Origin: an uncultured Oscillospiraceae bacterium
GTDB lineage: Bacteria; Bacillota; Clostridia; Oscillospirales; Oscillospiraceae
Reading direction: 5' to 3'
DNA: 56,232 nt
Assembly: GCA_944385665.1 (NCBI GenBank)
Contig: CALWYB010000011.1
Span: 1 to 56,232 of the forward strand
Both the position numbers and the translations under genes were made by a program. Of this stretch, positions 1 to 56,232 are shown piece after piece (within the stretch, counting starts at the first letter, position 1; every line of letters begins with the position of its first letter). The notes beneath the pieces were generated by a model. That model was given only the letters and a program-made list of their open reading frames with translations, was not told the origin of the DNA and made no database searches.

Positions 1-472
1 TGGGGTCCTTCTCCGGCTTGGACAGGTTGATGGTGATGTCCAGCTCCCCGTACTCGGTGGGCGCCTTCCACTGCCTGTCCTTGGCAATGCGGTCTCGGCG
101 AATGTAGTTGGTGTCCTGACTGAACTTGTAGTACCAGTCGGTGGCCTTCTGGGGGTCCTCCGCCCGCAGGGCCTGGAACTTCTCAATGACCTGGGCGGGG
201 CGGGGGGTGAGAGCGCCCATGATCTTGGTGTCAAACAGATCCCGGTAGACGATGGAGTTCTCCTTCATCACACCGCGCTGATAGGCGTCGTCCATCAGCT
301 CGTCCAGCACCGCAGGCAGGTTCACTTCGCCAACCTCTTTGCCGGTGGGGGTGTAGCTGTCCAGCTCCAGCACCTCCAGCAGGGTGTTCAGCGCCCAGAT
401 CTTTTCACAGGGCTGGATGAGCTCCTTGTCCAGGGCATAAGAAATCAGTTGTTCGATGGCGTAGTCGATCAT
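1..472 (-). CDS. galT: galactose-1-phosphate uridylyltransferase, N-terminal part (cut by window edge)
   Basis: Exchanges UMP between UDP-glucose and galactose-1-phosphate in the cytoplasmic Leloir pathway. About 157 N-terminal residues are visible, beginning MIDYAIEQLISYALDKELI and running on to YIRRDRIAKDRQW. They match the Firmicutes-type (family 2) GalT rather than the E. coli type. The catalytic His motif lies outside the window. The ATG at 472 follows an AGGAGG and begins four bases after the galE stop, so it is translated as the last visible gene of a regulator-galK-galE-galT run. The assignment rests on sequence resemblance plus this context. Confidence 0.88.
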   Translation of the reverse strand, partial: MIDYAIEQLISYALDKELIQPCEKIWALNTLLEVLELDSYTPTGKEVGEVNLPAVLDELMDDAYQRGVMKENSIVYRDLFDTKIMGALTPRPAQVIEKFQALRAEDPQKATDWYYKFSQDTNYIRRDRIAKDRQWKAPTEYGELDITINLSKPEKDP

Positions 473-476
473 GGTG

Positions 477-1469
477 TTACGCCTCCTCGTAGCCTCTGGG
501 GTGGGCGCTGTGCCACTTCCAGGCAGTGGCGATGATGGTGTTCAGATCGTTGTACTTGGGCTTCCAACCCAGCACGTTAATGGCCTTCTCGGAGGAGGCG
601 ATGAGCTGGGCGGGGTCGCCGGCCCGGCGGGGGGTGGTGACGGCGGGGATGGGGTGACCGGTGACGGCACGGGCCACGTCGATGACTTCCTTCACGGTGA
701 AGCCTACGCCGTTGCCCAGGTTGAAGACGTTGTTGTCGCCGCCGTTGAGCAGATAGTCCAGAGCCAGGATGTGGGCCTGGGCCAGGTCGGTGACGTGGAT
801 GTAGTCCCGGATGCAGGTGCCGTCCTTGGTGGGATAGTCGTCGCCGAAGATGGAGATCTTCTCCCGCTGGCCGTTGGGCACCTGGAGGATGAGGGGGATG
901 AGGTGGGTCTCGGGATTGTGGGCCTCACCGATGGCGCCGGAGGGATGGGCGCCGCAGGCGTTGAAGTAGCGCAGAGCCACATACTTCAGGCCGTGGGCCT
1001 GGGAGACCCAGCGCATCATGTGCTCCATGGACAGCTTGGTCTCGCCGTAGCAGTTGGTGGGATCGGTGCGGTCGGTCTCCAGAATGGGCACCCGCTCAGG
1101 CTCGCCGTAGGTGGCGGCGGTGGAGGAGAAGACGATCTTGTTCACCCCATGGGCCACCATGGACTGGAGCAGCACCATGGTGCCGTGGAGGTTGTTGTCA
1201 TAGTACTTGAGGGGGTCGGACATGGACTCGCCCACCTGGGAGGAGGCGGCAAAGTGGATCACGCCCTCGATATCCTCAGCCTGGAACAGGGTGTCCAGGG
1301 CGGCCCGGTCCCGGATGTCCAGCTGATAGAACTTGGCCTTGGGGTGGACAGCCGCCCGGAAGCCGGTCTGAAGGTTGTCGGCCACCACCACGTCACGGCC
1401 GGCGTCGATGAGTTCGTAAACCGTGTGAGAGCCGATGTAGCCGGCTCCGCCCAAAACAAGAATTGCCAT
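477..1469 (-). CDS. galE: UDP-glucose 4-epimerase
   Basis: Interconverts UDP-galactose and UDP-glucose using bound NAD. The 330-residue length is normal for the family. The N-terminal Rossmann motif GGAGYIG is at residues 7-13. The catalytic serine region FSSTAATYGEP is near 114-124, and the YxxxK pair is Y141/K145 (CYGETK). It lies between galK and galT on the same strand with a 43-base gap to galK that carries a good ribosome site (GGAAAGGAAG), consistent with a single galactose transcript. Confidence 0.96.
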   Translation of the reverse strand: MAILVLGGAGYIGSHTVYELIDAGRDVVVADNLQTGFRAAVHPKAKFYQLDIRDRAALDTLFQAEDIEGVIHFAASSQVGESMSDPLKYYDNNLHGTMVLLQSMVAHGVNKIVFSSTAATYGEPERVPILETDRTDPTNCYGETKLSMEHMMRWVSQAHGLKYVALRYFNACGAHPSGAIGEAHNPETHLIPLILQVPNGQREKISIFGDDYPTKDGTCIRDYIHVTDLAQAHILALDYLLNGGDNNVFNLGNGVGFTVKEVIDVARAVTGHPIPAVTTPRRAGDPAQLIASSEKAINVLGWKPKYNDLNTIIATAWKWHSAHPRGYEEA

Positions 1470-1512
1470 AGTCTGTTACTTCCTTTCCAATCTATTTTAA
1501 ATTTAAAGGTTG

Positions 1513-2814
1513 TTAAGCCAGAATGACGCAGCCGCCCTGAGGACGAATGTGGAGGATGTGGCACATACCGGTGCCCAGCAGCTTCTCCATGCCGGCCTTG
1601 AAGGTATTCAGCTTCTCTACCGGGACAAAGGCCTGGATGGTGCCGGCAAAGCCGCCGCCGTGGACCCGGATGGCGCCGGTGCCATCCAGCAGCTCCCGGC
1701 CGATGGCCAGAGCCAGGGGGATGGCCTGCTGCTTGGGGTCGGCAATGGACCAGGTGTTTTGCAGATACAGGGAGGAGGAGAGGCCGGAGGCGTTCACCAG
1801 AGCCAGGAAGCGGTTAAAGTCTCCCGCCTCCAGAGCGTCGGCTTCCTCCACGGCCCGGCGGTCATCGTCGTAGAAGTGGATGGCCCGGAGAACCGCCCGG
1901 TCGCCGCAGCGCACCCGCAGAGAGGGCAACTCCGCCCGGAACTCCTCCTCGGGGACATCCCGCAGAAATTGCTTACCGAAGTGGGCGGCTACCGCGCCCA
2001 TTTCCTGGGTAATGTCGGCGTAGTCATCGGTGAGATCAGCGTGGCAGGAGCCGGTGTCCACAATGCACAGGGCGTGGCCGGATTTGGAGAAGTCGTAGTC
2101 CACCTTCCGTACCACGGGAGCGGTGGGGTCGGCAAAGTCGATGGCCACCGCGCCGCCCACGGAGGAGCCCATCTGGTCCATCAGGCCGCAGGGCTTGCCA
2201 AAGTAGACGTTTTCCGCATACTGGCCGATCTTGGCGATCTGGATGGGGTCCAGAGCACCCTCACAGAAGAAGTGGTTGAGAATGTTTCCTACCAGCACCT
2301 CATAGGCGGCGGAGGAGGACAGGCCGGAGCCGGACAGCACGCTGGAGGTGGCCCAGGCGTCAAAGCCAGCCACCTTGTAGCCCATCTCCTGGATCTTGGC
2401 CGCCACGCCCCGGACCAGGGCGGCGGAGGTGTTGCGCTCCTCCGGGCGGGGGAGCAGCTGGTCCAGCTCCACCTCCAGGGCGGGATAGCCCTCGGAAATG
2501 ACCCGAATCACGCCCAGACCGTTGGGGGCGGCGCAGCAGATCATGTCCAGGTCCACGCTGCCGCACAGCACGTGGCCGTGCTGGTGGTCGGTGTGGTTGC
2601 CGCCGATCTCGGTGCGGCCGGGACCGCTGAACAGGGCGGCAGCGGCGTCGGGGGCGGGGGAGAAGTTGTTCTGAAACTCTTCCACCACCCGAAGAGCCCG
2701 GGCCCGGGCGGCAGCCAGGCTGCTGTCCGTGCCGTCCAGGGCGTACAGGCTGGCCAGCACCGAGTCGCACTCGCCGGCGGACAGGGAACGACGCAGAGAT
2801 TCGCAAGTTCTCAT
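1513..2814 (-). CDS. galK: galactokinase
   Basis: Phosphorylates galactose at C1 with ATP, the entry step of the Leloir pathway; a GHMP-family kinase. The galactokinase signature is near residues 64-80, in the variant form PGRTEIGGNHTDHQHG instead of the commoner GRVNLIGEHTDY. The ATP-binding motif LSGSGLSSSAA is at 160-170, and the C-terminal motif VHGGGFAGT is present. At 433 residues it carries a longer N-terminus than E. coli GalK, which is usual for the Clostridia branch. It is preceded by GAGGTGACC and by its own promoter (separate entry), and is followed by galE and galT. Confidence 0.94.
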   Translation of the reverse strand: MRTCESLRRSLSAGECDSVLASLYALDGTDSSLAAARARALRVVEEFQNNFSPAPDAAAALFSGPGRTEIGGNHTDHQHGHVLCGSVDLDMICCAAPNGLGVIRVISEGYPALEVELDQLLPRPEERNTSAALVRGVAAKIQEMGYKVAGFDAWATSSVLSGSGLSSSAAYEVLVGNILNHFFCEGALDPIQIAKIGQYAENVYFGKPCGLMDQMGSSVGGAVAIDFADPTAPVVRKVDYDFSKSGHALCIVDTGSCHADLTDDYADITQEMGAVAAHFGKQFLRDVPEEEFRAELPSLRVRCGDRAVLRAIHFYDDDRRAVEEADALEAGDFNRFLALVNASGLSSSLYLQNTWSIADPKQQAIPLALAIGRELLDGTGAIRVHGGGFAGTIQAFVPVEKLNTFKAGMEKLLGTGMCHILHIRPQGGCVILA

Positions 2815-2848
2815 TGGTGGTCACCTCATTTACTTTTTTGTTATCTCC

Positions 2849-2877
2849 AGTATATTTAATTTTTACTAAAAATTCAA
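2849..2877 (-). promoter_or_regulatory. galK promoter with embedded palindromic operator candidate
   Basis: On the minus strand TTGAAT (2872-2877) and TATACT (2849-2854) are separated by exactly 17 bp, a good sigma-A promoter 35 bp upstream of galK. A perfect palindrome of two 8-base arms around one central base, AATTTTTA-C-TAAAAATT, occupies 2858-2874, the spacer plus part of the -35. LacI-family proteins bind odd-centred palindromes in such positions, so it is a candidate site for the adjacent regulator. The AT-rich content means chance cannot be excluded. Confidence 0.6.
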
Positions 2878-2910
2878 TCCTACAGTTTATACAAGAATTA
2901 TCGGCTATTT

Positions 2911-3960
<1,050 letters not shown>

Positions 3961-3963
3961 TTA

Positions 3964-3992
3964 AGAATACCGTGTTTTGCCTTGGGAGACAA
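3964..3992 (-). promoter_or_regulatory. probable promoter of the LacI-type regulator
   Basis: On the minus strand TTGTCT (3987-3992), a 17 bp spacer and TATTCT (3964-3969) lie about 30 bases upstream of the regulator start. The match to sigma-A consensus is moderate. Confidence 0.45.
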
Positions 3993-4055
3993 GAGAAATC
4001 CCACAAATCTGTCCATGAAATTTCTGCGTCTGAGAGAAAAAGCGTACAAAAGATG

Positions 4056-4115
4056 TTGACAGGAAAGTGTGTTACTTATATAATACACTTAGAAAGTGTA
4101 TTAGTCATATAATAC
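4056..4115 (+). promoter_or_regulatory. consensus promoter with tandem operator-like dyads, GntR-ABC operon
   Basis: TTGACA (4056-4061), 17 bp, then TATAAT (4079-4084) is a perfect sigma-A promoter. Two 18-bp dyads of the same design lie 29 bp apart: GTGTTA-N6-TAATAC at 4069-4086 and GTATTA-N6-TAATAC at 4098-4115. A perfect inverted repeat AATACACTT-AGA-AAGTGTATT spans 4082-4102 between them. The first dyad covers the -10 and the second covers the start of the transcript, the layout expected for repression by the GntR protein encoded immediately downstream. Confidence 0.75.
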
Positions 4116-4135
4116 GGTTGAAAGGAGGGAGGACC

Positions 4136-4525
4136 TTGCTTGCCTTTGATGCCTTCCGCATGGAAGAGGGAGTGCCCATCTACTTGCAGATCATGCGCTT
4201 TGTGGAGCGCTCCGTGGCCGCCGGAACCGCCCGGGATCAGGAAGAATTGCCCTCCCGCCGCACGCTGTCCGCCCTGCTGGGGGTAAACCCCAACACGGTG
4301 CAGAAGGCCTACCGGCTGCTGGAGGAGGAGGGGCTGATGGAGTCCCGCTCCGGAGCCAAGAGCGTGCTGACACTGAATGAAAGGAAGGTGCGGGACGTGC
4401 GAACCAAGCTGCTGGAAGGGGAGGCGGCGGTGCTGGTGGCCGCCCTGAAGGAGACGGGGGCCTCCAAGGAGGAGGCCCTGGCGCTGGTGGAGCGGCTTTG
4501 GGACGGAAAAGGAGGAGAGTCATGA
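4136..4525 (+). CDS. GntR-family (YtrA-like) transcriptional repressor
   Basis: A short GntR protein of 129 residues. It has an N-terminal winged helix (GVPIYLQIMRFVERSV, then LPSRRTLSALLGVNPNTVQK) and a short C-terminal tail instead of an effector domain, the YtrA-type plan typically encoded with ABC transporters. I chose the TTG at 4136, seven bases after an AGGAGG at 4123-4128. The in-frame GTG at 4067 lies inside the promoter and cannot be translated from that transcript, and the ATG at 4160 lacks a ribosome site. Its stop overlaps the next gene (ATGA), so it heads a co-translated operon and probably represses itself and the transporter. Confidence 0.88.
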   Translation: MLAFDAFRMEEGVPIYLQIMRFVERSVAAGTARDQEELPSRRTLSALLGVNPNTVQKAYRLLEEEGLMESRSGAKSVLTLNERKVRDVRTKLLEGEAAVLVAALKETGASKEEALALVERLWDGKGGES

Positions 4526-5322
4526 GAAGGTATCGATCCTATTTGTCTCTGATGGCCCGCAGTACCTTATATAAGGAATTGCTGCTGATGCTGGGGATGG
4601 CGGTGGTGGAAGGAGCGCTCTTCTTCTATCAGTCCCAGAAACAGATTAGTTTTCTCGCGTCGTATACAGCCGACTGGGAGGAGGTCTGGGCGTCTCGGGC
4701 CTTGACCATCGGCGAGATGGTGGAGAACGGCCACCTGTCTCTGGTTTGGTTTGGGGGGCTTCTGCTGCTGAGTCTGGTGCTCATCCGCACCGCCGGACGG
4801 TGGCGGGACTATACCTTGGACCGGTTGGGCGTGAGCCGCAAGCAGGGGAATCTGCTTTACGCCGCATACAGTACCATGGCCTTTGTGCTGCTGTGGGGGT
4901 TCCAGGCCGCCCTGTGCCTGGGAATGTGCCTGTTCTATCGCCAGCAGCTGCCGGCGGAGATGGTAACTAGACAGACGATCCTGCTCTCCATCTATCAGGT
5001 CCCACTGTTTTCCACCCTGCTCCCCTTGGCCAATGGACTGCGGTGGGTCACCGACGCCTTTGTAATGGCGGCGCTGGGGGTGTGCGCTGCCGGCGGGGCA
5101 CGGCTGATGCGCCTGGGCCGCCGGCCCCTGGCGTCCATAGAGCTGCTGGTGGTCCTTTTCTGGCTGGAGTATGGGCGGAACAATTCCTTCGACCTGTCGA
5201 TGGAAGCTGTGCATATCACAGTGACCTTCTGTTTTGGTGCAGTTGCTGTTGCACGGATGATTCTTTGGGACAACGAGGATGGGGAGGAGGAGCCAGATGT
5301 ACAGATCGGTCCATACGTTTGA
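4522..5322 (+). CDS. ABC-operon integral membrane protein, first permease
   Basis: A 266-residue protein with about six hydrophobic segments, including LLLMLGMAVVEGALFF near 23-38, a stretch near 74-92, one near 115-140 and others towards the C-terminus. The tail is acidic and cytoplasmic (DNEDGEEEPDVQ). No catalytic motif was seen. The start ATG overlaps the regulator stop; GGAGGAG precedes it. With the second membrane protein and the ATPase it probably forms an ABC-2-type exporter. Substrate unknown; the YtrA-type operons it resembles are linked to cell-envelope stress in other Firmicutes, which is context only. Confidence 0.8.
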   Translation: MRRYRSYLSLMARSTLYKELLLMLGMAVVEGALFFYQSQKQISFLASYTADWEEVWASRALTIGEMVENGHLSLVWFGGLLLLSLVLIRTAGRWRDYTLDRLGVSRKQGNLLYAAYSTMAFVLLWGFQAALCLGMCLFYRQQLPAEMVTRQTILLSIYQVPLFSTLLPLANGLRWVTDAFVMAALGVCAAGGARLMRLGRRPLASIELLVVLFWLEYGRNNSFDLSMEAVHITVTFCFGAVAVARMILWDNEDGEEEPDVQIGPYV

Positions 5323-5827
5323 GGAGTGGCTGGCGTTCCGCCTGCCGCCCGGAATCTCGGCAAAACAGGAGCGGAGCGTTCTTATCACCGGCCTGGCTCT
5401 GTCCATCGGCTGGGCGGCCCTCTCTTACCTTTATACCTACACCATGGCCGTCTCCCGCCTGTACCTCACGATGAATGGACAGCGGATTTTGGACCCAACC
5501 GCCCGGATGGCGGATTTCGGCCAGGTGTTCCGGTTTACCACGGCGGGCTACCTGATCCTGGCGGTTTGGCTGCTGACCAGAGGGTTCTGGTTCCAGGCCT
5601 ACCACCGCCAGGGCAGCATGAGCATCTATCTCATGCGCCGCCTGCCCGACCCCAGAGAATATACCCGGCGGTGCTGGACCGTGCCGCTGGCCGGGATCGG
5701 GGGGTGCCTGGTGTTGACGGTGGTGACCACCGCCCTGTGTTATCTGATCTATGTAAAGTGTACCCCGGCGTCCTGCCTGGTGCCGGGACAGTGGACGCGC
5801 TTCTGGAGCGCGCTGGTGGGGGGATGA
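5297..5827 (+). CDS. ABC-operon integral membrane protein, second permease
   Basis: A 176-residue protein beginning MYRSVHTFEEWLAFRL. It has three clear hydrophobic segments (around residues 30-50, 82-100 and 130-150) and a positively charged loop between the second and third. The ATG at 5297 is preceded by GGGGAGGAGGAG; an in-frame ATG six codons earlier (5279) has no comparable site. It overlaps the previous gene by 26 bases and the next by four, so the stoichiometry is probably coupled. It does not resemble a soluble enzyme; a small partner permease is the best reading. Substrate not predictable. Confidence 0.72.
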   Translation: MYRSVHTFEEWLAFRLPPGISAKQERSVLITGLALSIGWAALSYLYTYTMAVSRLYLTMNGQRILDPTARMADFGQVFRFTTAGYLILAVWLLTRGFWFQAYHRQGSMSIYLMRRLPDPREYTRRCWTVPLAGIGGCLVLTVVTTALCYLIYVKCTPASCLVPGQWTRFWSALVGG

Positions 5828-6570
5828 GCGCGATGTTGGAGTTCAAGCAAGTCGTCAAGCAGTATGGAAATAAAACCGCCCTGGATGGCGTGAATTTGCA
5901 GATCCCGCAGGGGGAGATCGTGGGGCTGTTTGGAGAGAACGGTGCGGGCAAAACCACCCTGATGAAGTGTGTCTTTGGCTTCCTCCCCTACCATGGGACC
6001 ATTACCCTGGACGGGGAGCCCATCACGCCCAAAAACATTACCCGGCTCTCCTTTGCCACCTGTGAGCACTCCTTCTTTCCCAACCTCAGCCCGGAGAGCC
6101 ACCGGCAGTTTTATCAGGAACACTTTCCCACCTTCCGGGACAAGCGCTTTCGGGCCCTGCTGGATTTCTTTGAGCTGCCCGCCCATAAGCCCGCCCGCAC
6201 CTTCTCCACCGGCCAAAAGAACCAGCTGGAGGTGATTCTGGCCCTGAGCCAGGGGGCGGACTACATCCTGATGGATGAGCCCTTTGCAGGCAACGACGTC
6301 TTTAACCGGGAGGACTTTTACCGGGTGCTGCTGGGTATCCTGGAGCCCAGTGAGACGGTACTTCTCTCCACCCACCTGCTGGAGGAGGTGGAGCACTTCA
6401 TCGGCCGGGCGGTGCTGCTGCAAAAGGGCAAGCTGGTGGGGGATGTGACTACCCTGGAGCTGGAGGAGCAGGGGAAGACCCTGATGGACTTTGTGAAGGA
6501 GACCTACCGCTACAAGGCCGACCGGGTGGTCCGGGCCCTGAAGGATTTGACGGGAGAGGAGGAGCCATGA
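5824..6570 (+). CDS. ABC transporter ATP-binding protein
   Basis: A 248-residue nucleotide-binding subunit that powers the membrane proteins encoded upstream. Walker A GENGAGKTT is at 37-45, the signature loop FSTGQKNQ near 127-134 is a variant of LSGGQ, Walker B ILMDEP at 148-153, and the switch His sits in LLSTHLLEE. The start ATG overlaps the TGA of the preceding gene, which rules out the much longer open frame extending upstream. It resembles the drug/peptide exporter type (ABC-2) more than importers, and no substrate-binding protein of importer type is in the operon. Confidence 0.92.
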   Translation: MSAMLEFKQVVKQYGNKTALDGVNLQIPQGEIVGLFGENGAGKTTLMKCVFGFLPYHGTITLDGEPITPKNITRLSFATCEHSFFPNLSPESHRQFYQEHFPTFRDKRFRALLDFFELPAHKPARTFSTGQKNQLEVILALSQGADYILMDEPFAGNDVFNREDFYRVLLGILEPSETVLLSTHLLEEVEHFIGRAVLLQKGKLVGDVTTLELEEQGKTLMDFVKETYRYKADRVVRALKDLTGEEEP

Positions 6571-7976
6571 AAAAGAGCCTTGCCCTGTTTTTGGTGCTGC
6601 TGTGTCTGGCGGCAGGGGGTCTGGCAGGGATGACGGTGTGGGTGAACCGGGATGAGGAGTCGGTGGAGGTGACCCAGACCACCCTCCGGGGCGACCCGGC
6701 GGCGGCTCAGGGGCTGACCATTACCGCCCGCAGCCAGATGTATGACCGCTTGTACTGGGATACAGAGTTTTCTGCCCAGGATGCCGGAGAGTCCCAGACC
6801 CGGTTTCAGTTCTCTCTGCGAAAAAAGGATTGGTCAAGTGACCGTGCATGGGCCCCAAACCTGAATCTTCCGTCCTTCCGCGGCAGCATGTCCTCCAGCG
6901 GTGAGCTGGACCTGGAGCAAGAAGGCGCGGTGTGGTGGAGCGGCATGTTGATCCCGCCCGCTGCCATTGCCCAGGCCGAGGCCATGGGACCCAATCAAAC
7001 CAAGACTGTGACCGTAAATCTGGCAGACCAATACGACTGCTATCCCATTTTTATCGACGAAGGATACTACTACTTTGGAGACGAGGAGAAAGTGGCTGAG
7101 ATGCAAAAGAGGCAAGAGGCCATCCAACACTTTTTTAACATCCCCGTCCCCCCGGAGATTCAGGTCACCTACACGTTTACCACCAACGCGACGGGAGGTG
7201 TGATGGAGGTAGGCTGTGATTCCCAGCAAGACATTGCCTGGGACAGTACCGCCGCCCCGGGGGAAGAAGGCTGTTTCTACATCCTGGACAGCTATATCTC
7301 TCCGGAGGAGCAGACACAGGATGCGGTCCAGCTGGATTTCAGCCAGATCCGGGATGGGTACGGCGTCTATTTTATCCCATACCAGCAGACCGAGAGTGCG
7401 GGTCAAAAGAAGTCCTTGGATGTAGAGCAGATTCGGACTGTCTATGTGGTCCCCCAGGAGGAGCGGACGGTGGAGCTTCAGACCGATGAGAAGGGACACC
7501 TGCTGCTGTACACCGCGGTGGGAGACACCTGGTATCTCAACGTACTCAGCGGCGACGGACAGCAGCTGCTCCAGCGGCTGGAGCTGGGCGAGTTGGGCGG
7601 CAGCGCCTATATGGACGCGCCTCTGGAGGGGGAGGACTATCTGCTGCTCTTTTTCAACAGGCATCAGCTTTGCCTGCTGACCTGGGACGGAGCCTGCTAT
7701 GCCCTCAAGCACACCCTGCAAATCCCGGAGGATGAGAAGTGGGATCAGGTGGGGCGGGAGCAGCTTGCCCAGTGGGACGGACAGCGGCTGGCTTTGCTGG
7801 AACGGGATGATACCTCCCGGGATAATATTGGCTACCGCCTGACGGTGTGGCAGGAGGGCGAGCTGACCTACCAGGGGGAATATGCTCTCAGTTTCCAGAA
7901 GGATAATGCTGCACATCGCTATTCCGGCGACCTGATTCTGCCAGTCCGTGAGAATGCCATAGAATTGCATGGATAA
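6567..7976 (+). CDS. exported or membrane-anchored protein of the ABC operon, function unknown
   Basis: 469 residues. The N-terminus MKKSLALFLVLLCLAAGGLA is a signal peptide or anchor. There is no good lipobox: the only early Cys, residue 13, follows VLL. The rest is hydrophilic, rich in Trp, Tyr and acidic residues, and looks extracellular. The C-terminal half has repeated short beta-like stretches (VGDTWYLNVLSG, EDYLLLFFNRHQLCLLTWDG), suggesting a WD/PQQ-like or other beta-sheet sensor domain; this is only a guess. It overlaps the ATPase by four bases and ends the operon just before a strong terminator. I do not recognise a named family. Confidence 0.75.
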   Translation: MKKSLALFLVLLCLAAGGLAGMTVWVNRDEESVEVTQTTLRGDPAAAQGLTITARSQMYDRLYWDTEFSAQDAGESQTRFQFSLRKKDWSSDRAWAPNLNLPSFRGSMSSSGELDLEQEGAVWWSGMLIPPAAIAQAEAMGPNQTKTVTVNLADQYDCYPIFIDEGYYYFGDEEKVAEMQKRQEAIQHFFNIPVPPEIQVTYTFTTNATGGVMEVGCDSQQDIAWDSTAAPGEEGCFYILDSYISPEEQTQDAVQLDFSQIRDGYGVYFIPYQQTESAGQKKSLDVEQIRTVYVVPQEERTVELQTDEKGHLLLYTAVGDTWYLNVLSGDGQQLLQRLELGELGGSAYMDAPLEGEDYLLLFFNRHQLCLLTWDGACYALKHTLQIPEDEKWDQVGREQLAQWDGQRLALLERDDTSRDNIGYRLTVWQEGELTYQGEYALSFQKDNAAHRYSGDLILPVRENAIELHG

Positions 7977-7979
7977 AGA

Positions 7980-8018
7980 AACCGCGCCCCGGCGAAGTTC
8001 GCCGGGGCGCGGTTATCA
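7980..8018. terminator. bidirectional intrinsic terminator
   Basis: A perfect 15-bp stem AACCGCGCCCCGGCG / CGCCGGGGCGCGGTT (7980-7994 and 8000-8014) has a five-base loop. T-rich sequence follows on both strands, so it ends both the ABC operon and the convergent phosphoketolase operon. Confidence 0.88.
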
Positions 8019-8022
8019 TATT

Positions 8023-8145
8023 TTACTGCACTTTGGATCTGGGAGTGGGGTCAAAGTTGCTCCGCTCCTTGCCCGGCTCGCCGGGAATAGGGGTGGCGGG
8101 CACGTCGGGAATGGTGCGGGGGCGCTTTTTCTCCTGCTTGGACAT
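8023..8145 (-). CDS. 40-residue Pro/Lys-rich protein downstream of phosphoketolase
   Basis: Begins MSKQEKKRPRTIPDVPATPI and ends in PRSKVQ. It is hydrophilic, with six prolines and no hydrophobic segment. The ATG at 8145 is nine bases after AAGGAGG; the ATG two codons earlier is too close to that site. It follows the 57-residue gene by 13 bases and ends just before the shared terminator, so it is the last gene of the phosphoketolase transcript. It is below usual annotation length cut-offs. Function unknown; the ribosome site and operon position support translation. Confidence 0.55.
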   Translation of the reverse strand: MSKQEKKRPRTIPDVPATPIPGEPGKERSNFDPTPRSKVQ

Positions 8146-8158
8146 GGTCATTTCCTCC

Positions 8159-8332
8159 TTACACAGGCTCGCCGCGGAGAACGCTGCGGGCGTAGTTTTT
8201 GAGACCTTCCAGATTTTTGATCCCGTTGGGCCGGATGCGCAGCTGATCCTGTACATGGGCAGGCAGCCCATCGAAGAAGCGCTTGGCCTCCGGCTCCCGG
8301 CGGAACAAGGCGTACATGTCACGGTAGTCCAT
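8159..8332 (-). CDS. 57-residue conserved-looking small protein downstream of phosphoketolase
   Basis: Begins MDYRDMYALFRREPEAKRFF and ends SVLRGEPV. It is an amphipathic, highly charged protein with no Cys and no membrane segment, and looks like a two-helix protein (LFRREPEAKRFFDGLPAHVQ then LEGLKNYARSVL). GAGGTGAT precedes the ATG. It sits 66 bases after the phosphoketolase stop with no terminator between, so it is probably co-transcribed. I do not recognise a named family. Codon use is like the neighbours. Confidence 0.62.
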   Translation of the reverse strand: MDYRDMYALFRREPEAKRFFDGLPAHVQDQLRIRPNGIKNLEGLKNYARSVLRGEPV

Positions 8333-8398
8333 GGTACATCACCTCGCCCTCCAGTATGGCCGGTTTGGAGAAAATTATTCCAAGAAGAGCAAAAATAT

Positions 8399-10840
8399 TT
8401 ATTCCGTGTAGATGCCCTTGCCTTCGTTCCAGGCCCAGTTGCGGATCTCGGGCATGTCCTGGCCGTAGGTGGTGATATACTGGTGGTGTTCCACCAGCTT
8501 GTCCTTCATCTCCTGGATGAGATAGGCGGCGCTGTTGCCCAGCTGGGGCAGGCGCATGACGGTGTCGATGACCAGGTCGAAGCGGTCGATGTCGTTCTGG
8601 ACCCGCATGTCGAAGGGGGTGGTGATGGTGCCCTCCTCTTTGTAGCCCCGGACGTGAAGGTTCTTGTTGTGGCGGCGGTAGGTGAGCTCGTGGACCAGAG
8701 TGGGGTAGCCGTGGAAGGCGAAGATAATGGGCTTGTCCTTGGTGAACAGAGCGTCGTAGTCCTCGTCGGTGAGGCCGTGGGGATGCTCCGTGTGGGGCTG
8801 GAGCTTCATCAGGTCCACCACGTTCACCACCCGAATCTTCAGCTGGGGCAGGTAGTGGTGCAGGATGGTCACCGCTGCCAGGGTCTCCAGGGTGGGGGTG
8901 TCGCCGCAGCAGGCCATGACCACGTCAGGCTCCACGCCCCGGTCATTGGAGGCCCACTGCCAGATGCCGATGCCCTGGGTGCAGTGCTTCACTGCCTGGT
9001 CCATGGTGAGCCACTGGGGCCGGGGATGCTTGGAGGCCACGATGACATTGATGTAGTTGCGGCTTTTCACGCAGTGGTCAAAGCAGCTGAGCAGACAGTT
9101 GGCGTCGGGGGGGAGGTAGAGGCGCACCACGTCTGCCTTCTTGTTGGCTACGTGGTCCAGAAAGCCGGGGTCCTGGTGGGTGTAGCCGTTGTGGTCCTGC
9201 TGCCAGACATTGGAGGAGAGCACATAGTTGAGGGAGGCGATTTTCTGCCGCCAGGGCAGCTGCCGGCACACCTTCAGCCATTTGGCGTACTGAGAGACCA
9301 TGGAGTCTACGATGCGGCTGAAGGCCTCGTAGCAGGTGAAGAAGCCGTGGCGGCCGGTAAGCAGATAACCCTCCAGCCAACCCTGGCACATGTGCTCCGA
9401 GAGCATGGCGTCCATTACCCGGCCATCCTGATCCAGATGGCCCCCCAGGTCATCCTGGGTGGGGTCCGTCCACCGGCGGCCTGTGGCCTGGAGCATGGCA
9501 GAGAGCTGGTTGGAGGAGGTGACGTCAGGGCCAAAGACCCGGAAATTCCGGGATTTTAAGTTGCGTTTGATGAGATCCCGCACGTAGCCGCCCAGCACCT
9601 GGGTGTCCTGGGCATCCACCGCGCCGGGCTTGGGGACTTCCACCGCGTACTCCCGGAAGTCGGGGGTGCGCAGGTCCCGCAGCAGCAGGCCGCCGTTGGC
9701 ATGGGGGTTAGCTCCCATCCGCCGATCCCCCTTGGGGGCCAGCTCCTGGAGGCGGGGAATGAGAGCTCCGTTTTCGTCAAAGAGCTCCTCCGGGTGGTAG
9801 CTGCGCAGCCACGCCTCCAGCTCCTCCACCCGGCCGGGCTTGCCGTCCCACACGGGAATGGGGACTTGATGGGAGCGCCAGCAGCCCTCCGAGGGCTTGC
9901 CGTCCACCTCCGCCGGGCCGGTCCAGCCCTTGGGGGAGCGGAAGACGATCATGGGCCAGCGGGGGCGCTCCACGTCGCCGGTGGAGCGGGCATATTCCTG
10001 GATGCGCTGGATCTCTCGGATAGCCCAGTCCATGGCGGCGGCCATCTTCTGGTGCATCTGATCCGGGTCGTCCCCCTCCACAAAGCGGGGCTCCCAGCCG
10101 CAGCCCTTGAAGAACATCTCGGTCTCTTCATGGGTGATGCGGGAGAAGACGCTGGGGTTGGAGATCTTAAAGCCATTGAGGTGGAGAATAGGCAGCACCG
10201 CGCCGTCGGTGATGGGGTTCAAAAACTTATTGGAGTGCCAGGAGGTGGCCAGAGGGCCGGTCTCCGCCTCGCCGTCCCCCACCACACAGGCAGCGATCAG
10301 GTCAGGGTTGTCCATCACCGCGCCGAAAGCGTGGGCCAGGGAGTAGCCCAGCTCGCCCCCGTCGTTGATGGAGCCGGGGGTCTCGGGGGCGGCGGTGCTG
10401 GGGATGCCGCCGGGGAAGGAGAACTGCTTGAACAGCTTTTTCATTCCCTCGGTATCCTGGCTGATGTTGGGGTAGATTTCACTGTAGGAGCCGTCCAGGT
10501 AGTCCTGGGCCACAATGGCATTGCCCCCGTGGCCGGGACCGGAGATATAGATCATGTCCAGGTCGTACTTGATGATAGCCCGGTTCAGGTGGGTGTAGAT
10601 GAAGTTCTGCCCCGGACAGGTGCCCCAGTGGCCCACAATGGCCCGCTTGAGATGCTCCGGGCGCAGGGGCTGACGCAGGAGGGGGTTATCCAGTAAGTAG
10701 AGCTGGCAGGCGGACAAGTAGTTGGCTGCGCGCCACCAGGCGTTGATATCTTGAACCTGCTCCCGGGTCAGGGGGTCCTTTTTGGACATCCGGGCCGGAG
10801 CCTTGGGAGCGGGTTTCTGCTGTTCTGGTGTTCTGGGCAT
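8399..10840 (-). CDS. xfp: xylulose-5-phosphate/fructose-6-phosphate phosphoketolase
   Basis: A TPP-dependent enzyme splitting xylulose-5-P (or fructose-6-P) with phosphate into acetyl-P and glyceraldehyde-3-P (or erythrose-4-P). Length 813 is typical of the family. Recognisable stretches are [11 protein letters not shown] at 70-80, YISGPGHGG at 98-106 and the TPP-binding GDGEAETGP at 188-196. The start ATG at 10840 follows GAGGAGG. A Lys/Pro-rich N-terminal tail of about 20 residues precedes the conserved core; a second start at M18 is possible. It probably feeds acetyl-P to acetate/ATP production. Two small genes follow in the same transcript. Confidence 0.96.
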
Positions 10841-10876
10841 GGCAAGGTGCCTCCTCTGATGGTGTTTCTTACCTTA

Positions 10877-10904
10877 AGTATAGCGTAAAGCCCGGAAAAG
10901 TCAA
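10877..10904 (-). promoter_or_regulatory. phosphoketolase promoter
   Basis: On the minus strand TTGACT (10899-10904), a 16 bp spacer and TATACT (10877-10882). Just upstream of it, 10924-10953 holds two TTAA-centred near-repeats (GGATTAAG, GGAATTAAG) forming an imperfect dyad, a possible regulator site. Confidence 0.65.
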
Positions 10905-11029
10905 TGACGTCTGCCCAAACAAGGGATTAAGAGGGAATTAAGATTCCTTATCCTTTTTCTAACGGAACGTAAAGGGAAGAAAATGGGGCGGGCCTGGGGA
11001 AGAAATATCCTGGAAGAGACTGCTAAGAA

Positions 11030-11066
11030 ATAATAAAGCCCGGCCTGGGACATTCCCAGACCGGGC
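11030..11066 (-). terminator. leuA terminator
   Basis: Stem GCCCGGCCTGGGA / TCCCAGACCGGGC (11038-11050, 11054-11066), one mismatch, loop of three bases. On the minus strand it is followed by TTTATTATTTC, 14 bases after the leuA stop. Confidence 0.85.
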
Positions 11067-11079
11067 AGAATAATTGGAT

Positions 11080-12765
11080 TTACTTGCGCTTGGAGCGGTT
11101 GATGGCGGAGAGAATGGCGCGCAGAGGAGCCAGGTTGATGTTGTGGGACAGACCCACGCCCCAGTACTTCTTGCCGTCCCGCTGGTCCTGAAGCAGGATG
11201 TAGGCCACGCCCTGGGAGTCGGAGCCGTCGGTGATGGCGTGGGACTTGTAGTCCAGGAAGGTGAAGTGGTCCATCCGTTCGCCCTGGATGGCGCGGAAGA
11301 AGGCGTCGATGGGGCCGTTGCCCTCACCGGCCACATCGAAGATGGTGTCGGTGTGCTGGAGGGTGCCCTTGAAGACCACGTGGGAGTGGCCCTCGGCGTC
11401 CACCGTCTCCTCAAAGGCGTGCTTGAGCATCTTGTAGGGCTCCTTGGCCTCGATGTACTCCTGGTGGAACAGCTCGTTGATGCGCTCGGGGCTGATCTCC
11501 TTGCCCACCCGGTCGGTCTCCACCTGGACGATGTGGCCGAACTCGGGGTGCATGGCTTTGGGCAGGTCGAAGCCGAAGTTGTGCTCCATGATATAGGCGG
11601 CGCCGCCCTTGCCCGACTGAGAGTTGATGCGGATGATGGGCTCGTACTCCCGGCCCACATCGGCGGGGTCGATGGGCAGATAGGGGATCTCCCAGTAGGG
11701 GCTGTGGGACTCCTTCATATACTGAGTGCCCTTGTTGATGGCGTCCTGATGGCTGCCGGAGAAGGCGGTGAACACCAGCTTGCCGGCGTAGGGCTGCCGG
11801 TCGCCCACCGGCATCTTGGTGCAGCGCTCGTACATCTCCTTGATCTTGTTGATGTTGGAGAAGTCCAGCTCGGGGTCCACGCCCTGGGTCCACATATTCA
11901 TGGCCAGCGTGACCATATCCACGTTGCCGGTACGCTCGCCGTTGCCGAAGAGGGTGGCTTCTACCCGCTCCGCACCGGCCAGCAGGCCCATCTCCGCGGT
12001 GGCCACGCCGCAGCCCCGGTCGTTGTGGGGGTGCAGGGAGATGATGGCGCTGTCCCGGGAGGGGAGCTTGCGGATGAAGTACTCCAGCATGTCGGCAAAC
12101 TGGTTGGGCATGCAGTTCTCCACGGTGGTGGGCAGGTTCAGGATGACCTTGTTGTCCGGGGTGGCGTGGAGGTGCTCCAGCACCGCCTGGCAGATGTCCA
12201 CGGCGTAGTCCATCTCGGTGCCCATGAAGGACTCAGGGGAGTACTCAAAGCGCAGGTTCATGCCCTGCTGGATCATGGGCTGAGACATCTCATAGATGAG
12301 GTCGGCCGCGTCGGTGGCGATCTTGGTGATGCCGTCCATGTCCATGTGGAAGACCACCTTGCGCTGGAGGGTGGAGGTGGAGTTGTAGAAGTGGAGGATC
12401 ACGTTCTTGGCGCCCTGGATGGCCTCAAAGGTCTTTTTAATGAGGTGCTCCCGGGCCTGGACCAGCACCTGGATGGTCACATCGTCGGGGATGTGGCCCC
12501 CCTCGATGAGCTCGCGGCAGATCTCGTACTCCGTCTCGCTGGCGGAGGGGAAGCCGATCTCAATTTCCTTGACGCCGATGTCCAGCAGGGTATGGAAATA
12601 CTCCAGCTTTTCCTGGAGATTCATGGGGTCCACCAGAGCCTGGTTGCCGTCCCGCAGGTCCACCGAACACCAGGTGGGAGCTTTGGTGATGGTCTTGTCC
12701 GGCCAGGTGCGCCCCTCGATCTTCTGGGGCTGGAAGGGAATGTACTTTGTGTATCCGGGATTCAT
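11080..12765 (-). CDS. leuA: 2-isopropylmalate synthase
   Basis: Condenses acetyl-CoA with 2-ketoisovalerate, the committed step of leucine synthesis. The start is the ATG at 12765 (MNPGYTKYIPFQPQ), 10 bases after AGGAGA, giving 561 residues. The 23-codon upstream extension of the frame overlaps the leader terminator region and is not needed. The metal/substrate motif DLRDGNQAL is at 36-44 and the second HMGL signature around HPHNDRGCGVA is present. A C-terminal regulatory LeuA dimer domain of about 150 residues is present (long LeuA class). No other leu genes are next to it. Regulated by the T-box leader upstream. Confidence 0.95.
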   Translation of the reverse strand: MNPGYTKYIPFQPQKIEGRTWPDKTITKAPTWCSVDLRDGNQALVDPMNLQEKLEYFHTLLDIGVKEIEIGFPSASETEYEICRELIEGGHIPDDVTIQVLVQAREHLIKKTFEAIQGAKNVILHFYNSTSTLQRKVVFHMDMDGITKIATDAADLIYEMSQPMIQQGMNLRFEYSPESFMGTEMDYAVDICQAVLEHLHATPDNKVILNLPTTVENCMPNQFADMLEYFIRKLPSRDSAIISLHPHNDRGCGVATAEMGLLAGAERVEATLFGNGERTGNVDMVTLAMNMWTQGVDPELDFSNINKIKEMYERCTKMPVGDRQPYAGKLVFTAFSGSHQDAINKGTQYMKESHSPYWEIPYLPIDPADVGREYEPIIRINSQSGKGGAAYIMEHNFGFDLPKAMHPEFGHIVQVETDRVGKEISPERINELFHQEYIEAKEPYKMLKHAFEETVDAEGHSHVVFKGTLQHTDTIFDVAGEGNGPIDAFFRAIQGERMDHFTFLDYKSHAITDGSDSQGVAYILLQDQRDGKKYWGVGLSHNINLAPLRAILSAINRSKRK

Positions 12766-12834
12766 AATGCTTTGTTCTCCTTTCCTGTTTCCGCCCCGTT
12801 GGAGGGCGGAGTGTGCCGCGGGGGAGAAAATCAA

Positions 12835-13093
12835 AACGCCCCCGACTTTTTCAAGTCAGGGGCGTTATCATAACGCGGTACCACCCTGGTTCAGCCGCCG
12901 GTTGCCCGAACGGCCCTCAAAGCCTCCAACAAGGCCGCGGCGGATAACGATGCCAACCGTCCCGCCCTACTTGGTTCAGGCGGACTGCTCGGGGACCAGT
13001 TATACACAGCACGGCAGCACACCGGTTCACACCAACCACCGGCTCTCTGAAGGGGGACACGTCCTGTCTTTTTTCCCGTCGTCGCATTTCTTG
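12835..13093 (-). ncRNA. T-box leader RNA of leuA (tRNA-sensing riboswitch)
   Basis: On the minus strand the diagnostic T-box AGGGTGGTACCGCG is at 12887-12874, followed by a terminator hairpin AACGCCCCTGACTT / AAGTCGGGGGCGTT (12866-12835, one mismatch) with TTTTGATTTTC after it. Further 5' the distal stem I pattern CAGAGAGCCGG...GAACCGG is clear. The family reads the charging state of a cognate tRNA. The specifier is not certain: a CTG (leucine) triplet at 12999-12997 within ATAACTGG lies in about the right place. Uncharged leucine tRNA is expected to favour antitermination. Confidence 0.9.
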
Positions 13094-13099
13094 ACCTTG

Positions 13100-13128
13100 A
13101 TTTTAGCGAAGGAAAGTGAGTTTGTCAA
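13100..13128 (-). promoter_or_regulatory. leuA T-box promoter
   Basis: TTGACA (13123-13128, minus strand), exactly 17 bp, then TAAAAT (13100-13105). The transcript would begin near 13093, just before stem I of the T-box. Confidence 0.85.
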
Positions 13129-13189
13129 GAAAAAGATTTTGCGCTTGCCGGAGGAGAGGATGCATAGAGTAGGAGCAGGAGGGGGGAGA

Positions 13190-13738
13190 ATGGGTTTGGG
13201 GGAGCTGTGGCCGCTGGAGGGCGGTGGGACGCTGCGGGTGCGGGAGGAGGAGCCCTGGGTGTACCTGGAGGCGGTGCGCCCGGAGGACGGGCGGGGGCTT
13301 TATAAGGTCTGGTGCCTGGGAGCCGAAGGCGAGTTTTTGCTGGGGACCCTGGTTCCCCGGGAGAACCGCCTGCATCTGGAGCGCCGGGTGGCCAAACGGA
13401 CCCTTCAGGAGGCGGGCGCCTGGCCGCTGACCGGCGGAAAAGCTGTCATGGTATATCCCTTTACAGATAAAGGAGATTCTCCAGAAGTGTGGCATTCCGA
13501 GGCCCACCCGGAGAAATTTTGCGCCGATCCGGTGGTGAGGGCCTGTCTCCAGGGGGCAGAGGGGCTGCTCAGCCGGGAGAAAAACGGAGTGCGGCAGTTG
13601 GCTGCTCCCTTTTTACTTTGTAAACCAATTTTACTTAACACACTTTTTTGCCTGGCACAGGTCCGGAGCTGGCAGGGGCGGCGGTATCTGGTGTGGAGCT
13701 TTGACCGGCAGGGCCGGCCCATCCTGCCAACGTTCTGA
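13190..13738 (+). CDS. hypothetical protein, unrecognised
   Basis: 182 residues starting MGLGELWPLEGGGTLRVREE. I chose the ATG at 13190 because AGGAGGGGGGAGA precedes it; the in-frame ATG at 13160 is almost abutted by its purine tract. No signal peptide or membrane segment. The first 75 residues look like a beta-rich domain (LYKVWCLGAEGEFLLGTLVP, RRVAKRTLQEAGAW). The rest contains CLQGAEGLLSR and a VRSWQGRRYLVWSF segment. DNA near 13610-13650 is more AT-rich than its surroundings. No promoter was identified. It lies 100 bases before trmD on the same strand. No function can be assigned. Confidence 0.65.
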   Translation: MGLGELWPLEGGGTLRVREEEPWVYLEAVRPEDGRGLYKVWCLGAEGEFLLGTLVPRENRLHLERRVAKRTLQEAGAWPLTGGKAVMVYPFTDKGDSPEVWHSEAHPEKFCADPVVRACLQGAEGLLSREKNGVRQLAAPFLLCKPILLNTLFCLAQVRSWQGRRYLVWSFDRQGRPILPTF

Positions 13739-13774
13739 ATGCTGAGGTTTTTGGGAAAAAGAGAGACAAATCCA

Positions 13775-13803
13775 TTGAAAAAGCGGGCGTGGTTTCGTAT
13801 AAT
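13775..13803 (+). promoter_or_regulatory. trmD promoter
   Basis: TTGAAA (13775-13780), 17 bp, TATAAT (13798-13803), about 38 bases before the trmD start. Strong sigma-A match. Confidence 0.75.
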
Positions 13804-13841
13804 CAAAAGAGATCAGAAGAAGTGAGGATTGGTTTTTAACT

Positions 13842-14600
13842 ATGTATCGTATCGACATTATGACCTTGTTCCCCGATGTGGTGGGAGATATGCTGTGTGA
13901 ATCCATCCTGGGCCGGGCTCAGGAGCGGGGCTATGTGCGCATTGAGTGCCACCAGATTCGGGATTATACCTTAAATAAGCAGCGGCAGGTGGACGACTAC
14001 CCCTACGGCGGAGGCCGGGGAGCAGTGATGCAGGCCGACCCCCTCTACCAGTGCTGGAAGCACATCTGCGACGAGGCGGGGGAGCGGCTGCACACCATCT
14101 ATATGTCCCCGGCGGGCAAGACCTTTGTCCAGGCTGACGCCCGGCGGCTGCGGGATGACTACCAGCGGTTCATTCTGGTTTGCGGTCACTACGAGGGCAT
14201 CGATGAGCGCTTTATTGAGGAGTGCGTGGATGAGGAGATCTCCATCGGCGACTTTGTCCTCACCGGCGGGGAGATCCCGGCCATGGCGGTGGCCGACGCA
14301 GTGTGCCGCCTGGTGCCCGGGGTGCTCTCCGACCCCTCCTGCTACGAAAATGAGAGCCACTGGAACGGCATGCTGGAGGCCCCCCAGTACTCCCGCCCGG
14401 AGGTGTGGCACGACCGCACCGTGCCCTCCATCCTTCTCTCCGGCAACCACGCCAAGGTGGACCAGTGGCGGCGCAAGCAGTCCATTCTCCGTACCCGCCA
14501 TCGCCGTCCCGATCTCTACGCCCAGCTGGATCTGACCAGCAAGGCCGACCGTAAGCTGCTCAAGGAGCTGGAGGAGGAGACCGGGGAGAAGTTTTTGTAA
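13842..14600 (+). CDS. trmD: tRNA (guanine37-N1)-methyltransferase
   Basis: Methylates G37 of tRNAs carrying G36, using S-adenosylmethionine, to prevent frameshifting. 252 residues, normal length. The SPOUT-class motif DDYPYGGGRGAVM is at 51-63, VCGHYEGIDERF near 112-123 and the knot motif LTGGEIPAMA near 141-150. In many Firmicutes trmD lies with rimM and rplS. Here rimM is not adjacent and rplS is 20 kb away, so the usual operon is broken. Preceded by its own promoter. Confidence 0.96.
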   Translation: MYRIDIMTLFPDVVGDMLCESILGRAQERGYVRIECHQIRDYTLNKQRQVDDYPYGGGRGAVMQADPLYQCWKHICDEAGERLHTIYMSPAGKTFVQADARRLRDDYQRFILVCGHYEGIDERFIEECVDEEISIGDFVLTGGEIPAMAVADAVCRLVPGVLSDPSCYENESHWNGMLEAPQYSRPEVWHDRTVPSILLSGNHAKVDQWRRKQSILRTRHRRPDLYAQLDLTSKADRKLLKELEEETGEKFL

Positions 14601-14638
14601 AATTTTTTCGGTTTGTGACTGGATCTGCTTTACATTCC

Positions 14639-14667
14639 CTTTCTTTTATGTTATGGTTAGTAAAATC
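14639..14667 (+). promoter_or_regulatory. possible promoter of the DegV-family gene
   Basis: TTTACA (14639-14644), 17 bp, TATGGT (14662-14667) in an AT-rich 100-base gap. The -10 is imperfect. Confidence 0.35.
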
Positions 14668-14700
14668 TGATTTTCAAAACTACATTTGGAGATGAAACAC

Positions 14701-15534
14701 ATGAGTTTTAAGATTGTTGTGGACAGCTGCTGTGACCTGACGCCCCAGATGTTGAAGGATCCCTGCTTTGTCAAGGTGCCGCTGACCATTCACTCCAATG
14801 GCAGCATCTTTGTGGATGACGATACTTTCGACCAGGCTGATCTGCTCTGGTCCATGAAGCAGAGCGAGCAGGCCCCCTCCACCGCCTGCCCCTCTCCCCA
14901 GGCCTACCTGGACGCCTATCAGGGAGCGGAGGACGTGTACGTGGTCACCCTGTCCGCCCTGCTCAGCGGCTCCCACAACAGCGCCGAGCAGGCCAAGGTG
15001 CTGCTGGAGGAGGATGAGCCTGACATCAACGTCCATGTGTTCAACTCCTGTTCCGCCTCCTCCGGGGAGGTGCTGGTGGCCCTGAAGATCCGGGAGCTGG
15101 CCCAGTCCGGCATGCCCTTTAAAAAGGTGGTGCGGGAGGTAGAGCAGTATATCTACCAGATGCAGACCCTGTTTGTGCTGGAGTCCCTGGAGAACCTGCG
15201 GAAGAACGGCCGCCTCACCAAGCTTCAGGCGGTGGTCACCGGGGCGCTGAAGATCAAGCTCTTTATGGGCGGCACGCCCGAGGGGGAGATCTGTAAGCTG
15301 GGACAGGCCCTGTCCATGAAGCAGGCTCTGAACAAGCTGGTGGACAAGATCGCATCCGATCCCAACCACACGGGCCGCAGGCTGGTTATCTGTCACTGCA
15401 ACTGCAAGGACCGGGCCGAGAAGGTGCGGGAGCAGATCCAGGCCAAGTGCCAGGTGGGCGAGATCCTGGTGGTGAGTGCCGGCGGGATCACCAGCGTGTA
15501 CGCCAACGACGGAGGCATTGTGGTGGCCTATTGA
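14701..15534 (+). CDS. DegV family fatty-acid-binding protein
   Basis: 277 residues beginning MSFKIVVDSCCDLTPQML, the characteristic DegV opening (VDSxxDL). The family binds long-chain fatty acids; some members are FakB subunits presenting fatty acids to kinase FakA. VVTLSALLSGSHNSA near 82-96 corresponds to the family SSxLSGTYQSA stretch, and SLENLRKNGRLTK to the LExLKKGGRI stretch. The ATG at 14701 follows GGAG by nine bases; in-frame TTG 14686 and ATG 14692 are less likely. No FakA is nearby, so the precise role is open. Followed by a terminator. Confidence 0.9.
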   Translation: MSFKIVVDSCCDLTPQMLKDPCFVKVPLTIHSNGSIFVDDDTFDQADLLWSMKQSEQAPSTACPSPQAYLDAYQGAEDVYVVTLSALLSGSHNSAEQAKVLLEEDEPDINVHVFNSCSASSGEVLVALKIRELAQSGMPFKKVVREVEQYIYQMQTLFVLESLENLRKNGRLTKLQAVVTGALKIKLFMGGTPEGEICKLGQALSMKQALNKLVDKIASDPNHTGRRLVICHCNCKDRAEKVREQIQAKCQVGEILVVSAGGITSVYANDGGIVVAY

Positions 15535-15559
15535 CAAGGAAAGAATTTCGGGTACACTT

Positions 15560-15600
15560 ATAGAGGTGTGAGGGTTGCTCACACCTCTATTTATATATAA
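15560..15600 (+). terminator. terminator after the DegV-family gene
   Basis: Perfect 13-bp stem ATAGAGGTGTGAG / CTCACACCTCTAT (15560-15572, 15578-15590), loop GGTTG, then TTATATATAA. Confidence 0.75.
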
Positions 15601-15620
15601 GATTGCTGGAGGGGATCGCG

Positions 15621-16199
15621 ATGACGAGAGATCAGGCCTGGGCCCTGCTGACCCAGTATAATAAGGAGCCGTTCCATCTGCGCCACGCCATTACAGTGGA
15701 GCATGTGATGGGCTGGTTTGCCCAGAAGCTGGGCTACGGGGAGGAGAAGGAATTCTGGTCCCAGGTGGGCCTGCTCCACGATCTGGACTTTGAAATGTGG
15801 CCCGACGAGCACTGCATCAAGTCTCAGGAGCTGATGCGTGAGGCCGGGGTGGACGAGGCCATAATCCGAGCCACCGCCAGCCACAGCTGGGGCAGCCATG
15901 TAGACATCAAGCCCGAGCACGAGATGGAGAAGGTGCTCTTTGCCTGCGACGAGCTCACCGGGCTCATCGGCGCGGCCGCCCTGATGCGCCCCTCCAAGAG
16001 TGTGTCCGACATGGAGCTTAAGTCCCTGAAAAAGAAGTTTAAGGATAAAAAGTTTGCCGCCGGCTGCTCCCGGGATGTGATCGCCCAGGGGGCCGAGCTG
16101 CTGGGCTGGGAGCTGGACAAGCTGCTGGACCTGACTTTGTCCGCCATGCGGGAGGAAGAGGGAGCCATTGAAGCGGCCGTGGCCGCCCTGCCCAACTGA
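15621..16199 (+). CDS. HD-domain (HDIG-type) protein, putative phosphohydrolase
   Basis: 192 residues. Metal-binding residues of an HD hydrolase are visible: His in FHLRHAITVEHVM near 18-30, the HD pair in GLLHDLDFE near 50-58, a later His in TASHSWGSH and an Asp in FACDELTGL. Members often act on nucleotides or small phosphoesters; the substrate here cannot be told. The ATG at 15621 follows GGAGGGG; an in-frame TTG at 15603 lies before that site. The C-terminal part is Lys/Leu-rich helix. Stands alone between a terminator and a promoter. Confidence 0.85.
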   Translation: MTRDQAWALLTQYNKEPFHLRHAITVEHVMGWFAQKLGYGEEKEFWSQVGLLHDLDFEMWPDEHCIKSQELMREAGVDEAIIRATASHSWGSHVDIKPEHEMEKVLFACDELTGLIGAAALMRPSKSVSDMELKSLKKKFKDKKFAAGCSRDVIAQGAELLGWELDKLLDLTLSAMREEEGAIEAAVAALPN

Positions 16200-16215
16200 A
16201 AAGGGGAAAATGGGG

Positions 16216-16244
16216 TTGACAACCACATTTTGCCGTGCTACTAT
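16216..16244 (+). promoter_or_regulatory. promoter of the decarboxylase beta-subunit leader
   Basis: TTGACA (16216-16221), exactly 17 bp, TACTAT (16239-16244). The predicted start, near 16251, coincides with the first base of the structured leader. Confidence 0.82.
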
Positions 16245-16250
16245 GAACCT

Positions 16251-16374
16251 GCAAAGGGGAGTAGTCGGCACAGCGGATGCTGTGCGGTAGGACCAACAGC
16301 ATGGGGGGAGCGTTCCCCCTGGTTTTGCCTGAAATGACCAGACCTGCGTTCCATTGGGAACGCAGGTCTTTTTT
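16251..16374 (+). ncRNA. riboswitch-like structured leader with terminator, resembling yybP-ykoY (Mn2+)
   Basis: A closing helix GCAAA (16251-16255) / TTTGC (16324-16328) encloses GGGGAGTAG (16256-16264). Inside are a hairpin GCACAGC-GGAT-GCTGTGC (16268-16285) and a second arm, ACC/GGT then GGGGGA / TCCCCC (16304-16319), with an internal loop around ACAGCATG. After a short linker comes a perfect 13-bp terminator AGACCTGCGTTCC / GGAACGCAGGTCT (16340-16369) with TTTTTT. GGGGAGTAG at the base of the first helix and a three-way plan resemble the manganese yybP-ykoY class. The downstream sodium-pump gene would be an unusual target, so a different ion sensor is possible. Confidence 0.55.
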
Positions 16375-16458
16375 CTTACCCGTTCAGGCATAGTGCTGCG
16401 GTACAGCGCCGCTGATCTCCAGGGAAAGCCGACGCAGATTACAAGGGAGGAACGGAAC

Positions 16459-17604
16459 ATGGAATTTTTGTGGGAAAGTCTGCTGGCCATAACCTGGCAG
16501 CAGCTGGTCATGTATGTGGTGGGCGGGCTGCTCATCTGGCTGGCCATTGACAAGGGATTTGAGCCCGCTCTGCTCATGCCCATGGGCTTTGGCGCTATTC
16601 TGGTGAACCTGCCCTCGTCGGGGGTCATTGACCAGATGACCGCCGGGGTGGGGGAGACCCACGGTATCATCCAGTGGCTCTTTGAAGTGGGCATCAGCGC
16701 CAGTGAGGCCATGCCCATTCTGCTGTTTATCGGAATCGGAGCCATGATCGACTTCGGCCCTCTGCTGGCCAACCCCAAGCTGTTTTTGTGCGGCGCTGCC
16801 GCCCAGGCGGGCATCTTCCTCACCATCCTGCTGGCAGCTGCCCTGGGCTTCGATATGAAGGACGCCGCCTCCATCGGTATCATCGGCGCCGCCGACGGCC
16901 CCACCTCCATCCTGGTCTCCCAGGTGCTCCACTCCAACTATGTGGGCGCCATCGCTGTGGCCGCCTACTCCTATATGGCGCTGGTCCCCATTATCCAGCC
17001 CTTTGCCATCAAGCTGGTGACCACCAGGAAGGACCGGGCCATGCGGATGCCCTATCGGGCTCAGGGCGTATCCAAGCGGCTGCGCATCCTGTTCCCCATT
17101 ATCGTCTCCGTGATCGCCGGGCTGGTAGCTCCCTCCTCGGTGGCTCTGGTGGGCTTCCTCATGTTCGGCAACCTGATCCGGGAGTGCGGGGTGCTCACCA
17201 CTCTGTCCAAGACCGCCCAGAACGAGCTGGCCAACCTCATCACCCTGCTGCTGGGCATTACCATCTCCTTCTCCATGAAGGCGGACCAGTTTGTCAAACC
17301 CGAAACGCTGCTTATTATGGTACTGGGTCTGGTGGCCTTTGTGCTGGATTCGGTGGTAGGCGTGCTGTTTGTGAAGGTGATCAACCTCTTTACCCCCAAG
17401 AACAAGATCAACCCCATGGTGGGTGCGGCCGGCATCTCCGCCTTCCCCATGTCTTCCCGGGTCATTGAGAAGCTGGGCCAGGAGGCCGACCCTCAGAACC
17501 ACCTGCTCATGCACGCGGTGGCCGCCAACGTGTCCGGGCAGATCGCCTCGGTGGTGGCCGGCGGCGTGGTTTTGCAGTACTGTGCCACCCATATGATCGG
17601 CTGA
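16459..17604 (+). CDS. sodium ion-translocating decarboxylase, beta subunit
   Basis: Integral membrane subunit (OadB/GcdB/MmdB family) that couples decarboxylation of a carboxybiotin to Na+ export. 381 residues from the ATG at 16459 (MEFLWESLLAITWQQ), with GGGAGGAACGGAAC before it. About ten hydrophobic segments. Hallmarks are GFGAILVNLP near 38-47, IGAMIDFGPL (Asp in a membrane segment), the family stretch IGIIGAADGPTSI near 139-151 and NPMVGAAGISAFPMSSRV. Which decarboxylase (oxaloacetate, glutaconyl-CoA, methylmalonyl-CoA) cannot be told because no alpha or biotin-carrier gene is adjacent. The structured leader probably controls it. Confidence 0.92.
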   Translation: MEFLWESLLAITWQQLVMYVVGGLLIWLAIDKGFEPALLMPMGFGAILVNLPSSGVIDQMTAGVGETHGIIQWLFEVGISASEAMPILLFIGIGAMIDFGPLLANPKLFLCGAAAQAGIFLTILLAAALGFDMKDAASIGIIGAADGPTSILVSQVLHSNYVGAIAVAAYSYMALVPIIQPFAIKLVTTRKDRAMRMPYRAQGVSKRLRILFPIIVSVIAGLVAPSSVALVGFLMFGNLIRECGVLTTLSKTAQNELANLITLLLGITISFSMKADQFVKPETLLIMVLGLVAFVLDSVVGVLFVKVINLFTPKNKINPMVGAAGISAFPMSSRVIEKLGQEADPQNHLLMHAVAANVSGQIASVVAGGVVLQYCATHMIG

Positions 17605-17620
17605 GAATAGGAGGAGAACC

Positions 17621-17749
17621 ATGAACTGGACCAATATAGAACAGGCCCTGGAGATGATGGGCCAGGGGATGCTGGGCATCTTTGTGGTGCTGGGCGTGAT
17701 CGCCCTGCTGGTTGCTCTGCTGCAGAAGCTGGACAACCGAAAGAAGTAA
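17621..17749 (+). CDS. OadG-related small membrane subunit (42 residues)
   Basis: Begins MNWTNIEQALEMMGQGMLGI. It has one transmembrane helix (about residues 18-35) and a short basic tail ending in KLDNRKK. GGAGGAG precedes the ATG, 17 bases after the beta-subunit stop. Gamma subunits of sodium-pump decarboxylases have one N-terminal helix followed by a metal-binding tail. Here the helix is kept and the tail is nearly absent, the plan of the small OadG-related subunits encoded beside beta subunits. It probably assembles with the beta subunit in the membrane. Too short for many gene finders. Confidence 0.75.
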   Translation: MNWTNIEQALEMMGQGMLGIFVVLGVIALLVALLQKLDNRKK

Positions 17750-17770
17750 CAAGGAAATAAAACAAGGCAG

Positions 17771-17797
17771 CAGCTCCGCTTCGGCGGAGCTGTTTTT
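17771..17797 (+). terminator. terminator after the decarboxylase genes
   Basis: Stem CAGCTCCGC / GCGGAGCTG (17771-17779, 17784-17792) with a TTCG tetraloop, then TTTTT. Confidence 0.93.
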
Positions 17798-18062
17798 ATG
17801 GAAACCGATCGTCAGGAGGCAAACCGGCATTGGTGAAAATGAAGTAGGGCAAATGTGCACAAAAAACTCTGATTTTTTTAAAATTCATCATTTTTTGCAG
17901 TAGAACAGAAAAAATCAACCAGGAAAATAAGGAAAGTATAGTGAAAATTGCCCTTGTTTCCGACAGCTCAATTAGTTACAATGTGGTAACAAAAGTAACA
18001 ACAAGTTGCTTTTGATGTCATAATTGTTGACATAATTTTGTAACTAAATAGGAGTGAAGACA
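17798..18062 (+). promoter_or_regulatory. AT-rich intergenic region upstream of the cell-wall hydrolase gene
   Basis: 265 bases, much more AT-rich than the flanking genes, with no credible gene. Two short dyads lie near its end: GTTAC-N6-GTAAC (17975-17990) and TGTCA-N7-TGACA (18016-18032), with extra GTAAC copies nearby (17993-17998, 18040-18044). TTGACA at 18027-18032 has no -10 at 17 bp. No sigma-A promoter is convincing; an alternative sigma factor or an activator-dependent promoter is possible. Confidence 0.4.
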
Positions 18063-19025
18063 ATGACACGAAAGCTGTTTTCGTTGACGCTGAGCGCCTT
18101 TGCCTTGCTTCTCCTGATGGGAGCCGGAGTGGAGCAGGACCCCGCTGCGGCACCGCAAACCGAGAAAGGGACCCGTGGGGCCCAGCTGGTTGAGACCAGC
18201 GAAACCCACGATCAGGAAGCAGACCAGGCGCATCTGGTGACCGCGGTAGCGGGCTCCAACGTGCTGACCTGGGTGGAGGACATGGACCACACCCTGACGG
18301 TGGACGGTAAGCCGGTGTCCTCTGAGGTGAACAAGACGCAGAAGAGCGGAAAAACTTATGTTGCTCTGGCCCCCATGGTGGAGGAGCTGGATGCCTCCGC
18401 CGCCGTCCGCTGGGACGGCAGCAGCAACACCGTGACGATGAGCAGCAGCAAGCTGACGCTGACCGCTAAGGTGGGACAGCTGTATCTGGTGGCCAACGGC
18501 CGTTACCTGTACATCCCCGAGGGGGTGCAGCTGATCAATGGCCGCGTGACCGTTCCCCTGTCCGTGCTGACTGAGGCCTTCGACGCCTCCCTGACCTGGA
18601 ACGCCTCCACCGGTGTGGTGGCCGTGACCCGGGGCAGCGGAGCCCTGACCCCTGCCGACCAGTACTACAATCAGGACGACCTGTTCTGGCTGTCCCGTAT
18701 CATCTACGCCGAGAGCGGCAACCAGCCCCTGGAGGGCATGATGGCGGTGGGCAACGTGGTGCTCAACCGGGTCAACGACCCCATCTACCCCAACACCATC
18801 GTGAGTGTGCTGGCCCAGAAGAACCAGTTCACCACCTACCAGTCCGGTAAGCTGGCCAACCGCACCCCCAATGAGAACAGCGTCATCGCTGCCAAGCTGG
18901 TGCTGGACGGCGGTGTGGTGGAGGAGACCCTGGGAGCCACCCACTTTGACTCCACCGGCAACAGCTGGGCCTCCCGGCATAAAACCTGTGTGGCCGTCAT
19001 CGGCGCCCACTATTTCTACGCGTAA
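18063..19025 (+). CDS. exported cell-wall hydrolase, SleB/CwlJ-type catalytic domain with stalk-like N-terminal domain
   Basis: 320 residues. A signal peptide (MTRKLFSLTLSAFALLLLMG) is followed by an acidic linker. Residues about 75-190 resemble the copper-amine-oxidase-N-like domain common on Clostridia envelope proteins (VDGKPV, YVALAPMVEEL, GRVTVPLSVLTEAF). The C-terminal 120 residues are a hydrolase-2 domain: LFWLSRIIYAESGNQP with the catalytic-type Glu, AVGNVVLNRVNDP, and THFDSTGN near the end. Members cleave peptidoglycan, often spore cortex. Start ATG 18063 follows AGGAGTGAAGACA; GTG 18054 is too near the site. Single gene ended by a terminator. Confidence 0.88.
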   Translation: MTRKLFSLTLSAFALLLLMGAGVEQDPAAAPQTEKGTRGAQLVETSETHDQEADQAHLVTAVAGSNVLTWVEDMDHTLTVDGKPVSSEVNKTQKSGKTYVALAPMVEELDASAAVRWDGSSNTVTMSSSKLTLTAKVGQLYLVANGRYLYIPEGVQLINGRVTVPLSVLTEAFDASLTWNASTGVVAVTRGSGALTPADQYYNQDDLFWLSRIIYAESGNQPLEGMMAVGNVVLNRVNDPIYPNTIVSVLAQKNQFTTYQSGKLANRTPNENSVIAAKLVLDGGVVEETLGATHFDSTGNSWASRHKTCVAVIGAHYFYA

Positions 19026-19031
19026 CGAAAG

Positions 19032-19061
19032 ATCCGCTCGGCTTCGGCCGGGCGGATTTTT
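19032..19061 (+). terminator. terminator after the cell-wall hydrolase gene
   Basis: Stem ATCCGCTCGGC / GCCGGGCGGAT (19032-19042, 19047-19057, one G-T pair), TTCG loop, TTTTT. Confidence 0.92.
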
Positions 19062-19147
19062 CCATATTTAGGAGAATATGCAGAGAGGAATGGAAGAGCA
19101 TCCTGGGTTTCTCTATTTTAGGGCTTTCTTTTTTGCATATTCATGTA

Positions 19148-19153
19148 TATAAT
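19148..19153 (+). promoter_or_regulatory. possible -10 of the nusB transcript
   Basis: TATAAT in an AT-rich stretch 86 bases before nusB. The hexamer 17 bp upstream (TTTCTT) is weak as a -35. The gap 19062-19238 holds nothing else. Confidence 0.35.
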
Positions 19154-19238
19154 ATCCTTGTGAAATCAGCGTTTCCATGGAGCGCATCTGCCCGGGAACG
19201 AAACGGCACTCAGCCTATGACATGACGGAGGAGACAGT

Positions 19239-19733
19239 ATGACAAGAAGTACGGCCCGCGAGATCGCGGTGCATCTGATTTTTTCTCTGGGCTTCGGTAC
19301 CCAGAGCGCGGACGAGGTTCTGGACAGCGAGCTGACCCGGGAGCGGTTTGAGGAGCTGGGAGGGGAGTCCTCCCTGTATGCCCAGTTCCCCAACGAGAAG
19401 CAGGAGCAGTATATCCGGGACCTGGTGCGGGGCGTCTTTGCCCACGGGCCGGAGCTGGACGACTACATCGGCCGCTACGCTGTGGGCTGGTCCTTTGCCC
19501 GCATTCCCCGTATGGCGGCGGCCATCCTGCGCACCGCCATGTATGAGGTGCTCTATATGCCGGACATCCCAAACGCCGCCGCCATTGACGCCGCGGTGGA
19601 GATGACCAAGAAGTATGAGCCCCAGGAGGTAGCCTCCTTTGTCAACGGGATCCTGGGCACCTTTGTCCGCACGGAGTTCCCCGACACCCCCGCCAAGCCG
19701 GAGAAGACCGACTCTGCCGGCGAGGAGGCGTAA
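19239..19733 (+). CDS. nusB: transcription antitermination factor NusB
   Basis: All-helical RNA-binding protein that, with NusE (S10), binds boxA of rRNA operons. 164 residues with the family opening TRSTAREIAVHLIFSL and C-terminal NAAAIDAAVEMTKKY / FVNGILGT. A region around 35-60 (LGGESSLYAQFPNEKQEQYI) and a C-terminal acidic tail make it a little longer than Bacillus NusB (131). GGAGGAGACAGT precedes the ATG. It starts the long run nusB-tsaD-like-xseA-xseB-ispA. Confidence 0.93.
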   Translation: MTRSTAREIAVHLIFSLGFGTQSADEVLDSELTRERFEELGGESSLYAQFPNEKQEQYIRDLVRGVFAHGPELDDYIGRYAVGWSFARIPRMAAAILRTAMYEVLYMPDIPNAAAIDAAVEMTKKYEPQEVASFVNGILGTFVRTEFPDTPAKPEKTDSAGEEA

Positions 19734-19735
19734 GC

Positions 19736-20680
19736 ATGTCCGTTTTGGCGCTGGACACCAGCAACTACACCACCTCCGCGGCGGTCTTTGACGGCCGGGA
19801 GGGGGAAAATGTTGGCCAGCTGCTCCAGGTGCGCCCGGGCGAGCTGGGCCTGCGGCAGAGCGACGCCCTGTTCCAGCACGTCAAGCAGCTGCCCCAGCTG
19901 ATGGAGCGTCTGTCGGCCCAGGGACGGCTGGAAAACCTCCAGGCGGTGGGGGCCAGCACCCGCCCCCGGGCGGTGGAGGGCTCTTACATGCCCTGCTTCC
20001 TGGCCGGTACCAGTCAGGCCCAGTGTCTGGCCCACACCCTGGGCGTGCCCTTTTTTGCTTTCTCCCACCAGCAGGGACATCTGGCCGCGGCGGCCTGGTC
20101 CGCCGGAAGGCTGGACCTGCTGGAGGGTCCTTTTTTGGCCTGGCATCTGTCCGGCGGCACCACCGAGTTGCTCCGGGCGTACCCGGAGGAAAATGGTGTG
20201 GCCATGCAGGCGGAGATTCTGGGGGGAACCAGCGACATCTCCGCCGGGCAGCTCATCGACCGCACCGGCGTGCTGCTGGGGCTCCAATTCCCTGCGGGGA
20301 AGGCCGTGGACGCCCTCAGCGCCCAGGCACAGAAGGTGAAACCCTTTCCGGTGAAGGTGCAGGAGTGCACTTTTTCCCTGTCCGGAATGGAAAATAAGGT
20401 CCGGCAGATGGCGGAGAAGGGGGAGAGCCCTGAGAGGGTGGCCCGGTTTGCTCTGGAGACGGTGGCCCGGGCGGTGGTGAAGGCCACCCGCCAGGCCCTG
20501 GAGCGCTTCCCCGGACTGCCCGTGCTGTGCTCCGGAGGAGTGGCCTCCAACTCCCTGCTGCGTCAGGTGATGGAGAAGGAGTGCGGAGCCATCTTTGCCC
20601 AGCCCCGCTTCTCCACCGACAACGCCATGGGCACCGCCATTTTGACCTGGCGGGCGCTGGAGCGGGAGCGTGTCCTATGA
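19736..20680 (+). CDS. TsaD/Kae1-family protein (M22 fold), paralogue-like
   Basis: 314 residues of the ASKHA-fold family that includes TsaD, the tRNA threonylcarbamoyladenosine transferase subunit. It begins VLALDTSNYTTSAAV where true TsaD has IETSCDET. The metal ligands look intact: HQQGH (HxxxH) near 106-110 and the Asp of TDNAMGTA near the C-terminus. WHLSGGTTELL corresponds to the nucleotide loop. It is shorter and more divergent than canonical TsaD (about 335-345). It is co-translated with xseA (ATGA overlap) and two bases after nusB. TsaE and TsaB are 12 kb away, so this may be a paralogue of unknown role. Confidence 0.82.
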   Translation: MSVLALDTSNYTTSAAVFDGREGENVGQLLQVRPGELGLRQSDALFQHVKQLPQLMERLSAQGRLENLQAVGASTRPRAVEGSYMPCFLAGTSQAQCLAHTLGVPFFAFSHQQGHLAAAAWSAGRLDLLEGPFLAWHLSGGTTELLRAYPEENGVAMQAEILGGTSDISAGQLIDRTGVLLGLQFPAGKAVDALSAQAQKVKPFPVKVQECTFSLSGMENKVRQMAEKGESPERVARFALETVARAVVKATRQALERFPGLPVLCSGGVASNSLLRQVMEKECGAIFAQPRFSTDNAMGTAILTWRALERERVL

Positions 20681-21900
20681 GACAGGAGGCGTCCATTCTC
20701 ACCCCCAGCCAGGTGGGACAGTATATCAAGGGCTTTATGGACCGGGACCGGCTGCTCTCCGGCCTGCTGGTGCGGGGAGAGCTGTCCAATTATAAGATGT
20801 ATCCCTCCGGCCACCACTACTTTACGTTAAAGGATCGGGAGGGAGCCCTGCGGTGCGTCATGTTCCGGGGAGACGCCGCCTCCCTGCGCTTCCGGCCCCA
20901 GAACGGGATGCAGGTCATCACCGCCGGGCGGGTGACCGTCTTTCCCCGGGACGGGCAGTACCAGATGTACTGCGTCCGCCTCACCCCGGAGGGGGCGGGG
21001 GACCTATTTGTGGCCTTTGAACAGCTGAAAGAGCAGCTGCTGCGCCAGGGCCTCTTTGCCCAGGAGCACAAGAAGCCGCTGCCCCGGATGCCGGAGCGGA
21101 TCGCCCTGGTGACCTCGCCTGCGGGAGCCGCGGTGCGGGACATGCTCCGCATCCTGGGTGCCCGCTGGCCCATGGCCCAGGTACGGGTGCTGCCGGTGCG
21201 GGTCCAGGGAGAAGGAGCGGCGGAGGAGATCGCCGCCGCCATCCGCTGGGCCAACCTCCACCAGGTGGCCGACCTCATCATCACGGGACGAGGAGGCGGC
21301 TCCATGGAGGACCTTTGGGCGTTTAATGAGGAAGTGGTGGCCCGGGCCATCTACGACTCTCAGATCCCGGTGATCTCCGCTGTGGGCCATGAGCCCGATG
21401 TGACCATCGCCGATTTTGTGGCCGACCTGCGGGCGGCCACCCCTTCCAACGCCGCCGAACTGGCAGTACCCGATCAGAATGAGGTATACGCTGCTCTGCT
21501 GGGCAGCCGGCAGCGCCTGGAGCAGACCATGCGCCAGCGGCTGCTCCGCTCCCGCCAGCAGCTGGAGCGGCTGGGAAGGAGCCGGATGCTCACCGACCCC
21601 AAGGCCTATGTCCAGGACAAGCGGGTGCTGCTGGACTACCAGAGCCGCCGCATGAGCCAGGCCATGGCCAACCTGCTGGCAGGAAAGCGGGCAAAAACGG
21701 GCCGGCTGGCTGCCGCCCTGGACGCTATGAGCCCGCTGAAGGTGCTGGGCCGGGGCTATGCCATCGCCCAGAAGGCGGACGGCGGCATCATCGCCCATAT
21801 GGGCGACGCCGCCCCCGGGGAGCGGTTCCGGCTGCGGGTATCCGACGGGGAGCTGCCCTGCCGGGTGGAAGAAACCGACGCGTGTGATACGGCCCCATAA
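20677..21900 (+). CDS. xseA: exodeoxyribonuclease VII large subunit
   Basis: Catalytic subunit of the single-strand exonuclease ExoVII. 407 residues from the ATG that overlaps the previous stop. An N-terminal OB-fold (SNYKMYPSGHHYFTLKD near 31-47) is followed by the catalytic domain with LVTSPAGAAVRDML near 139-152, GRGGGS near 199-204 and AVGHEPDVTIADFVAD near 233-248. A coiled-coil region rich in Arg/Gln/Leu follows. Directly followed by the small subunit xseB. Confidence 0.96.
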   Translation: MRQEASILTPSQVGQYIKGFMDRDRLLSGLLVRGELSNYKMYPSGHHYFTLKDREGALRCVMFRGDAASLRFRPQNGMQVITAGRVTVFPRDGQYQMYCVRLTPEGAGDLFVAFEQLKEQLLRQGLFAQEHKKPLPRMPERIALVTSPAGAAVRDMLRILGARWPMAQVRVLPVRVQGEGAAEEIAAAIRWANLHQVADLIITGRGGGSMEDLWAFNEEVVARAIYDSQIPVISAVGHEPDVTIADFVADLRAATPSNAAELAVPDQNEVYAALLGSRQRLEQTMRQRLLRSRQQLERLGRSRMLTDPKAYVQDKRVLLDYQSRRMSQAMANLLAGKRAKTGRLAAALDAMSPLKVLGRGYAIAQKADGGIIAHMGDAAPGERFRLRVSDGELPCRVEETDACDTAP

Positions 21901-21923
21901 GGGCCGGGAAAGGATGGTGCCCC

Positions 21924-22160
21924 ATGGCGCCCAAGAAGAAGCTGAGTTTTGAGGAGTCCGCCGCCCGGCTGGAGGAGATCGTCAGCCTGCTGGAGCGGGG
22001 AGACGCCCCTCTGGAGCAGGCCATGGCCCTCTTTGAGGAGGGTGCCGGCATTTTGAAAACCTGCACCGCCATGCTGGATCAGGCGGAACAGAAGGTGACG
22101 CTACTCACCGCCGGCCCCGACGGCCAGCCCCAGGAGCAGGATTTCCAGGAGGAACGATAA
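21924..22160 (+). CDS. xseB: exodeoxyribonuclease VII small subunit
   Basis: 78 residues: KLSFEESAARLEEIVSLLER, then APLEQAMALFEEG, the classic XseB helix pair that wraps the large subunit. It follows xseA by 23 bases and abuts ispA, which starts at the next base after the stop; GGAGGAACGATAA within its end serves as the ispA ribosome site. Confidence 0.95.
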   Translation: MAPKKKLSFEESAARLEEIVSLLERGDAPLEQAMALFEEGAGILKTCTAMLDQAEQKVTLLTAGPDGQPQEQDFQEER

Positions 22161-23042
22161 ATGGAACAGGACGTGTTTCGCCTCCACTATGAGGCCACCC
22201 GCAGCCGGGTGGAGGCCGCTCTGCGGGAGCAGATCGGCCGGTTGGGCCGGTACGCCGACCTGCGGGAGGCCATGGAGTACTCCCTGATGGCGGGAGGCAA
22301 GCGAATCCGGCCGGTGCTGGTGCTGGAGAGCTGCCGCATGTGCGGCGGCGACCCGGAGCTGGCCTTGCCCTTCGCCTGTGCGCTGGAGATGGTCCACACC
22401 TACTCCCTCATCCACGACGATCTGCCCGCTATGGACGACGACGATCTGCGCCGGGGCCGCCCCACCAACCATAAGGTGTACGGGGAGGCCACCGCCATTC
22501 TGGCGGGAGACGCCCTGCTCACCGCCGCCTTCCAGACGCTGACCCAGGCCGATCTGCCCCCGCAGCAGGTGGTGGATGGCGTAGCCTGTCTGTCGCTGGC
22601 CGCCGGGCCGGACGGCATGGTGGGCGGCCAGGCGCTGGATATGGCCGGGGAGGGGCGCAGCCTCACCCAGGGAGAGCTGGAACAGCTCCAGAGTCTGAAG
22701 ACCGGCGCCCTCATTGCCGCCGCCGCCGAGCTGGGCTGTATCGCCGCCGGCGGCAGCCAGGAGCAGCGGGCGGCGGTGCGGAAGTACGCCCAGTGTCTGG
22801 GCCGGGCCTTCCAGATCCAGGACGACATCCTGGACGTGACCAGCACCGACGAGGAGCTGGGCAAGCCCACCGGTTCCGACCGGGAGAACGAAAAAAGTAC
22901 CTTTGTCTCTGTGCTGGGGCTGGACCGCAGCCGGGAGCTGGTGCAGGAGCTCACCGCCCAGGCGGTGGCCGCTCTGGATGGGTTCTCTAGCCCGGATTTC
23001 CTGGTCTGGCTGGCCAACACTCTGGCTCAGCGGACAAAGTAA
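22161..23042 (+). CDS. ispA: polyprenyl (farnesyl) diphosphate synthase
   Basis: Builds C15 farnesyl diphosphate from DMAPP and IPP. 293 residues. The first Asp-rich motif is DDLPAMDDDDLRRG near 91-104, preceded by LIH. The second is QDDILDVT near 219-226, and GGKRIRP is near 44-50. Short-chain length is suggested by two extra residues in the first motif. Lies between xseB and a PAP2-like gene, upstream of dxs, so the cluster couples the entry and elongation steps of isoprenoid synthesis. Confidence 0.94.
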   Translation: MEQDVFRLHYEATRSRVEAALREQIGRLGRYADLREAMEYSLMAGGKRIRPVLVLESCRMCGGDPELALPFACALEMVHTYSLIHDDLPAMDDDDLRRGRPTNHKVYGEATAILAGDALLTAAFQTLTQADLPPQQVVDGVACLSLAAGPDGMVGGQALDMAGEGRSLTQGELEQLQSLKTGALIAAAAELGCIAAGGSQEQRAAVRKYAQCLGRAFQIQDDILDVTSTDEELGKPTGSDRENEKSTFVSVLGLDRSRELVQELTAQAVAALDGFSSPDFLVWLANTLAQRTK

Positions 23043-23082
23043 GGCGGCCCCCTTTTTATAAGGGGAGAGAAAGCAGGGCAGT

Positions 23083-23541
23083 ATGGATCATACAGGTTTT
23101 TTGACGGGGAATCTGACGCTGGATCTGGCGATTTTCGCCTGGTTTGTGGCTCAGGTTTTGAAGACCATCATCAATTTTATTCTCAACCGCAATCTGGACC
23201 TGAAGCGGCTAGTGGGCAGCGGCGATATGCCCAGCTCCCACTCCGCCTTTATCTGTGCAGCCACCATGTCCATCGGACAGGTGTGCGGCTGGCGGGACCC
23301 GCTGTTTTCCCTGTCCGCCGCCATCGCCTTGGTGGTCATGTACGACGCGTGCAATGTGCGCCGAGCGGCAGGGGAACAGGCCAAGGTGCTCAACTATGTC
23401 ATGGAGCACTGGAAAGAGATGCCGGCGGAGCTGAAAGGGAAGAAGCGGCTCAACGAAAATCTGGGCCACACTCTGCCCCAGGTCATCATGGGGGCCCTTT
23501 TGGGTACAATCATTGGTCTGGCGGGACCGATTCTGCTCTGA
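23083..23541 (+). CDS. divergent PAP2-family membrane protein (DUF212)
   Basis: 152 residues with about four membrane segments. The family signature SGDMPSSHSAF is near 45-55, and YDACNVRRAAGEQAKVLN near 87-104 is the usual YDAxGVRRAAGxQA stretch. Membrane-embedded phosphatase-like fold; the substrate is not established for the family. Position between ispA and dxs suggests an isoprenoid-phosphate link, which is inference. GGGGAGAGAAAGCAGGGCAGT precedes the ATG. Confidence 0.9.
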   Translation: MDHTGFLTGNLTLDLAIFAWFVAQVLKTIINFILNRNLDLKRLVGSGDMPSSHSAFICAATMSIGQVCGWRDPLFSLSAAIALVVMYDACNVRRAAGEQAKVLNYVMEHWKEMPAELKGKKRLNENLGHTLPQVIMGALLGTIIGLAGPILL

Positions 23542-23586
23542 AGAACCGCAGCGGCATAGCAGCCTGGGAGATGTGAGGGGTTTACC

Positions 23587-25446
23587 TTGACAAACAAAGA
23601 CATGACAAGTGAACATGGACCGATCCTGGCGCATCTGAGCGATCAGGAGGCCGCGGCACTGTGCGCCCAGCTGCGGGAAGAGCTGGTCCAGGATGTGGCC
23701 AAGACCGGGGGACATCTGGCCTCCAATCTGGGAGCGGTGGAGCTGACGGTGGCCATCCACCGGGTGTTTGATACCCAGCGGGACCGGCTGGTTTTTGATG
23801 TGGGCCACCAGTGCTACCTGCACAAGATGCTCACCGGCCGCCGGGAGCAGATGCCTACCCTTCGCCAGTATGGCGGGATCGCGGGGTTCCCCAAGCCCAA
23901 CGAGAGCATCCACGACGCCTTTATTGCCGGACATGCCTCCAACTCGGTGGCGGTGGCCCTGGGCATGGCCCGGGCACGCACTGCCCTGGGCGAGGACTAC
24001 AAGGTGCTGGCCCTCATCGGCGACGGCGCCCTTACCGGCGGGCTGGCCTACGAGGGACTGTCCAACGCGGGACAGTGCGGACAGCAGCTGCTGGTCATCC
24101 TCAATGACAACGGCATGTCCATCACCCGCAATGTGGGCGGCGTGGCCCAGCTGCTGGCCCGGCAGCGCCTCAAGCCCAAGTACCTGCGCTTCAAGCAGGG
24201 CTACCGCCGGGTGATGCAGTCCTTCTGGGTGGGGCGGCAGATCTATAAGGTGACCCATGAGCTGAAAAAAGCTTTGAAGCAGAGCCTGCTGCCTTGCAGT
24301 ATGTTTGAGGACATGGGTTTTACCTATCTGGGACCGGTGGACGGACACGACGTGGGCCAGCTCACCCGTACCCTGAGCTATGCTAAGACGCTGAACGAGC
24401 CGGTAGTGCTCCACGTAAGGACGGTAAAGGGAAAAGGCTTTGCACCGGCGGAGACCAATCCCGACGCCTTTCACGGGGTTTCCCCCTTTGATCCGGCCAC
24501 CGGAAAGGCCCAGAAGGCGTCCGGAGAAAACTTCTCCGCTGTCTTTGGGCGCACGCTGGTGCGCCTGGCCCGGAGTGACCGGCGGGTGTGTGCCATCACG
24601 GCAGCCATGGTCAGCGGCACGGGACTGGTCCCCTTTGCCAAAGCCTATCCCCAGCGCTTCTTTGATGTGGGCATCGCCGAGGGCTGCGCCGTCTCCATGG
24701 CGGCGGGCATGGCCAAGCAGGGCGCGGTGCCGGTGTTTGCGGTCTACTCCACCTTCCTGCAGCGCAGCTATGACATGCTCCTGCACGATGTGGCTATTGA
24801 TCAGCTCCATGTGGTCTTTGCGGTGGACCGGGCCGGTCTGGTGGGCGAGGACGGCGAGACCCATCACGGGGTGTTCGACGTGGCCTATCTGGACAGTATC
24901 CCGGGGATCAAGGTGTATGCCCCCTCCAATTTCTCCGAGCTGGACCGCATGCTGGAGCAGGCGGTCTGCCGGGACCGCGGTCCGGTGGCGGTACGCTACC
25001 CCCGGGGCGGCCAGGGAGACTATATGGAGGATTCCGGCAAGCAAAATGCTGTGATAGTAAGGGCTGGCAAGGATATTACCTTGGCAGGCTACGGCGTGGA
25101 GATCAACGAGCTGCTCTCGGCGGCGGACAAGCTGGCGGAGCAGGGGATTCAGGCCGAGGTGCTGAAATGGAATGTGATCACCCCTCTGGACTGTACCTTG
25201 GCGGTGGAGTCGGTAAAAAAGACCGGCGGGCTGCTGGTGGCCGAGGAGTGTGTGGAGCAGGGCGGCGTGGGAGAGCGGGCTCTGGCGGCGCTGGAGCAGG
25301 CGGGGGTCCTCGCCCGGACGGCGCTGGTGAACTGTGGGACAGGCTATGTCCCTCACGGGGCGGTGTCCCTGCTGAAACGAGATTTGGGCCTGGATGGGGA
25401 CGGACTGTTCCGCCGGGCGATGGAGGTGCTGGGCCGTGACCAATAA
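23587..25446 (+). CDS. dxs: 1-deoxy-D-xylulose-5-phosphate synthase
   Basis: TPP enzyme condensing pyruvate and glyceraldehyde-3-P, first step of the MEP pathway (also feeds thiamine and pyridoxal). 619 residues, normal. TPP motif GDGALTGG near 140-147 ends in NDN near 164-166; the transketolase pyrimidine-domain residues are in VGIAEGCAVSMAAG. I chose the TTG at 23587, eight bases after GAGGGG; ATG 23602 is possible. The 3' end overlaps tlyA by 11 bases. Note GHLASNLGAVELTVAIHRVF near the N-terminus, invariant in Dxs. Confidence 0.95.
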   Translation: MTNKDMTSEHGPILAHLSDQEAAALCAQLREELVQDVAKTGGHLASNLGAVELTVAIHRVFDTQRDRLVFDVGHQCYLHKMLTGRREQMPTLRQYGGIAGFPKPNESIHDAFIAGHASNSVAVALGMARARTALGEDYKVLALIGDGALTGGLAYEGLSNAGQCGQQLLVILNDNGMSITRNVGGVAQLLARQRLKPKYLRFKQGYRRVMQSFWVGRQIYKVTHELKKALKQSLLPCSMFEDMGFTYLGPVDGHDVGQLTRTLSYAKTLNEPVVLHVRTVKGKGFAPAETNPDAFHGVSPFDPATGKAQKASGENFSAVFGRTLVRLARSDRRVCAITAAMVSGTGLVPFAKAYPQRFFDVGIAEGCAVSMAAGMAKQGAVPVFAVYSTFLQRSYDMLLHDVAIDQLHVVFAVDRAGLVGEDGETHHGVFDVAYLDSIPGIKVYAPSNFSELDRMLEQAVCRDRGPVAVRYPRGGQGDYMEDSGKQNAVIVRAGKDITLAGYGVEINELLSAADKLAEQGIQAEVLKWNVITPLDCTLAVESVKKTGGLLVAEECVEQGGVGERALAALEQAGVLARTALVNCGTGYVPHGAVSLLKRDLGLDGDGLFRRAMEVLGRDQ

Positions 25447-26248
25447 AAAGCGGCTGGATGTAGCAATGGTAGAGCGGGGGCTGGCGGAGAGCCGCCAGAA
25501 GGCCCAGGCCATCATTATGGCCGGACAGGTCTATGTGGATGGTCAGAAGGTGGACAAGGCGGGCGCCCCTGTGAAAGAAGAACAGGAGATCCAGGTGCGG
25601 GGCAAGACCCTGCGCTATGTCAGCCGGGGCGGTCTGAAGCTGGAGAAGGCCATGGCCTGCTGGCCCATCTCCCTGGAGGGGGCGGTGTGCGCCGACATCG
25701 GGGCGTCCACCGGCGGATTTACCGACTGCATGCTGCAAAACGGAGCCAGCAAGGTGTACGCCGTGGACGTGGGCTATAACCAGCTGGACTACCGCCTGCG
25801 TACCCACCCTCAGGTGGTGTGTATGGAGCGCACCAACGCCCGCTACCTCACCAAGGAGCAAATCCCGGAGCCGCTGGATTTCTTCTCCGTGGATGTCTCC
25901 TTTATCTCCCTCAACCTGATTTTGCCTGCTCTGCGTCCCCTGATGAAAGAGAGGGGAGAGGCGGTATGTCTGGTGAAGCCTCAGTTTGAGGCGGGGAAAG
26001 AAAAGGTGGGCAAGAAGGGCGTGGTCCGGGACCCCGCCGTCCATCTGGAGGTGCTGGAGCACTTCCTGGGCCACGCCGCCCATGCAGGATTTTCTGTAAA
26101 GGATATTACCTTTTCCCCCATTCGGGGACCGGAGGGAAACATTGAATACCTGGGCTATCTCTGCGCTGGAGAGGGGCCGGAGTGTGAGGTGGATCTGAAA
26201 GCCCTGGTGGATGCCTCTCACCAGCAGCTGAAGGGGGGAGAGGAATGA
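25436..26248 (+). CDS. tlyA: TlyA-family rRNA 2'-O-methyltransferase (S4 + FtsJ-like)
   Basis: 270 residues. An N-terminal S4 RNA-binding domain (RLDVAMVERGLAESRQKAQA near 6-25) is followed by an FtsJ-type SAM domain with DIGASTGGFTDCML near 84-97 and a KPQFEAGKE stretch. Actinobacterial TlyA methylates ribose of 16S and 23S rRNA; the same target is likely but unproven here. Start GTG at 25436, after TGGAGGTGC, lies inside the end of dxs. The stop overlaps nadK by four bases. Confidence 0.93.
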   Translation: MTNKKRLDVAMVERGLAESRQKAQAIIMAGQVYVDGQKVDKAGAPVKEEQEIQVRGKTLRYVSRGGLKLEKAMACWPISLEGAVCADIGASTGGFTDCMLQNGASKVYAVDVGYNQLDYRLRTHPQVVCMERTNARYLTKEQIPEPLDFFSVDVSFISLNLILPALRPLMKERGEAVCLVKPQFEAGKEKVGKKGVVRDPAVHLEVLEHFLGHAAHAGFSVKDITFSPIRGPEGNIEYLGYLCAGEGPECEVDLKALVDASHQQLKGGEE

Positions 26249-27117
26249 GAGTTCTCCTCAGTTCCAACCCCTACCGGGACCGGGGGCTGCGGGCCGCTTT
26301 GGAGGCCAAGAAGATTTTGGAGCGGGCCGGGGTGGAGACCGCCCTGTGCCTGCCCTTCGTGCCCAAGAAGGGGGACCGGCTGGAGCTGCCCCGCCACGCT
26401 CCCCTGAAAAAGATGGAGGAGGAGCTGCCGAAGGCAGACCTGCTCATCTGCTTTGGGGGAGATGGGACCATTCTCCATGCCGCCCGGGACGCGACCCTCC
26501 ATGATCTGCCCATTCTGGGCGTGAATATGGGCAGCGTAGGGTTTATGGCCGAGCTGGAGCGCACCGAACTCAACCGCCTGACCCAGCTGGCCAAGGGGGA
26601 CTTCACCACCGAGGAGCGGATGATGCTGGATGTGCGGGTCTACCGGGGAGAGAAGCTCCTCAGCCAGGATGTGGCCCTCAACGATGCGGTATTTTCCAAG
26701 GGCTCCATTGCCCGGGTGGCGGAGTTGGAGGTCTTTGCAGACCAGGTACTGGTCCGGCAGCTTATGGGGGACGGGGTCATTGTGGCCACCCCCACCGGCT
26801 CCACCGCCTACTCCATGTCGGCGGGAGGACCCATCGTGGAGCCCACCTCCCAGTGCCTCATTGTCACGCCAGTGTGTGCCCACCAGCTGTCCGTGCGGGC
26901 CATGGTGCTGGGGGCGGAGCGTACCGTGGCGGTGCAGCTGCCCAAGGGGAATCGGAAGAGCATCTACCTGTCGGTGGATGGTGACAAGGCAATTCGCTTG
27001 ACAGGAAATGAGCGAGTGGAGATCTGCCGCTCGAAACATACCATCCGGCTGGTACGGCTGGTGGGACGGAGTTTTTACCAAGTGGTCAATCAAAAATTAG
27101 GAGGTTACGTGCCATGA
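26245..27117 (+). CDS. nadK: NAD kinase
   Basis: Phosphorylates NAD to NADP. 290 residues. FGGDGTILHAAR (GGDGT motif) near 71-82, NDAVFSKG near 149-156 and ATPTGSTAYSMSAGGPIV near 181-198 are the family signatures. Translationally coupled to tlyA upstream and argR downstream (four-base overlaps on both sides). Confidence 0.96.
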   Translation: MRVLLSSNPYRDRGLRAALEAKKILERAGVETALCLPFVPKKGDRLELPRHAPLKKMEEELPKADLLICFGGDGTILHAARDATLHDLPILGVNMGSVGFMAELERTELNRLTQLAKGDFTTEERMMLDVRVYRGEKLLSQDVALNDAVFSKGSIARVAELEVFADQVLVRQLMGDGVIVATPTGSTAYSMSAGGPIVEPTSQCLIVTPVCAHQLSVRAMVLGAERTVAVQLPKGNRKSIYLSVDGDKAIRLTGNERVEICRSKHTIRLVRLVGRSFYQVVNQKLGGYVP

Positions 27118-27563
27118 AGCGAGCCCGACAGACTGAGATTTTGAAGATCATCCAATCGGTGGACGTAGAGACCCAGGAACAGCTGCTGGACGAGCTGAAG
27201 CGCCGCGGGTTTGCCTCCACCCAGGCCACCATTTCCCGGGACATCAAGGAGCTGCGGCTGGTCAAAGAGATGGCCGGAGGCGGCTACCGGTATGTAGTTT
27301 CCGAGCGGAAAGGAATGGTGGACTCCGACGTGCGCCTGCGCAACATTTTCAAAGAGGGCGTGGTGTCGGTGGATCTGGCCCAGAACATTGTGGTGGTGCG
27401 CACCATGCCCGGGTTGGCGTCGGCGGCCTGCTCCGCCCTGGACGGCATGGACATTCCCGGCATGGTGGGCAGTCTGGCGGGGGATGATACCGGCATCCTC
27501 ATCATGCGGGACAACACCTCGGCCGAGCAGTTCAACCGGGAAGTCCACAAGCTGCTGAAGTAA
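27114..27563 (+). CDS. argR: arginine repressor
   Basis: 149 residues. An N-terminal winged helix (RGFASTQATISRDIKEL near 36-52) is followed by a C-terminal arginine-binding/trimerising domain with GSLAGDDTGILI near 121-132. Represses arginine synthesis and activates catabolism when arginine is abundant. No arginine genes lie in the window; the nadK-argR-recN order is conserved in Firmicutes. Confidence 0.95.
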   Translation: MKRARQTEILKIIQSVDVETQEQLLDELKRRGFASTQATISRDIKELRLVKEMAGGGYRYVVSERKGMVDSDVRLRNIFKEGVVSVDLAQNIVVVRTMPGLASAACSALDGMDIPGMVGSLAGDDTGILIMRDNTSAEQFNREVHKLLK

Positions 27564-27591
27564 GGAAGAAAGTCCGGTTGGGGGTGTTTGT

Positions 27592-29283
27592 TTGCTTTCC
27601 CTGCTGCATATCGAAAATATTGCCCTGATCCAGTCGGCAGACATCCGGTTTGAGCCGGGCTACAATGTCCTCACCGGCGAGACCGGCGCAGGCAAATCCA
27701 TCGTTATCGACTCCATTGGGGCGGTGCTGGGCGAGCGCACCAGCCGGGAGCTCATCCGTACCGGGGCCAAGTCCGCCCTGGTGACGGCGGTGTTTACCCA
27801 GGTGCCGCCCCTGCCCTGGCTGGAGGAGAACGGCATCGAGGCCAAAGATGGCGAGGTGCTGCTCCAGCGGGAGATCCAGGGAGACGGCCGCAACGTATGC
27901 CGGGTGGACGGACGGCTGGTGACGGTGGCTCAGCTGCGGGAGCTGGGCCGCCAGCTGCTGAACATCCACGGCCAGCACGATGGCCAGCAGCTGCTGGACC
28001 CGGCCAGCCACCTGGGCTATCTGGACCGGTGCGGCGGCCATCAGGAACTGCTGGAGAACTACCAAAAGGCCTACCAGACCTGGAACGGCCTGCGCAAGCA
28101 AATCGCCTCCCTGGAGATGGACGAGGCGGAGCGCAGCCGCCGGGTGGATACCCTGAACTTTCAGATCCGGGAGCTGGAGCGGGCCGAACTGCGTCCCGGC
28201 GAGGATGAGGAGCTGGATCAGCGCCGGAAGCTGCTGCGCAGCGCGGGCAAACTGATGGAGGCGCTGCAAGGGGCGGAGTATGCCCTGTGCGGAGACGATG
28301 AGGGCGGCGGCGCCTGCTCTCTGCTGGCCGACGCGGAGGGGGAGCTGGGCAGCGTGTCCCAGTTCAGCGCTCCGCTGGAGGAGCTCTCCCGACAGGTGAG
28401 CGAGCTGCGCACCGCCGCCGACGACGCGGCGGACACCCTGCGGGATCTGACCCGGGAGATGGAGTTCTCCCCCGGAGAGCTGGACGAGGTGGAGAGCCGC
28501 CTGGACGTGCTGTACCGCCTGAAAAAGAAGTACGGCTCCACGGTGGAGGAGATGCTCCAGTATCTGGACCGGTGCCGCCGGGAGCTGGATGAGATCCAGT
28601 ACGCGGATGACACCATTGCCCGGCTGACCAAGGAGCTTGACAAGGCCCGCAAGGCGGCCGATCAGGCAGCTCAGGCCCTGTCCCAGCAGCGGCACAAGGC
28701 CTCGGAGAAGCTCCAGAAGCGGGTCCAGGAGGAGCTGCGGCAGCTGGACATGCCCAAGGTGCGCTTCCAGGTGGAGTTCTCTCCTGTGGACAACCAGTGG
28801 GGACTGGACGAGACGGGTATGGATCAGGTGCAGTTTTTGATGTCGGCCAACGTGGGCGAGGCCCTCAAGCCCATCCAGAAGGTGGCCTCCGGCGGCGAGC
28901 TGGCCCGGATCATGCTGGCCCTCAAAAATGTACTGGCCCAGGATGACGAGATCGGCACCCTGGTCTTTGACGAGGTGGACACCGGCGTGTCCGGCCGGGC
29001 GGCTCAGAAGGTGGCCGAAAAGATGGCCCAGGTGGCCCGGCACAAACAGGTGCTGTGCGTCACCCATCTGCCCCAGCTGGCGGCCATGGCGGACACCCAC
29101 TTCTCGGTGAGCAAGGGGGAGCGGGATGGCCGCACCTACACCCGGCTGGAGCGGCTGGACCGCCAGCAGCGCCGGGAAGAGCTGGCCCGGCTCATCGGCG
29201 GCACAGCAGTAACCCCGGCCCTGCTGAAAAGTGCAGAGGAGCTGCTCGCCCAGGCGGACGCCTGGCGGGAAAAACGAAAATGA
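27592..29283 (+). CDS. recN: DNA repair protein RecN (SMC-like ATPase)
   Basis: 563 residues. Walker A GETGAGKS near 29-36, a central coiled coil (residues about 150-370, rich in Glu/Arg/Leu), and the C-terminal ABC half with VASGGELARIMLALK, then FDEVDTGVSG (Walker B) and VTHLPQLAAMAD. Acts early at double-strand breaks. The TTG at 27592 follows GGGGGTG; no ATG is near. A terminator follows the stop directly. Confidence 0.95.
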   Translation: MLSLLHIENIALIQSADIRFEPGYNVLTGETGAGKSIVIDSIGAVLGERTSRELIRTGAKSALVTAVFTQVPPLPWLEENGIEAKDGEVLLQREIQGDGRNVCRVDGRLVTVAQLRELGRQLLNIHGQHDGQQLLDPASHLGYLDRCGGHQELLENYQKAYQTWNGLRKQIASLEMDEAERSRRVDTLNFQIRELERAELRPGEDEELDQRRKLLRSAGKLMEALQGAEYALCGDDEGGGACSLLADAEGELGSVSQFSAPLEELSRQVSELRTAADDAADTLRDLTREMEFSPGELDEVESRLDVLYRLKKKYGSTVEEMLQYLDRCRRELDEIQYADDTIARLTKELDKARKAADQAAQALSQQRHKASEKLQKRVQEELRQLDMPKVRFQVEFSPVDNQWGLDETGMDQVQFLMSANVGEALKPIQKVASGGELARIMLALKNVLAQDDEIGTLVFDEVDTGVSGRAAQKVAEKMAQVARHKQVLCVTHLPQLAAMADTHFSVSKGERDGRTYTRLERLDRQQRREELARLIGGTAVTPALLKSAEELLAQADAWREKRK

Positions 29284-29322
29284 AACTATGATCCCCACGG
29301 TTTTCCGTGGGGATCATAGTTT
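29283..29322. terminator. bidirectional terminator between recN and the surface-protein gene
   Basis: Perfect 18-bp stem AAACTATGATCCCCACGG / CCGTGGGGATCATAGTTT with a TTTT loop. The stem ends supply T-runs on both strands. The left arm begins on the last base of recN's stop. Confidence 0.88.
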
Positions 29323-29350
29323 ATCGAAAGCCCTCTTTGCGAGAGTGTTT

Positions 29351-30676
29351 TTACCAGGGAAGCCAGCCGTCGTCCTCCCGCTGGCTGAGCACATCCAGCG
29401 CACCGTCCAGCAGCATGGCGGCCTGTGCCCGGTCCAGACCGGTGGACAGGGCGGCGGAGTTGGTCTCTTCCACCCGGATGACCCCGGAGGCGGCCAGGTT
29501 GGCGGCGGCCTGTCCCGCCCAGTGGCTCTGGGTCCCCTGGGAGGAGAAGACCTCCAGAGGTACGTCGCTCAGATTCAAAAGCTGGTCCAGCATCACCGTG
29601 GCCTCGCCCTGGGTGATGTTCTCGGAGGCTTCAAACACCGGCGCGCCGCTCTCATCCTTGGAGCCCTGGATCACCCCCGCCATCACGGCGGCGGAGACGG
29701 CGCCCTTGGCCCAGGTGGGGATGGCGGCGTCATCGGAGAAGCCGGTGACCGTCACATCCTCCAGGGGGCTCATGCCCACCGTGGCCATGGCCATGGAGAG
29801 AAATTCCGCCCGGGTGACAGGCTGGTCAGGCTCAAAGAAATATTCACCGTCCAGGTAGGAGCCTACAAAGATGTCCTCCTCCGCCAAATGGATGGAGGCC
29901 TTGTGGGCGGGATCGCCCTCCATGTCGGCGTAGGTCACCTTGGTGTCCGGCTTGTTAATTTGGATGGTCACCTTGGCCTCCGGCGAGGTGTTGCCCGCCG
30001 AGTCGATGGCCACATAGGTGAAGGAGTCCTTGCCGGTCTTGTTCTCATAGGGCGTGTAGACAAATTTGGCCGAGCCGTCGTCGGCCAGGGTCACGGAGCC
30101 CCGGGCGGGGGTGTCCATGAGCTGGAAGGTGAGGGTATCCCCCTCGCTGTCCACCGCGTCAAAGTAGCCGGTGATGGCCACATTCTTATAGGTGGTCAGG
30201 TCCATGTTTCGGGCGATGGGAGGCTCATTGGCCGCGGTGAGGAGATAGAGGGTGACGGTGGTGGGCTGTTGGGCCTGGGTACCGTCATCGAAAGCGGGCA
30301 GGAAGGAAAAACTGGTGGTGGTGACGGTGGGCTGGGTCAGAGACTGAAAGCGCAGCCCCGCCAGGGCGCTGCGCTCCACCACGGAGTCCACTGCCAGAGG
30401 CTGGCCGCCCAGGGTCAGGGTACCCGCTCCGGAGTTAGGCAGGGCGGTGAGGGTAATGGACGTCAGCTGGACCCCATCCCCGCCCTGGAGAGAGAAGTCC
30501 TGGTCGGAAAAGGCGATGGAGTCGCCCACCAGAGCATTTTTTGAGAAGTCGGGGATGGTAGGGGTGGATGCCTTCTTGTTCCAGAAGAAGGCAGAGGCAG
30601 GCAGGGACAGGGTGCTGAGCACCGCCAACAACAGCAGCAGCGCACCCCCCCGGCGCGTCAGACAGAGACGTTTCAA
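29351..30676 (-). CDS. exported surface protein with Ig/cadherin-like and SLH domains
   Basis: 441 residues from a TTG at 30676 behind AAAGGAGG. Signal peptide about 1-29 (LLLLLAVLSTLSLPASAF). The middle carries beta-sandwich repeats: around 150-245, PPIARNMDLTTYKNVAITG...SFTYVAIDSAG is typical of tandem cadherin-like/Big domains. The C-terminal about 180 residues contain S-layer-homology motifs: FEPDQPVTRAEFLSMAMATV, then a second AKGAVSAAVMAGVIQG unit and a third ANLAASGVIR. SLH modules usually attach to cell-wall polymers. Monocistronic, minus strand. Confidence 0.85.
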   Translation of the reverse strand: MKRLCLTRRGGALLLLLAVLSTLSLPASAFFWNKKASTPTIPDFSKNALVGDSIAFSDQDFSLQGGDGVQLTSITLTALPNSGAGTLTLGGQPLAVDSVVERSALAGLRFQSLTQPTVTTTSFSFLPAFDDGTQAQQPTTVTLYLLTAANEPPIARNMDLTTYKNVAITGYFDAVDSEGDTLTFQLMDTPARGSVTLADDGSAKFVYTPYENKTGKDSFTYVAIDSAGNTSPEAKVTIQINKPDTKVTYADMEGDPAHKASIHLAEEDIFVGSYLDGEYFFEPDQPVTRAEFLSMAMATVGMSPLEDVTVTGFSDDAAIPTWAKGAVSAAVMAGVIQGSKDESGAPVFEASENITQGEATVMLDQLLNLSDVPLEVFSSQGTQSHWAGQAAANLAASGVIRVEETNSAALSTGLDRAQAAMLLDGALDVLSQREDDGWLPW

Positions 30677-30741
30677 CGGAAAAACCTCCTTTATTGGTTC
30701 AGGTTACTTCTAGTCTCTGTCGGGAAAAGGAAACTATGCGT

Positions 30742-30781
30742 AAAAAACGACGTCCATCCCAGGAAAAGACTGGAATGGACG
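30742..30781 (-). terminator. rodA terminator
   Basis: On the minus strand GCGTCCATTCCAG (30782-30770), then CTGGGATGGACG (30762-30751), imperfect stem, followed by TCGTTTTTT (30750-30742). It lies just after the rodA stop. Confidence 0.78.
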
Positions 30782-30801
30782 CCGAACCGTTGCGGTAGGT
30801 T

Positions 30802-31983
30802 TTAGGTGCCCCGATCCCGCAGCCAGCTGGGCAAGGCCCTAGCCTTGGCGCTGGATACCACCCCCATGGCGGCATAGAGTGTAATGATGGAGGAGCCGCC
30901 GTAGCTGATGAAGGGGAGGGTCAGGCCCATCACGGGGAAGACGAACAGGCACATGCCTACATTGGCGGCGATCTGGACGATGAGCATGCCCGCCATGCCC
31001 ATGGACACATAGGCGTAGAAGGGGGAGCTGGAGTGGCGGGCCACCCAGATGCACCGCAGCACCACCGCGGTCAGCAGGGCCAGCAGGGCCAGACAGCCCA
31101 CCATGCCCAGCTCCTCGCCGCACACCGCAAAGATGAAGTCGGTGTCCCGGGCGGGGAGGGTGGATTCGCTGGTGGACTGGGTCATGGTGCCGTGGAGGTA
31201 ACCCTTGCCGAAGATCTGTCCCGAGCCGATGGCCAGGATGGAGCGGGTCTGTTGGAAGCCTACGCCCTGGGGGTCGTAGCTGTGGTCAAAGAGGACCCGG
31301 AAGCGTTTGATGAGATAGAGCTTGTCCCAGGCCTCTGTTTTGGGCAGCACGAAGAACCACAGCACCACAAATGCGATGACAACGGCTCCGCCCACCAGAA
31401 CGAACCAGCGCACCTTCACCCCGGCGCTCCAGGACATGACGGCAAAGATCAGGGCGTACACCACGCACATGCCCATATCGCCGCAGATCCCGGCGATGAG
31501 GGCCAGCATGAAGGCGGCGTGGGCGCCGATCTGGGCCACCGAGAAAACCGAGCCGATGTCGTGGCCCCGATCCTGGAGCTTGCGGATCTGCAAGGCCAAG
31601 AGCAGAATGTAGGGGATCTTGACGATCTCATTGGGCTGGATCAGAATGGGAAAGCCGGGAAATTGCAGCCAGTTCCGGTTGCCGCCCCGGGACACGCCGA
31701 AGGGGGTCAGGAGCAGCAGGAGAAAGACGATGCTGAAGCCCAGCAGCCATTTCCAGTTCTTCTCTACAAAGGACTCAAAGTCCACATAGGTACACAGGAT
31801 GTAGACCAGCACGCCCAGCAAAATGGCCACAATCTGGACGGCGACCTCTTTGTTGTTCTCATTGTAACGGGTGGCGGAAAAGATCAGGGCCACGCCAAAT
31901 CCGCTGGCCAGCAGACAGAGGGACAGGAGCACCACGTCCCCCTTTTTTAGAAATTCTTGGAGGGGAGAAAATAGGGTCTTCAC
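30802..31983 (-). CDS. rodA: RodA/FtsW-family peptidoglycan glycosyltransferase
   Basis: SEDS-family membrane enzyme polymerising lipid II for cell elongation. 393 residues, about ten membrane segments. Family signatures are QPNEIVKIPYILLLA near 123-137 and the C-terminal PFISYGGSS near 356-364; GKGYLHGTMTQ and LPARDTDFIFAV are the usual RodA stretch. GTG start at 31983 behind GAGGAG. Closer to RodA than FtsW by length and motifs; no partner PBP2 or mre genes are adjacent. Confidence 0.9.
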   Translation of the reverse strand: MKTLFSPLQEFLKKGDVVLLSLCLLASGFGVALIFSATRYNENNKEVAVQIVAILLGVLVYILCTYVDFESFVEKNWKWLLGFSIVFLLLLLTPFGVSRGGNRNWLQFPGFPILIQPNEIVKIPYILLLALQIRKLQDRGHDIGSVFSVAQIGAHAAFMLALIAGICGDMGMCVVYALIFAVMSWSAGVKVRWFVLVGGAVVIAFVVLWFFVLPKTEAWDKLYLIKRFRVLFDHSYDPQGVGFQQTRSILAIGSGQIFGKGYLHGTMTQSTSESTLPARDTDFIFAVCGEELGMVGCLALLALLTAVVLRCIWVARHSSSPFYAYVSMGMAGMLIVQIAANVGMCLFVFPVMGLTLPFISYGGSSIITLYAAMGVVSSAKARALPSWLRDRGT

Positions 31984-32017
31984 AGTGTCTCCTCACTTTC
32001 CTAGGATACGGCCCTAT

Positions 32018-32064
32018 ATTTTATCACTTTTTGGTGGAAAGGTAAACCACATCTGTGCTATAAT
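32018..32064. promoter_or_regulatory. divergent overlapping promoters of rodA and tsaE
   Basis: Minus strand: TTTACC (32041-32046), 17 bp, TAAAAT (32018-32023) for rodA. Plus strand: TATAAT (32059-32064) for tsaE, with only a weak -35 near 32036. The rodA -35 sits inside the tsaE promoter spacer, so the two polymerases would compete. Confidence 0.6.
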
Positions 32065-32109
32065 CTTCCCGGAATTCGAAAACAATCTGTGAACGTGGGG
32101 GAGGACCCA

Positions 32110-32544
32110 ATGGAATATTGTTCAAACAGTGAGCAGGAGACGGAGGCGCTGGGAAAACGCCTGGGGGAGAGGTTGAAGCCGGGGACGGTGATTGCCTACA
32201 CCGGCGACCTGGGGGCGGGGAAGACTGCCTTTACCAGGGGACTGGCCAAGGGCCTGGGCATTCCGGGACAAGTGACCAGCCCCACCTTTACCATCGTCAA
32301 CGAGTATGAGGGGGGGCGGCTCCCCCTGTTCCACTTTGATATGTACCGCCTGGGCAGCGCGGATGAGCTCTTTGACATCGGCTGGGAGGACTACCTGGCC
32401 CGGAACGGTGTGTGCGCCGTGGAGTGGAGCGAAAATGTGGACGAGGCGCTGGAGGAGGACACCATCCGGGTGGACATCCGCCGGGGGGAGAGCGACCACC
32501 AGCGGGTCATTTCCATCCAGGGCGGCCCTTCGCTGGAGAAATAA
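32110..32544 (+). CDS. tsaE: tRNA threonylcarbamoyladenosine biosynthesis ATPase TsaE
   Basis: P-loop ATPase that works with TsaB and TsaD to make t6A37 of ANN-decoding tRNAs. 144 residues from ATG 32110 (GGGGGAGGACCCA before it). Walker A TGDLGAGKTAFTRGL near 32-46, then TSPTFTIVNEY near 57-67, HFDMYRL near 76-82 and VEWSEN near 104-109 are family hallmarks. Followed after 21 bases by tsaB. Confidence 0.95.
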   Translation: MEYCSNSEQETEALGKRLGERLKPGTVIAYTGDLGAGKTAFTRGLAKGLGIPGQVTSPTFTIVNEYEGGRLPLFHFDMYRLGSADELFDIGWEDYLARNGVCAVEWSENVDEALEEDTIRVDIRRGESDHQRVISIQGGPSLEK

Positions 32545-32565
32545 AAGAGAAAAGTGTGTGATAGC

Positions 32566-33288
32566 ATGAAGATACTGGCATTGGAATCGTCTGCCGTGGC
32601 CTGTTCCGCGGCCCTGTGGGGGGAGGAGGGGCTCATCGCCCAGTCCTTCCAGCAAAGCGGCCTGACCCACAGCCGCACCCTGCTGCCCATGGCCCACGAC
32701 CTGCTGAAAAACTGCGAGGTCAGCCTGTCCGACGTGGATGTGATCGCTGTGGCGGCGGGTCCCGGCTCCTTTACCGGGCTGCGCATCGGCGTGGCCACCG
32801 CCAAAGGGCTGGCCTGGGGGGAGGACAAGGACTGCGCTGCCTGCTCCACCCTGGAGTCCATGGCCTGGCCCCTGGCCTTTTATGAGGACGCGGTGATCGT
32901 TTGCGCCATGGACGCCCGGCGCAAACAGGTATATAACGCCCTGTTCCAGACGGACGGCGAGAAGCTGGAGCGGCTGTGTTCCGACCGGGCCATCTCCCTG
33001 GAAGAGCTGGGAGAGGAACTGAAAAAAATCGAAAAACGCAAAATAGTCGTTGGAGACGGGGCTCAGCTGTGCTATAATACCCTAAGAAGTCAGGGAATCC
33101 ATCTGGAGCTGGCTCCGCCTGCGCTGCGGCAGCAGAGCGCGTGGGGTGTGGCCCGGGCGGCGGTGGAGCAGATCCGCGCCGGAGCCCTGGTGAAGGGAAA
33201 AGACCTGGTACCTGTCTACCACCGGCTGTCTCAAGCGGAGCGCGAGCGGCTGGAGCGGGAGCGGCAGGGCCGCAGTACACCAAAATAA
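32566..33288 (+). CDS. tsaB: tRNA threonylcarbamoyladenosine biosynthesis protein TsaB
   Basis: Inactive ASKHA-fold partner that dimerises with TsaD for t6A synthesis. 240 residues. Begins [39 protein letters not shown] near 65-84 is the family signature, and [15 protein letters not shown] near 113-127 follows. Start ATG 32566 has only a weak purine run upstream, so translation may be coupled to tsaE. rimI, often next, is absent; upp follows 13 bases later. Confidence 0.93.
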
Positions 33289-33301
33289 AGGGGTTTTTGA
33301 G

Positions 33302-33937
33302 ATGTTTGACAGCAAAGTACATGTTTTGGACCATCCGCTGCTGCAGCACAAGCTGAGCATCCTGCGGGATGAGCGCACCGGCGTGAAGGAATTCCGGGAG
33401 ATCGTCTCCGAGATCGCCGCCCTGGAGTGCTATGAGGCCACCCGGGACCTGCCGCTGAAGGATGTGGAGATCAAGACCCCTGTGGCTACCGGGACCTTCA
33501 AGCAGCTGGCAGGCAAGAAGCTGGCCATCGTCCCCATTCTGCGGGCTGGACTGGGCATGGTGGACGGCATTCTGTCTCTGATCCCCTCCGCCAAGGTGGG
33601 TCACATCGGCCTGTACCGGGACCCTGAGACCCTGGAGCCGGTGGAGTACTACTGCAAGATGCCCTCCGACATCGCGGACCGGGATGTGATCGTGCTGGAC
33701 CCCATGCTGGCCACCGGCGGTTCTGCGGTAGCGGCTATTCACTTCCTGAAGAACTACGGCTGCAACCACATTAAGCTCATGAACGTACTGGCTGCCCCTG
33801 AGGGCATCGAAGCGGTGCACAAGGCCCACCCCGACGTGGAGATCTACGTGGCCGGTGTGGACGAGAAGCTCAACGACCACGGCTACATCGTGCCCGGCCT
33901 GGGCGACGCGGGCGACCGGATCTTCGGTACGAAGTAA
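33302..33937 (+). CDS. upp: uracil phosphoribosyltransferase
   Basis: Salvages uracil to UMP with PRPP. 211 residues. PRPP-binding motif [14 protein letters not shown] near 125-138, uracil-site C-terminus [14 protein letters not shown], and RAGLGMVDG near 81-89. The gene's 3' end is duplicated 204 bases downstream (see repeat entries). Ends without a clear terminator; the hairpin array that follows may serve. Confidence 0.96.
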
Positions 33938-33965
33938 GAGGTAAAAGGGAATCGGGAAGAAGTAA
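33901..33965 (+). repeat. 65-bp direct repeat, copy 1 (upp 3' end)
   Basis: Covers the last codons of upp ([11 protein letters not shown] and stop) plus 28 bases after it. Copy 2 at 34105-34169 is 64/65 identical; the single difference is G33940 versus A34144. Each copy contains the internal pattern GAAGTAAG-N-GTAAAAGGGAAT then GGGAAGAAGTAA. Confidence 0.95.
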
Positions 33966-34104
33966 GTTTCGACTGCGTCACCCAGAACCGCGCCTTTTGG
34001 CGCGTCCAAGCGTTTTTGCCTTTGGCAAAAACCTTGCCGCAGGGACAATTCACTTGTCCCGAGGATTTCAAATGTTGGGGTCCCCGCACGGCGTGAGCCG
34101 GGTG
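33966..34104. repeat. hairpin array between the direct repeats
   Basis: Four consecutive inverted repeats: CGCGCC-TTTT-GGCGCG (33989-34004), TTTTTGCC-TTT-GGCAAAAA (34013-34031), GGGACAA-N5-TTGTCCC (34042-34060) and CGGC-GTGA-GCCG (34089-34100). No gene. It looks like a palindrome-rich extragenic repeat flanked by the 65-bp copies; whether it recurs elsewhere in the genome cannot be seen here. Confidence 0.7.
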
Positions 34105-34169
34105 GGGCGACGCGGGCGACCGGATCTTCGGTACGAAGTAAGAAGTAAAAGGGAATCGGGAAGAAGTAA
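34105..34169 (+). repeat. 65-bp direct repeat, copy 2 (detached upp tail)
   Basis: Duplicate of the upp end without the gene body: it would encode [11 protein letters not shown] and the stop but has no start, so it is a non-coding remnant. It ends 26 bases before the -35 of the rplS promoter. Confidence 0.92.
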
Positions 34170-34195
34170 TTTTTTGCGGCAGGGCGAAAAAAGAC

Positions 34196-34224
34196 TTGCA
34201 TTGCTGGAAAAAATGTGATATCAT
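34196..34224 (+). promoter_or_regulatory. rplS promoter
   Basis: TTGCAT (34196-34201), 17 bp, TATCAT (34219-34224). The transcript would carry a 100-base leader, 34231-34330, with GC-rich self-complementary stretches (CTCTGCGGCAGC, GCACAGGGGTGC). Autoregulatory L19 leaders exist in Firmicutes, but I cannot match this one to the known motif. Confidence 0.72.
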
Positions 34225-34330
34225 CTTTTAGTCTGAAATAACGGGCGATCCTCTGCGGCAGCTTCGCACAGGGGTGCGGACATCCCATCGGGAACCGGCA
34301 AGAACGCCTATACAACAGGAGGAAAAGAAC

Positions 34331-34672
34331 ATGGATTTGATGCAGGCTTTTACCCAGAAGCACCTGAAGGAGAATGCCCCTGAGGTTCAGGTGGGCGACA
34401 CCATCCGGGTGCACCTGAAGGTTAAGGAAGGTAACCGTGAGCGTATCCAGGTCTTTGAGGGCACTGTGATCGCCAAGAAGCACGGCGGCATTGAGGAGAC
34501 CTTTACCGTCCGCCGCATCTCCTACGGCATCGGCGTGGAGAAGGTGTTCCCTGTCCACTCCCCCGCCATCGAGAAGATCGAGCTGGTGCGTCACGGCAAG
34601 GTCCGCCGCGCCAAGCTGTACTACCTGCGCAACCGCGTGGGCAAGGCGGCCAAGGTCAAGGAGGCCCTGTAA
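34331..34672 (+). CDS. rplS: 50S ribosomal protein L19
   Basis: 113 residues, normal length. Contains [20 protein letters not shown] near 20-39, [13 protein letters not shown] near 40-52 and the C-terminal [18 protein letters not shown]. Start ATG 34331 behind CAGGAGGAAAAGAAC. Located at the 30S-50S interface. Usually with trmD/rimM; here it heads a segment with rbgA and rnhB, separated by a terminator. Confidence 0.97.
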
Positions 34673-34685
34673 TCCAAGTGCGAGA

Positions 34686-34714
34686 AAGGAGCGGTGCAAC
34701 ACCGCTCCTTTTTT
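34686..34714 (+). terminator. rplS terminator
   Basis: Perfect stem AAGGAGCGGTG / CACCGCTCCTT (34686-34696, 34700-34710), loop CAA, T-run to 34714. rbgA lies only 25 bases downstream, so some read-through is likely. Confidence 0.92.
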
Positions 34715-34739
34715 CGTACCGACGGAAGGAGGAGACAGT

Positions 34740-35618
34740 ATGAATATCCAGTGGTACCCCGGGCATATGACCAAGACCCGGCGGCAGATCGAAGCGGATC
34801 TGAAAAACGTAGACATTGTGGTGGAGATCATTGACGCCCGCATTCCCATCTCCAGCCGCAATCCGGACATTGACACCATCTGCGCCGGAAAGCCCCGGCT
34901 GGTGATTCTGAACCGGGCCGACCAGGCCGACCCCGCCCAGAACAAGGCCTGGGGCAATTGGTTCCGGGCACGGGGCTGCTCCGTGCTGGAGACCGATGCC
35001 AAGACAGGCAAGGGTGTGGGCCAGTTTTCCAACGTGGTCCAGAGTGTGCTCAAGGACCAGATCGCCCGCTGGCAGGAGCGCGGCCTGGTAGGCCGTCCGG
35101 TGCGGGCTATGGTAGTGGGCGTGCCCAATGTGGGCAAATCCACCTTTATCAATAAGGTAGCCAAGCGAAAGACCGCCAAGGCAGGGGATCGGCCCGGCGT
35201 CACCCGGGGCAAGCAGTGGGTCACCGTGGACCGGGGCCTGGAGCTGCTGGACACCCCCGGCATTCTGTGGCCCAAGTTCGAGGACGAGGAGATCGGCATG
35301 CGCCTGGCCTTCACCGGGGCGGTGAAGGACGAGATCATGGACGTGGAGACTCTGGGCTGCCATCTGATGGCCTTTCTGGCCGCCCATTACCCGGATGCCC
35401 TGGTCGCGGGCTACAAACTGTCCAGCGTGCCGCAGCGGGAAGAGGACGAGAACGACGTGGCCTACGGCTACCGGCTGCTGGAGACCTGCGCCCAGAAGCG
35501 GGGCATGCGGATTTCCGGCGGTGAATTTGACACGGAGCGGATGGCCCGAGTGCTGCTGGACGAGTACCGGGGCGGCAAGTTGGGACGCTTTACCCTGGAA
35601 CAGCCCCAGGAGATTTAA
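34740..35618 (+). CDS. rbgA: ribosome biogenesis GTPase RbgA (YlqF)
   Basis: Circularly permuted GTPase needed for late 50S assembly (L16 incorporation). 292 residues from ATG 34740 (GGAAGGAGGAGACAGT before it). The permuted order is visible: G4 NRAD near 59-62, G5-like SAKxGKG-type stretch near 80-90, then G1 GVPNVGKSTFINK near 124-136, G2/G3 PGVTRGKQW near 148-156 and DTPGILWPKF near 166-175. Followed by rnhB. Confidence 0.95.
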   Translation: MNIQWYPGHMTKTRRQIEADLKNVDIVVEIIDARIPISSRNPDIDTICAGKPRLVILNRADQADPAQNKAWGNWFRARGCSVLETDAKTGKGVGQFSNVVQSVLKDQIARWQERGLVGRPVRAMVVGVPNVGKSTFINKVAKRKTAKAGDRPGVTRGKQWVTVDRGLELLDTPGILWPKFEDEEIGMRLAFTGAVKDEIMDVETLGCHLMAFLAAHYPDALVAGYKLSSVPQREEDENDVAYGYRLLETCAQKRGMRISGGEFDTERMARVLLDEYRGGKLGRFTLEQPQEI

Positions 35619-35659
35619 ACGACTAACCCCACGGGGCAGGGAAGAGGAGGTAGAAGAGC

Positions 35660-36265
35660 ATGGCAGGCTGGGAGTATGAAGAACAGGCCCGGGCTCAGGG
35701 CTATGCCGCCGTGTGCGGCTGCGACGAGGCGGGCGCCGGTCCCCTGGCCGGACCGGTGTACGCCGGGGCGGTGATCCTGCCCTTCGGGATGGAGATCACG
35801 GGTCTGGACGACTCCAAAAAGCTGACAGAGAAGCGCCGTGAAGCGCTTTTCCCTGTCATCCAGGAGCTGGCCCTGGCCTGGTCGGTGGCCCGGGTGGAGG
35901 CGGAGGAGATCGACCGCACCGACATCCTCAGCGCCCGGATGAGGGCCATGCAGCTGGCCATCGACGGCCTGAAGGTCCCCGCCGACTTCGCCCTAGTGGA
36001 CGGCAACCGAGACCACGGCAAGACGGCGGCGGTGACCACGCCCCATCTGTGCGTTGTAAAGGGAGACTCCTTGTCTATGTCCATCGCCGCGGCCTCCATT
36101 CTGGCCAAGGTGAGCCGGGACCGCTATATGATGGAGATGGCTCAGGTGTATCCGGAGTATGCCTTTGAGAAGCACAAGGGGTATGGAACAAAACTCCACT
36201 ATGAGCGCCTGCGGACCTACGGACCCAGCCCCATCCACCGCCGTACCTTTTTAAAAAATCTATGA
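35660..36265 (+). CDS. rnhB: ribonuclease HII
   Basis: Cuts RNA in RNA-DNA hybrids, including single ribonucleotides. 201 residues. The first motif reads CGCDEAGAGPLAGPVYAGAV (DE catalytic pair at 21-22); the usual family form is DEAGRGPLAGP, so the conserved Arg is Ala here. KKLTEKRRE near 54-62 and the ASILAKVSRDRYM stretch near 148-160 are intact. The stop overlaps the yraN start by four bases. Confidence 0.94.
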   Translation: MAGWEYEEQARAQGYAAVCGCDEAGAGPLAGPVYAGAVILPFGMEITGLDDSKKLTEKRREALFPVIQELALAWSVARVEAEEIDRTDILSARMRAMQLAIDGLKVPADFALVDGNRDHGKTAAVTTPHLCVVKGDSLSMSIAAASILAKVSRDRYMMEMAQVYPEYAFEKHKGYGTKLHYERLRTYGPSPIHRRTFLKNL

Positions 36266-36630
36266 GCGGGCAGGAGAGCCGTCTGCTGGGACGGTGGGGG
36301 GAGGCCCTGGCGGCCGATTATCTGCGGCAGAAGGGCTATGAACTTTTGGCCGCAGGCTGGCGGTGCCGCTTTGGGGAGATCGACCTCATTGTCCGGGACA
36401 GGACGTACCTGTGCTTTGTGGAGGTAAAGCTGCGCCGCAGCGCCGCCTTCGGCACGGCGGGGGAATTTGTGGACGAGCGCAAGCAGCAGCGCCTGCGCAC
36501 CACCGCCCAGCTCTATCTCCAGCAGCATCCCACCGCCCTCCAGCCCCGCTTTGACGTCATCGAGGTGCTGGCGCCTCAGGGGATGGAGACAAAAAAGCCC
36601 AACATACGACATCTTGCGGACGCTTTTTAA
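36262..36630 (+). CDS. yraN: YraN-family (UPF0102) endonuclease-like protein
   Basis: 122 residues with the restriction-endonuclease-like fold signature GRWGEALAADYLRQKGYELL near 10-29, then FGEIDLIVRD near 37-46 and FVEVKLR near 52-58 (the D/ExK nuclease residues). Biological role unclear. Coupled to rnhB. Confidence 0.92.
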   Translation: MSGQESRLLGRWGEALAADYLRQKGYELLAAGWRCRFGEIDLIVRDRTYLCFVEVKLRRSAAFGTAGEFVDERKQQRLRTTAQLYLQQHPTALQPRFDVIEVLAPQGMETKKPNIRHLADAF

Positions 36631-36670
36631 AAAAATCCCAAATCAAGGGCCGGCTTTTCTTCCCTGGAAC

Positions 36671-36699
36671 TTGACCTGTCCGAAGAAAGCTGGCATAAT
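36671..36699 (+). promoter_or_regulatory. thrC promoter and leader hairpin
   Basis: TTGACC (36671-36676), 17 bp, CATAAT (36694-36699). The short leader contains a perfect 7-bp hairpin CTCCGGC / GCCGGAG (36719-36725, 36732-36738), with no T-run after it. Confidence 0.65.
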
Positions 36700-36769
36700 A
36701 GTAGCTTAGAGAACCATTCTCCGGCCATGGCGCCGGAGAGAATCCTTGAAAAGAATGGAAGGAATCACC

Positions 36770-38254
36770 ATGCAATACATCAGCACAAGAGACCGGGAGC
36801 AGCAGTTCTCCGCTTCCCAGGCCATCGCCAAGGGGCTGGCCGATGACGGCGGCCTGCTCACCCCCGTGTATCTGCCCAAGCTGCCCCGCCGCGCCCTGGA
36901 GGAGCTGAAGGACATGTCCTATCAGCAGCGGGCAGTGTATGTGATGAAGCTGTTTTTGGATGAGTTCACCGTAAAGGAGCTCACCGACTTTGCCAATGCG
37001 GCCTACGGTCCGGACAAGTTCGATACTCCGGCTGTGGCGCCGGTGCGGACGCTGGACAGCAACACCTTCTGCCTGGAGCTGTGGCATGGCCCCACCTGTG
37101 CCTTTAAGGATATGGCCCTGCAGATGCTGCCCCACCTGCTCACCGCCTCTCTGCGCAAGCAGGAGGAGGAGAAGACGGTGTGCATCCTGGTGGCCACCTC
37201 CGGCGACACCGGCAAGGGCGCCCTGGAGGGCTTCAAGGACGTGGACCACACCCGCATTCTGGTGTTCTACCCCAAGGACGGCGTGTCCGCCATCCAGGAG
37301 CTGCAGATGGTCACCCAGGAGGGGGACAACGTGGGCGTGTGCTCCGTGGTGGGCAACTTTGACGACGCCCAGACCGGCGTGAAGAAGCTCTTTTCCGATG
37401 AGAAGCTGCGCCAGGAGCTGGCCCAGCGGGGCTTCTTCCTCTCTTCCGCCAACTCCATCAACTGGGGCCGGGTGCTGCCCCAGATCGTCTACTACATCTC
37501 CGCCTACTGCGACCTGGTGCGGGACGAGAAGATCCAGCTGGGCGACCCCATCAACGTGTGCGTGCCCACCGGCAACTTCGGCAACATTCTGGCGGCCTAC
37601 TACGCCAAGGATATGGGAGTGCCCATCAACAAGCTGATCTGCGCCTCCAACAGCAACAACGTCCTCACCGACTTTTTGCGCACCGGCGTCTACGACCGGA
37701 ACCGTACCTTTTATAATACCATGTCTCCCTCCATGGATATCCTCATCTCCAGCAACCTGGAGCGGCTGCTCTACGCCATCACCGGCGAGAACCAGCAGGT
37801 GCGGGAGTACATGATGGAGCTCAACCAGACCGGCCGCTATCAGGTGAGCGACAAGACTCTGGAGAAGATCCAGCGCCTGTTTGTGGGCTACTGCTGCGAC
37901 GACGCGGTGACCCAGAAGGTGATCGGCGCCATCTACCGCAGTTTCGACTACCTCATCGACCCCCATACCGCCGTGGGCTTCTCCGCCCTGGGCCAGTACC
38001 GGGAGGAGACCGGTGATATGACCCCCGCTCTGGTGGCCTCCACCGCCAGCCCCTTCAAGTTCTGCGACAACGTGTTGGGCGCTCTGGGAGAGACCAACCT
38101 GCGGGAGGGTCTGGACATTCTGGACCAGCTCAGCGAGAAGACCGGCCAGCCGGTACCCGCTCCTCTGGCGGCTCTGCGGGGCAAGCAGCCCCGGTTCCAG
38201 CGCACCGAGGAGAAGGACCACATGGTGGACGCGGTGCTGGATATGCTCAAGTAA
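36770..38254 (+). CDS. thrC: threonine synthase
   Basis: PLP enzyme converting O-phosphohomoserine to threonine. 494 residues, the long (fungal/E. coli-like) class. PLP lysine in CAFKDMALQM near 105-114; phosphate-binding ATSGDTGKGALEGF near 142-155. N-terminal YISTRD and ASQAIAKGLADDGGLLTP are family hallmarks. Start ATG 36770 behind GGAAGGAATCACC; no other thr genes adjacent. Confidence 0.95.
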   Translation: MQYISTRDREQQFSASQAIAKGLADDGGLLTPVYLPKLPRRALEELKDMSYQQRAVYVMKLFLDEFTVKELTDFANAAYGPDKFDTPAVAPVRTLDSNTFCLELWHGPTCAFKDMALQMLPHLLTASLRKQEEEKTVCILVATSGDTGKGALEGFKDVDHTRILVFYPKDGVSAIQELQMVTQEGDNVGVCSVVGNFDDAQTGVKKLFSDEKLRQELAQRGFFLSSANSINWGRVLPQIVYYISAYCDLVRDEKIQLGDPINVCVPTGNFGNILAAYYAKDMGVPINKLICASNSNNVLTDFLRTGVYDRNRTFYNTMSPSMDILISSNLERLLYAITGENQQVREYMMELNQTGRYQVSDKTLEKIQRLFVGYCCDDAVTQKVIGAIYRSFDYLIDPHTAVGFSALGQYREETGDMTPALVASTASPFKFCDNVLGALGETNLREGLDILDQLSEKTGQPVPAPLAALRGKQPRFQRTEEKDHMVDAVLDMLK

Positions 38255-38272
38255 GGAAAAGGAGTTGCGTAC

Positions 38273-38959
38273 ATGGCCCTTTACGCCATTGGGGATACCC
38301 ACTTGTCCCTGAGCGTGGACAAGCCGATGGATGTGTTCGGCGGAGGCTGGCGCGGCTACGTGGACAAGCTCCGGGAGGGCTTTTCCGTGGTGAAGCCGGA
38401 GGACACCGTGGTTTTGTGCGGGGATCTGTCCTGGGGCATGAGCCTGGAGCAGGCGGAGCAGGACTTCGCTTTTCTGGACGCGCTGCCCGGACGGAAGATC
38501 TTGCTCAAGGGCAACCACGACTACTGGTGGACCACCGCCGCCAAGATGGAGCGCTTTTTTGCCGAGCATGGGTTTTCTACCCTGGAGATCCTGCACAACA
38601 ACTGCCGCCTGTACGGCGAGCTGGCCCTGTGCGGCACCAGGGGATGGTTTTATGAGGAGGACCGTGGGGAACACAGCGCGAAGATCTTTCACCGGGAGCT
38701 GATGCGCCTGGAGACGTCGCTGAAGGCGGCGGGGGAGCGGGAGAAGTACTGCTTTCTCCACTACCCGCCCCTCTACCAGGGCTACCGCTGTCAGGAGATC
38801 ATGGATCTGCTGGAGGCCTATGGGGTGCGGCGCTGCTTTTACGGACATCTCCACGGCGGAAGCCATCGTCTGGCCATCTCCGGCCAGGTGGGGGGCGTGG
38901 AATACCGCCTGATTGCGGCGGATTTCCTGGGCTTCCGGCCGGAAAAACTGCTGGATTAA
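38273..38959 (+). CDS. metallophosphoesterase (calcineurin-like)
   Basis: 228 residues. Dimetal motifs in order: AIGDTHLS near 5-12, CGDLSWG near 47-53, KGNHDYWW near 79-86, HYPP near 163-166 and YGHLHGG near 187-193. Substrate unknown; related to cytoplasmic serine/threonine-phosphatase-like proteins. GGAG precedes the ATG, 18 bases after thrC, so they may be co-transcribed. Confidence 0.92.
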   Translation: MALYAIGDTHLSLSVDKPMDVFGGGWRGYVDKLREGFSVVKPEDTVVLCGDLSWGMSLEQAEQDFAFLDALPGRKILLKGNHDYWWTTAAKMERFFAEHGFSTLEILHNNCRLYGELALCGTRGWFYEEDRGEHSAKIFHRELMRLETSLKAAGEREKYCFLHYPPLYQGYRCQEIMDLLEAYGVRRCFYGHLHGGSHRLAISGQVGGVEYRLIAADFLGFRPEKLLD

Positions 38960-38970
38960 GCAACAAAACC

Positions 38971-39030
38971 GAAATTTTGCGGAAATTTCCGAAATTTAGT
39001 CTGGTCAAACAGGCTGTTATCTGGTAAAAT
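38971..39030 (+). promoter_or_regulatory. tig promoter with triple GAAATTT repeat
   Basis: TGGTCA (39002-39007), 17 bp, TAAAAT (39025-39030). Just upstream GAAATTT occurs three times (38971-38977, 38982-38988, 38991-38997), the second copy within the palindrome GGAAATTTCC. Possible binding sites or an A/T UP-element. Confidence 0.5.
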
Positions 39031-39100
39031 ACCATGGCGAAAGTATACAAGGCGCTCTGCGGACAAAATCCCGCCGGGCGCTCACAGGAGGAAATGTTAC

Positions 39101-40540
39101 ATGAAGGTCACCAACGTTGAGAAGAAAGAAAAGAGCACGGTCGAGCTGACCATCCAGGTGGAAGCCGACGAGTTTGAGGCTGCCGTTCAGAAGGCTTATC
39201 TGAAGAACCGCGGCCGCATCAGCGTCCCCGGCTTCCGTAAGGGCAAGGCCCCCCGGAAGATCATCGAGGGTATGTACGGCTCCGGCGTGTTTTATGAAGA
39301 TGCCATCAACGATGTGTACCCCGGCGCCTACGAGGCGGCCGTGAAGGAGCAGGGCCTGGAGGATATGGGCCACCCCGTCATGGATATCGTGGAGGTGGGC
39401 AAGGACGGCCTGACCTTCACCGCTCTGGTCTCCGTGCGCCCCGAGGTGAAGCTGGGCCAGTATAAGGGCCTGCAGGCTCCCAAGACCTACAATGAGGTCA
39501 CCGACGCCGACATCGACAACGAGCTGGAGCCCTATATCAAGCGTGCCACCCGTCTGGTGAGCGTGGAGCGTCCCATCGCCATGGGCGACACCGCGGTCAT
39601 CGACTTCGAGGGCTTCGACGACGGCAAGCCCTTCGAGGGCGGCAAGGGCACCGACTACAGCCTGGAGATCGGCTCCGGCTCCTTCGTGCCCGGCTTTGAG
39701 GATCAGCTCATCGGCCTGAGCGTGGGCGACGAGAAGGATCTGGATATCACCTTCCCCGAGGACTACGTGAAGGATCTGGCGGGCAAGCCCGTGGTGTTCC
39801 ACGTGAAGGTCAAGGAGGTCAAGGAGTCCCAGATCCCCGAGGTGGACGACGAGTTCGCCAAGGATGTGTCCGAGTTCGAGACTCTGGCCGACTTTAAGAA
39901 GGACCTGGGCGAGAAGCTCAAGGAGCGCCGCGAGACCCAGGCCCAGGACGCCTTTGAGAGCGCCGTTCTGGAGCAGCTCATCGACAACATGGAGGCTGAG
40001 GTGCCCGACGGTATGGTGGAGACCCAGCTGGACAAGGTGATGGATGAGTACGCCATGCGGATGCAGAGCCAGGGCATGTCCATGAACGACTACCTGAAGA
40101 TGATGGGCATGACCCCCGAGATGATGCGCGCCTCCGCCAAGCCCTCCGCGCTGCGCCAGGTGCAGCTGGAGCTGGCCCTGTCTGCCGTGGCGGACGCCGA
40201 GAACCTGGAGATCACCGAGGAGGACTGCGACAAGGAGATTGCCAAGCTGGCCGAGCAGTACAACCTCACCGAGGATCAGGTGAAGGCCGCCGTTTCCGTG
40301 GATATGCTCAAGCACGACCTGCGCCTGCAGAAGGCCAGCGAGTTCGTGGTGTCCCAGGCTGTGGTGGGCGAGACCCCCAAGAAGGAAGAGACCGCCGAGG
40401 AGAAGGCGGAGGAGCCCGCTGCGGAGAAGCCCAAGCGTACCCGCAAGAAGGCCGCTGAGACCGCCGAGGGCGAGGAGAAGCCCAAGCGTACCCGTAAGAA
40501 GAAGACCGAGGAGAGCGCTGAGGAGCCCAAGGCGGAGTAA
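39101..40540 (+). CDS. tig: trigger factor chaperone with basic C-terminal tail
   Basis: Ribosome-bound peptidyl-prolyl isomerase/chaperone. 479 residues, longer than the usual ~430. N-terminal ribosome-binding domain with VPGFRKGKAPRKIIEGMYG near 43-61 (signature GFRxGKxP). FKBP-like domain about 155-240 (GDTAVIDFEGF, VPGFEDQLIGL). Helical C-domain to about 425. The last ~55 residues are low-complexity Glu/Ala/Lys with KPKRTRKK twice, unlike standard trigger factors. Followed by clpP and clpX. Confidence 0.95.
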   Translation: MKVTNVEKKEKSTVELTIQVEADEFEAAVQKAYLKNRGRISVPGFRKGKAPRKIIEGMYGSGVFYEDAINDVYPGAYEAAVKEQGLEDMGHPVMDIVEVGKDGLTFTALVSVRPEVKLGQYKGLQAPKTYNEVTDADIDNELEPYIKRATRLVSVERPIAMGDTAVIDFEGFDDGKPFEGGKGTDYSLEIGSGSFVPGFEDQLIGLSVGDEKDLDITFPEDYVKDLAGKPVVFHVKVKEVKESQIPEVDDEFAKDVSEFETLADFKKDLGEKLKERRETQAQDAFESAVLEQLIDNMEAEVPDGMVETQLDKVMDEYAMRMQSQGMSMNDYLKMMGMTPEMMRASAKPSALRQVQLELALSAVADAENLEITEEDCDKEIAKLAEQYNLTEDQVKAAVSVDMLKHDLRLQKASEFVVSQAVVGETPKKEETAEEKAEEPAAEKPKRTRKKAAETAEGEEKPKRTRKKKTEESAEEPKAE

Positions 40541-40702
40541 AATCCAGCTTGATATCTACCCGGGGCGGCAGATTCTGCCGCCCCGGGCGTGTATGCGTTA
40601 TGGCAGGGGAGACCGGGGAAAACCGCAGAAAGGAAAAAAGGAATCATGTTCCAATTTTGCGGGCATACTTTGGTATCACTGTTTTGAAAAGGAGTAGTTC
40701 CT

Positions 40703-41284
40703 ATGAGTTTAGTTCCTTATGTAGTGGAGCAGACCAACCGGGGCGAGCGGTCTTACGACATCTTTTCCCGTCTGCTCAATGACCGCATCATTTTCCTGTC
40801 CGAGGAGGTCAACGACACCACCGCCTCTCTGGTGGTAGCCCAGCTGCTGTACCTGGAGAGCCAGGACCCGGACAAGGATATCCAGTTCTACATCAACAGC
40901 CCCGGCGGCTCGGTCACCGCGGGCATGGCCATCTATGACACCATGCAGTACGTCAAGTGCGACGTGTCCACCATCTGCATCGGCCTGGCCGCCAGCATGG
41001 GCGCCTTCCTGCTGGCCGCCGGCACCAAGGGCAAGCGTCTGGCGCTGCCCAACTCCGAGATCATGATCCACCAGCCCTCCGCCGGCACCCAGGGCCAGAT
41101 CACCGATATGGCCCTGCACCTGAAGCGGTTGGAAGTGGTGAAGAAGCGCATGAACCGCATCCTGGCCGAGAACACCGGCAAGAGCATTGAGCAGGTCACC
41201 GCCGACTGCGAGCGAGACAACTTCATGTCCGCCCAGGAGGCGCTGGAGTACGGCCTCATCGACCGGGTCATCGAGAAGCGGTGA
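40703..41284 (+). CDS. clpP: ATP-dependent Clp protease proteolytic subunit
   Basis: 193 residues. Catalytic Ser in [14 protein letters not shown] near 95-108, His in [10 protein letters not shown] near 117-126, Asp in the C-terminal third. [19 protein letters not shown] is the family N-terminus. Forms tetradecameric chambers fed by ClpX, encoded next. The ATG follows AAAGGAGTAGTTCCT. The 162-base gap after tig holds a 13-bp GC hairpin (40559-40587) without T-run. Confidence 0.97.
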
Positions 41285-41347
41285 GCCAGGCGGGCGCACC
41301 CTGGGGCGCGCCCTGCGTGTATCAAGAGAATTTGAGGTAATAATTTC

Positions 41348-42664
41348 ATGGCAAAAAACGACGAAAAGCGGTCTGTCCGCTGTTCCTTCTGCGGAAAGCA
41401 TCAGGATCAGGTGCGCCGCCTCATCGCCGGGCCGGGCGCCTATATCTGCAATGAGTGTGTGCAGCTGTGCATGAGCATTCTGGAGGACGAGGGCGAACTG
41501 GTCCAGGACACCCTGGAGAGCGCCATCCCTGACACCATCCCCGCCCCCCGGGAGATCCATGCCGTGCTGGACCAGTATATCATCGGCCAGGAGAAGGCCA
41601 AGGTGGCCCTGTCTGTGGCGGTGTACAACCACTATAAGCGCATCTATTTCGGCGGGGCAGAGGATGTGGAGCTGCAGAAGAGCAACATCCTGCTCATGGG
41701 CCCTACCGGCTGCGGCAAGACTCTGTTTGCCCAGACTCTGGCCCGGGTGCTGAAGGTGCCCTTCGCCATTGCCGACGCCACCACCCTCACCGAGGCGGGC
41801 TACGTGGGCGACGACGTAGAGAACATTCTGCTGCGCCTGGTCCAGGCCGCCGATTACGACATCGAGCTGGCCGAGCGGGGCATCATTTATATTGACGAGA
41901 TGGATAAGATCGCCCGGAAGAGTGAGAACACCTCTATCACCCGGGACGTGTCCGGCGAGGGTGTCCAGCAGGCTCTGCTGAAGATCCTGGAGGGTACCGT
42001 GGCCAACGTGCCCCCCCAGGGCGGCCGGAAGCACCCCCACCAGGAGTTCATTCAGATCGACACCAAGAACATTCTGTTCATCTGCGGCGGCGCCTTCGAC
42101 GGCATCGACAAGATCATCGAGAACCGCCTGGATAAGCGCTCTCTGGGCTTTGGGGCCGAGATCCAGAGCAAGAAGGAGCGCAATGTGGGTGAGCTGATGA
42201 AAGAGATCCAGCCCCAGGACCTGCTGAAGTTCGGCATCATCCCCGAGCTGGTGGGCCGTCTGCCGGTGATCACCACTCTGGAGTCCCTGGACCGCACCCA
42301 GATGGTGCAGATCCTCACCGAGCCCAAGAACGCCCTGGTGAAGCAGTATCAGAAGCTGCTGGAGTACGACGACGTGGACCTGGAGTTCACCCAGGACGCC
42401 CTGGAGGCAGTGGCCGACCGGGCGGTGGAGCGGGGCATCGGCGCCCGCGGCCTGCGGGCCATTCTGGAGGACGTGATGACCAAGATCATGTACGACGTGC
42501 CCTCCGACCCCACCATTGCCAAGGTGACCATTACGGCCGCCTGCATCCGCGACGGAGAGCCCCCGGAGATCCAGCGGGATCCCCAGCGCACCCAGCGGCC
42601 TCCCCTGGGGAAGGCCACGCTGCGGGCGGAGCGGGGCGGACTGCCCGGTACCCACGCTGGCTGA
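41348..42664 (+). CDS. clpX: ATP-dependent Clp protease ATP-binding subunit ClpX
   Basis: Unfoldase partner of ClpP. 438 residues. N-terminal zinc-binding domain with CSFCGK near 13-18 and CNECVQLC near 35-42. Walker A GPTGCGKT near 117-124, Walker [10 protein letters not shown] near 178-186, and the C-terminal sensor motif [12 protein letters not shown] near 361-372. Start ATG 41348 behind TTGAGGTAATAATTTC. Terminator follows the stop. Confidence 0.97.
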
Positions 42665-42675
42665 TTTCATTTGAC

Positions 42676-42721
42676 AACAGCCCCGCGGTCCCCGGAAAAC
42701 GGCGGGCCCGGGGCTGTTTTG
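42676..42721 (+). terminator. clpX terminator
   Basis: Stem AACAGCCCCG / CGGGGCTGTT (42676-42685, 42709-42718) enclosing a further imperfect GC stem, then TTTTGTC. The lon gene starts 57 bases later and I see no separate promoter, so it may act as partial attenuation. Confidence 0.82.
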
Positions 42722-42777
42722 TCTCTATCCAACGGGGAGCGATCCCCACAGAAACCCCTTGAGAGGAAGTGATTTTC

Positions 42778-45198
42778 ATGGAAAAGGACTGGACGATCCA
42801 GGAGGTCAGCACCATGCCTGTCATCGCACTGCGCGGGCTGACGATTTTTCCCAATGTACTCATCCATTTTGACGTGGCCCGGGAGATCTCCATCAAAGCC
42901 CTGGAGGAGGCCATGACCGCCGGCGACCCGGTGTTCCTGGTGGGCCAGAAGGACTTGTCGGTGGAGAAGCCGGAAGCAAAAGACCTTTACACCGTCGGCA
43001 CCGTCTCCAAAGTGCGGCAGATCCTGCGTATGCCGGGGGACAACGTGCGGGTGATGGTAGAGGGCATCTGCCGGGGCAACCTGGAGCAGCTTAAGCGCAC
43101 CACCCCCTATCTGGAGGCGGAGGTACGTACCATCCCCAAGGAGAAGCCGGGGAACAACTCCGCCAAAACCGAGGCGCTCATCCGCTCTACCTACGAGATG
43201 TTCCAGCAGTATACCGAGCTGGCCCCCAAGACCGCGCCCGATCTGCTCATCAACGTGCTGGCCAGCGAGGACCCCGGGTACATTGCCGACTTTATCGCCC
43301 AGAACATCGCCATGCGCAACAGCGACAAGCAGGCGGTGCTGGAGGAGCTGCGGCCGGTGCGCCGCCTGGAGCGGCTCTACCGTCTGCTGTGCCGGGAGGT
43401 GGAGATCCTGGGCCTGGACATGGAGATCCAGAACCGTGCCCGGGAGCAGATGTCCGACAACCAGCGGGACTACTATCTGCGGGAGCAGCTCAAGGCCATC
43501 CAGGCCGAGCTGGGCGAGGGGGAAGGCGGCGCTGACTCCGAGCTGGACGACTACCGCAAGAAGATCGCCCAGGCCAAACTGCCCGACAACGTGCGGGAGC
43601 GTCTGGAGAAGGAAGTCAGCCGCCTGGCCAAGCAGCCCTACGGCTCCTCCGAGGCCACCGTCATGCGCAACTACCTGGACGTGTGCCTGGAGCTGCCCTG
43701 GGGTAAGAAGACCAAGGAGAAGATCAGCGTGGAGAGCGCCCGGAAGGTGCTGGACCACGACCACTTCGGTCTGGAGAAGGTGAAGGAGCGGGTGCTGGAG
43801 TTCCTGGCAGTCCGTCAGCTCACGCCTGATCTGAAGGGGCAAGTGATTTGCCTTGTCGGCCCTCCCGGCGTGGGCAAGACCTCCATCGCCATGTCGGTGG
43901 CCCGTGCCCTGCACCGGAAGCTGGGCCGCATCTCTCTGGGCGGCGTCAGCGATGAGGCGGAGATCCGGGGTCACCGAAAGACCTATGTGGGCTCCATGCC
44001 CGGCCGGATCATCTCCGCCATCAACCAGGCGGGCAGCTGTAACCCCCTGCTGCTGCTGGACGAGATCGACAAGATGGGCAGCGACCACCGGGGCGACCCC
44101 GCCGCCGCCCTGCTGGAGGTGCTGGACGTGGAGCAGAACAGCACCTTCCGGGACAACTTCCTGGAGGTACCCTTTGACCTGTCTGACGTGCTCTTTATCA
44201 CCACCGCCAACACCACCGAGACCATTCCCCGTCCTCTGCTGGACCGGATGGAGGTCATCGAGCTGCCCAGCTACACCGACGAGGAGAAGCTGCAGATCGC
44301 CAAGCGCCACCTGCTGCCCAAGGAGCTTAAACGCCACGGGCTGAACAAAAGTCAGCTGAAGGTGTCCGACGGAGCCATCCGCACCCTCATTACCTCCTAC
44401 ACCCGGGAGTCCGGCGTGCGTGTGCTGGAGCGGACCCTGGGCAGCCTGTGCCGGAAGGCGGCTATGAAGCTGGTGTCCGACGAGGTAAAGCAGGTGCGCA
44501 TTACAGATAAGGATCTGAAAGACCTGCTGGGCGCGCCCCGGTACTACCCAGAGCGGCAGGTGCTGGAGGAGCGTGTGGGCGTGGTCAACGGCCTGGCCTG
44601 GACCTCCGTGGGCGGTGAGCTGCTGGAGGTAGAGGTCAATGTGGTGCCAGGCTCGGGCAAGGTGGAGCTCACCGGCAACCTGGGCGATGTGATGAAGGAG
44701 TCGGCCCATGCCGCTCTCAGCTTCATCCGCAGCCAGGCCGACCGCCTGGGCATCCCCGCCGACTTTTACAAGGAGAAGGACATTCACGTCCACTTCCCCG
44801 AGGGGGCGGTCCCCAAGGACGGCCCTTCCGCCGGCATCGCCATCACCACCGCCATGGTATCCGCCCTCACCGGCTCGCCGGTGCGCCGGGGCATTGCCAT
44901 GACCGGCGAGGTCACCCTGCGTGGCCGGGTGCTGCCCATCGGCGGCCTGCGGGAGAAGACCATGGCCGCCCTGCGAAACGGCATTCAGACGGTCATCATC
45001 CCCGCCGACAACGAGAAGGATCTGGACGAGATCGACCAGACGGTGCGCAACGCCCTGAACTTTGTGCTGGTGGACCAGGCCGACCAGGTGCTGGCCCAGG
45101 CCATTCTGCCCCCGGGCGGGGCGGCCGAGCGGGACAAGGCCCTGGATGCCAAGCTGCCTGATTCTCAGGGCCGGGGCCATGCCCGTCTGCGCCAGTAA
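42778..45198 (+). CDS. lon: ATP-dependent protease La (Lon)
   Basis: 806 residues from ATG 42778 (GAGAGGAAG before it); GTG 42769 in frame is less likely. N-terminal LON domain opens [20 protein letters not shown]. Walker [10 protein letters not shown] near 361-369, Walker [13 protein letters not shown] near 425-436, and the Ser-Lys protease domain with [13 protein letters not shown] near 680-692 (Ser of GPSAG). Degrades misfolded and regulatory proteins. Followed by engB 10 bases later. Confidence 0.97.
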
Positions 45199-45208
45199 GG
45201 AGGAGCCC

Positions 45209-45844
45209 ATGCCCATCAATCTGCAAAAGGCGGAGTTTGTCCTCTCCGCCGTGGCCCCCAAGTTCTTTCTCCGGGACGGACTGCCCCAGGTGGCCTTTTC
45301 CGGCCGCTCTAACGTGGGCAAGTCCTCGGTCATCAACCGCCTGCTCAACCGAAAGAATTTCGCCCGGGTGGGAGCCGCGCCCGGCAAGACCACCCAGATC
45401 AACTACTTTAAAATCGACAACGCCTTCTACCTGGTGGACCTGCCCGGCTACGGCTATGCCAAGGTGTCCAAGGCCGAGCGGGACCGCTGGGGCAAGCTGA
45501 TGGAGAGCTACTTCGCCGACCCGGAGCTGATGACTTTGGGCGTGATGATCGTAGATTCCCGGCATAAGCCCACGGCGGACGACTGCACCATGGCCCGGTG
45601 GTACCGGGAGGCGGGCTGCCCCTTTGTGGTGGTGGCCAACAAGCTGGACAAGCTGAAAAAAAGCGAAGTGGAGCCCAACCTCCAGACCATCCGGGACACC
45701 CTGGAGCTGGGGGAGGAGGACGTGGTCATCCCCTTCTCCGCGGAAAAGGGGACGGGGCGGCAGGAGCTGGTCTCCGCCATCCTGGACAGCGTACAGCGGC
45801 GCAAGAGCGCTTCCGCTTGTCAAGCGGACGAAAACTTGGTATAA
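45209..45844 (+). CDS. engB: ribosome biogenesis GTPase EngB (YsxC/YihA)
   Basis: 211 residues from ATG 45209 behind AAGGAGGAGCCC; the longer frame upstream overlaps lon in a different frame. G1 SGRSNVGKSSVIN near 31-43, G3 DLPGYGYAK near 78-86, G4 NKLDK near 151-155. Needed for 50S assembly. lon-engB adjacency is conserved in Firmicutes. Confidence 0.95.
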   Translation: MPINLQKAEFVLSAVAPKFFLRDGLPQVAFSGRSNVGKSSVINRLLNRKNFARVGAAPGKTTQINYFKIDNAFYLVDLPGYGYAKVSKAERDRWGKLMESYFADPELMTLGVMIVDSRHKPTADDCTMARWYREAGCPFVVVANKLDKLKKSEVEPNLQTIRDTLELGEEDVVIPFSAEKGTGRQELVSAILDSVQRRKSASACQADENLV

Positions 45845-45855
45845 TTTTGTTGCCT

Positions 45856-45879
45856 GAGGGGGCCGTTTGGCCCCCTCTT
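45856..45879 (+). terminator. hairpin after engB, weak terminator candidate
   Basis: Perfect stem GAGGGGGCC / GGCCCCCTC (45856-45864, 45869-45877), GTTT loop, followed only by TT. Confidence 0.4.
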
Positions 45880-45911
45880 GCGGTAACCGAACCAAATACG
45901 AGGAACACAGT

Positions 45912-46598
45912 ATGGGCGCATTAACGGAATTTCTTCACCATATGGACTGGCAGGGCATGCTTATGTTCCTGATGAGCGCGGTAGCCTGCCTCATCTGCCT
46001 GACCATCCATGAGCTGTCTCACGGCCTGATGGCCCGGCTGCTGGGGGACCCCACCGCTAAGGTCAACGGGCGGCTGACCCTCAACCCACTGGCCCACATC
46101 GACTGGGTGGGCCTGTTTCTGCTGCTGACGGTGGGAGTGGGCTGGGCCAGGCCGGTGCCGGTGGATATGCGCAACTTCCGCAACCCCAAAGCGGGCATGG
46201 CGGCCACCGCGCTGGCGGGTCCCATCTCCAACTTCCTGCTGGCCCTGGTGTGTGTGTCTCTGGGGGGCTTTGTGCTGCGCAGCGGGATGCGGGAGGTCTG
46301 GTCGGCCTATCTGCTGCTGTTTTTGTGCCAGCTGGCCGTGCTGAACATCGGTCTGGGGGTTTTTAACCTGATTCCCATCCCGCCCCTGGATGGCTCCCGG
46401 GTGGTGAGCGCCTTTCTGCCTGACCGGGCCTACCGGTGGCTCATGCAGCGGGAGCGGTTTCTCATTCTGGCGGTGGTGCTGCTGGCCTGGTCGGGGATTC
46501 TGGGCGGGCCGCTGGAGGCGGCCATCGCTTGGGTGCTGAAGGCCATGTGCCATGTGACCGGGTTCCCCTTTTCTATTATGACCTACTATTTCTTCTAA
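45912..46598 (+). CDS. site-2 protease family (M50) membrane metalloprotease
   Basis: 228 residues, about five membrane segments. Zinc motif TIHELSHGLMA (HExxH) near 37-47, and the second-domain stretch FNLIPIPPLDGSRVV near 149-163 supplies the Asp ligand (the usual NPxPxxDG motif). Cleaves peptide bonds inside the membrane; substrate unknown. Start ATG 45912. scpA follows 15 bases later. Confidence 0.93.
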   Translation: MGALTEFLHHMDWQGMLMFLMSAVACLICLTIHELSHGLMARLLGDPTAKVNGRLTLNPLAHIDWVGLFLLLTVGVGWARPVPVDMRNFRNPKAGMAATALAGPISNFLLALVCVSLGGFVLRSGMREVWSAYLLLFLCQLAVLNIGLGVFNLIPIPPLDGSRVVSAFLPDRAYRWLMQRERFLILAVVLLAWSGILGGPLEAAIAWVLKAMCHVTGFPFSIMTYYFF

Positions 46599-46613
46599 AA
46601 GGGAGGGGCGGGA

Positions 46614-47420
46614 TTGGACAGTCCCATCTATCATCTCCAGGGCGTGGTCAAGGACAAGTCGGAGGATATGCAGGACTTTGTGGGTCCGCTGGACCTCATC
46701 CTGCACCTGCTGAGCAAGAATAAGATGGAGATCAAGGACATCCAGATCTCCCTCATTCTGGACCAGTACCTGGCCTGGATGAACCAGCGCAAGCAGCTGG
46801 ATCTGGAGGTGGCCAGTGAGTTTGTCACCATGGCCTCCCACCTGGTCTACATCAAGACCCGGATGCTCCTGTCCATCCACGACGAGGAGGCCATGAGCGA
46901 GATGGAACAGCTCATCGCAACTCTGGAGGCCCACCAGCGCAATGAGAACTATCTGAAAATCAAGGAGATCATCCCCCTGCTGGATGATCGCTTCCGCTAC
47001 GGCCGGGACTTAATTACCAAGACCCCGGAACCCATCCAGCCGGACAAGGCCTATCAGTATGTCCACCCCAAGGAGGATCTGCGGAAGGCCATGCAGCAGG
47101 TGATGGCCCGTTCGGACCACAAGCTGCCCCCGCCGGTGTCCGCCTTTCAGGGCATCGTAGGCCGGGAGCCCTACCCGGTGGCGGAAAAGGCCGCCGAGAT
47201 CCTCCAGCGGCTGGTGCACCTTGGGGTCACCCGGTTCCGGGCCCTGTTTCGGGGCAACCGGAGCCGCTCGGAGGTGGTGGCCACCTTCATTGCCGTGCTG
47301 GAGCTGTGCAAAGCACACCGCCTGCGTCTGGCAGGCACCGAGGAGGACTGCACCGTCACCTGCATCCAGGGGGACCAGGCGCAGCCTCTGGAGATCACCG
47401 CCGACGGTCCGGAGGAATAA
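46614..47420 (+). CDS. scpA: segregation and condensation protein A
   Basis: Kleisin subunit bridging SMC heads. 268 residues from a TTG at 46614 behind GGGAGGGGCGGGA. Signature DFVGPLDLILHLLSKNKMEI near 22-41, then ASHLVYIKTRMLL near 79-91. The C-terminal winged helix contains VATFIAVLELCKAHRLRL. Followed by scpB after 12 bases. Confidence 0.95.
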   Translation: MDSPIYHLQGVVKDKSEDMQDFVGPLDLILHLLSKNKMEIKDIQISLILDQYLAWMNQRKQLDLEVASEFVTMASHLVYIKTRMLLSIHDEEAMSEMEQLIATLEAHQRNENYLKIKEIIPLLDDRFRYGRDLITKTPEPIQPDKAYQYVHPKEDLRKAMQQVMARSDHKLPPPVSAFQGIVGREPYPVAEKAAEILQRLVHLGVTRFRALFRGNRSRSEVVATFIAVLELCKAHRLRLAGTEEDCTVTCIQGDQAQPLEITADGPEE

Positions 47421-47432
47421 GGGGGAACGCCC

Positions 47433-48044
47433 ATGGAAGTGAAGGAATTGGAAGCCGCCCTGGAGGGCATTCTGTTTGCCGCGGGAGAGCCGGTGGGGGT
47501 GGAGCGGCTGTGTCTCAGCCTGGAGACCGACCGGCCCACTCTGGACGCGGTGGCCAAGCAGCTGATGGACCGCTACCGCTATGAACGCCGGGGCATCCGC
47601 ATCGTGCGCATGGACGCCAGCTACCAGATGTGCTCCGCCCCGGAGTACGCCACCTATATCCGCAAAACCCTGGAGGGGCGCAAGCCCCCCAGACTGTCCC
47701 AGCCCGCCCTGGAGGTGCTGGCCATCATCGCCTACTACCAGCCGGTGACCCGGGCCTATGTGGATCAGATCCGTGGGGTAGACAGCGCCTACACCGTGGG
47801 ATTGCTGCTGGAGCGGGAGCTCATTGAAGAGAGCGGCCGGCTAGCGGTGCCGGGACGGCCCATCTTGTACCGCACCACGAAAAACTTTCTCCGCTCCTTT
47901 GGGATGGCCTCCCTGGAGGAGCTGCCGCCCCTGCCGGACGGCTCCCAGGAGGGCAGTCAGATGACCCTGGAGCTGGAGCAGGCGGTGGAGCGCCTGCGGG
48001 CGGAGCAGGAGGAAGGGGAGCCTTCCCCGGAGGCGGAACCATGA
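47433..48044 (+). CDS. scpB: segregation and condensation protein B
   Basis: Winged-helix dimer binding ScpA. 203 residues. AALEGILFAAGEPV near 8-21 and LSQPALEVLAIIAYYQPVTR near 87-106 are family hallmarks; GRPILYRTTKNFL near 142-154. Acidic Glu-rich tail. The stop overlaps the next gene by four bases. Confidence 0.95.
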   Translation: MEVKELEAALEGILFAAGEPVGVERLCLSLETDRPTLDAVAKQLMDRYRYERRGIRIVRMDASYQMCSAPEYATYIRKTLEGRKPPRLSQPALEVLAIIAYYQPVTRAYVDQIRGVDSAYTVGLLLERELIEESGRLAVPGRPILYRTTKNFLRSFGMASLEELPPLPDGSQEGSQMTLELEQAVERLRAEQEEGEPSPEAEP

Positions 48045-48682
48045 TTGGTTGGATCATTGCCGGAGTGGTTATCCTTTTGGTATGCCTGTTGGGCAGCCTC
48101 CGGCTGGGCGTGGGAGGGTCCCACACCCAGGAGGAGGGGATTCGGGTCTGGCTGCGGCTGGGTCCGGCCAAGATCACCCTCTATCCCAGGCCGAAGAAGG
48201 AACCGTCCAACCCGGCCAGGGAGAAAAAGCCCAAGCCGCCCAAGGAGAAGAAGCCGGAACGGGAGAAAAAGCCCAAAAAGCCCCTCACCTCGGAGCAGAT
48301 CATCGCTCTGGTGCGGCAGCTCATCCCGCTGGGACTGGAGGCGGCAGGTTCCTTCCGCCGCAAGCTGCGCATCGATGTGCTGGACGCCCGCCTGGTGGTG
48401 GGAGAGCCCGATCCGGCGGACGCGGCCCTGCACTACGGCCAGGCCAGCGCGGCCCTGGGCGCCCTGTGGGGGCCGCTGAACCAGGCCGTTCAGATCAAGG
48501 ACGGCCGGGCCAGGGTGGATGTGGACTTTCAGCAGGACCACTGGGTCCTGTGGGGCCGCTTGCAGATGACCCTGACGGTGGGACAGCTGGTGTGGCTGGG
48601 CCTGCGCTACGGCGCGGCTGTGTTGCATATTCTGCGGGAGACCCGCAAAGAATCGAAAAAAGAGCAGAGAAAGGCGGCCTGA
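48041..48682 (+). CDS. DUF2953-family membrane-anchored protein
   Basis: 213 residues. One N-terminal membrane helix (IIAGVVILLVCLLGSL), then a Lys/Pro/Glu-rich linker (KKPKPPKEKKPEREKKPKKP near 61-80), and a C-terminal domain typical of DUF2953 (RRKLRIDVLDARLVVGEPDP near 105-124). In Clostridia this gene regularly precedes ytfJ. Likely sporulation- or envelope-linked; function not established. Confidence 0.85.
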   Translation: MIGWIIAGVVILLVCLLGSLRLGVGGSHTQEEGIRVWLRLGPAKITLYPRPKKEPSNPAREKKPKPPKEKKPEREKKPKKPLTSEQIIALVRQLIPLGLEAAGSFRRKLRIDVLDARLVVGEPDPADAALHYGQASAALGALWGPLNQAVQIKDGRARVDVDFQQDHWVLWGRLQMTLTVGQLVWLGLRYGAAVLHILRETRKESKKEQRKAA

Positions 48683-48685
48683 ACA

Positions 48686-49102
48686 ATGGAAAAGCAGCAT
48701 CCTCTTAATGATTTGATGAGTGTGGCGGCGGACAAGCTCCGGGCCATGGCCGACTCCAACACCGTGGTGGGCGAGCCCATCCACGCCGGAGATGTGACTC
48801 TCATTCCCGTCTCCCGTCTGTCCTTCGGCATCGCCAGCGGCGGCACGGAGTACTCCACCAAGAAGCAGGCGCCTGGCGAGGACAACGCCTTTGGCGGCGG
48901 CAGCGGCGCCAGCGGCAAGGTGGACCCAGTGGCCTTCCTCATTGTGCGGGGGGACAGCGTCAAGCTGCTGCCTGTGCTGCCTCCGCCGGCGACTACTCTG
49001 GACCGGGTGATCGAGAGCATGCCCGAGGTGGTGGACAAGATCACCGATTTTATTGACAAGCAGCAGGCCAAGCGGGAGGCAAAAACCGACCTGGCCGACT
49101 GA
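48686..49102 (+). CDS. ytfJ: GerW family sporulation protein (YtfJ)
   Basis: 138 residues. MSVAADKLRAMADSNTVVGE near 11-30, then IPVSRLSFGIASGG near 44-57 and the Gly-rich GGGSGASGKVDPVAFLIV near 71-88 are family signatures. In Bacillus the product is a spore protein linked to germination. Supports a spore-forming host. Lies three bases after the DUF2953 gene. Confidence 0.92.
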   Translation: MEKQHPLNDLMSVAADKLRAMADSNTVVGEPIHAGDVTLIPVSRLSFGIASGGTEYSTKKQAPGEDNAFGGGSGASGKVDPVAFLIVRGDSVKLLPVLPPPATTLDRVIESMPEVVDKITDFIDKQQAKREAKTDLAD

Positions 49103-49180
49103 ATCGCGCTTTTTTACGGCGCCGCTGCAAGAAACGGAAAAAACCGGCCATCCTAATTCCATACATCCCAACAGGAGGCG

Positions 49181-50284
49181 ATGGAAGTGGGGAGAGGAAC
49201 GGGAGTGCTGTTGGCAGCGGCGCTGTGTTTTGCCCTGCTGCCCCAGGCAGGGGCGGCGGAGGTGACGGTCTCGGCCCAGAGCGCAGTGCTCATGGAGGCG
49301 GAGAGCGGCCGGGTGCTGTACGCCAAGGACGCGGACACCCAGCGGCTCATTGCCAGCACCACCAAGCTGATGACCGCGCTGGTGGCCCTGGAGTCGGGCC
49401 ACAGCCTGGAGGAGGACGTGACCATCCCGACGGAAGCGGCAGGGGTAGAGGGTTCTTCCCTCTATTTAAAAGCGGGAGAGACGGTAAAGCTAAAAACCTT
49501 GCTATATGGTATGCTCCTTCACTCGGGCAATGATGCGGCCACCGCAGTGGCCCTCTATTGCGCCGGAAGCCTGGAGGCCTTTGCCCAGGAAATGAACGAC
49601 AAGGCCCGGGAGCTGGGGATGACAAACAGCCACTTTACCAACCCCACCGGCCTGGACGGGGAGGAGCACTACTCCACCGCCTATGACATGGCTCTGCTGG
49701 CCCGGGCCTGTCTGCAAACGCCGGAGCTGGCGGAGATGACCGCCACCCGGTCGGTTACCATGGAGGGGCGCACCCTGGTCAACCACAACAAGCTCCTGTG
49801 GCGTTATGAGGGCTGTGTGGGCATGAAGACAGGCTACACCCAGGCGGCAGGCCGCACCCTGGTGTCGGCGGCGCAGCGGGACGGGATGACCCTCATCGCC
49901 GTCACACTGAACGCCCCCAACGACTGGAGCGACCACGCCGCCCTGCTGGACTACGGGTTTGCCAACTACCACATGGAAGAGGCGGTGACGGCGGGACAGA
50001 GCCTGTGCACTCTGCCCGTCTCGGGCAGTTTGGTGCCCTTTGTGTCCCTGGAGGCGGAGGAGACCCTGCGCTGGCCGGTGGGAGCAGGGGAGAAGCTGGA
50101 GACACGGCTGGAGCTGGGCGGTCTCACCAGCCTGGATGCCCCGGTGCAGGCCGGGGTGCCCATGGGCCGGGTGGAAGTGCTGCTGGGCGGCGAGGTGGTG
50201 GGGGAGAGCGACCTCTCCTCCGCTGTGCCCATCCATCGGGATCAGCAGGAGCGGAAGGGCTGGCTGGACTGGCTGTTGGGCTGA
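49181..50284 (+). CDS. dacF: D-alanyl-D-alanine carboxypeptidase (DacF/PBP5 type)
   Basis: Trims the terminal D-Ala of peptidoglycan. 367 residues. Signal peptide about 1-27 ending AGAAE. Active-site SxxK in IASTTKLMTAL near 57-67 (Ser59-x-x-Lys), SGN in LHSGNDAAT near 114-122, KTG in MKTGYTQAAG near 217-226. ATG 49181 is only two bases from its AGGAGG; the GTG at 49187, eight bases away, may be the true start. DacF, a sporulation-expressed relative, fits the ytfJ context; family branch is inference. Confidence 0.9.
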   Translation: MEVGRGTGVLLAAALCFALLPQAGAAEVTVSAQSAVLMEAESGRVLYAKDADTQRLIASTTKLMTALVALESGHSLEEDVTIPTEAAGVEGSSLYLKAGETVKLKTLLYGMLLHSGNDAATAVALYCAGSLEAFAQEMNDKARELGMTNSHFTNPTGLDGEEHYSTAYDMALLARACLQTPELAEMTATRSVTMEGRTLVNHNKLLWRYEGCVGMKTGYTQAAGRTLVSAAQRDGMTLIAVTLNAPNDWSDHAALLDYGFANYHMEEAVTAGQSLCTLPVSGSLVPFVSLEAEETLRWPVGAGEKLETRLELGGLTSLDAPVQAGVPMGRVEVLLGGEVVGESDLSSAVPIHRDQQERKGWLDWLLG

Positions 50285-50312
50285 ACACGGATATGAGAAA
50301 GGGGCGGTTTCC

Positions 50313-51029
50313 TTGGAGGAGCGGCTGCAAAAATTGATCTCCCAGTGTGGGCTGGCCTCCCGCCGTACGGCGGAGGCGTGGATCACGGCGGGGCGGGTGA
50401 CGGTGAACGGCCTTCCCGCCTCCCTGGGCGACCGGGCCGACCTGGACCGGGACCGGGTGGAGGTGGACGGCCGTCCTCTCCGGGGGGGCAGCCCCCGTAC
50501 ATACCTGATGCTGAATAAGCCCCGGGGGTATGTGACCACCCTGTCCGACGAGAAGGGGCGCAAAACGGTGGCGGCCCTGGTGTCGGGGTGCGGGAAACGG
50601 GTGTGGCCGGTGGGCCGGCTGGACCTGGACTCCGAGGGTCTGCTGCTGATGACTGACGACGGAGAGCTGACCAACCATCTGCTCCACCCCAGCCATCAGG
50701 TGGAGAAGGAGTACCTGGTGTGGGTGACAGGGGATGTGGAGGCCGCCCTGCCCATCCTGTCCGGCCCTATGGAGCTGGACGGGGAGCCGCTGGCTCCCGC
50801 TAAGGTGGTGCGGGGACGCACCGGAGATCAGGGAGTGACCCAGCTGTCCATCACCATCTGCCAGGGGAAGAACCGCCAGGTGCGGCGGATGTGCGCCCAG
50901 GCGGGATTGGAGGTCACCCGGCTCAAGCGCATCCGGGAGGGTCAGGTGCAGCTGGACCGGCGGCTCAAGCCCGGCCAGTGGCGGCCTCTCACCCGGGAGG
51001 AACTGGCTGCGCTGGGAAAGAATTTGTAA
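50313..51029 (+). CDS. rluB: 23S rRNA pseudouridine synthase RluB-type
   Basis: 238 residues from a TTG at 50313 (GAGAAAGGGGCGG before it). N-terminal S4 domain MEERLQKLISQCGLASRR, then catalytic VGRLDLDSEGLLLMTDDGEL near 107-126 (catalytic Asp in GRLDxDS) and QGKNRQVRRMCAQAG near 186-200. Isomerises U2605-type sites. Clostridia keep this gene after dac. Confidence 0.93.
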   Translation: MEERLQKLISQCGLASRRTAEAWITAGRVTVNGLPASLGDRADLDRDRVEVDGRPLRGGSPRTYLMLNKPRGYVTTLSDEKGRKTVAALVSGCGKRVWPVGRLDLDSEGLLLMTDDGELTNHLLHPSHQVEKEYLVWVTGDVEAALPILSGPMELDGEPLAPAKVVRGRTGDQGVTQLSITICQGKNRQVRRMCAQAGLEVTRLKRIREGQVQLDRRLKPGQWRPLTREELAALGKNL

Positions 51030-51090
51030 AGAATTAGGAAAATGCAGGCAAATTTTTTGCAAGATTATATGAAAGACTTGCAGAAATTGC

Positions 51091-51119
51091 TTGCATTTTT
51101 TGTGGAAAGCAGGTATGAT
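51091..51119 (+). promoter_or_regulatory. promoter of the RpiR-family regulator
   Basis: TTGCAT (51091-51096), 17 bp, TATGAT (51114-51119). The transcript would have a 170-base leader to 51295. No known riboswitch or terminator was recognised in it. Confidence 0.7.
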
Positions 51120-51295
51120 AGACGATGGAAGTTTTGCCGGTTTGCGGCAGGATTTCCCGCGAATCTTCCTCCCTATGCCAAGAGCGGGGCTGTGGGGGAA
51201 ACAGAGACAGACGGCTTCTTTTATGCCGGAGATCCGGCTCCCTGTCCGGGCTCCTAATCAGCGAGAAGCCACCATTGTCAGGAGATGAAAGGAAT

Positions 51296-52168
51296 ATGAA
51301 TCGGGATATTCTGGCCGTAATCCAGGAAAATATGAATACCTTCTCCAAGGGGCAGAAACGCATTGCCAACTACATCTTGGAGTCCTATGATAAGGCGGCC
51401 TTTATGACCGCCAGCCGTCTGGGCAAGCGGGTGAACGTGAGCGAGTCCACCGTGGTGCGCTTTGCCGCCGAACTTGGATATGACGGCTATCCCAGTATGC
51501 AAAAGTCCCTGCAAAAGATGATCCGCAACCGGCTGACCTCGGTGCAGCGCATCGAGGTGGCCAACGACCGCATCGGCGACCAGAATGTGCTGGACATGGT
51601 GCTCCAGTCGGACATTGAGAAGATCCGCCTCACCCTGGAGGACATCGACCGGGACAGCTTTGACAAGGCCACCGACGCCATCGTGGCCGCCCGGCGCATC
51701 TATATCATTGGCGTGCGCTCCTCGGCGGCCATTGCCACCTTCCTGGGGTTCTACTTTAACCTGCTGTTTGACAACGTGGCCATGATCACTGCCAACACCC
51801 CCAGCGAGGTCTTTGAGAGCCTGCTGCGGGTGGGGGAGGGGGACGTGGTCATCGGCATCAGCTTCCCCCGGTACTCCAGCCGGGCGGTGCAGGCCATGAA
51901 CTTCGCCCGGGACCGGGGCGCCACCACCATCGCCATCACCGACAGCGAGGCCTCCCCTCTGGCGGCCAACGCCAAGTACACCCTGAAGGCCCGCAGCGAC
52001 ATGGCCTCCTTCGTGGACTCCCTGGTGGCGCCGCTGAGTCTGGTCAACGCCCTGCTGGTGGAAGTGAGCCGGAAAAAGAATGAAGATCTGTCCAAAACCT
52101 TCCAGACGCTGGAACAGATCTGGGAGGAGTATGGGGTCTATCAGAAGGCCCAGGAAGATCAGGTATGA
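51296..52168 (+). CDS. MurR/RpiR-family regulator with SIS domain
   Basis: 290 residues from ATG 51296 behind AGGAGATGAAAGGAAT; upstream in-frame starts have no site. N-terminal HTH_6 (SKGQKRIANYILESYDKAAF, VNVSESTVVRFAAELGYDGY), then a sugar-isomerase SIS domain (about 125-260; IYIIGVRSSAAIATF, GISFPRYSSRAVQAMNFARD, ITDSEASPLA). Such proteins sense phosphosugars. No sugar genes are adjacent; the overlapping next gene is a flavoprotein, so the regulon is unknown. Confidence 0.92.
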   Translation: MNRDILAVIQENMNTFSKGQKRIANYILESYDKAAFMTASRLGKRVNVSESTVVRFAAELGYDGYPSMQKSLQKMIRNRLTSVQRIEVANDRIGDQNVLDMVLQSDIEKIRLTLEDIDRDSFDKATDAIVAARRIYIIGVRSSAAIATFLGFYFNLLFDNVAMITANTPSEVFESLLRVGEGDVVIGISFPRYSSRAVQAMNFARDRGATTIAITDSEASPLAANAKYTLKARSDMASFVDSLVAPLSLVNALLVEVSRKKNEDLSKTFQTLEQIWEEYGVYQKAQEDQV

Positions 52169-53421
52169 CCGATGTTTTGATCATCGGCGGCGGTGCGGCC
52201 GGCATGATGGCCGCCATCGCCGCCGCGGAGCAGGGGGCTCAAGTGTGTCTGCTGGAGCGCAACCAGAAGGTGGGGCGCAAGCTGTATATCACCGGCAAGG
52301 GCCGCTGCAATGTCACAAACCACTGCCCGGTGGAGCAGGTGCTGGCCAGCACCCCGCGAAACAGCCGCTTTCTCTACGGGGCCATGACCCGCACGCCCCC
52401 CCAGTGGGTGGAGAACTTCTTTGAGGAGCTGGGCGTGCCCCTGAAAGTGGAGCGGGGAAACCGGGTCTTTCCCCAGTCCGACCGCTCCGCCGACATCATT
52501 GACGCATTGTTCCGCGCCCTTCACCGGCGCAGAGTTCCCGTCCTCCAGGACCGTGCTCTGGAGATCCGCCCGGAGACGGACGGCACTTTCACCGTGGTGG
52601 GGGAGGGGAGCGAATATCCCGCCCGGACGGTGGTTCTGGCCACCGGCGGGGCGTCCTACCCCGCAACCGGCTCCACCGGAGACGGCTACGCCATGGCGCA
52701 GGCCCTGGGACACACCATTGTCCCCGCCAAGCCCTCTCTGGTCCCGCTGGAGGCGGAGGAGCCTTTTTGCGCCCAGATGCAGGGTCTGGCCCTGAAAAAT
52801 GTGGTGCTGAAGGTGAAGAACAAGAAGAAAAAAGTGGTGTTTCAGGAGCAGGGAGAGCTGCTGTTCACCCACTTCGGCCTGTCCGGCCCGCTGGTGCTCA
52901 GCGCCAGCGCCCACCTGCGGGACTATGAGAAGGACCAGTACACCTGCGTCATCGATCTCAAGCCCGCCCTGGACGAGGAAAAACTGGACGCCCGGCTCCT
53001 CCGGGAGCTGGGGGAGAACGCCAACCGGGACATGCACAATGTGCTGGGCGCCCTGGTGCCCCGGCTGATGGTGCCGGTAATGCTGGAGCTCACCCAGATC
53101 CCTGCCGACCGGAAGGCCCACGACGTCACCCGGCAGGAGCGCCGCCGGCTGCTGGAGACCCTGAAGGGGCTCACCATCCACGTCAAAGGCCCCCGGCCCA
53201 TTGCCGAGGCCATCGTTACCTCCGGCGGCGTGAAGGTGGGGGAGGTGGACCCTAAGACCATGGAGTCCAAGAAAGTGCCCGGGCTCTTCCTGGCGGGGGA
53301 GCTGCTGGACGTGGACGCCTATACGGGAGGCTTTAACCTCCAGATCGCCTGGGCCACCGGCCGCTGCGCGGGAGAGAGCGCGGCGCGGGCGGTGCAGACT
53401 GCCGGGCAAGAAAACACATAG
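52165..53421 (+). CDS. NAD(P)/FAD-dependent oxidoreductase, HI0933/BaiN family
   Basis: 418 residues. FAD-binding dinucleotide fold VLIIGGGAAGMMAAIAAAEQ near 4-23, then the family signature GRKLYITGKGRCNVTN near 43-58, a middle VVLATGGASYPATGSTGDGY, and the C-terminal GLFLAGELLDVDAYTGGFNL. BaiN members reduce steroid or similar double bonds in gut bacteria; many relatives have unknown substrates, so function is open. Overlaps the regulator by four bases; cmk follows. Confidence 0.92.
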   Translation: MTDVLIIGGGAAGMMAAIAAAEQGAQVCLLERNQKVGRKLYITGKGRCNVTNHCPVEQVLASTPRNSRFLYGAMTRTPPQWVENFFEELGVPLKVERGNRVFPQSDRSADIIDALFRALHRRRVPVLQDRALEIRPETDGTFTVVGEGSEYPARTVVLATGGASYPATGSTGDGYAMAQALGHTIVPAKPSLVPLEAEEPFCAQMQGLALKNVVLKVKNKKKKVVFQEQGELLFTHFGLSGPLVLSASAHLRDYEKDQYTCVIDLKPALDEEKLDARLLRELGENANRDMHNVLGALVPRLMVPVMLELTQIPADRKAHDVTRQERRRLLETLKGLTIHVKGPRPIAEAIVTSGGVKVGEVDPKTMESKKVPGLFLAGELLDVDAYTGGFNLQIAWATGRCAGESAARAVQTAGQENT

Positions 53422-53433
53422 GGAGAGGAAACT

Positions 53434-54111
53434 ATGGAACATCGCAGCATTGCCATCGACGGACCCGCCGGGGCAGGGAAGAGTACCCTGGCCCGGGCGC
53501 TGGCCAAGGAGATCGGCTATCTGTACGTGGACACGGGAGCCATTTACCGCACCGTGGCTCTGCGCTGCAAGCAGGCGGGGGCCGATCCCTCCGACCCGGA
53601 GCAGGTCGCGCCCCTTCTGAAGGACCTGGACCTGCGGATGGCTTACGGGGAGGACGGGGTACAGCATATGTACTTGTCAGGGGCGGACGTGTCCCAGGAC
53701 ATCCGTCACCACGAGATCTCCGGCATGGCCTCCCAGGTGGCGGCCCTGCCCCAGGTGCGGGCCTTCCTGCTGGACTTCCAGCGCCGCCAGGCCCAGGAGC
53801 ACGACGTGGTCATGGACGGGCGGGACATCGGCACGGTGGTACTGCCCCATGCGGGGGTGAAGATCTTCCTCACCGCCGCCCCCGAGGCCCGGGCGCGGCG
53901 CCGCTGCCTGGAACTGGAGCAGCGGGGCGAGCGGGCGGAGTTTTTTGATATCCTCCACGACATCCAGCAGCGGGACGATCAGGACGCCCACCGGGAGGTG
54001 GCTCCCCTGCGTCAGGCAGAGGACGCGGTGCGGCTGGATACCACCCATCTGGACCTGAAAGGCAGTCTGGAGGCCCTCATCAAGTTGGTAAGGGAGAGGA
54101 TCGACCTGTGA
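53434..54111 (+). CDS. cmk: cytidylate kinase
   Basis: Phosphorylates CMP/dCMP. 225 residues. P-loop AIDGPAGAGKSTLAR near 7-21, YVDTGAIYRTVALR near 30-43, and MDGRDIGTVVLP near 127-138. GGAGAGGAAACT precedes the ATG. The stop overlaps plsC's GTG (GTGA). Conserved cmk-plsC-ispH-rpsA order of Clostridia. Confidence 0.96.
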   Translation: MEHRSIAIDGPAGAGKSTLARALAKEIGYLYVDTGAIYRTVALRCKQAGADPSDPEQVAPLLKDLDLRMAYGEDGVQHMYLSGADVSQDIRHHEISGMASQVAALPQVRAFLLDFQRRQAQEHDVVMDGRDIGTVVLPHAGVKIFLTAAPEARARRRCLELEQRGERAEFFDILHDIQQRDDQDAHREVAPLRQAEDAVRLDTTHLDLKGSLEALIKLVRERIDL

Positions 54112-54707
54112 GTATGGAAACGGTTTACCGGCTTCTCTACTGCGTGGTCAAGCCGTTTTTCTGCCTGTGCCATCCGGTACGGGCTGTGGGGCGGGAGAAC
54201 GTCCCCGACGGCGGCGTGGTGCTGTGCGCCAACCACACCGCCCTGACCGACCCCCTGTTTGTCTGCTTTGCCTGTACTCTGCGCTATCAGATCCGGCCCA
54301 TGGCCAAGATCGAGCTGTCCCGGGTGCCCATCATTGGCCCCCTGCTGGACAAGGCAGGGGTCATCTATGTGGACCGAGGCCACGCCGACGTAAAGGCGGT
54401 GAAGGCCGCCCTGTCCTGGCTGAAGAACCAGGGCAAGCTGCTTATCTTCCCGGAGGGGACCCGGGTCCACGAGGGGGAGCACGTGGAGGCCAAGGGGGGC
54501 GCCGCCCTCTTTGCCACCCGCACCGGCACCCCCATTCTTCCCATCTATGTCTGCCGGAAGAAGCGCTGGTTCCGGCCCACCACCGTGGTCATCGGCCAGC
54601 CCTTCTACCCCCAGATCGAAGGCCGTAAAGCTACGGCGGAGGAACTGGACGAGATCACCGAGACGGTGATGAACAAGATCCACGCGCTGGGGGAGGGACT
54701 GGAATGA
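54108..54707 (+). CDS. plsC: 1-acyl-sn-glycerol-3-phosphate acyltransferase
   Basis: Acylates lysophosphatidate in membrane phospholipid synthesis. 199 residues from GTG 54108, overlapping the cmk stop; ATG 54114 is an alternative. HX4D motif NHTALTDPLF near 43-52, and FPEGTR near 114-119. N-terminal hydrophobic region anchors it. ispH overlaps by four bases. Confidence 0.94.
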   Translation: MSMETVYRLLYCVVKPFFCLCHPVRAVGRENVPDGGVVLCANHTALTDPLFVCFACTLRYQIRPMAKIELSRVPIIGPLLDKAGVIYVDRGHADVKAVKAALSWLKNQGKLLIFPEGTRVHEGEHVEAKGGAALFATRTGTPILPIYVCRKKRWFRPTTVVIGQPFYPQIEGRKATAEELDEITETVMNKIHALGEGLE

Positions 54708-56227
54708 AGATCCGTCTGGCCAAGTCCGCCGGCTTCTGCTACGGGGTGAAGCGGGCGGTGGAGCTGGCCGAGTCGGCCGCCCAGTCCGGTGAGCCCTGCG
54801 TCATGCTGGGCTACATCATCCACAACAGCGATGTGGTGGACCACCTGGCCCGCCAGGGCGTGAAGGTGGTGGAGGACCCGGACCAGGTGCCCGAGGGGTA
54901 CGGCGTCATTATCCGCTCCCACGGGGAGAGCCGGGCCACCTACCAGCGCCTGGAGCAGCGAGGGGCCAAAATTCTGGACGCTACCTGCCCCAACGTGACC
55001 CGGATCCACCGGATCGTGGCCAAGGCGGAGGAGCAGGGGAGGCAGCCGGTGATCATCGGCACGCCCAACCACCCGGAGGTGGTAGCTATCGCCGGCTGGT
55101 GCCGCCATCCGGTGGTGCTGCCCGGAGCGGACGAGCTGGAGGAGTGGCTTCGGGAGGACGAAAATAGGAAAAATCTTCCGCTTACTTTTGTCTCTCAGAC
55201 CACTTCCACCAGAAAAATCTGGGACGGGTGCGTGAAAAAAGCAAAAAAAGAGTGTACAAACGCGGAATTTTTTGATACAATATGCGGAGCGACATCGAAA
55301 CGCCAGGAGGAAGCCCATCAGTTCGCCGCGCAGTGCGACAAAATGGTGGTCATCGGCGACGGTAAAAGCTCCAATACCAAACGCTTGGCGGAGATTTGCC
55401 GGGAATCCTGTCCGGACGTGCAGCTCATTGAGCGTGCCGCGGATTTGGATCTCAGCCGGCTGGCCCAGGCAGAAGTTGTCGGCATCACGGCGGGTGCTTC
55501 GACTCCCGCGTGGATAATAAAGGAGGTCTGTGACAAAATGAGCGATGAAAACATGGAGATCGAGAAGTCCTTTGCGGAAATGCTGGAGGAGTCGATCAAA
55601 ACTTTGAATACGGGGGATAAGGTAACTGGTACTGTGGTTGCAATCACGCCTACTGAGATCCAGGTGGATCTGGGCACCAAGCACGCCGGCTACATTCCCG
55701 TGTCTGAACTCACCGATGACCCCACCGCCAAGGTGGAGGATCTGGTGAAGGTCGGCGACGAGATCGAGACCTTTGTGGTCCGCGTCAACGACCAGGAGGG
55801 TGTTGTCACCCTGTCCAAGAAGCGTCTGGACGTGGTCAAGGGCTGGGAGGAGATCGAGGCCGCCCGGGAGAACGAGACCGTCATGGAAGGCGTGGTCACT
55901 GAGGACAACAAGGGCGGCGTGGTCGTGTCCGTGAAGGGCATCCGCGTGTTCGTTCCCGCTTCTCAGACCGGTCTGCCCCGTGAGACTCCCATGAACACCC
56001 TGCTCAAGCAGAAGGTGCGCCTCATCATTACCGAGGTCAACCGTGCCCGCCGCCGCGTGGTGGGCTCCATCAGCCGCGTGCTGCGCGCCGAGCGTGCCGC
56101 CGCTGCGGAGAAGGTCTGGGCTGAGATCGAGCCCGGCAAGCACTACACCGGCACCGTGAAGTCTCTGACTTCTTACGGCGCTTTCGTGGACATCGGCGGC
56201 GTGGACGGCATGGTCCACACCTCCTAG
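54704..56227 (+). CDS. ispH: IspH-RpsA fusion: HMBPP reductase joined to ribosomal protein S1, interrupted by TAG
   Basis: One frame of 507 residues. Residues 1-280 are 4-hydroxy-3-methylbut-2-enyl diphosphate reductase (Fe-S Cys in AGFCYGVKRAVE near 9-20, DATCPNVTRIH near 92-102 and DTICGATSKRQEEA near 189-202), the last MEP-pathway step. S1 repeats follow: KVTGTVVAITPTEIQVDLGT near 307-326, a second near 388-420, and a third starting KHYTGTVKSL near 480. The fused plan occurs in Clostridia. The third repeat stops at a TAG (56225-56227) where DGMVHTS should continue with Glu-Leu-Ser; CTG TC follows. One G-to-T change would explain it. Confidence 0.9.
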   Translation: MKIRLAKSAGFCYGVKRAVELAESAAQSGEPCVMLGYIIHNSDVVDHLARQGVKVVEDPDQVPEGYGVIIRSHGESRATYQRLEQRGAKILDATCPNVTRIHRIVAKAEEQGRQPVIIGTPNHPEVVAIAGWCRHPVVLPGADELEEWLREDENRKNLPLTFVSQTTSTRKIWDGCVKKAKKECTNAEFFDTICGATSKRQEEAHQFAAQCDKMVVIGDGKSSNTKRLAEICRESCPDVQLIERAADLDLSRLAQAEVVGITAGASTPAWIIKEVCDKMSDENMEIEKSFAEMLEESIKTLNTGDKVTGTVVAITPTEIQVDLGTKHAGYIPVSELTDDPTAKVEDLVKVGDEIETFVVRVNDQEGVVTLSKKRLDVVKGWEEIEAARENETVMEGVVTEDNKGGVVVSVKGIRVFVPASQTGLPRETPMNTLLKQKVRLIITEVNRARRRVVGSISRVLRAERAAAAEKVWAEIEPGKHYTGTVKSLTSYGAFVDIGGVDGMVHTS

Positions 56228-56232
56228 CTGTC

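Follow-up and report, generated by a model that had tools for sequence, protein, structure and literature searches.

What is a leader that looks like a metal riboswitch doing ahead of a gene for a sodium-pump subunit? The window (the whole 56,232-nucleotide stretch that was analysed, from an uncultured Oscillospiraceae bacterium) has such a leader on its forward strand, upstream of a homologue of oadB, which encodes the beta subunit of the oxaloacetate decarboxylase Na+ pump. The original prediction noted that the leader resembles the manganese-sensing yybP-ykoY class, and that either the target is unusual or the RNA senses another ion or a metabolite. Our best explanation of the locus as a whole, to which we assign a probability of about 0.8, is that a transcriptional ON switch of the Mn2+ class precedes a manganese-linked pair of proteins, an orphan OadB and its OadG-like partner.

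Architecture and class of the leader

A sigma-70-type promoter lies at 16216-16244, with TTGACA at 16216-16221, a spacer of 17 nt, and TACTAT, preceded by TG, at 16239-16244. (The scan gave five promoter-like sites in 15500-18100; shuffled sequences gave 1.1 on average, with a standard deviation of 1.0.) The aptamer spans 16251-16353. Its switch helix P1.1 pairs AGG (16255-16257) with CCU (16343-16345), in both the alignment and the fold. The L1 motif GGGGAGTAG is at 16256-16264; across 39 homologous leaders, its first eight bases are invariant and the final G is present in at least 90%. P1.2 pairs 16264-16267 with 16335-16338 and is followed by the P2 hairpin (16268-16285; 16268-16274 pairs with 16279-16285). 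The P3 arm (16286-16329) consists of P3a (16286-16294 with 16321-16329) and P3b (16303-16307 with 16315-16319), and the metal-sensing loop L3, ACAGCAU, is at 16296-16302. Finally, AGACCT (16340-16345) is common to the aptamer, as the 3' strand of L1 and P1.1, and to the 5' arm of an intrinsic terminator (16340-16374), which is a perfect 13-bp helix (16340-16352 with 16357-16369) with a T-run at 16369-16374. The promoter, the L1 motif, the two internal hairpins and the terminator had all been recognized in the original prediction. The closing helix that it described is also present, but it is weak, with only three base pairs.

The predicted structure is unusually stable and is conserved. The fold of 16245-16376 has an energy of -64.5 kcal/mol, as compared to -44.8 ± 4.15 kcal/mol for shuffled sequences (z = -4.75; none of 200 shuffles was as low). 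Aligning other oadB leaders, as had been suggested, did reveal covarying pairs. From a set of 65 leaders (63 cut out by pattern, the window's leader, and L003), the alignment includes 39; near copies and leaders that were hard to align were dropped by eye. Over the 23 pairs of P1.1, P1.2, P2 and P3a, 96.5% of cells are paired, and 14 pairs show changes on both sides, which only 3 of 500 shuffles reached. Cells with two-sided changes number 119, versus an average of 35.3 in shuffles, none of which (0 of 500) had as many. Two-sided changes occur in 5 of 7 pairs of P2, 7 of 9 pairs of P3a, and 1 of 4 pairs of P1.2, where 98.7% of cells are paired; for P1.1, 98.3% are paired. (P3b comes from the fold and was left out of these counts.) If the consensus structure is slid along the alignment, at most 39% of cells are paired in any position.

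To place the leader in a class we used covariance models in both directions. R2 was built from 13 exporter-type leaders and no oadB leaders; according to Pfam, the genes behind them are nine mntP (Mntp), three P-type ATPases (E1-E2 ATPase) and one CaCA transporter (Na_Ca_ex). (There were 17 exporter leaders, and L011, L012, L013 and L016 were dropped as hard to align.) R1 was built from the 39 oadB leaders, including the window's. In the 56-kb window, with E up to 10, the sole match of R2 is the leader, at 16251-16353 (61.4 bits, E = 1e-14; E-values from these home-made models are rough). R2 also finds one site in each of 68 of 80 oadB loci (the best 80 of 166 related loci), directly upstream of oadB, with 45-282 nt between the end of the model and the OadB protein match. 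With E up to 1, R1 recovers 67 of these 68 sites and gives an extra weak second match in L062. Conversely, R1 recognizes exporter leaders outside its training set: the mntP leader L017 scores 68.9 bits, L014 56.3 bits and L015 55.4 bits, while L013 and L016 reach only 14-16 bits. In the window's own genome, R1 gives 91.3 bits for the window's leader (which is in the training set), and its sole other strong site is directly ahead of mntP (72.3 bits, and a similarly rough E of 4.5e-16).

Rfam is much less informative. At gathering thresholds no Rfam model matches the leader, and with E up to 10 the only match there is to sau-5971, which we consider spurious. The yybP-ykoY model itself (RF00080, gathering cut-off 45 bits) does not list the leader at E up to 10. 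In the scan with all of Rfam, RF00080 gave 35.5, 34.0 and 33.6 bits for related oadB leaders, all under the cut-off, and it was absent for the leaders of L087, L089, L091 and L095. Of 40 genomes searched with RF00080, four have their oadB leader listed at E < 1e-6, and none, including the window's own with its mntP leader, has a match over the cut-off; with E up to 10, the oadB leader is listed, by coordinates, in 15 of the 39 genomes other than the window's own. Because the own-genome mntP leader is likewise absent from the RF00080 list at E up to 10, we attribute the miss of the window's leader to insensitivity of the model here. Similarly, over 120 genomes of the family, and with stricter filters, RF00080 had matches (E up to 0.001) in eight and none over the cut-off, so it is a blunt tool in this lineage. 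(Across the order, 55 of the 117 genomes searched have sites for the 13-sequence model R2; these genomes are a different set from the 120.) RF00080 thus misses the class in the genomes that we examined.

The covariance models in both directions, the covariation, and the sub-threshold matches of RF00080 are the basis for assigning the leader to the yybP-ykoY (Mn2+) class, as the original prediction had suspected, and we regard the RNA part of our explanation as well supported. Like the yybP-ykoY leaders at mntP, the window's leader has the L1 motif GGGGAGUAG, the L3 adenosine, conserved P1.2, P2 and P3, the GACNAGAC strand, and the overlap of terminator and aptamer. It differs in P1.1, which has five base pairs in the exporter model instead of three, and in the gene behind it. 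It also has about six unpaired nucleotides in place of the fourth helix, and so lacks the four-way junction of the solved structures. We do not treat this junction as defining, because the own-genome mntP leader (also with about six nucleotides there) and other exporter leaders in the R2 alignment are without it as well; L011-L013 do seem to have a fourth helix.

We also considered a sodium riboswitch. The Na+-I (DUF1646) family is present in Rfam, and no Na+ riboswitch family matched the leader, either at gathering thresholds or with E up to 10, so we dropped this reading. As described in PMC9337991, an oxaloacetate decarboxylase gene occasionally has a Na+-I riboswitch ahead of it. Such RNAs are similar to our leader in being ion riboswitches ahead of a decarboxylase-pump gene, but they are built on another plan, with two extended helices P1 and P2 (PMC9337991).

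Metal site and proposed switching

In known structures, Mn2+ sits between L1 and L3, an invariable adenosine contributes its N7, and the weak switch helix P1.1 is stabilised by Mn2+ (PMC6754395). The adenosine's context is ACA48UACU in Xanthomonas oryzae and UCA41AUUC in Lactococcus lactis (PMC6754395). In the window's leader, A16298 aligns to these two positions. As judged from the alignment, the Mn-sensing adenosine is kept, while the surrounding loop differs: L3 reads ACAGCAU, versus ACAUACU in the own-genome mntP leader (GCAU instead of UACU after the adenosine). The pattern C[AG][AT]CA is found in 67 of 68 oadB leaders (the cut-off L071 also reads CAACA), and by pattern count, L3 from the sensing adenosine on is AGCAU in 32 of 68. 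Mn2+ is likely the ligand of the leader.

The terminator and the complete aptamer compete for the same bases. For 16251-16376, the fold with the terminator has -62.3 kcal/mol and the fold with the complete aptamer has -50.7 kcal/mol; for 16251-16352, before the 3' arm of the terminator is made, the aptamer, with -40.0 kcal/mol, comes close to the best fold, with -43.2 kcal/mol. (These energies exclude metal binding.) The arrangement is conserved: 65 of 68 leaders have a hairpin plus T-run that starts within 4 nt of an AGAC at the leader's 3' end. (For L074 and L076 we took a later AGAC; L053, L075 and L085 gave no such terminator.) Such a conserved overlap is the plan expected of an ON switch that works by antitermination.

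We propose that when metal is low, the 13-bp terminator would claim AGACCU (16340-16345), the aptamer's 3' strand, and stop transcription near 16370. Mn2+ would dock L3 (via A16298) onto L1 (GGGGAGUAG) and hold the weak P1.1 together. The terminator would then be without its foot beside the T-run, so that polymerase would read into oadB and the gene for the 42-amino-acid partner. The L. lactis member of the class is termed an ON switch in PMC9190785; contrary to our reading, one review refers to manganese riboswitches as OFF switches (PMC11477304).

Distribution of the leader and the genes behind the class

Is the leader peculiar to this locus, or does it mark any oadB? Neither appears to be the case. 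A DNA search of 200 genomes of the family gave matches in six, with true oadB leaders in the window's own genome, G128, G039 and G119. (In G119 the leader lies at the end of one contig, and the contig that carries oadB starts within the leader. The matches L006, in the interior of a helicase-like reading frame, and L007, at a terminator, are chance matches.) A search that used four aligned OadB proteins gave 166 related loci, and we kept the best 80; GGAGTAG-type leaders lie upstream of most of them, and a pattern sufficed to extract 63. With R2 sites in 68 of these 80 loci, we rejected the reading of the leader as a peculiarity of the window. To see if it goes with oadB in general, we examined 20 oadB genes from 17 related genomes, including the window's own. 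Ten share 86-100% identity with the window's gene, and all of these have a GGGAGTA leader; the other ten are closer to the operonic oadB, and none of them has one (three have under 500 nt of upstream sequence).

Among the best 80 of 166 loci, 12 have no R2 match. Ten of the 12 have upstream sequence but no recognized leader, L073 has no upstream sequence, and L088 is cut by a contig end. Scanning the ten leaderless loci with Rfam gave no riboswitch; at L083 a tRNA is directly upstream of oadB, and an Rfam match at L097 is due to chance. We noticed that L084 and L094 have another conserved upstream element in common (CAATTTCATAAACTTGTCAT ... ACGTGCATATTCA ... GTGTACGTTTTC), with no match in Rfam.

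For an unselected view, we searched 117 genomes from the order with R2, which gave 80 sites in 55 genomes. We sorted the genes behind the 79 sites other than the window's by blastp against nine reference proteins: 33 are P-type ATPases, 16 are MntP, 16 are orphan OadB, six are CaCA transporters, one is UPF0016/GDT1, and seven are none of these. Exporter-type genes (MntP, P-type ATPase, CaCA or GDT1) are thus behind 56 of the 79 sites, and operonic OadB is behind none. Including the window's, orphan oadB is at 17 of 80 sites, in ten families of the order, even though the model was built without oadB leaders. An unusual target was one of the two options in the original prediction. We found no published report of this target, but the class is common and widespread at orphan oadB in this order.

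The 16 other orphan-oadB sites are in 16 genomes from nine families other than the window's own. At one of them (L199), the leader resembles the window's. The remaining 15, from eight families, have a different type of leader, mostly with a longer P1.1 and a GUCAAUACGG-like L3, and several have L3 types that resemble those of CaCA and ATPase leaders. Because 15 of the 16 have other L3 types, orphan oadB is linked to the riboswitch class as a whole rather than to a single subtype, and a pairing of oadB with one particular L3 variant is unsupported.

At two of the seven sites with other genes, Pfam identifies one gene as a Na+/Pi cotransporter and the other as a CitMHS transporter, so targets of the class extend beyond exporters. 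The Na+/Pi cotransporter, which has a PhoU domain (PF02690), is behind one of two R2 sites that are separated by about 1 kb in G266 (contig C21, 23195-24381; L232 and L210); the reading frame behind the other site is presumably SPFH-like, and both are unusual targets for the class. The site ahead of the CitMHS/ArsB-like transporter (L235, in G261, contig C63) scores 37.6 bits.

The orphan OadB and its possible role in manganese homeostasis

As originally described, the leader is followed by a beta-subunit gene and then by a small subunit. oadB (16459-17604, forward strand) encodes 381 amino acids and matches TIGR01109 with 402.1 bits (cut-off 190.6) and PF03977 with 488.9 bits. The next gene (17621-17749, forward strand) encodes a 42-amino-acid protein related to OadG, which matches NF040909 with 33.1 bits (cut-off 25) and PF04277 with 22.1 bits, under its cut-off of 27. 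We saw no alpha or biotin gene beside oadB. An OadG-like motif lies 3' of oadB in 76 of the best 80 of 166 loci; L047 and L051 stop at contig or stretch ends, and L070 and L074 gave none. We also noticed that the OadG-like partners of L072, L075, L043, L041 and L066 have a GGADGPT or GGADAPT stretch, a copy of OadB's own ion-binding hairpin tip (the D203 motif).

The window's OadB is homologous to the beta subunit of the oxaloacetate decarboxylase Na+ pump (6IVA/6IWW; phmmer E = 1.8e-96), including D203, S382 and N412. It differs in belonging to a separate clade, in having Thr instead of Arg304, in having no adjoining alpha subunit or biotin carrier, and in its tail-less partner of 42 amino acids. 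In a quick tree, 81 orphans (the window's and the best 80 of 166 related loci) and nine operonic beta subunits form separate clades with long branches between them (SH-aLRT 100). In the Salmonella or Klebsiella enzymes, E40, D203, Y229, R304, N311, N373, G377, S382, N412 and S419 matter (PMC7274780). D203, Y229, N373, G377 and S382 are conserved in 81 of 81 orphans; E40, N412 and S419 are each in 80 of 81, with one gap each; and N311 is in 58 of 81. Arg304 (Salmonella numbering, StOAD) is present in all nine operonic proteins versus 15 of 81 orphans. Loss of gamma residues 61-84 in StOAD severely reduces binding of alpha (PMC7274780), and by its length, the 42-amino-acid partner has no room for an alpha-binding gamma tail. 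Given the lack of an adjoining alpha, the short partner and R304T, the window's beta subunit appears to lack the features for partnership with alpha. The same genome encodes a second beta subunit, which follows the genes for a biotin-carrier protein and an OAD_gamma/biotin protein, and elsewhere it has alpha-type (PYC_OADA) matches in two pieces at contig ends.

CaCA members such as MneA export manganese. Other types of manganese exporters include MntP, CDF, P-type ATPases, UPF0016 and TerC, several of them induced via riboswitches (PMC9334652). MntP, P-type ATPases, CaCA and UPF0016/GDT1 proteins belong to families other than OadB, and in this order of bacteria their genes, too, follow leaders of the class. 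That this class of leader also precedes known manganese exporters suggests a role for orphan OadB in manganese excess. We infer that Mn2+ induces the orphan pair and that the pair takes part in manganese homeostasis; its simplest role would be that of an exporter no longer working with a decarboxylase alpha subunit. Export of Mn2+ by the pair is plausible, and the locus suggests that in gut bacteria, an orphan pump subunit handles excess manganese rather than the decarboxylation of oxaloacetate. A broader proposal, for which we would give slightly less than even odds, is that orphan OadB and its partner of about 40 amino acids are an unrecognized family of Mn2+ efflux proteins: an alpha-less pump that has become a Na+- or H+-coupled elevator exchanger, with Mn2+ riboswitches turning on its expression across many gut Clostridia.

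Alternatively, the leader could be a Mn2+ switch while OadB does not move Mn2+: it might be a Na+ (or H+) pump or valve used under manganese stress, or it might serve a distant alpha whose carboxyltransferase uses a divalent metal. The Na+-site residues are kept in the orphans, the genome does have alpha-type matches elsewhere, and the class has targets that are not exporters, so we take this possibility seriously, although it falls well short of even odds. It fits poorly with the separate beta subunit encoded behind biotin-carrier and OAD_gamma proteins, with a partner that lacks the alpha-binding tail, with the loss of Arg304 from most orphans, and with the 56 of 79 sites that precede MntP, P-type ATPase, CaCA or GDT1 genes.

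It also seems possible, but unlikely, that the RNA derives from the yybP-ykoY class but has changed its ligand to Na+, Mg2+ or some other metal, which would put a homologue of a Na+ pump under the control of an ion other than manganese. This is what is left of the earlier suggestion of another sensor. Variants of yybP with altered specificity, some perhaps sensing other divalent ions, may well exist (PMC7266159), and oxaloacetate decarboxylase genes occasionally do have Na+-I riboswitches (PMC9337991). The target is a Na+-pump homologue with its Na+-site residues kept, and L3 has the AGCAU form in 32 of 68 oadB leaders, versus UACU at the own-genome mntP. However, the sensing adenosine and L1 are kept, the orphan-oadB leaders of eight other families have other L3 types (15 of 16 outside sites), and no Na+ riboswitch family in Rfam matches. 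Lastly, the leader might be a mere intrinsic terminator or attenuator that resembles yybP-ykoY by chance. That Rfam does not report it would fit, but given the covariance models in both directions, the covariation, and the occurrence of the class ahead of orphan oadB in ten families, we consider this very improbable.

If the orphan pair is indeed linked to manganese, then many genes annotated as "sodium ion-translocating decarboxylase subunit beta" would be manganese-stress transporters instead of metabolic sodium pumps, and the known families of Mn2+ exporters might grow by one. More generally, the riboswitch class indicates what a mis-annotated transporter probably handles. If the ligand does differ, the leader would be a natural variant for asking whether yybP RNAs sense other metals. 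Our literature search, which did not extend to the class's founding descriptions, found no link between yybP-ykoY or manganese riboswitches and oadB, and nothing on manganese efflux in Oscillospiraceae; for yybP-ykoY together with oxaloacetate decarboxylase, it returned only PMC9337991, which concerns the Na+ class.

The leader is not the only riboregulator in the window. At gathering thresholds, the sole Rfam RNA is a T-box leader on the reverse strand (RF00230, 12855-13091, 106.9 bits), which precedes a gene for a 584-amino-acid protein similar to 2-isopropylmalate synthase (HMGL-like, IPMS_D2 and LeuA_dimer domains).
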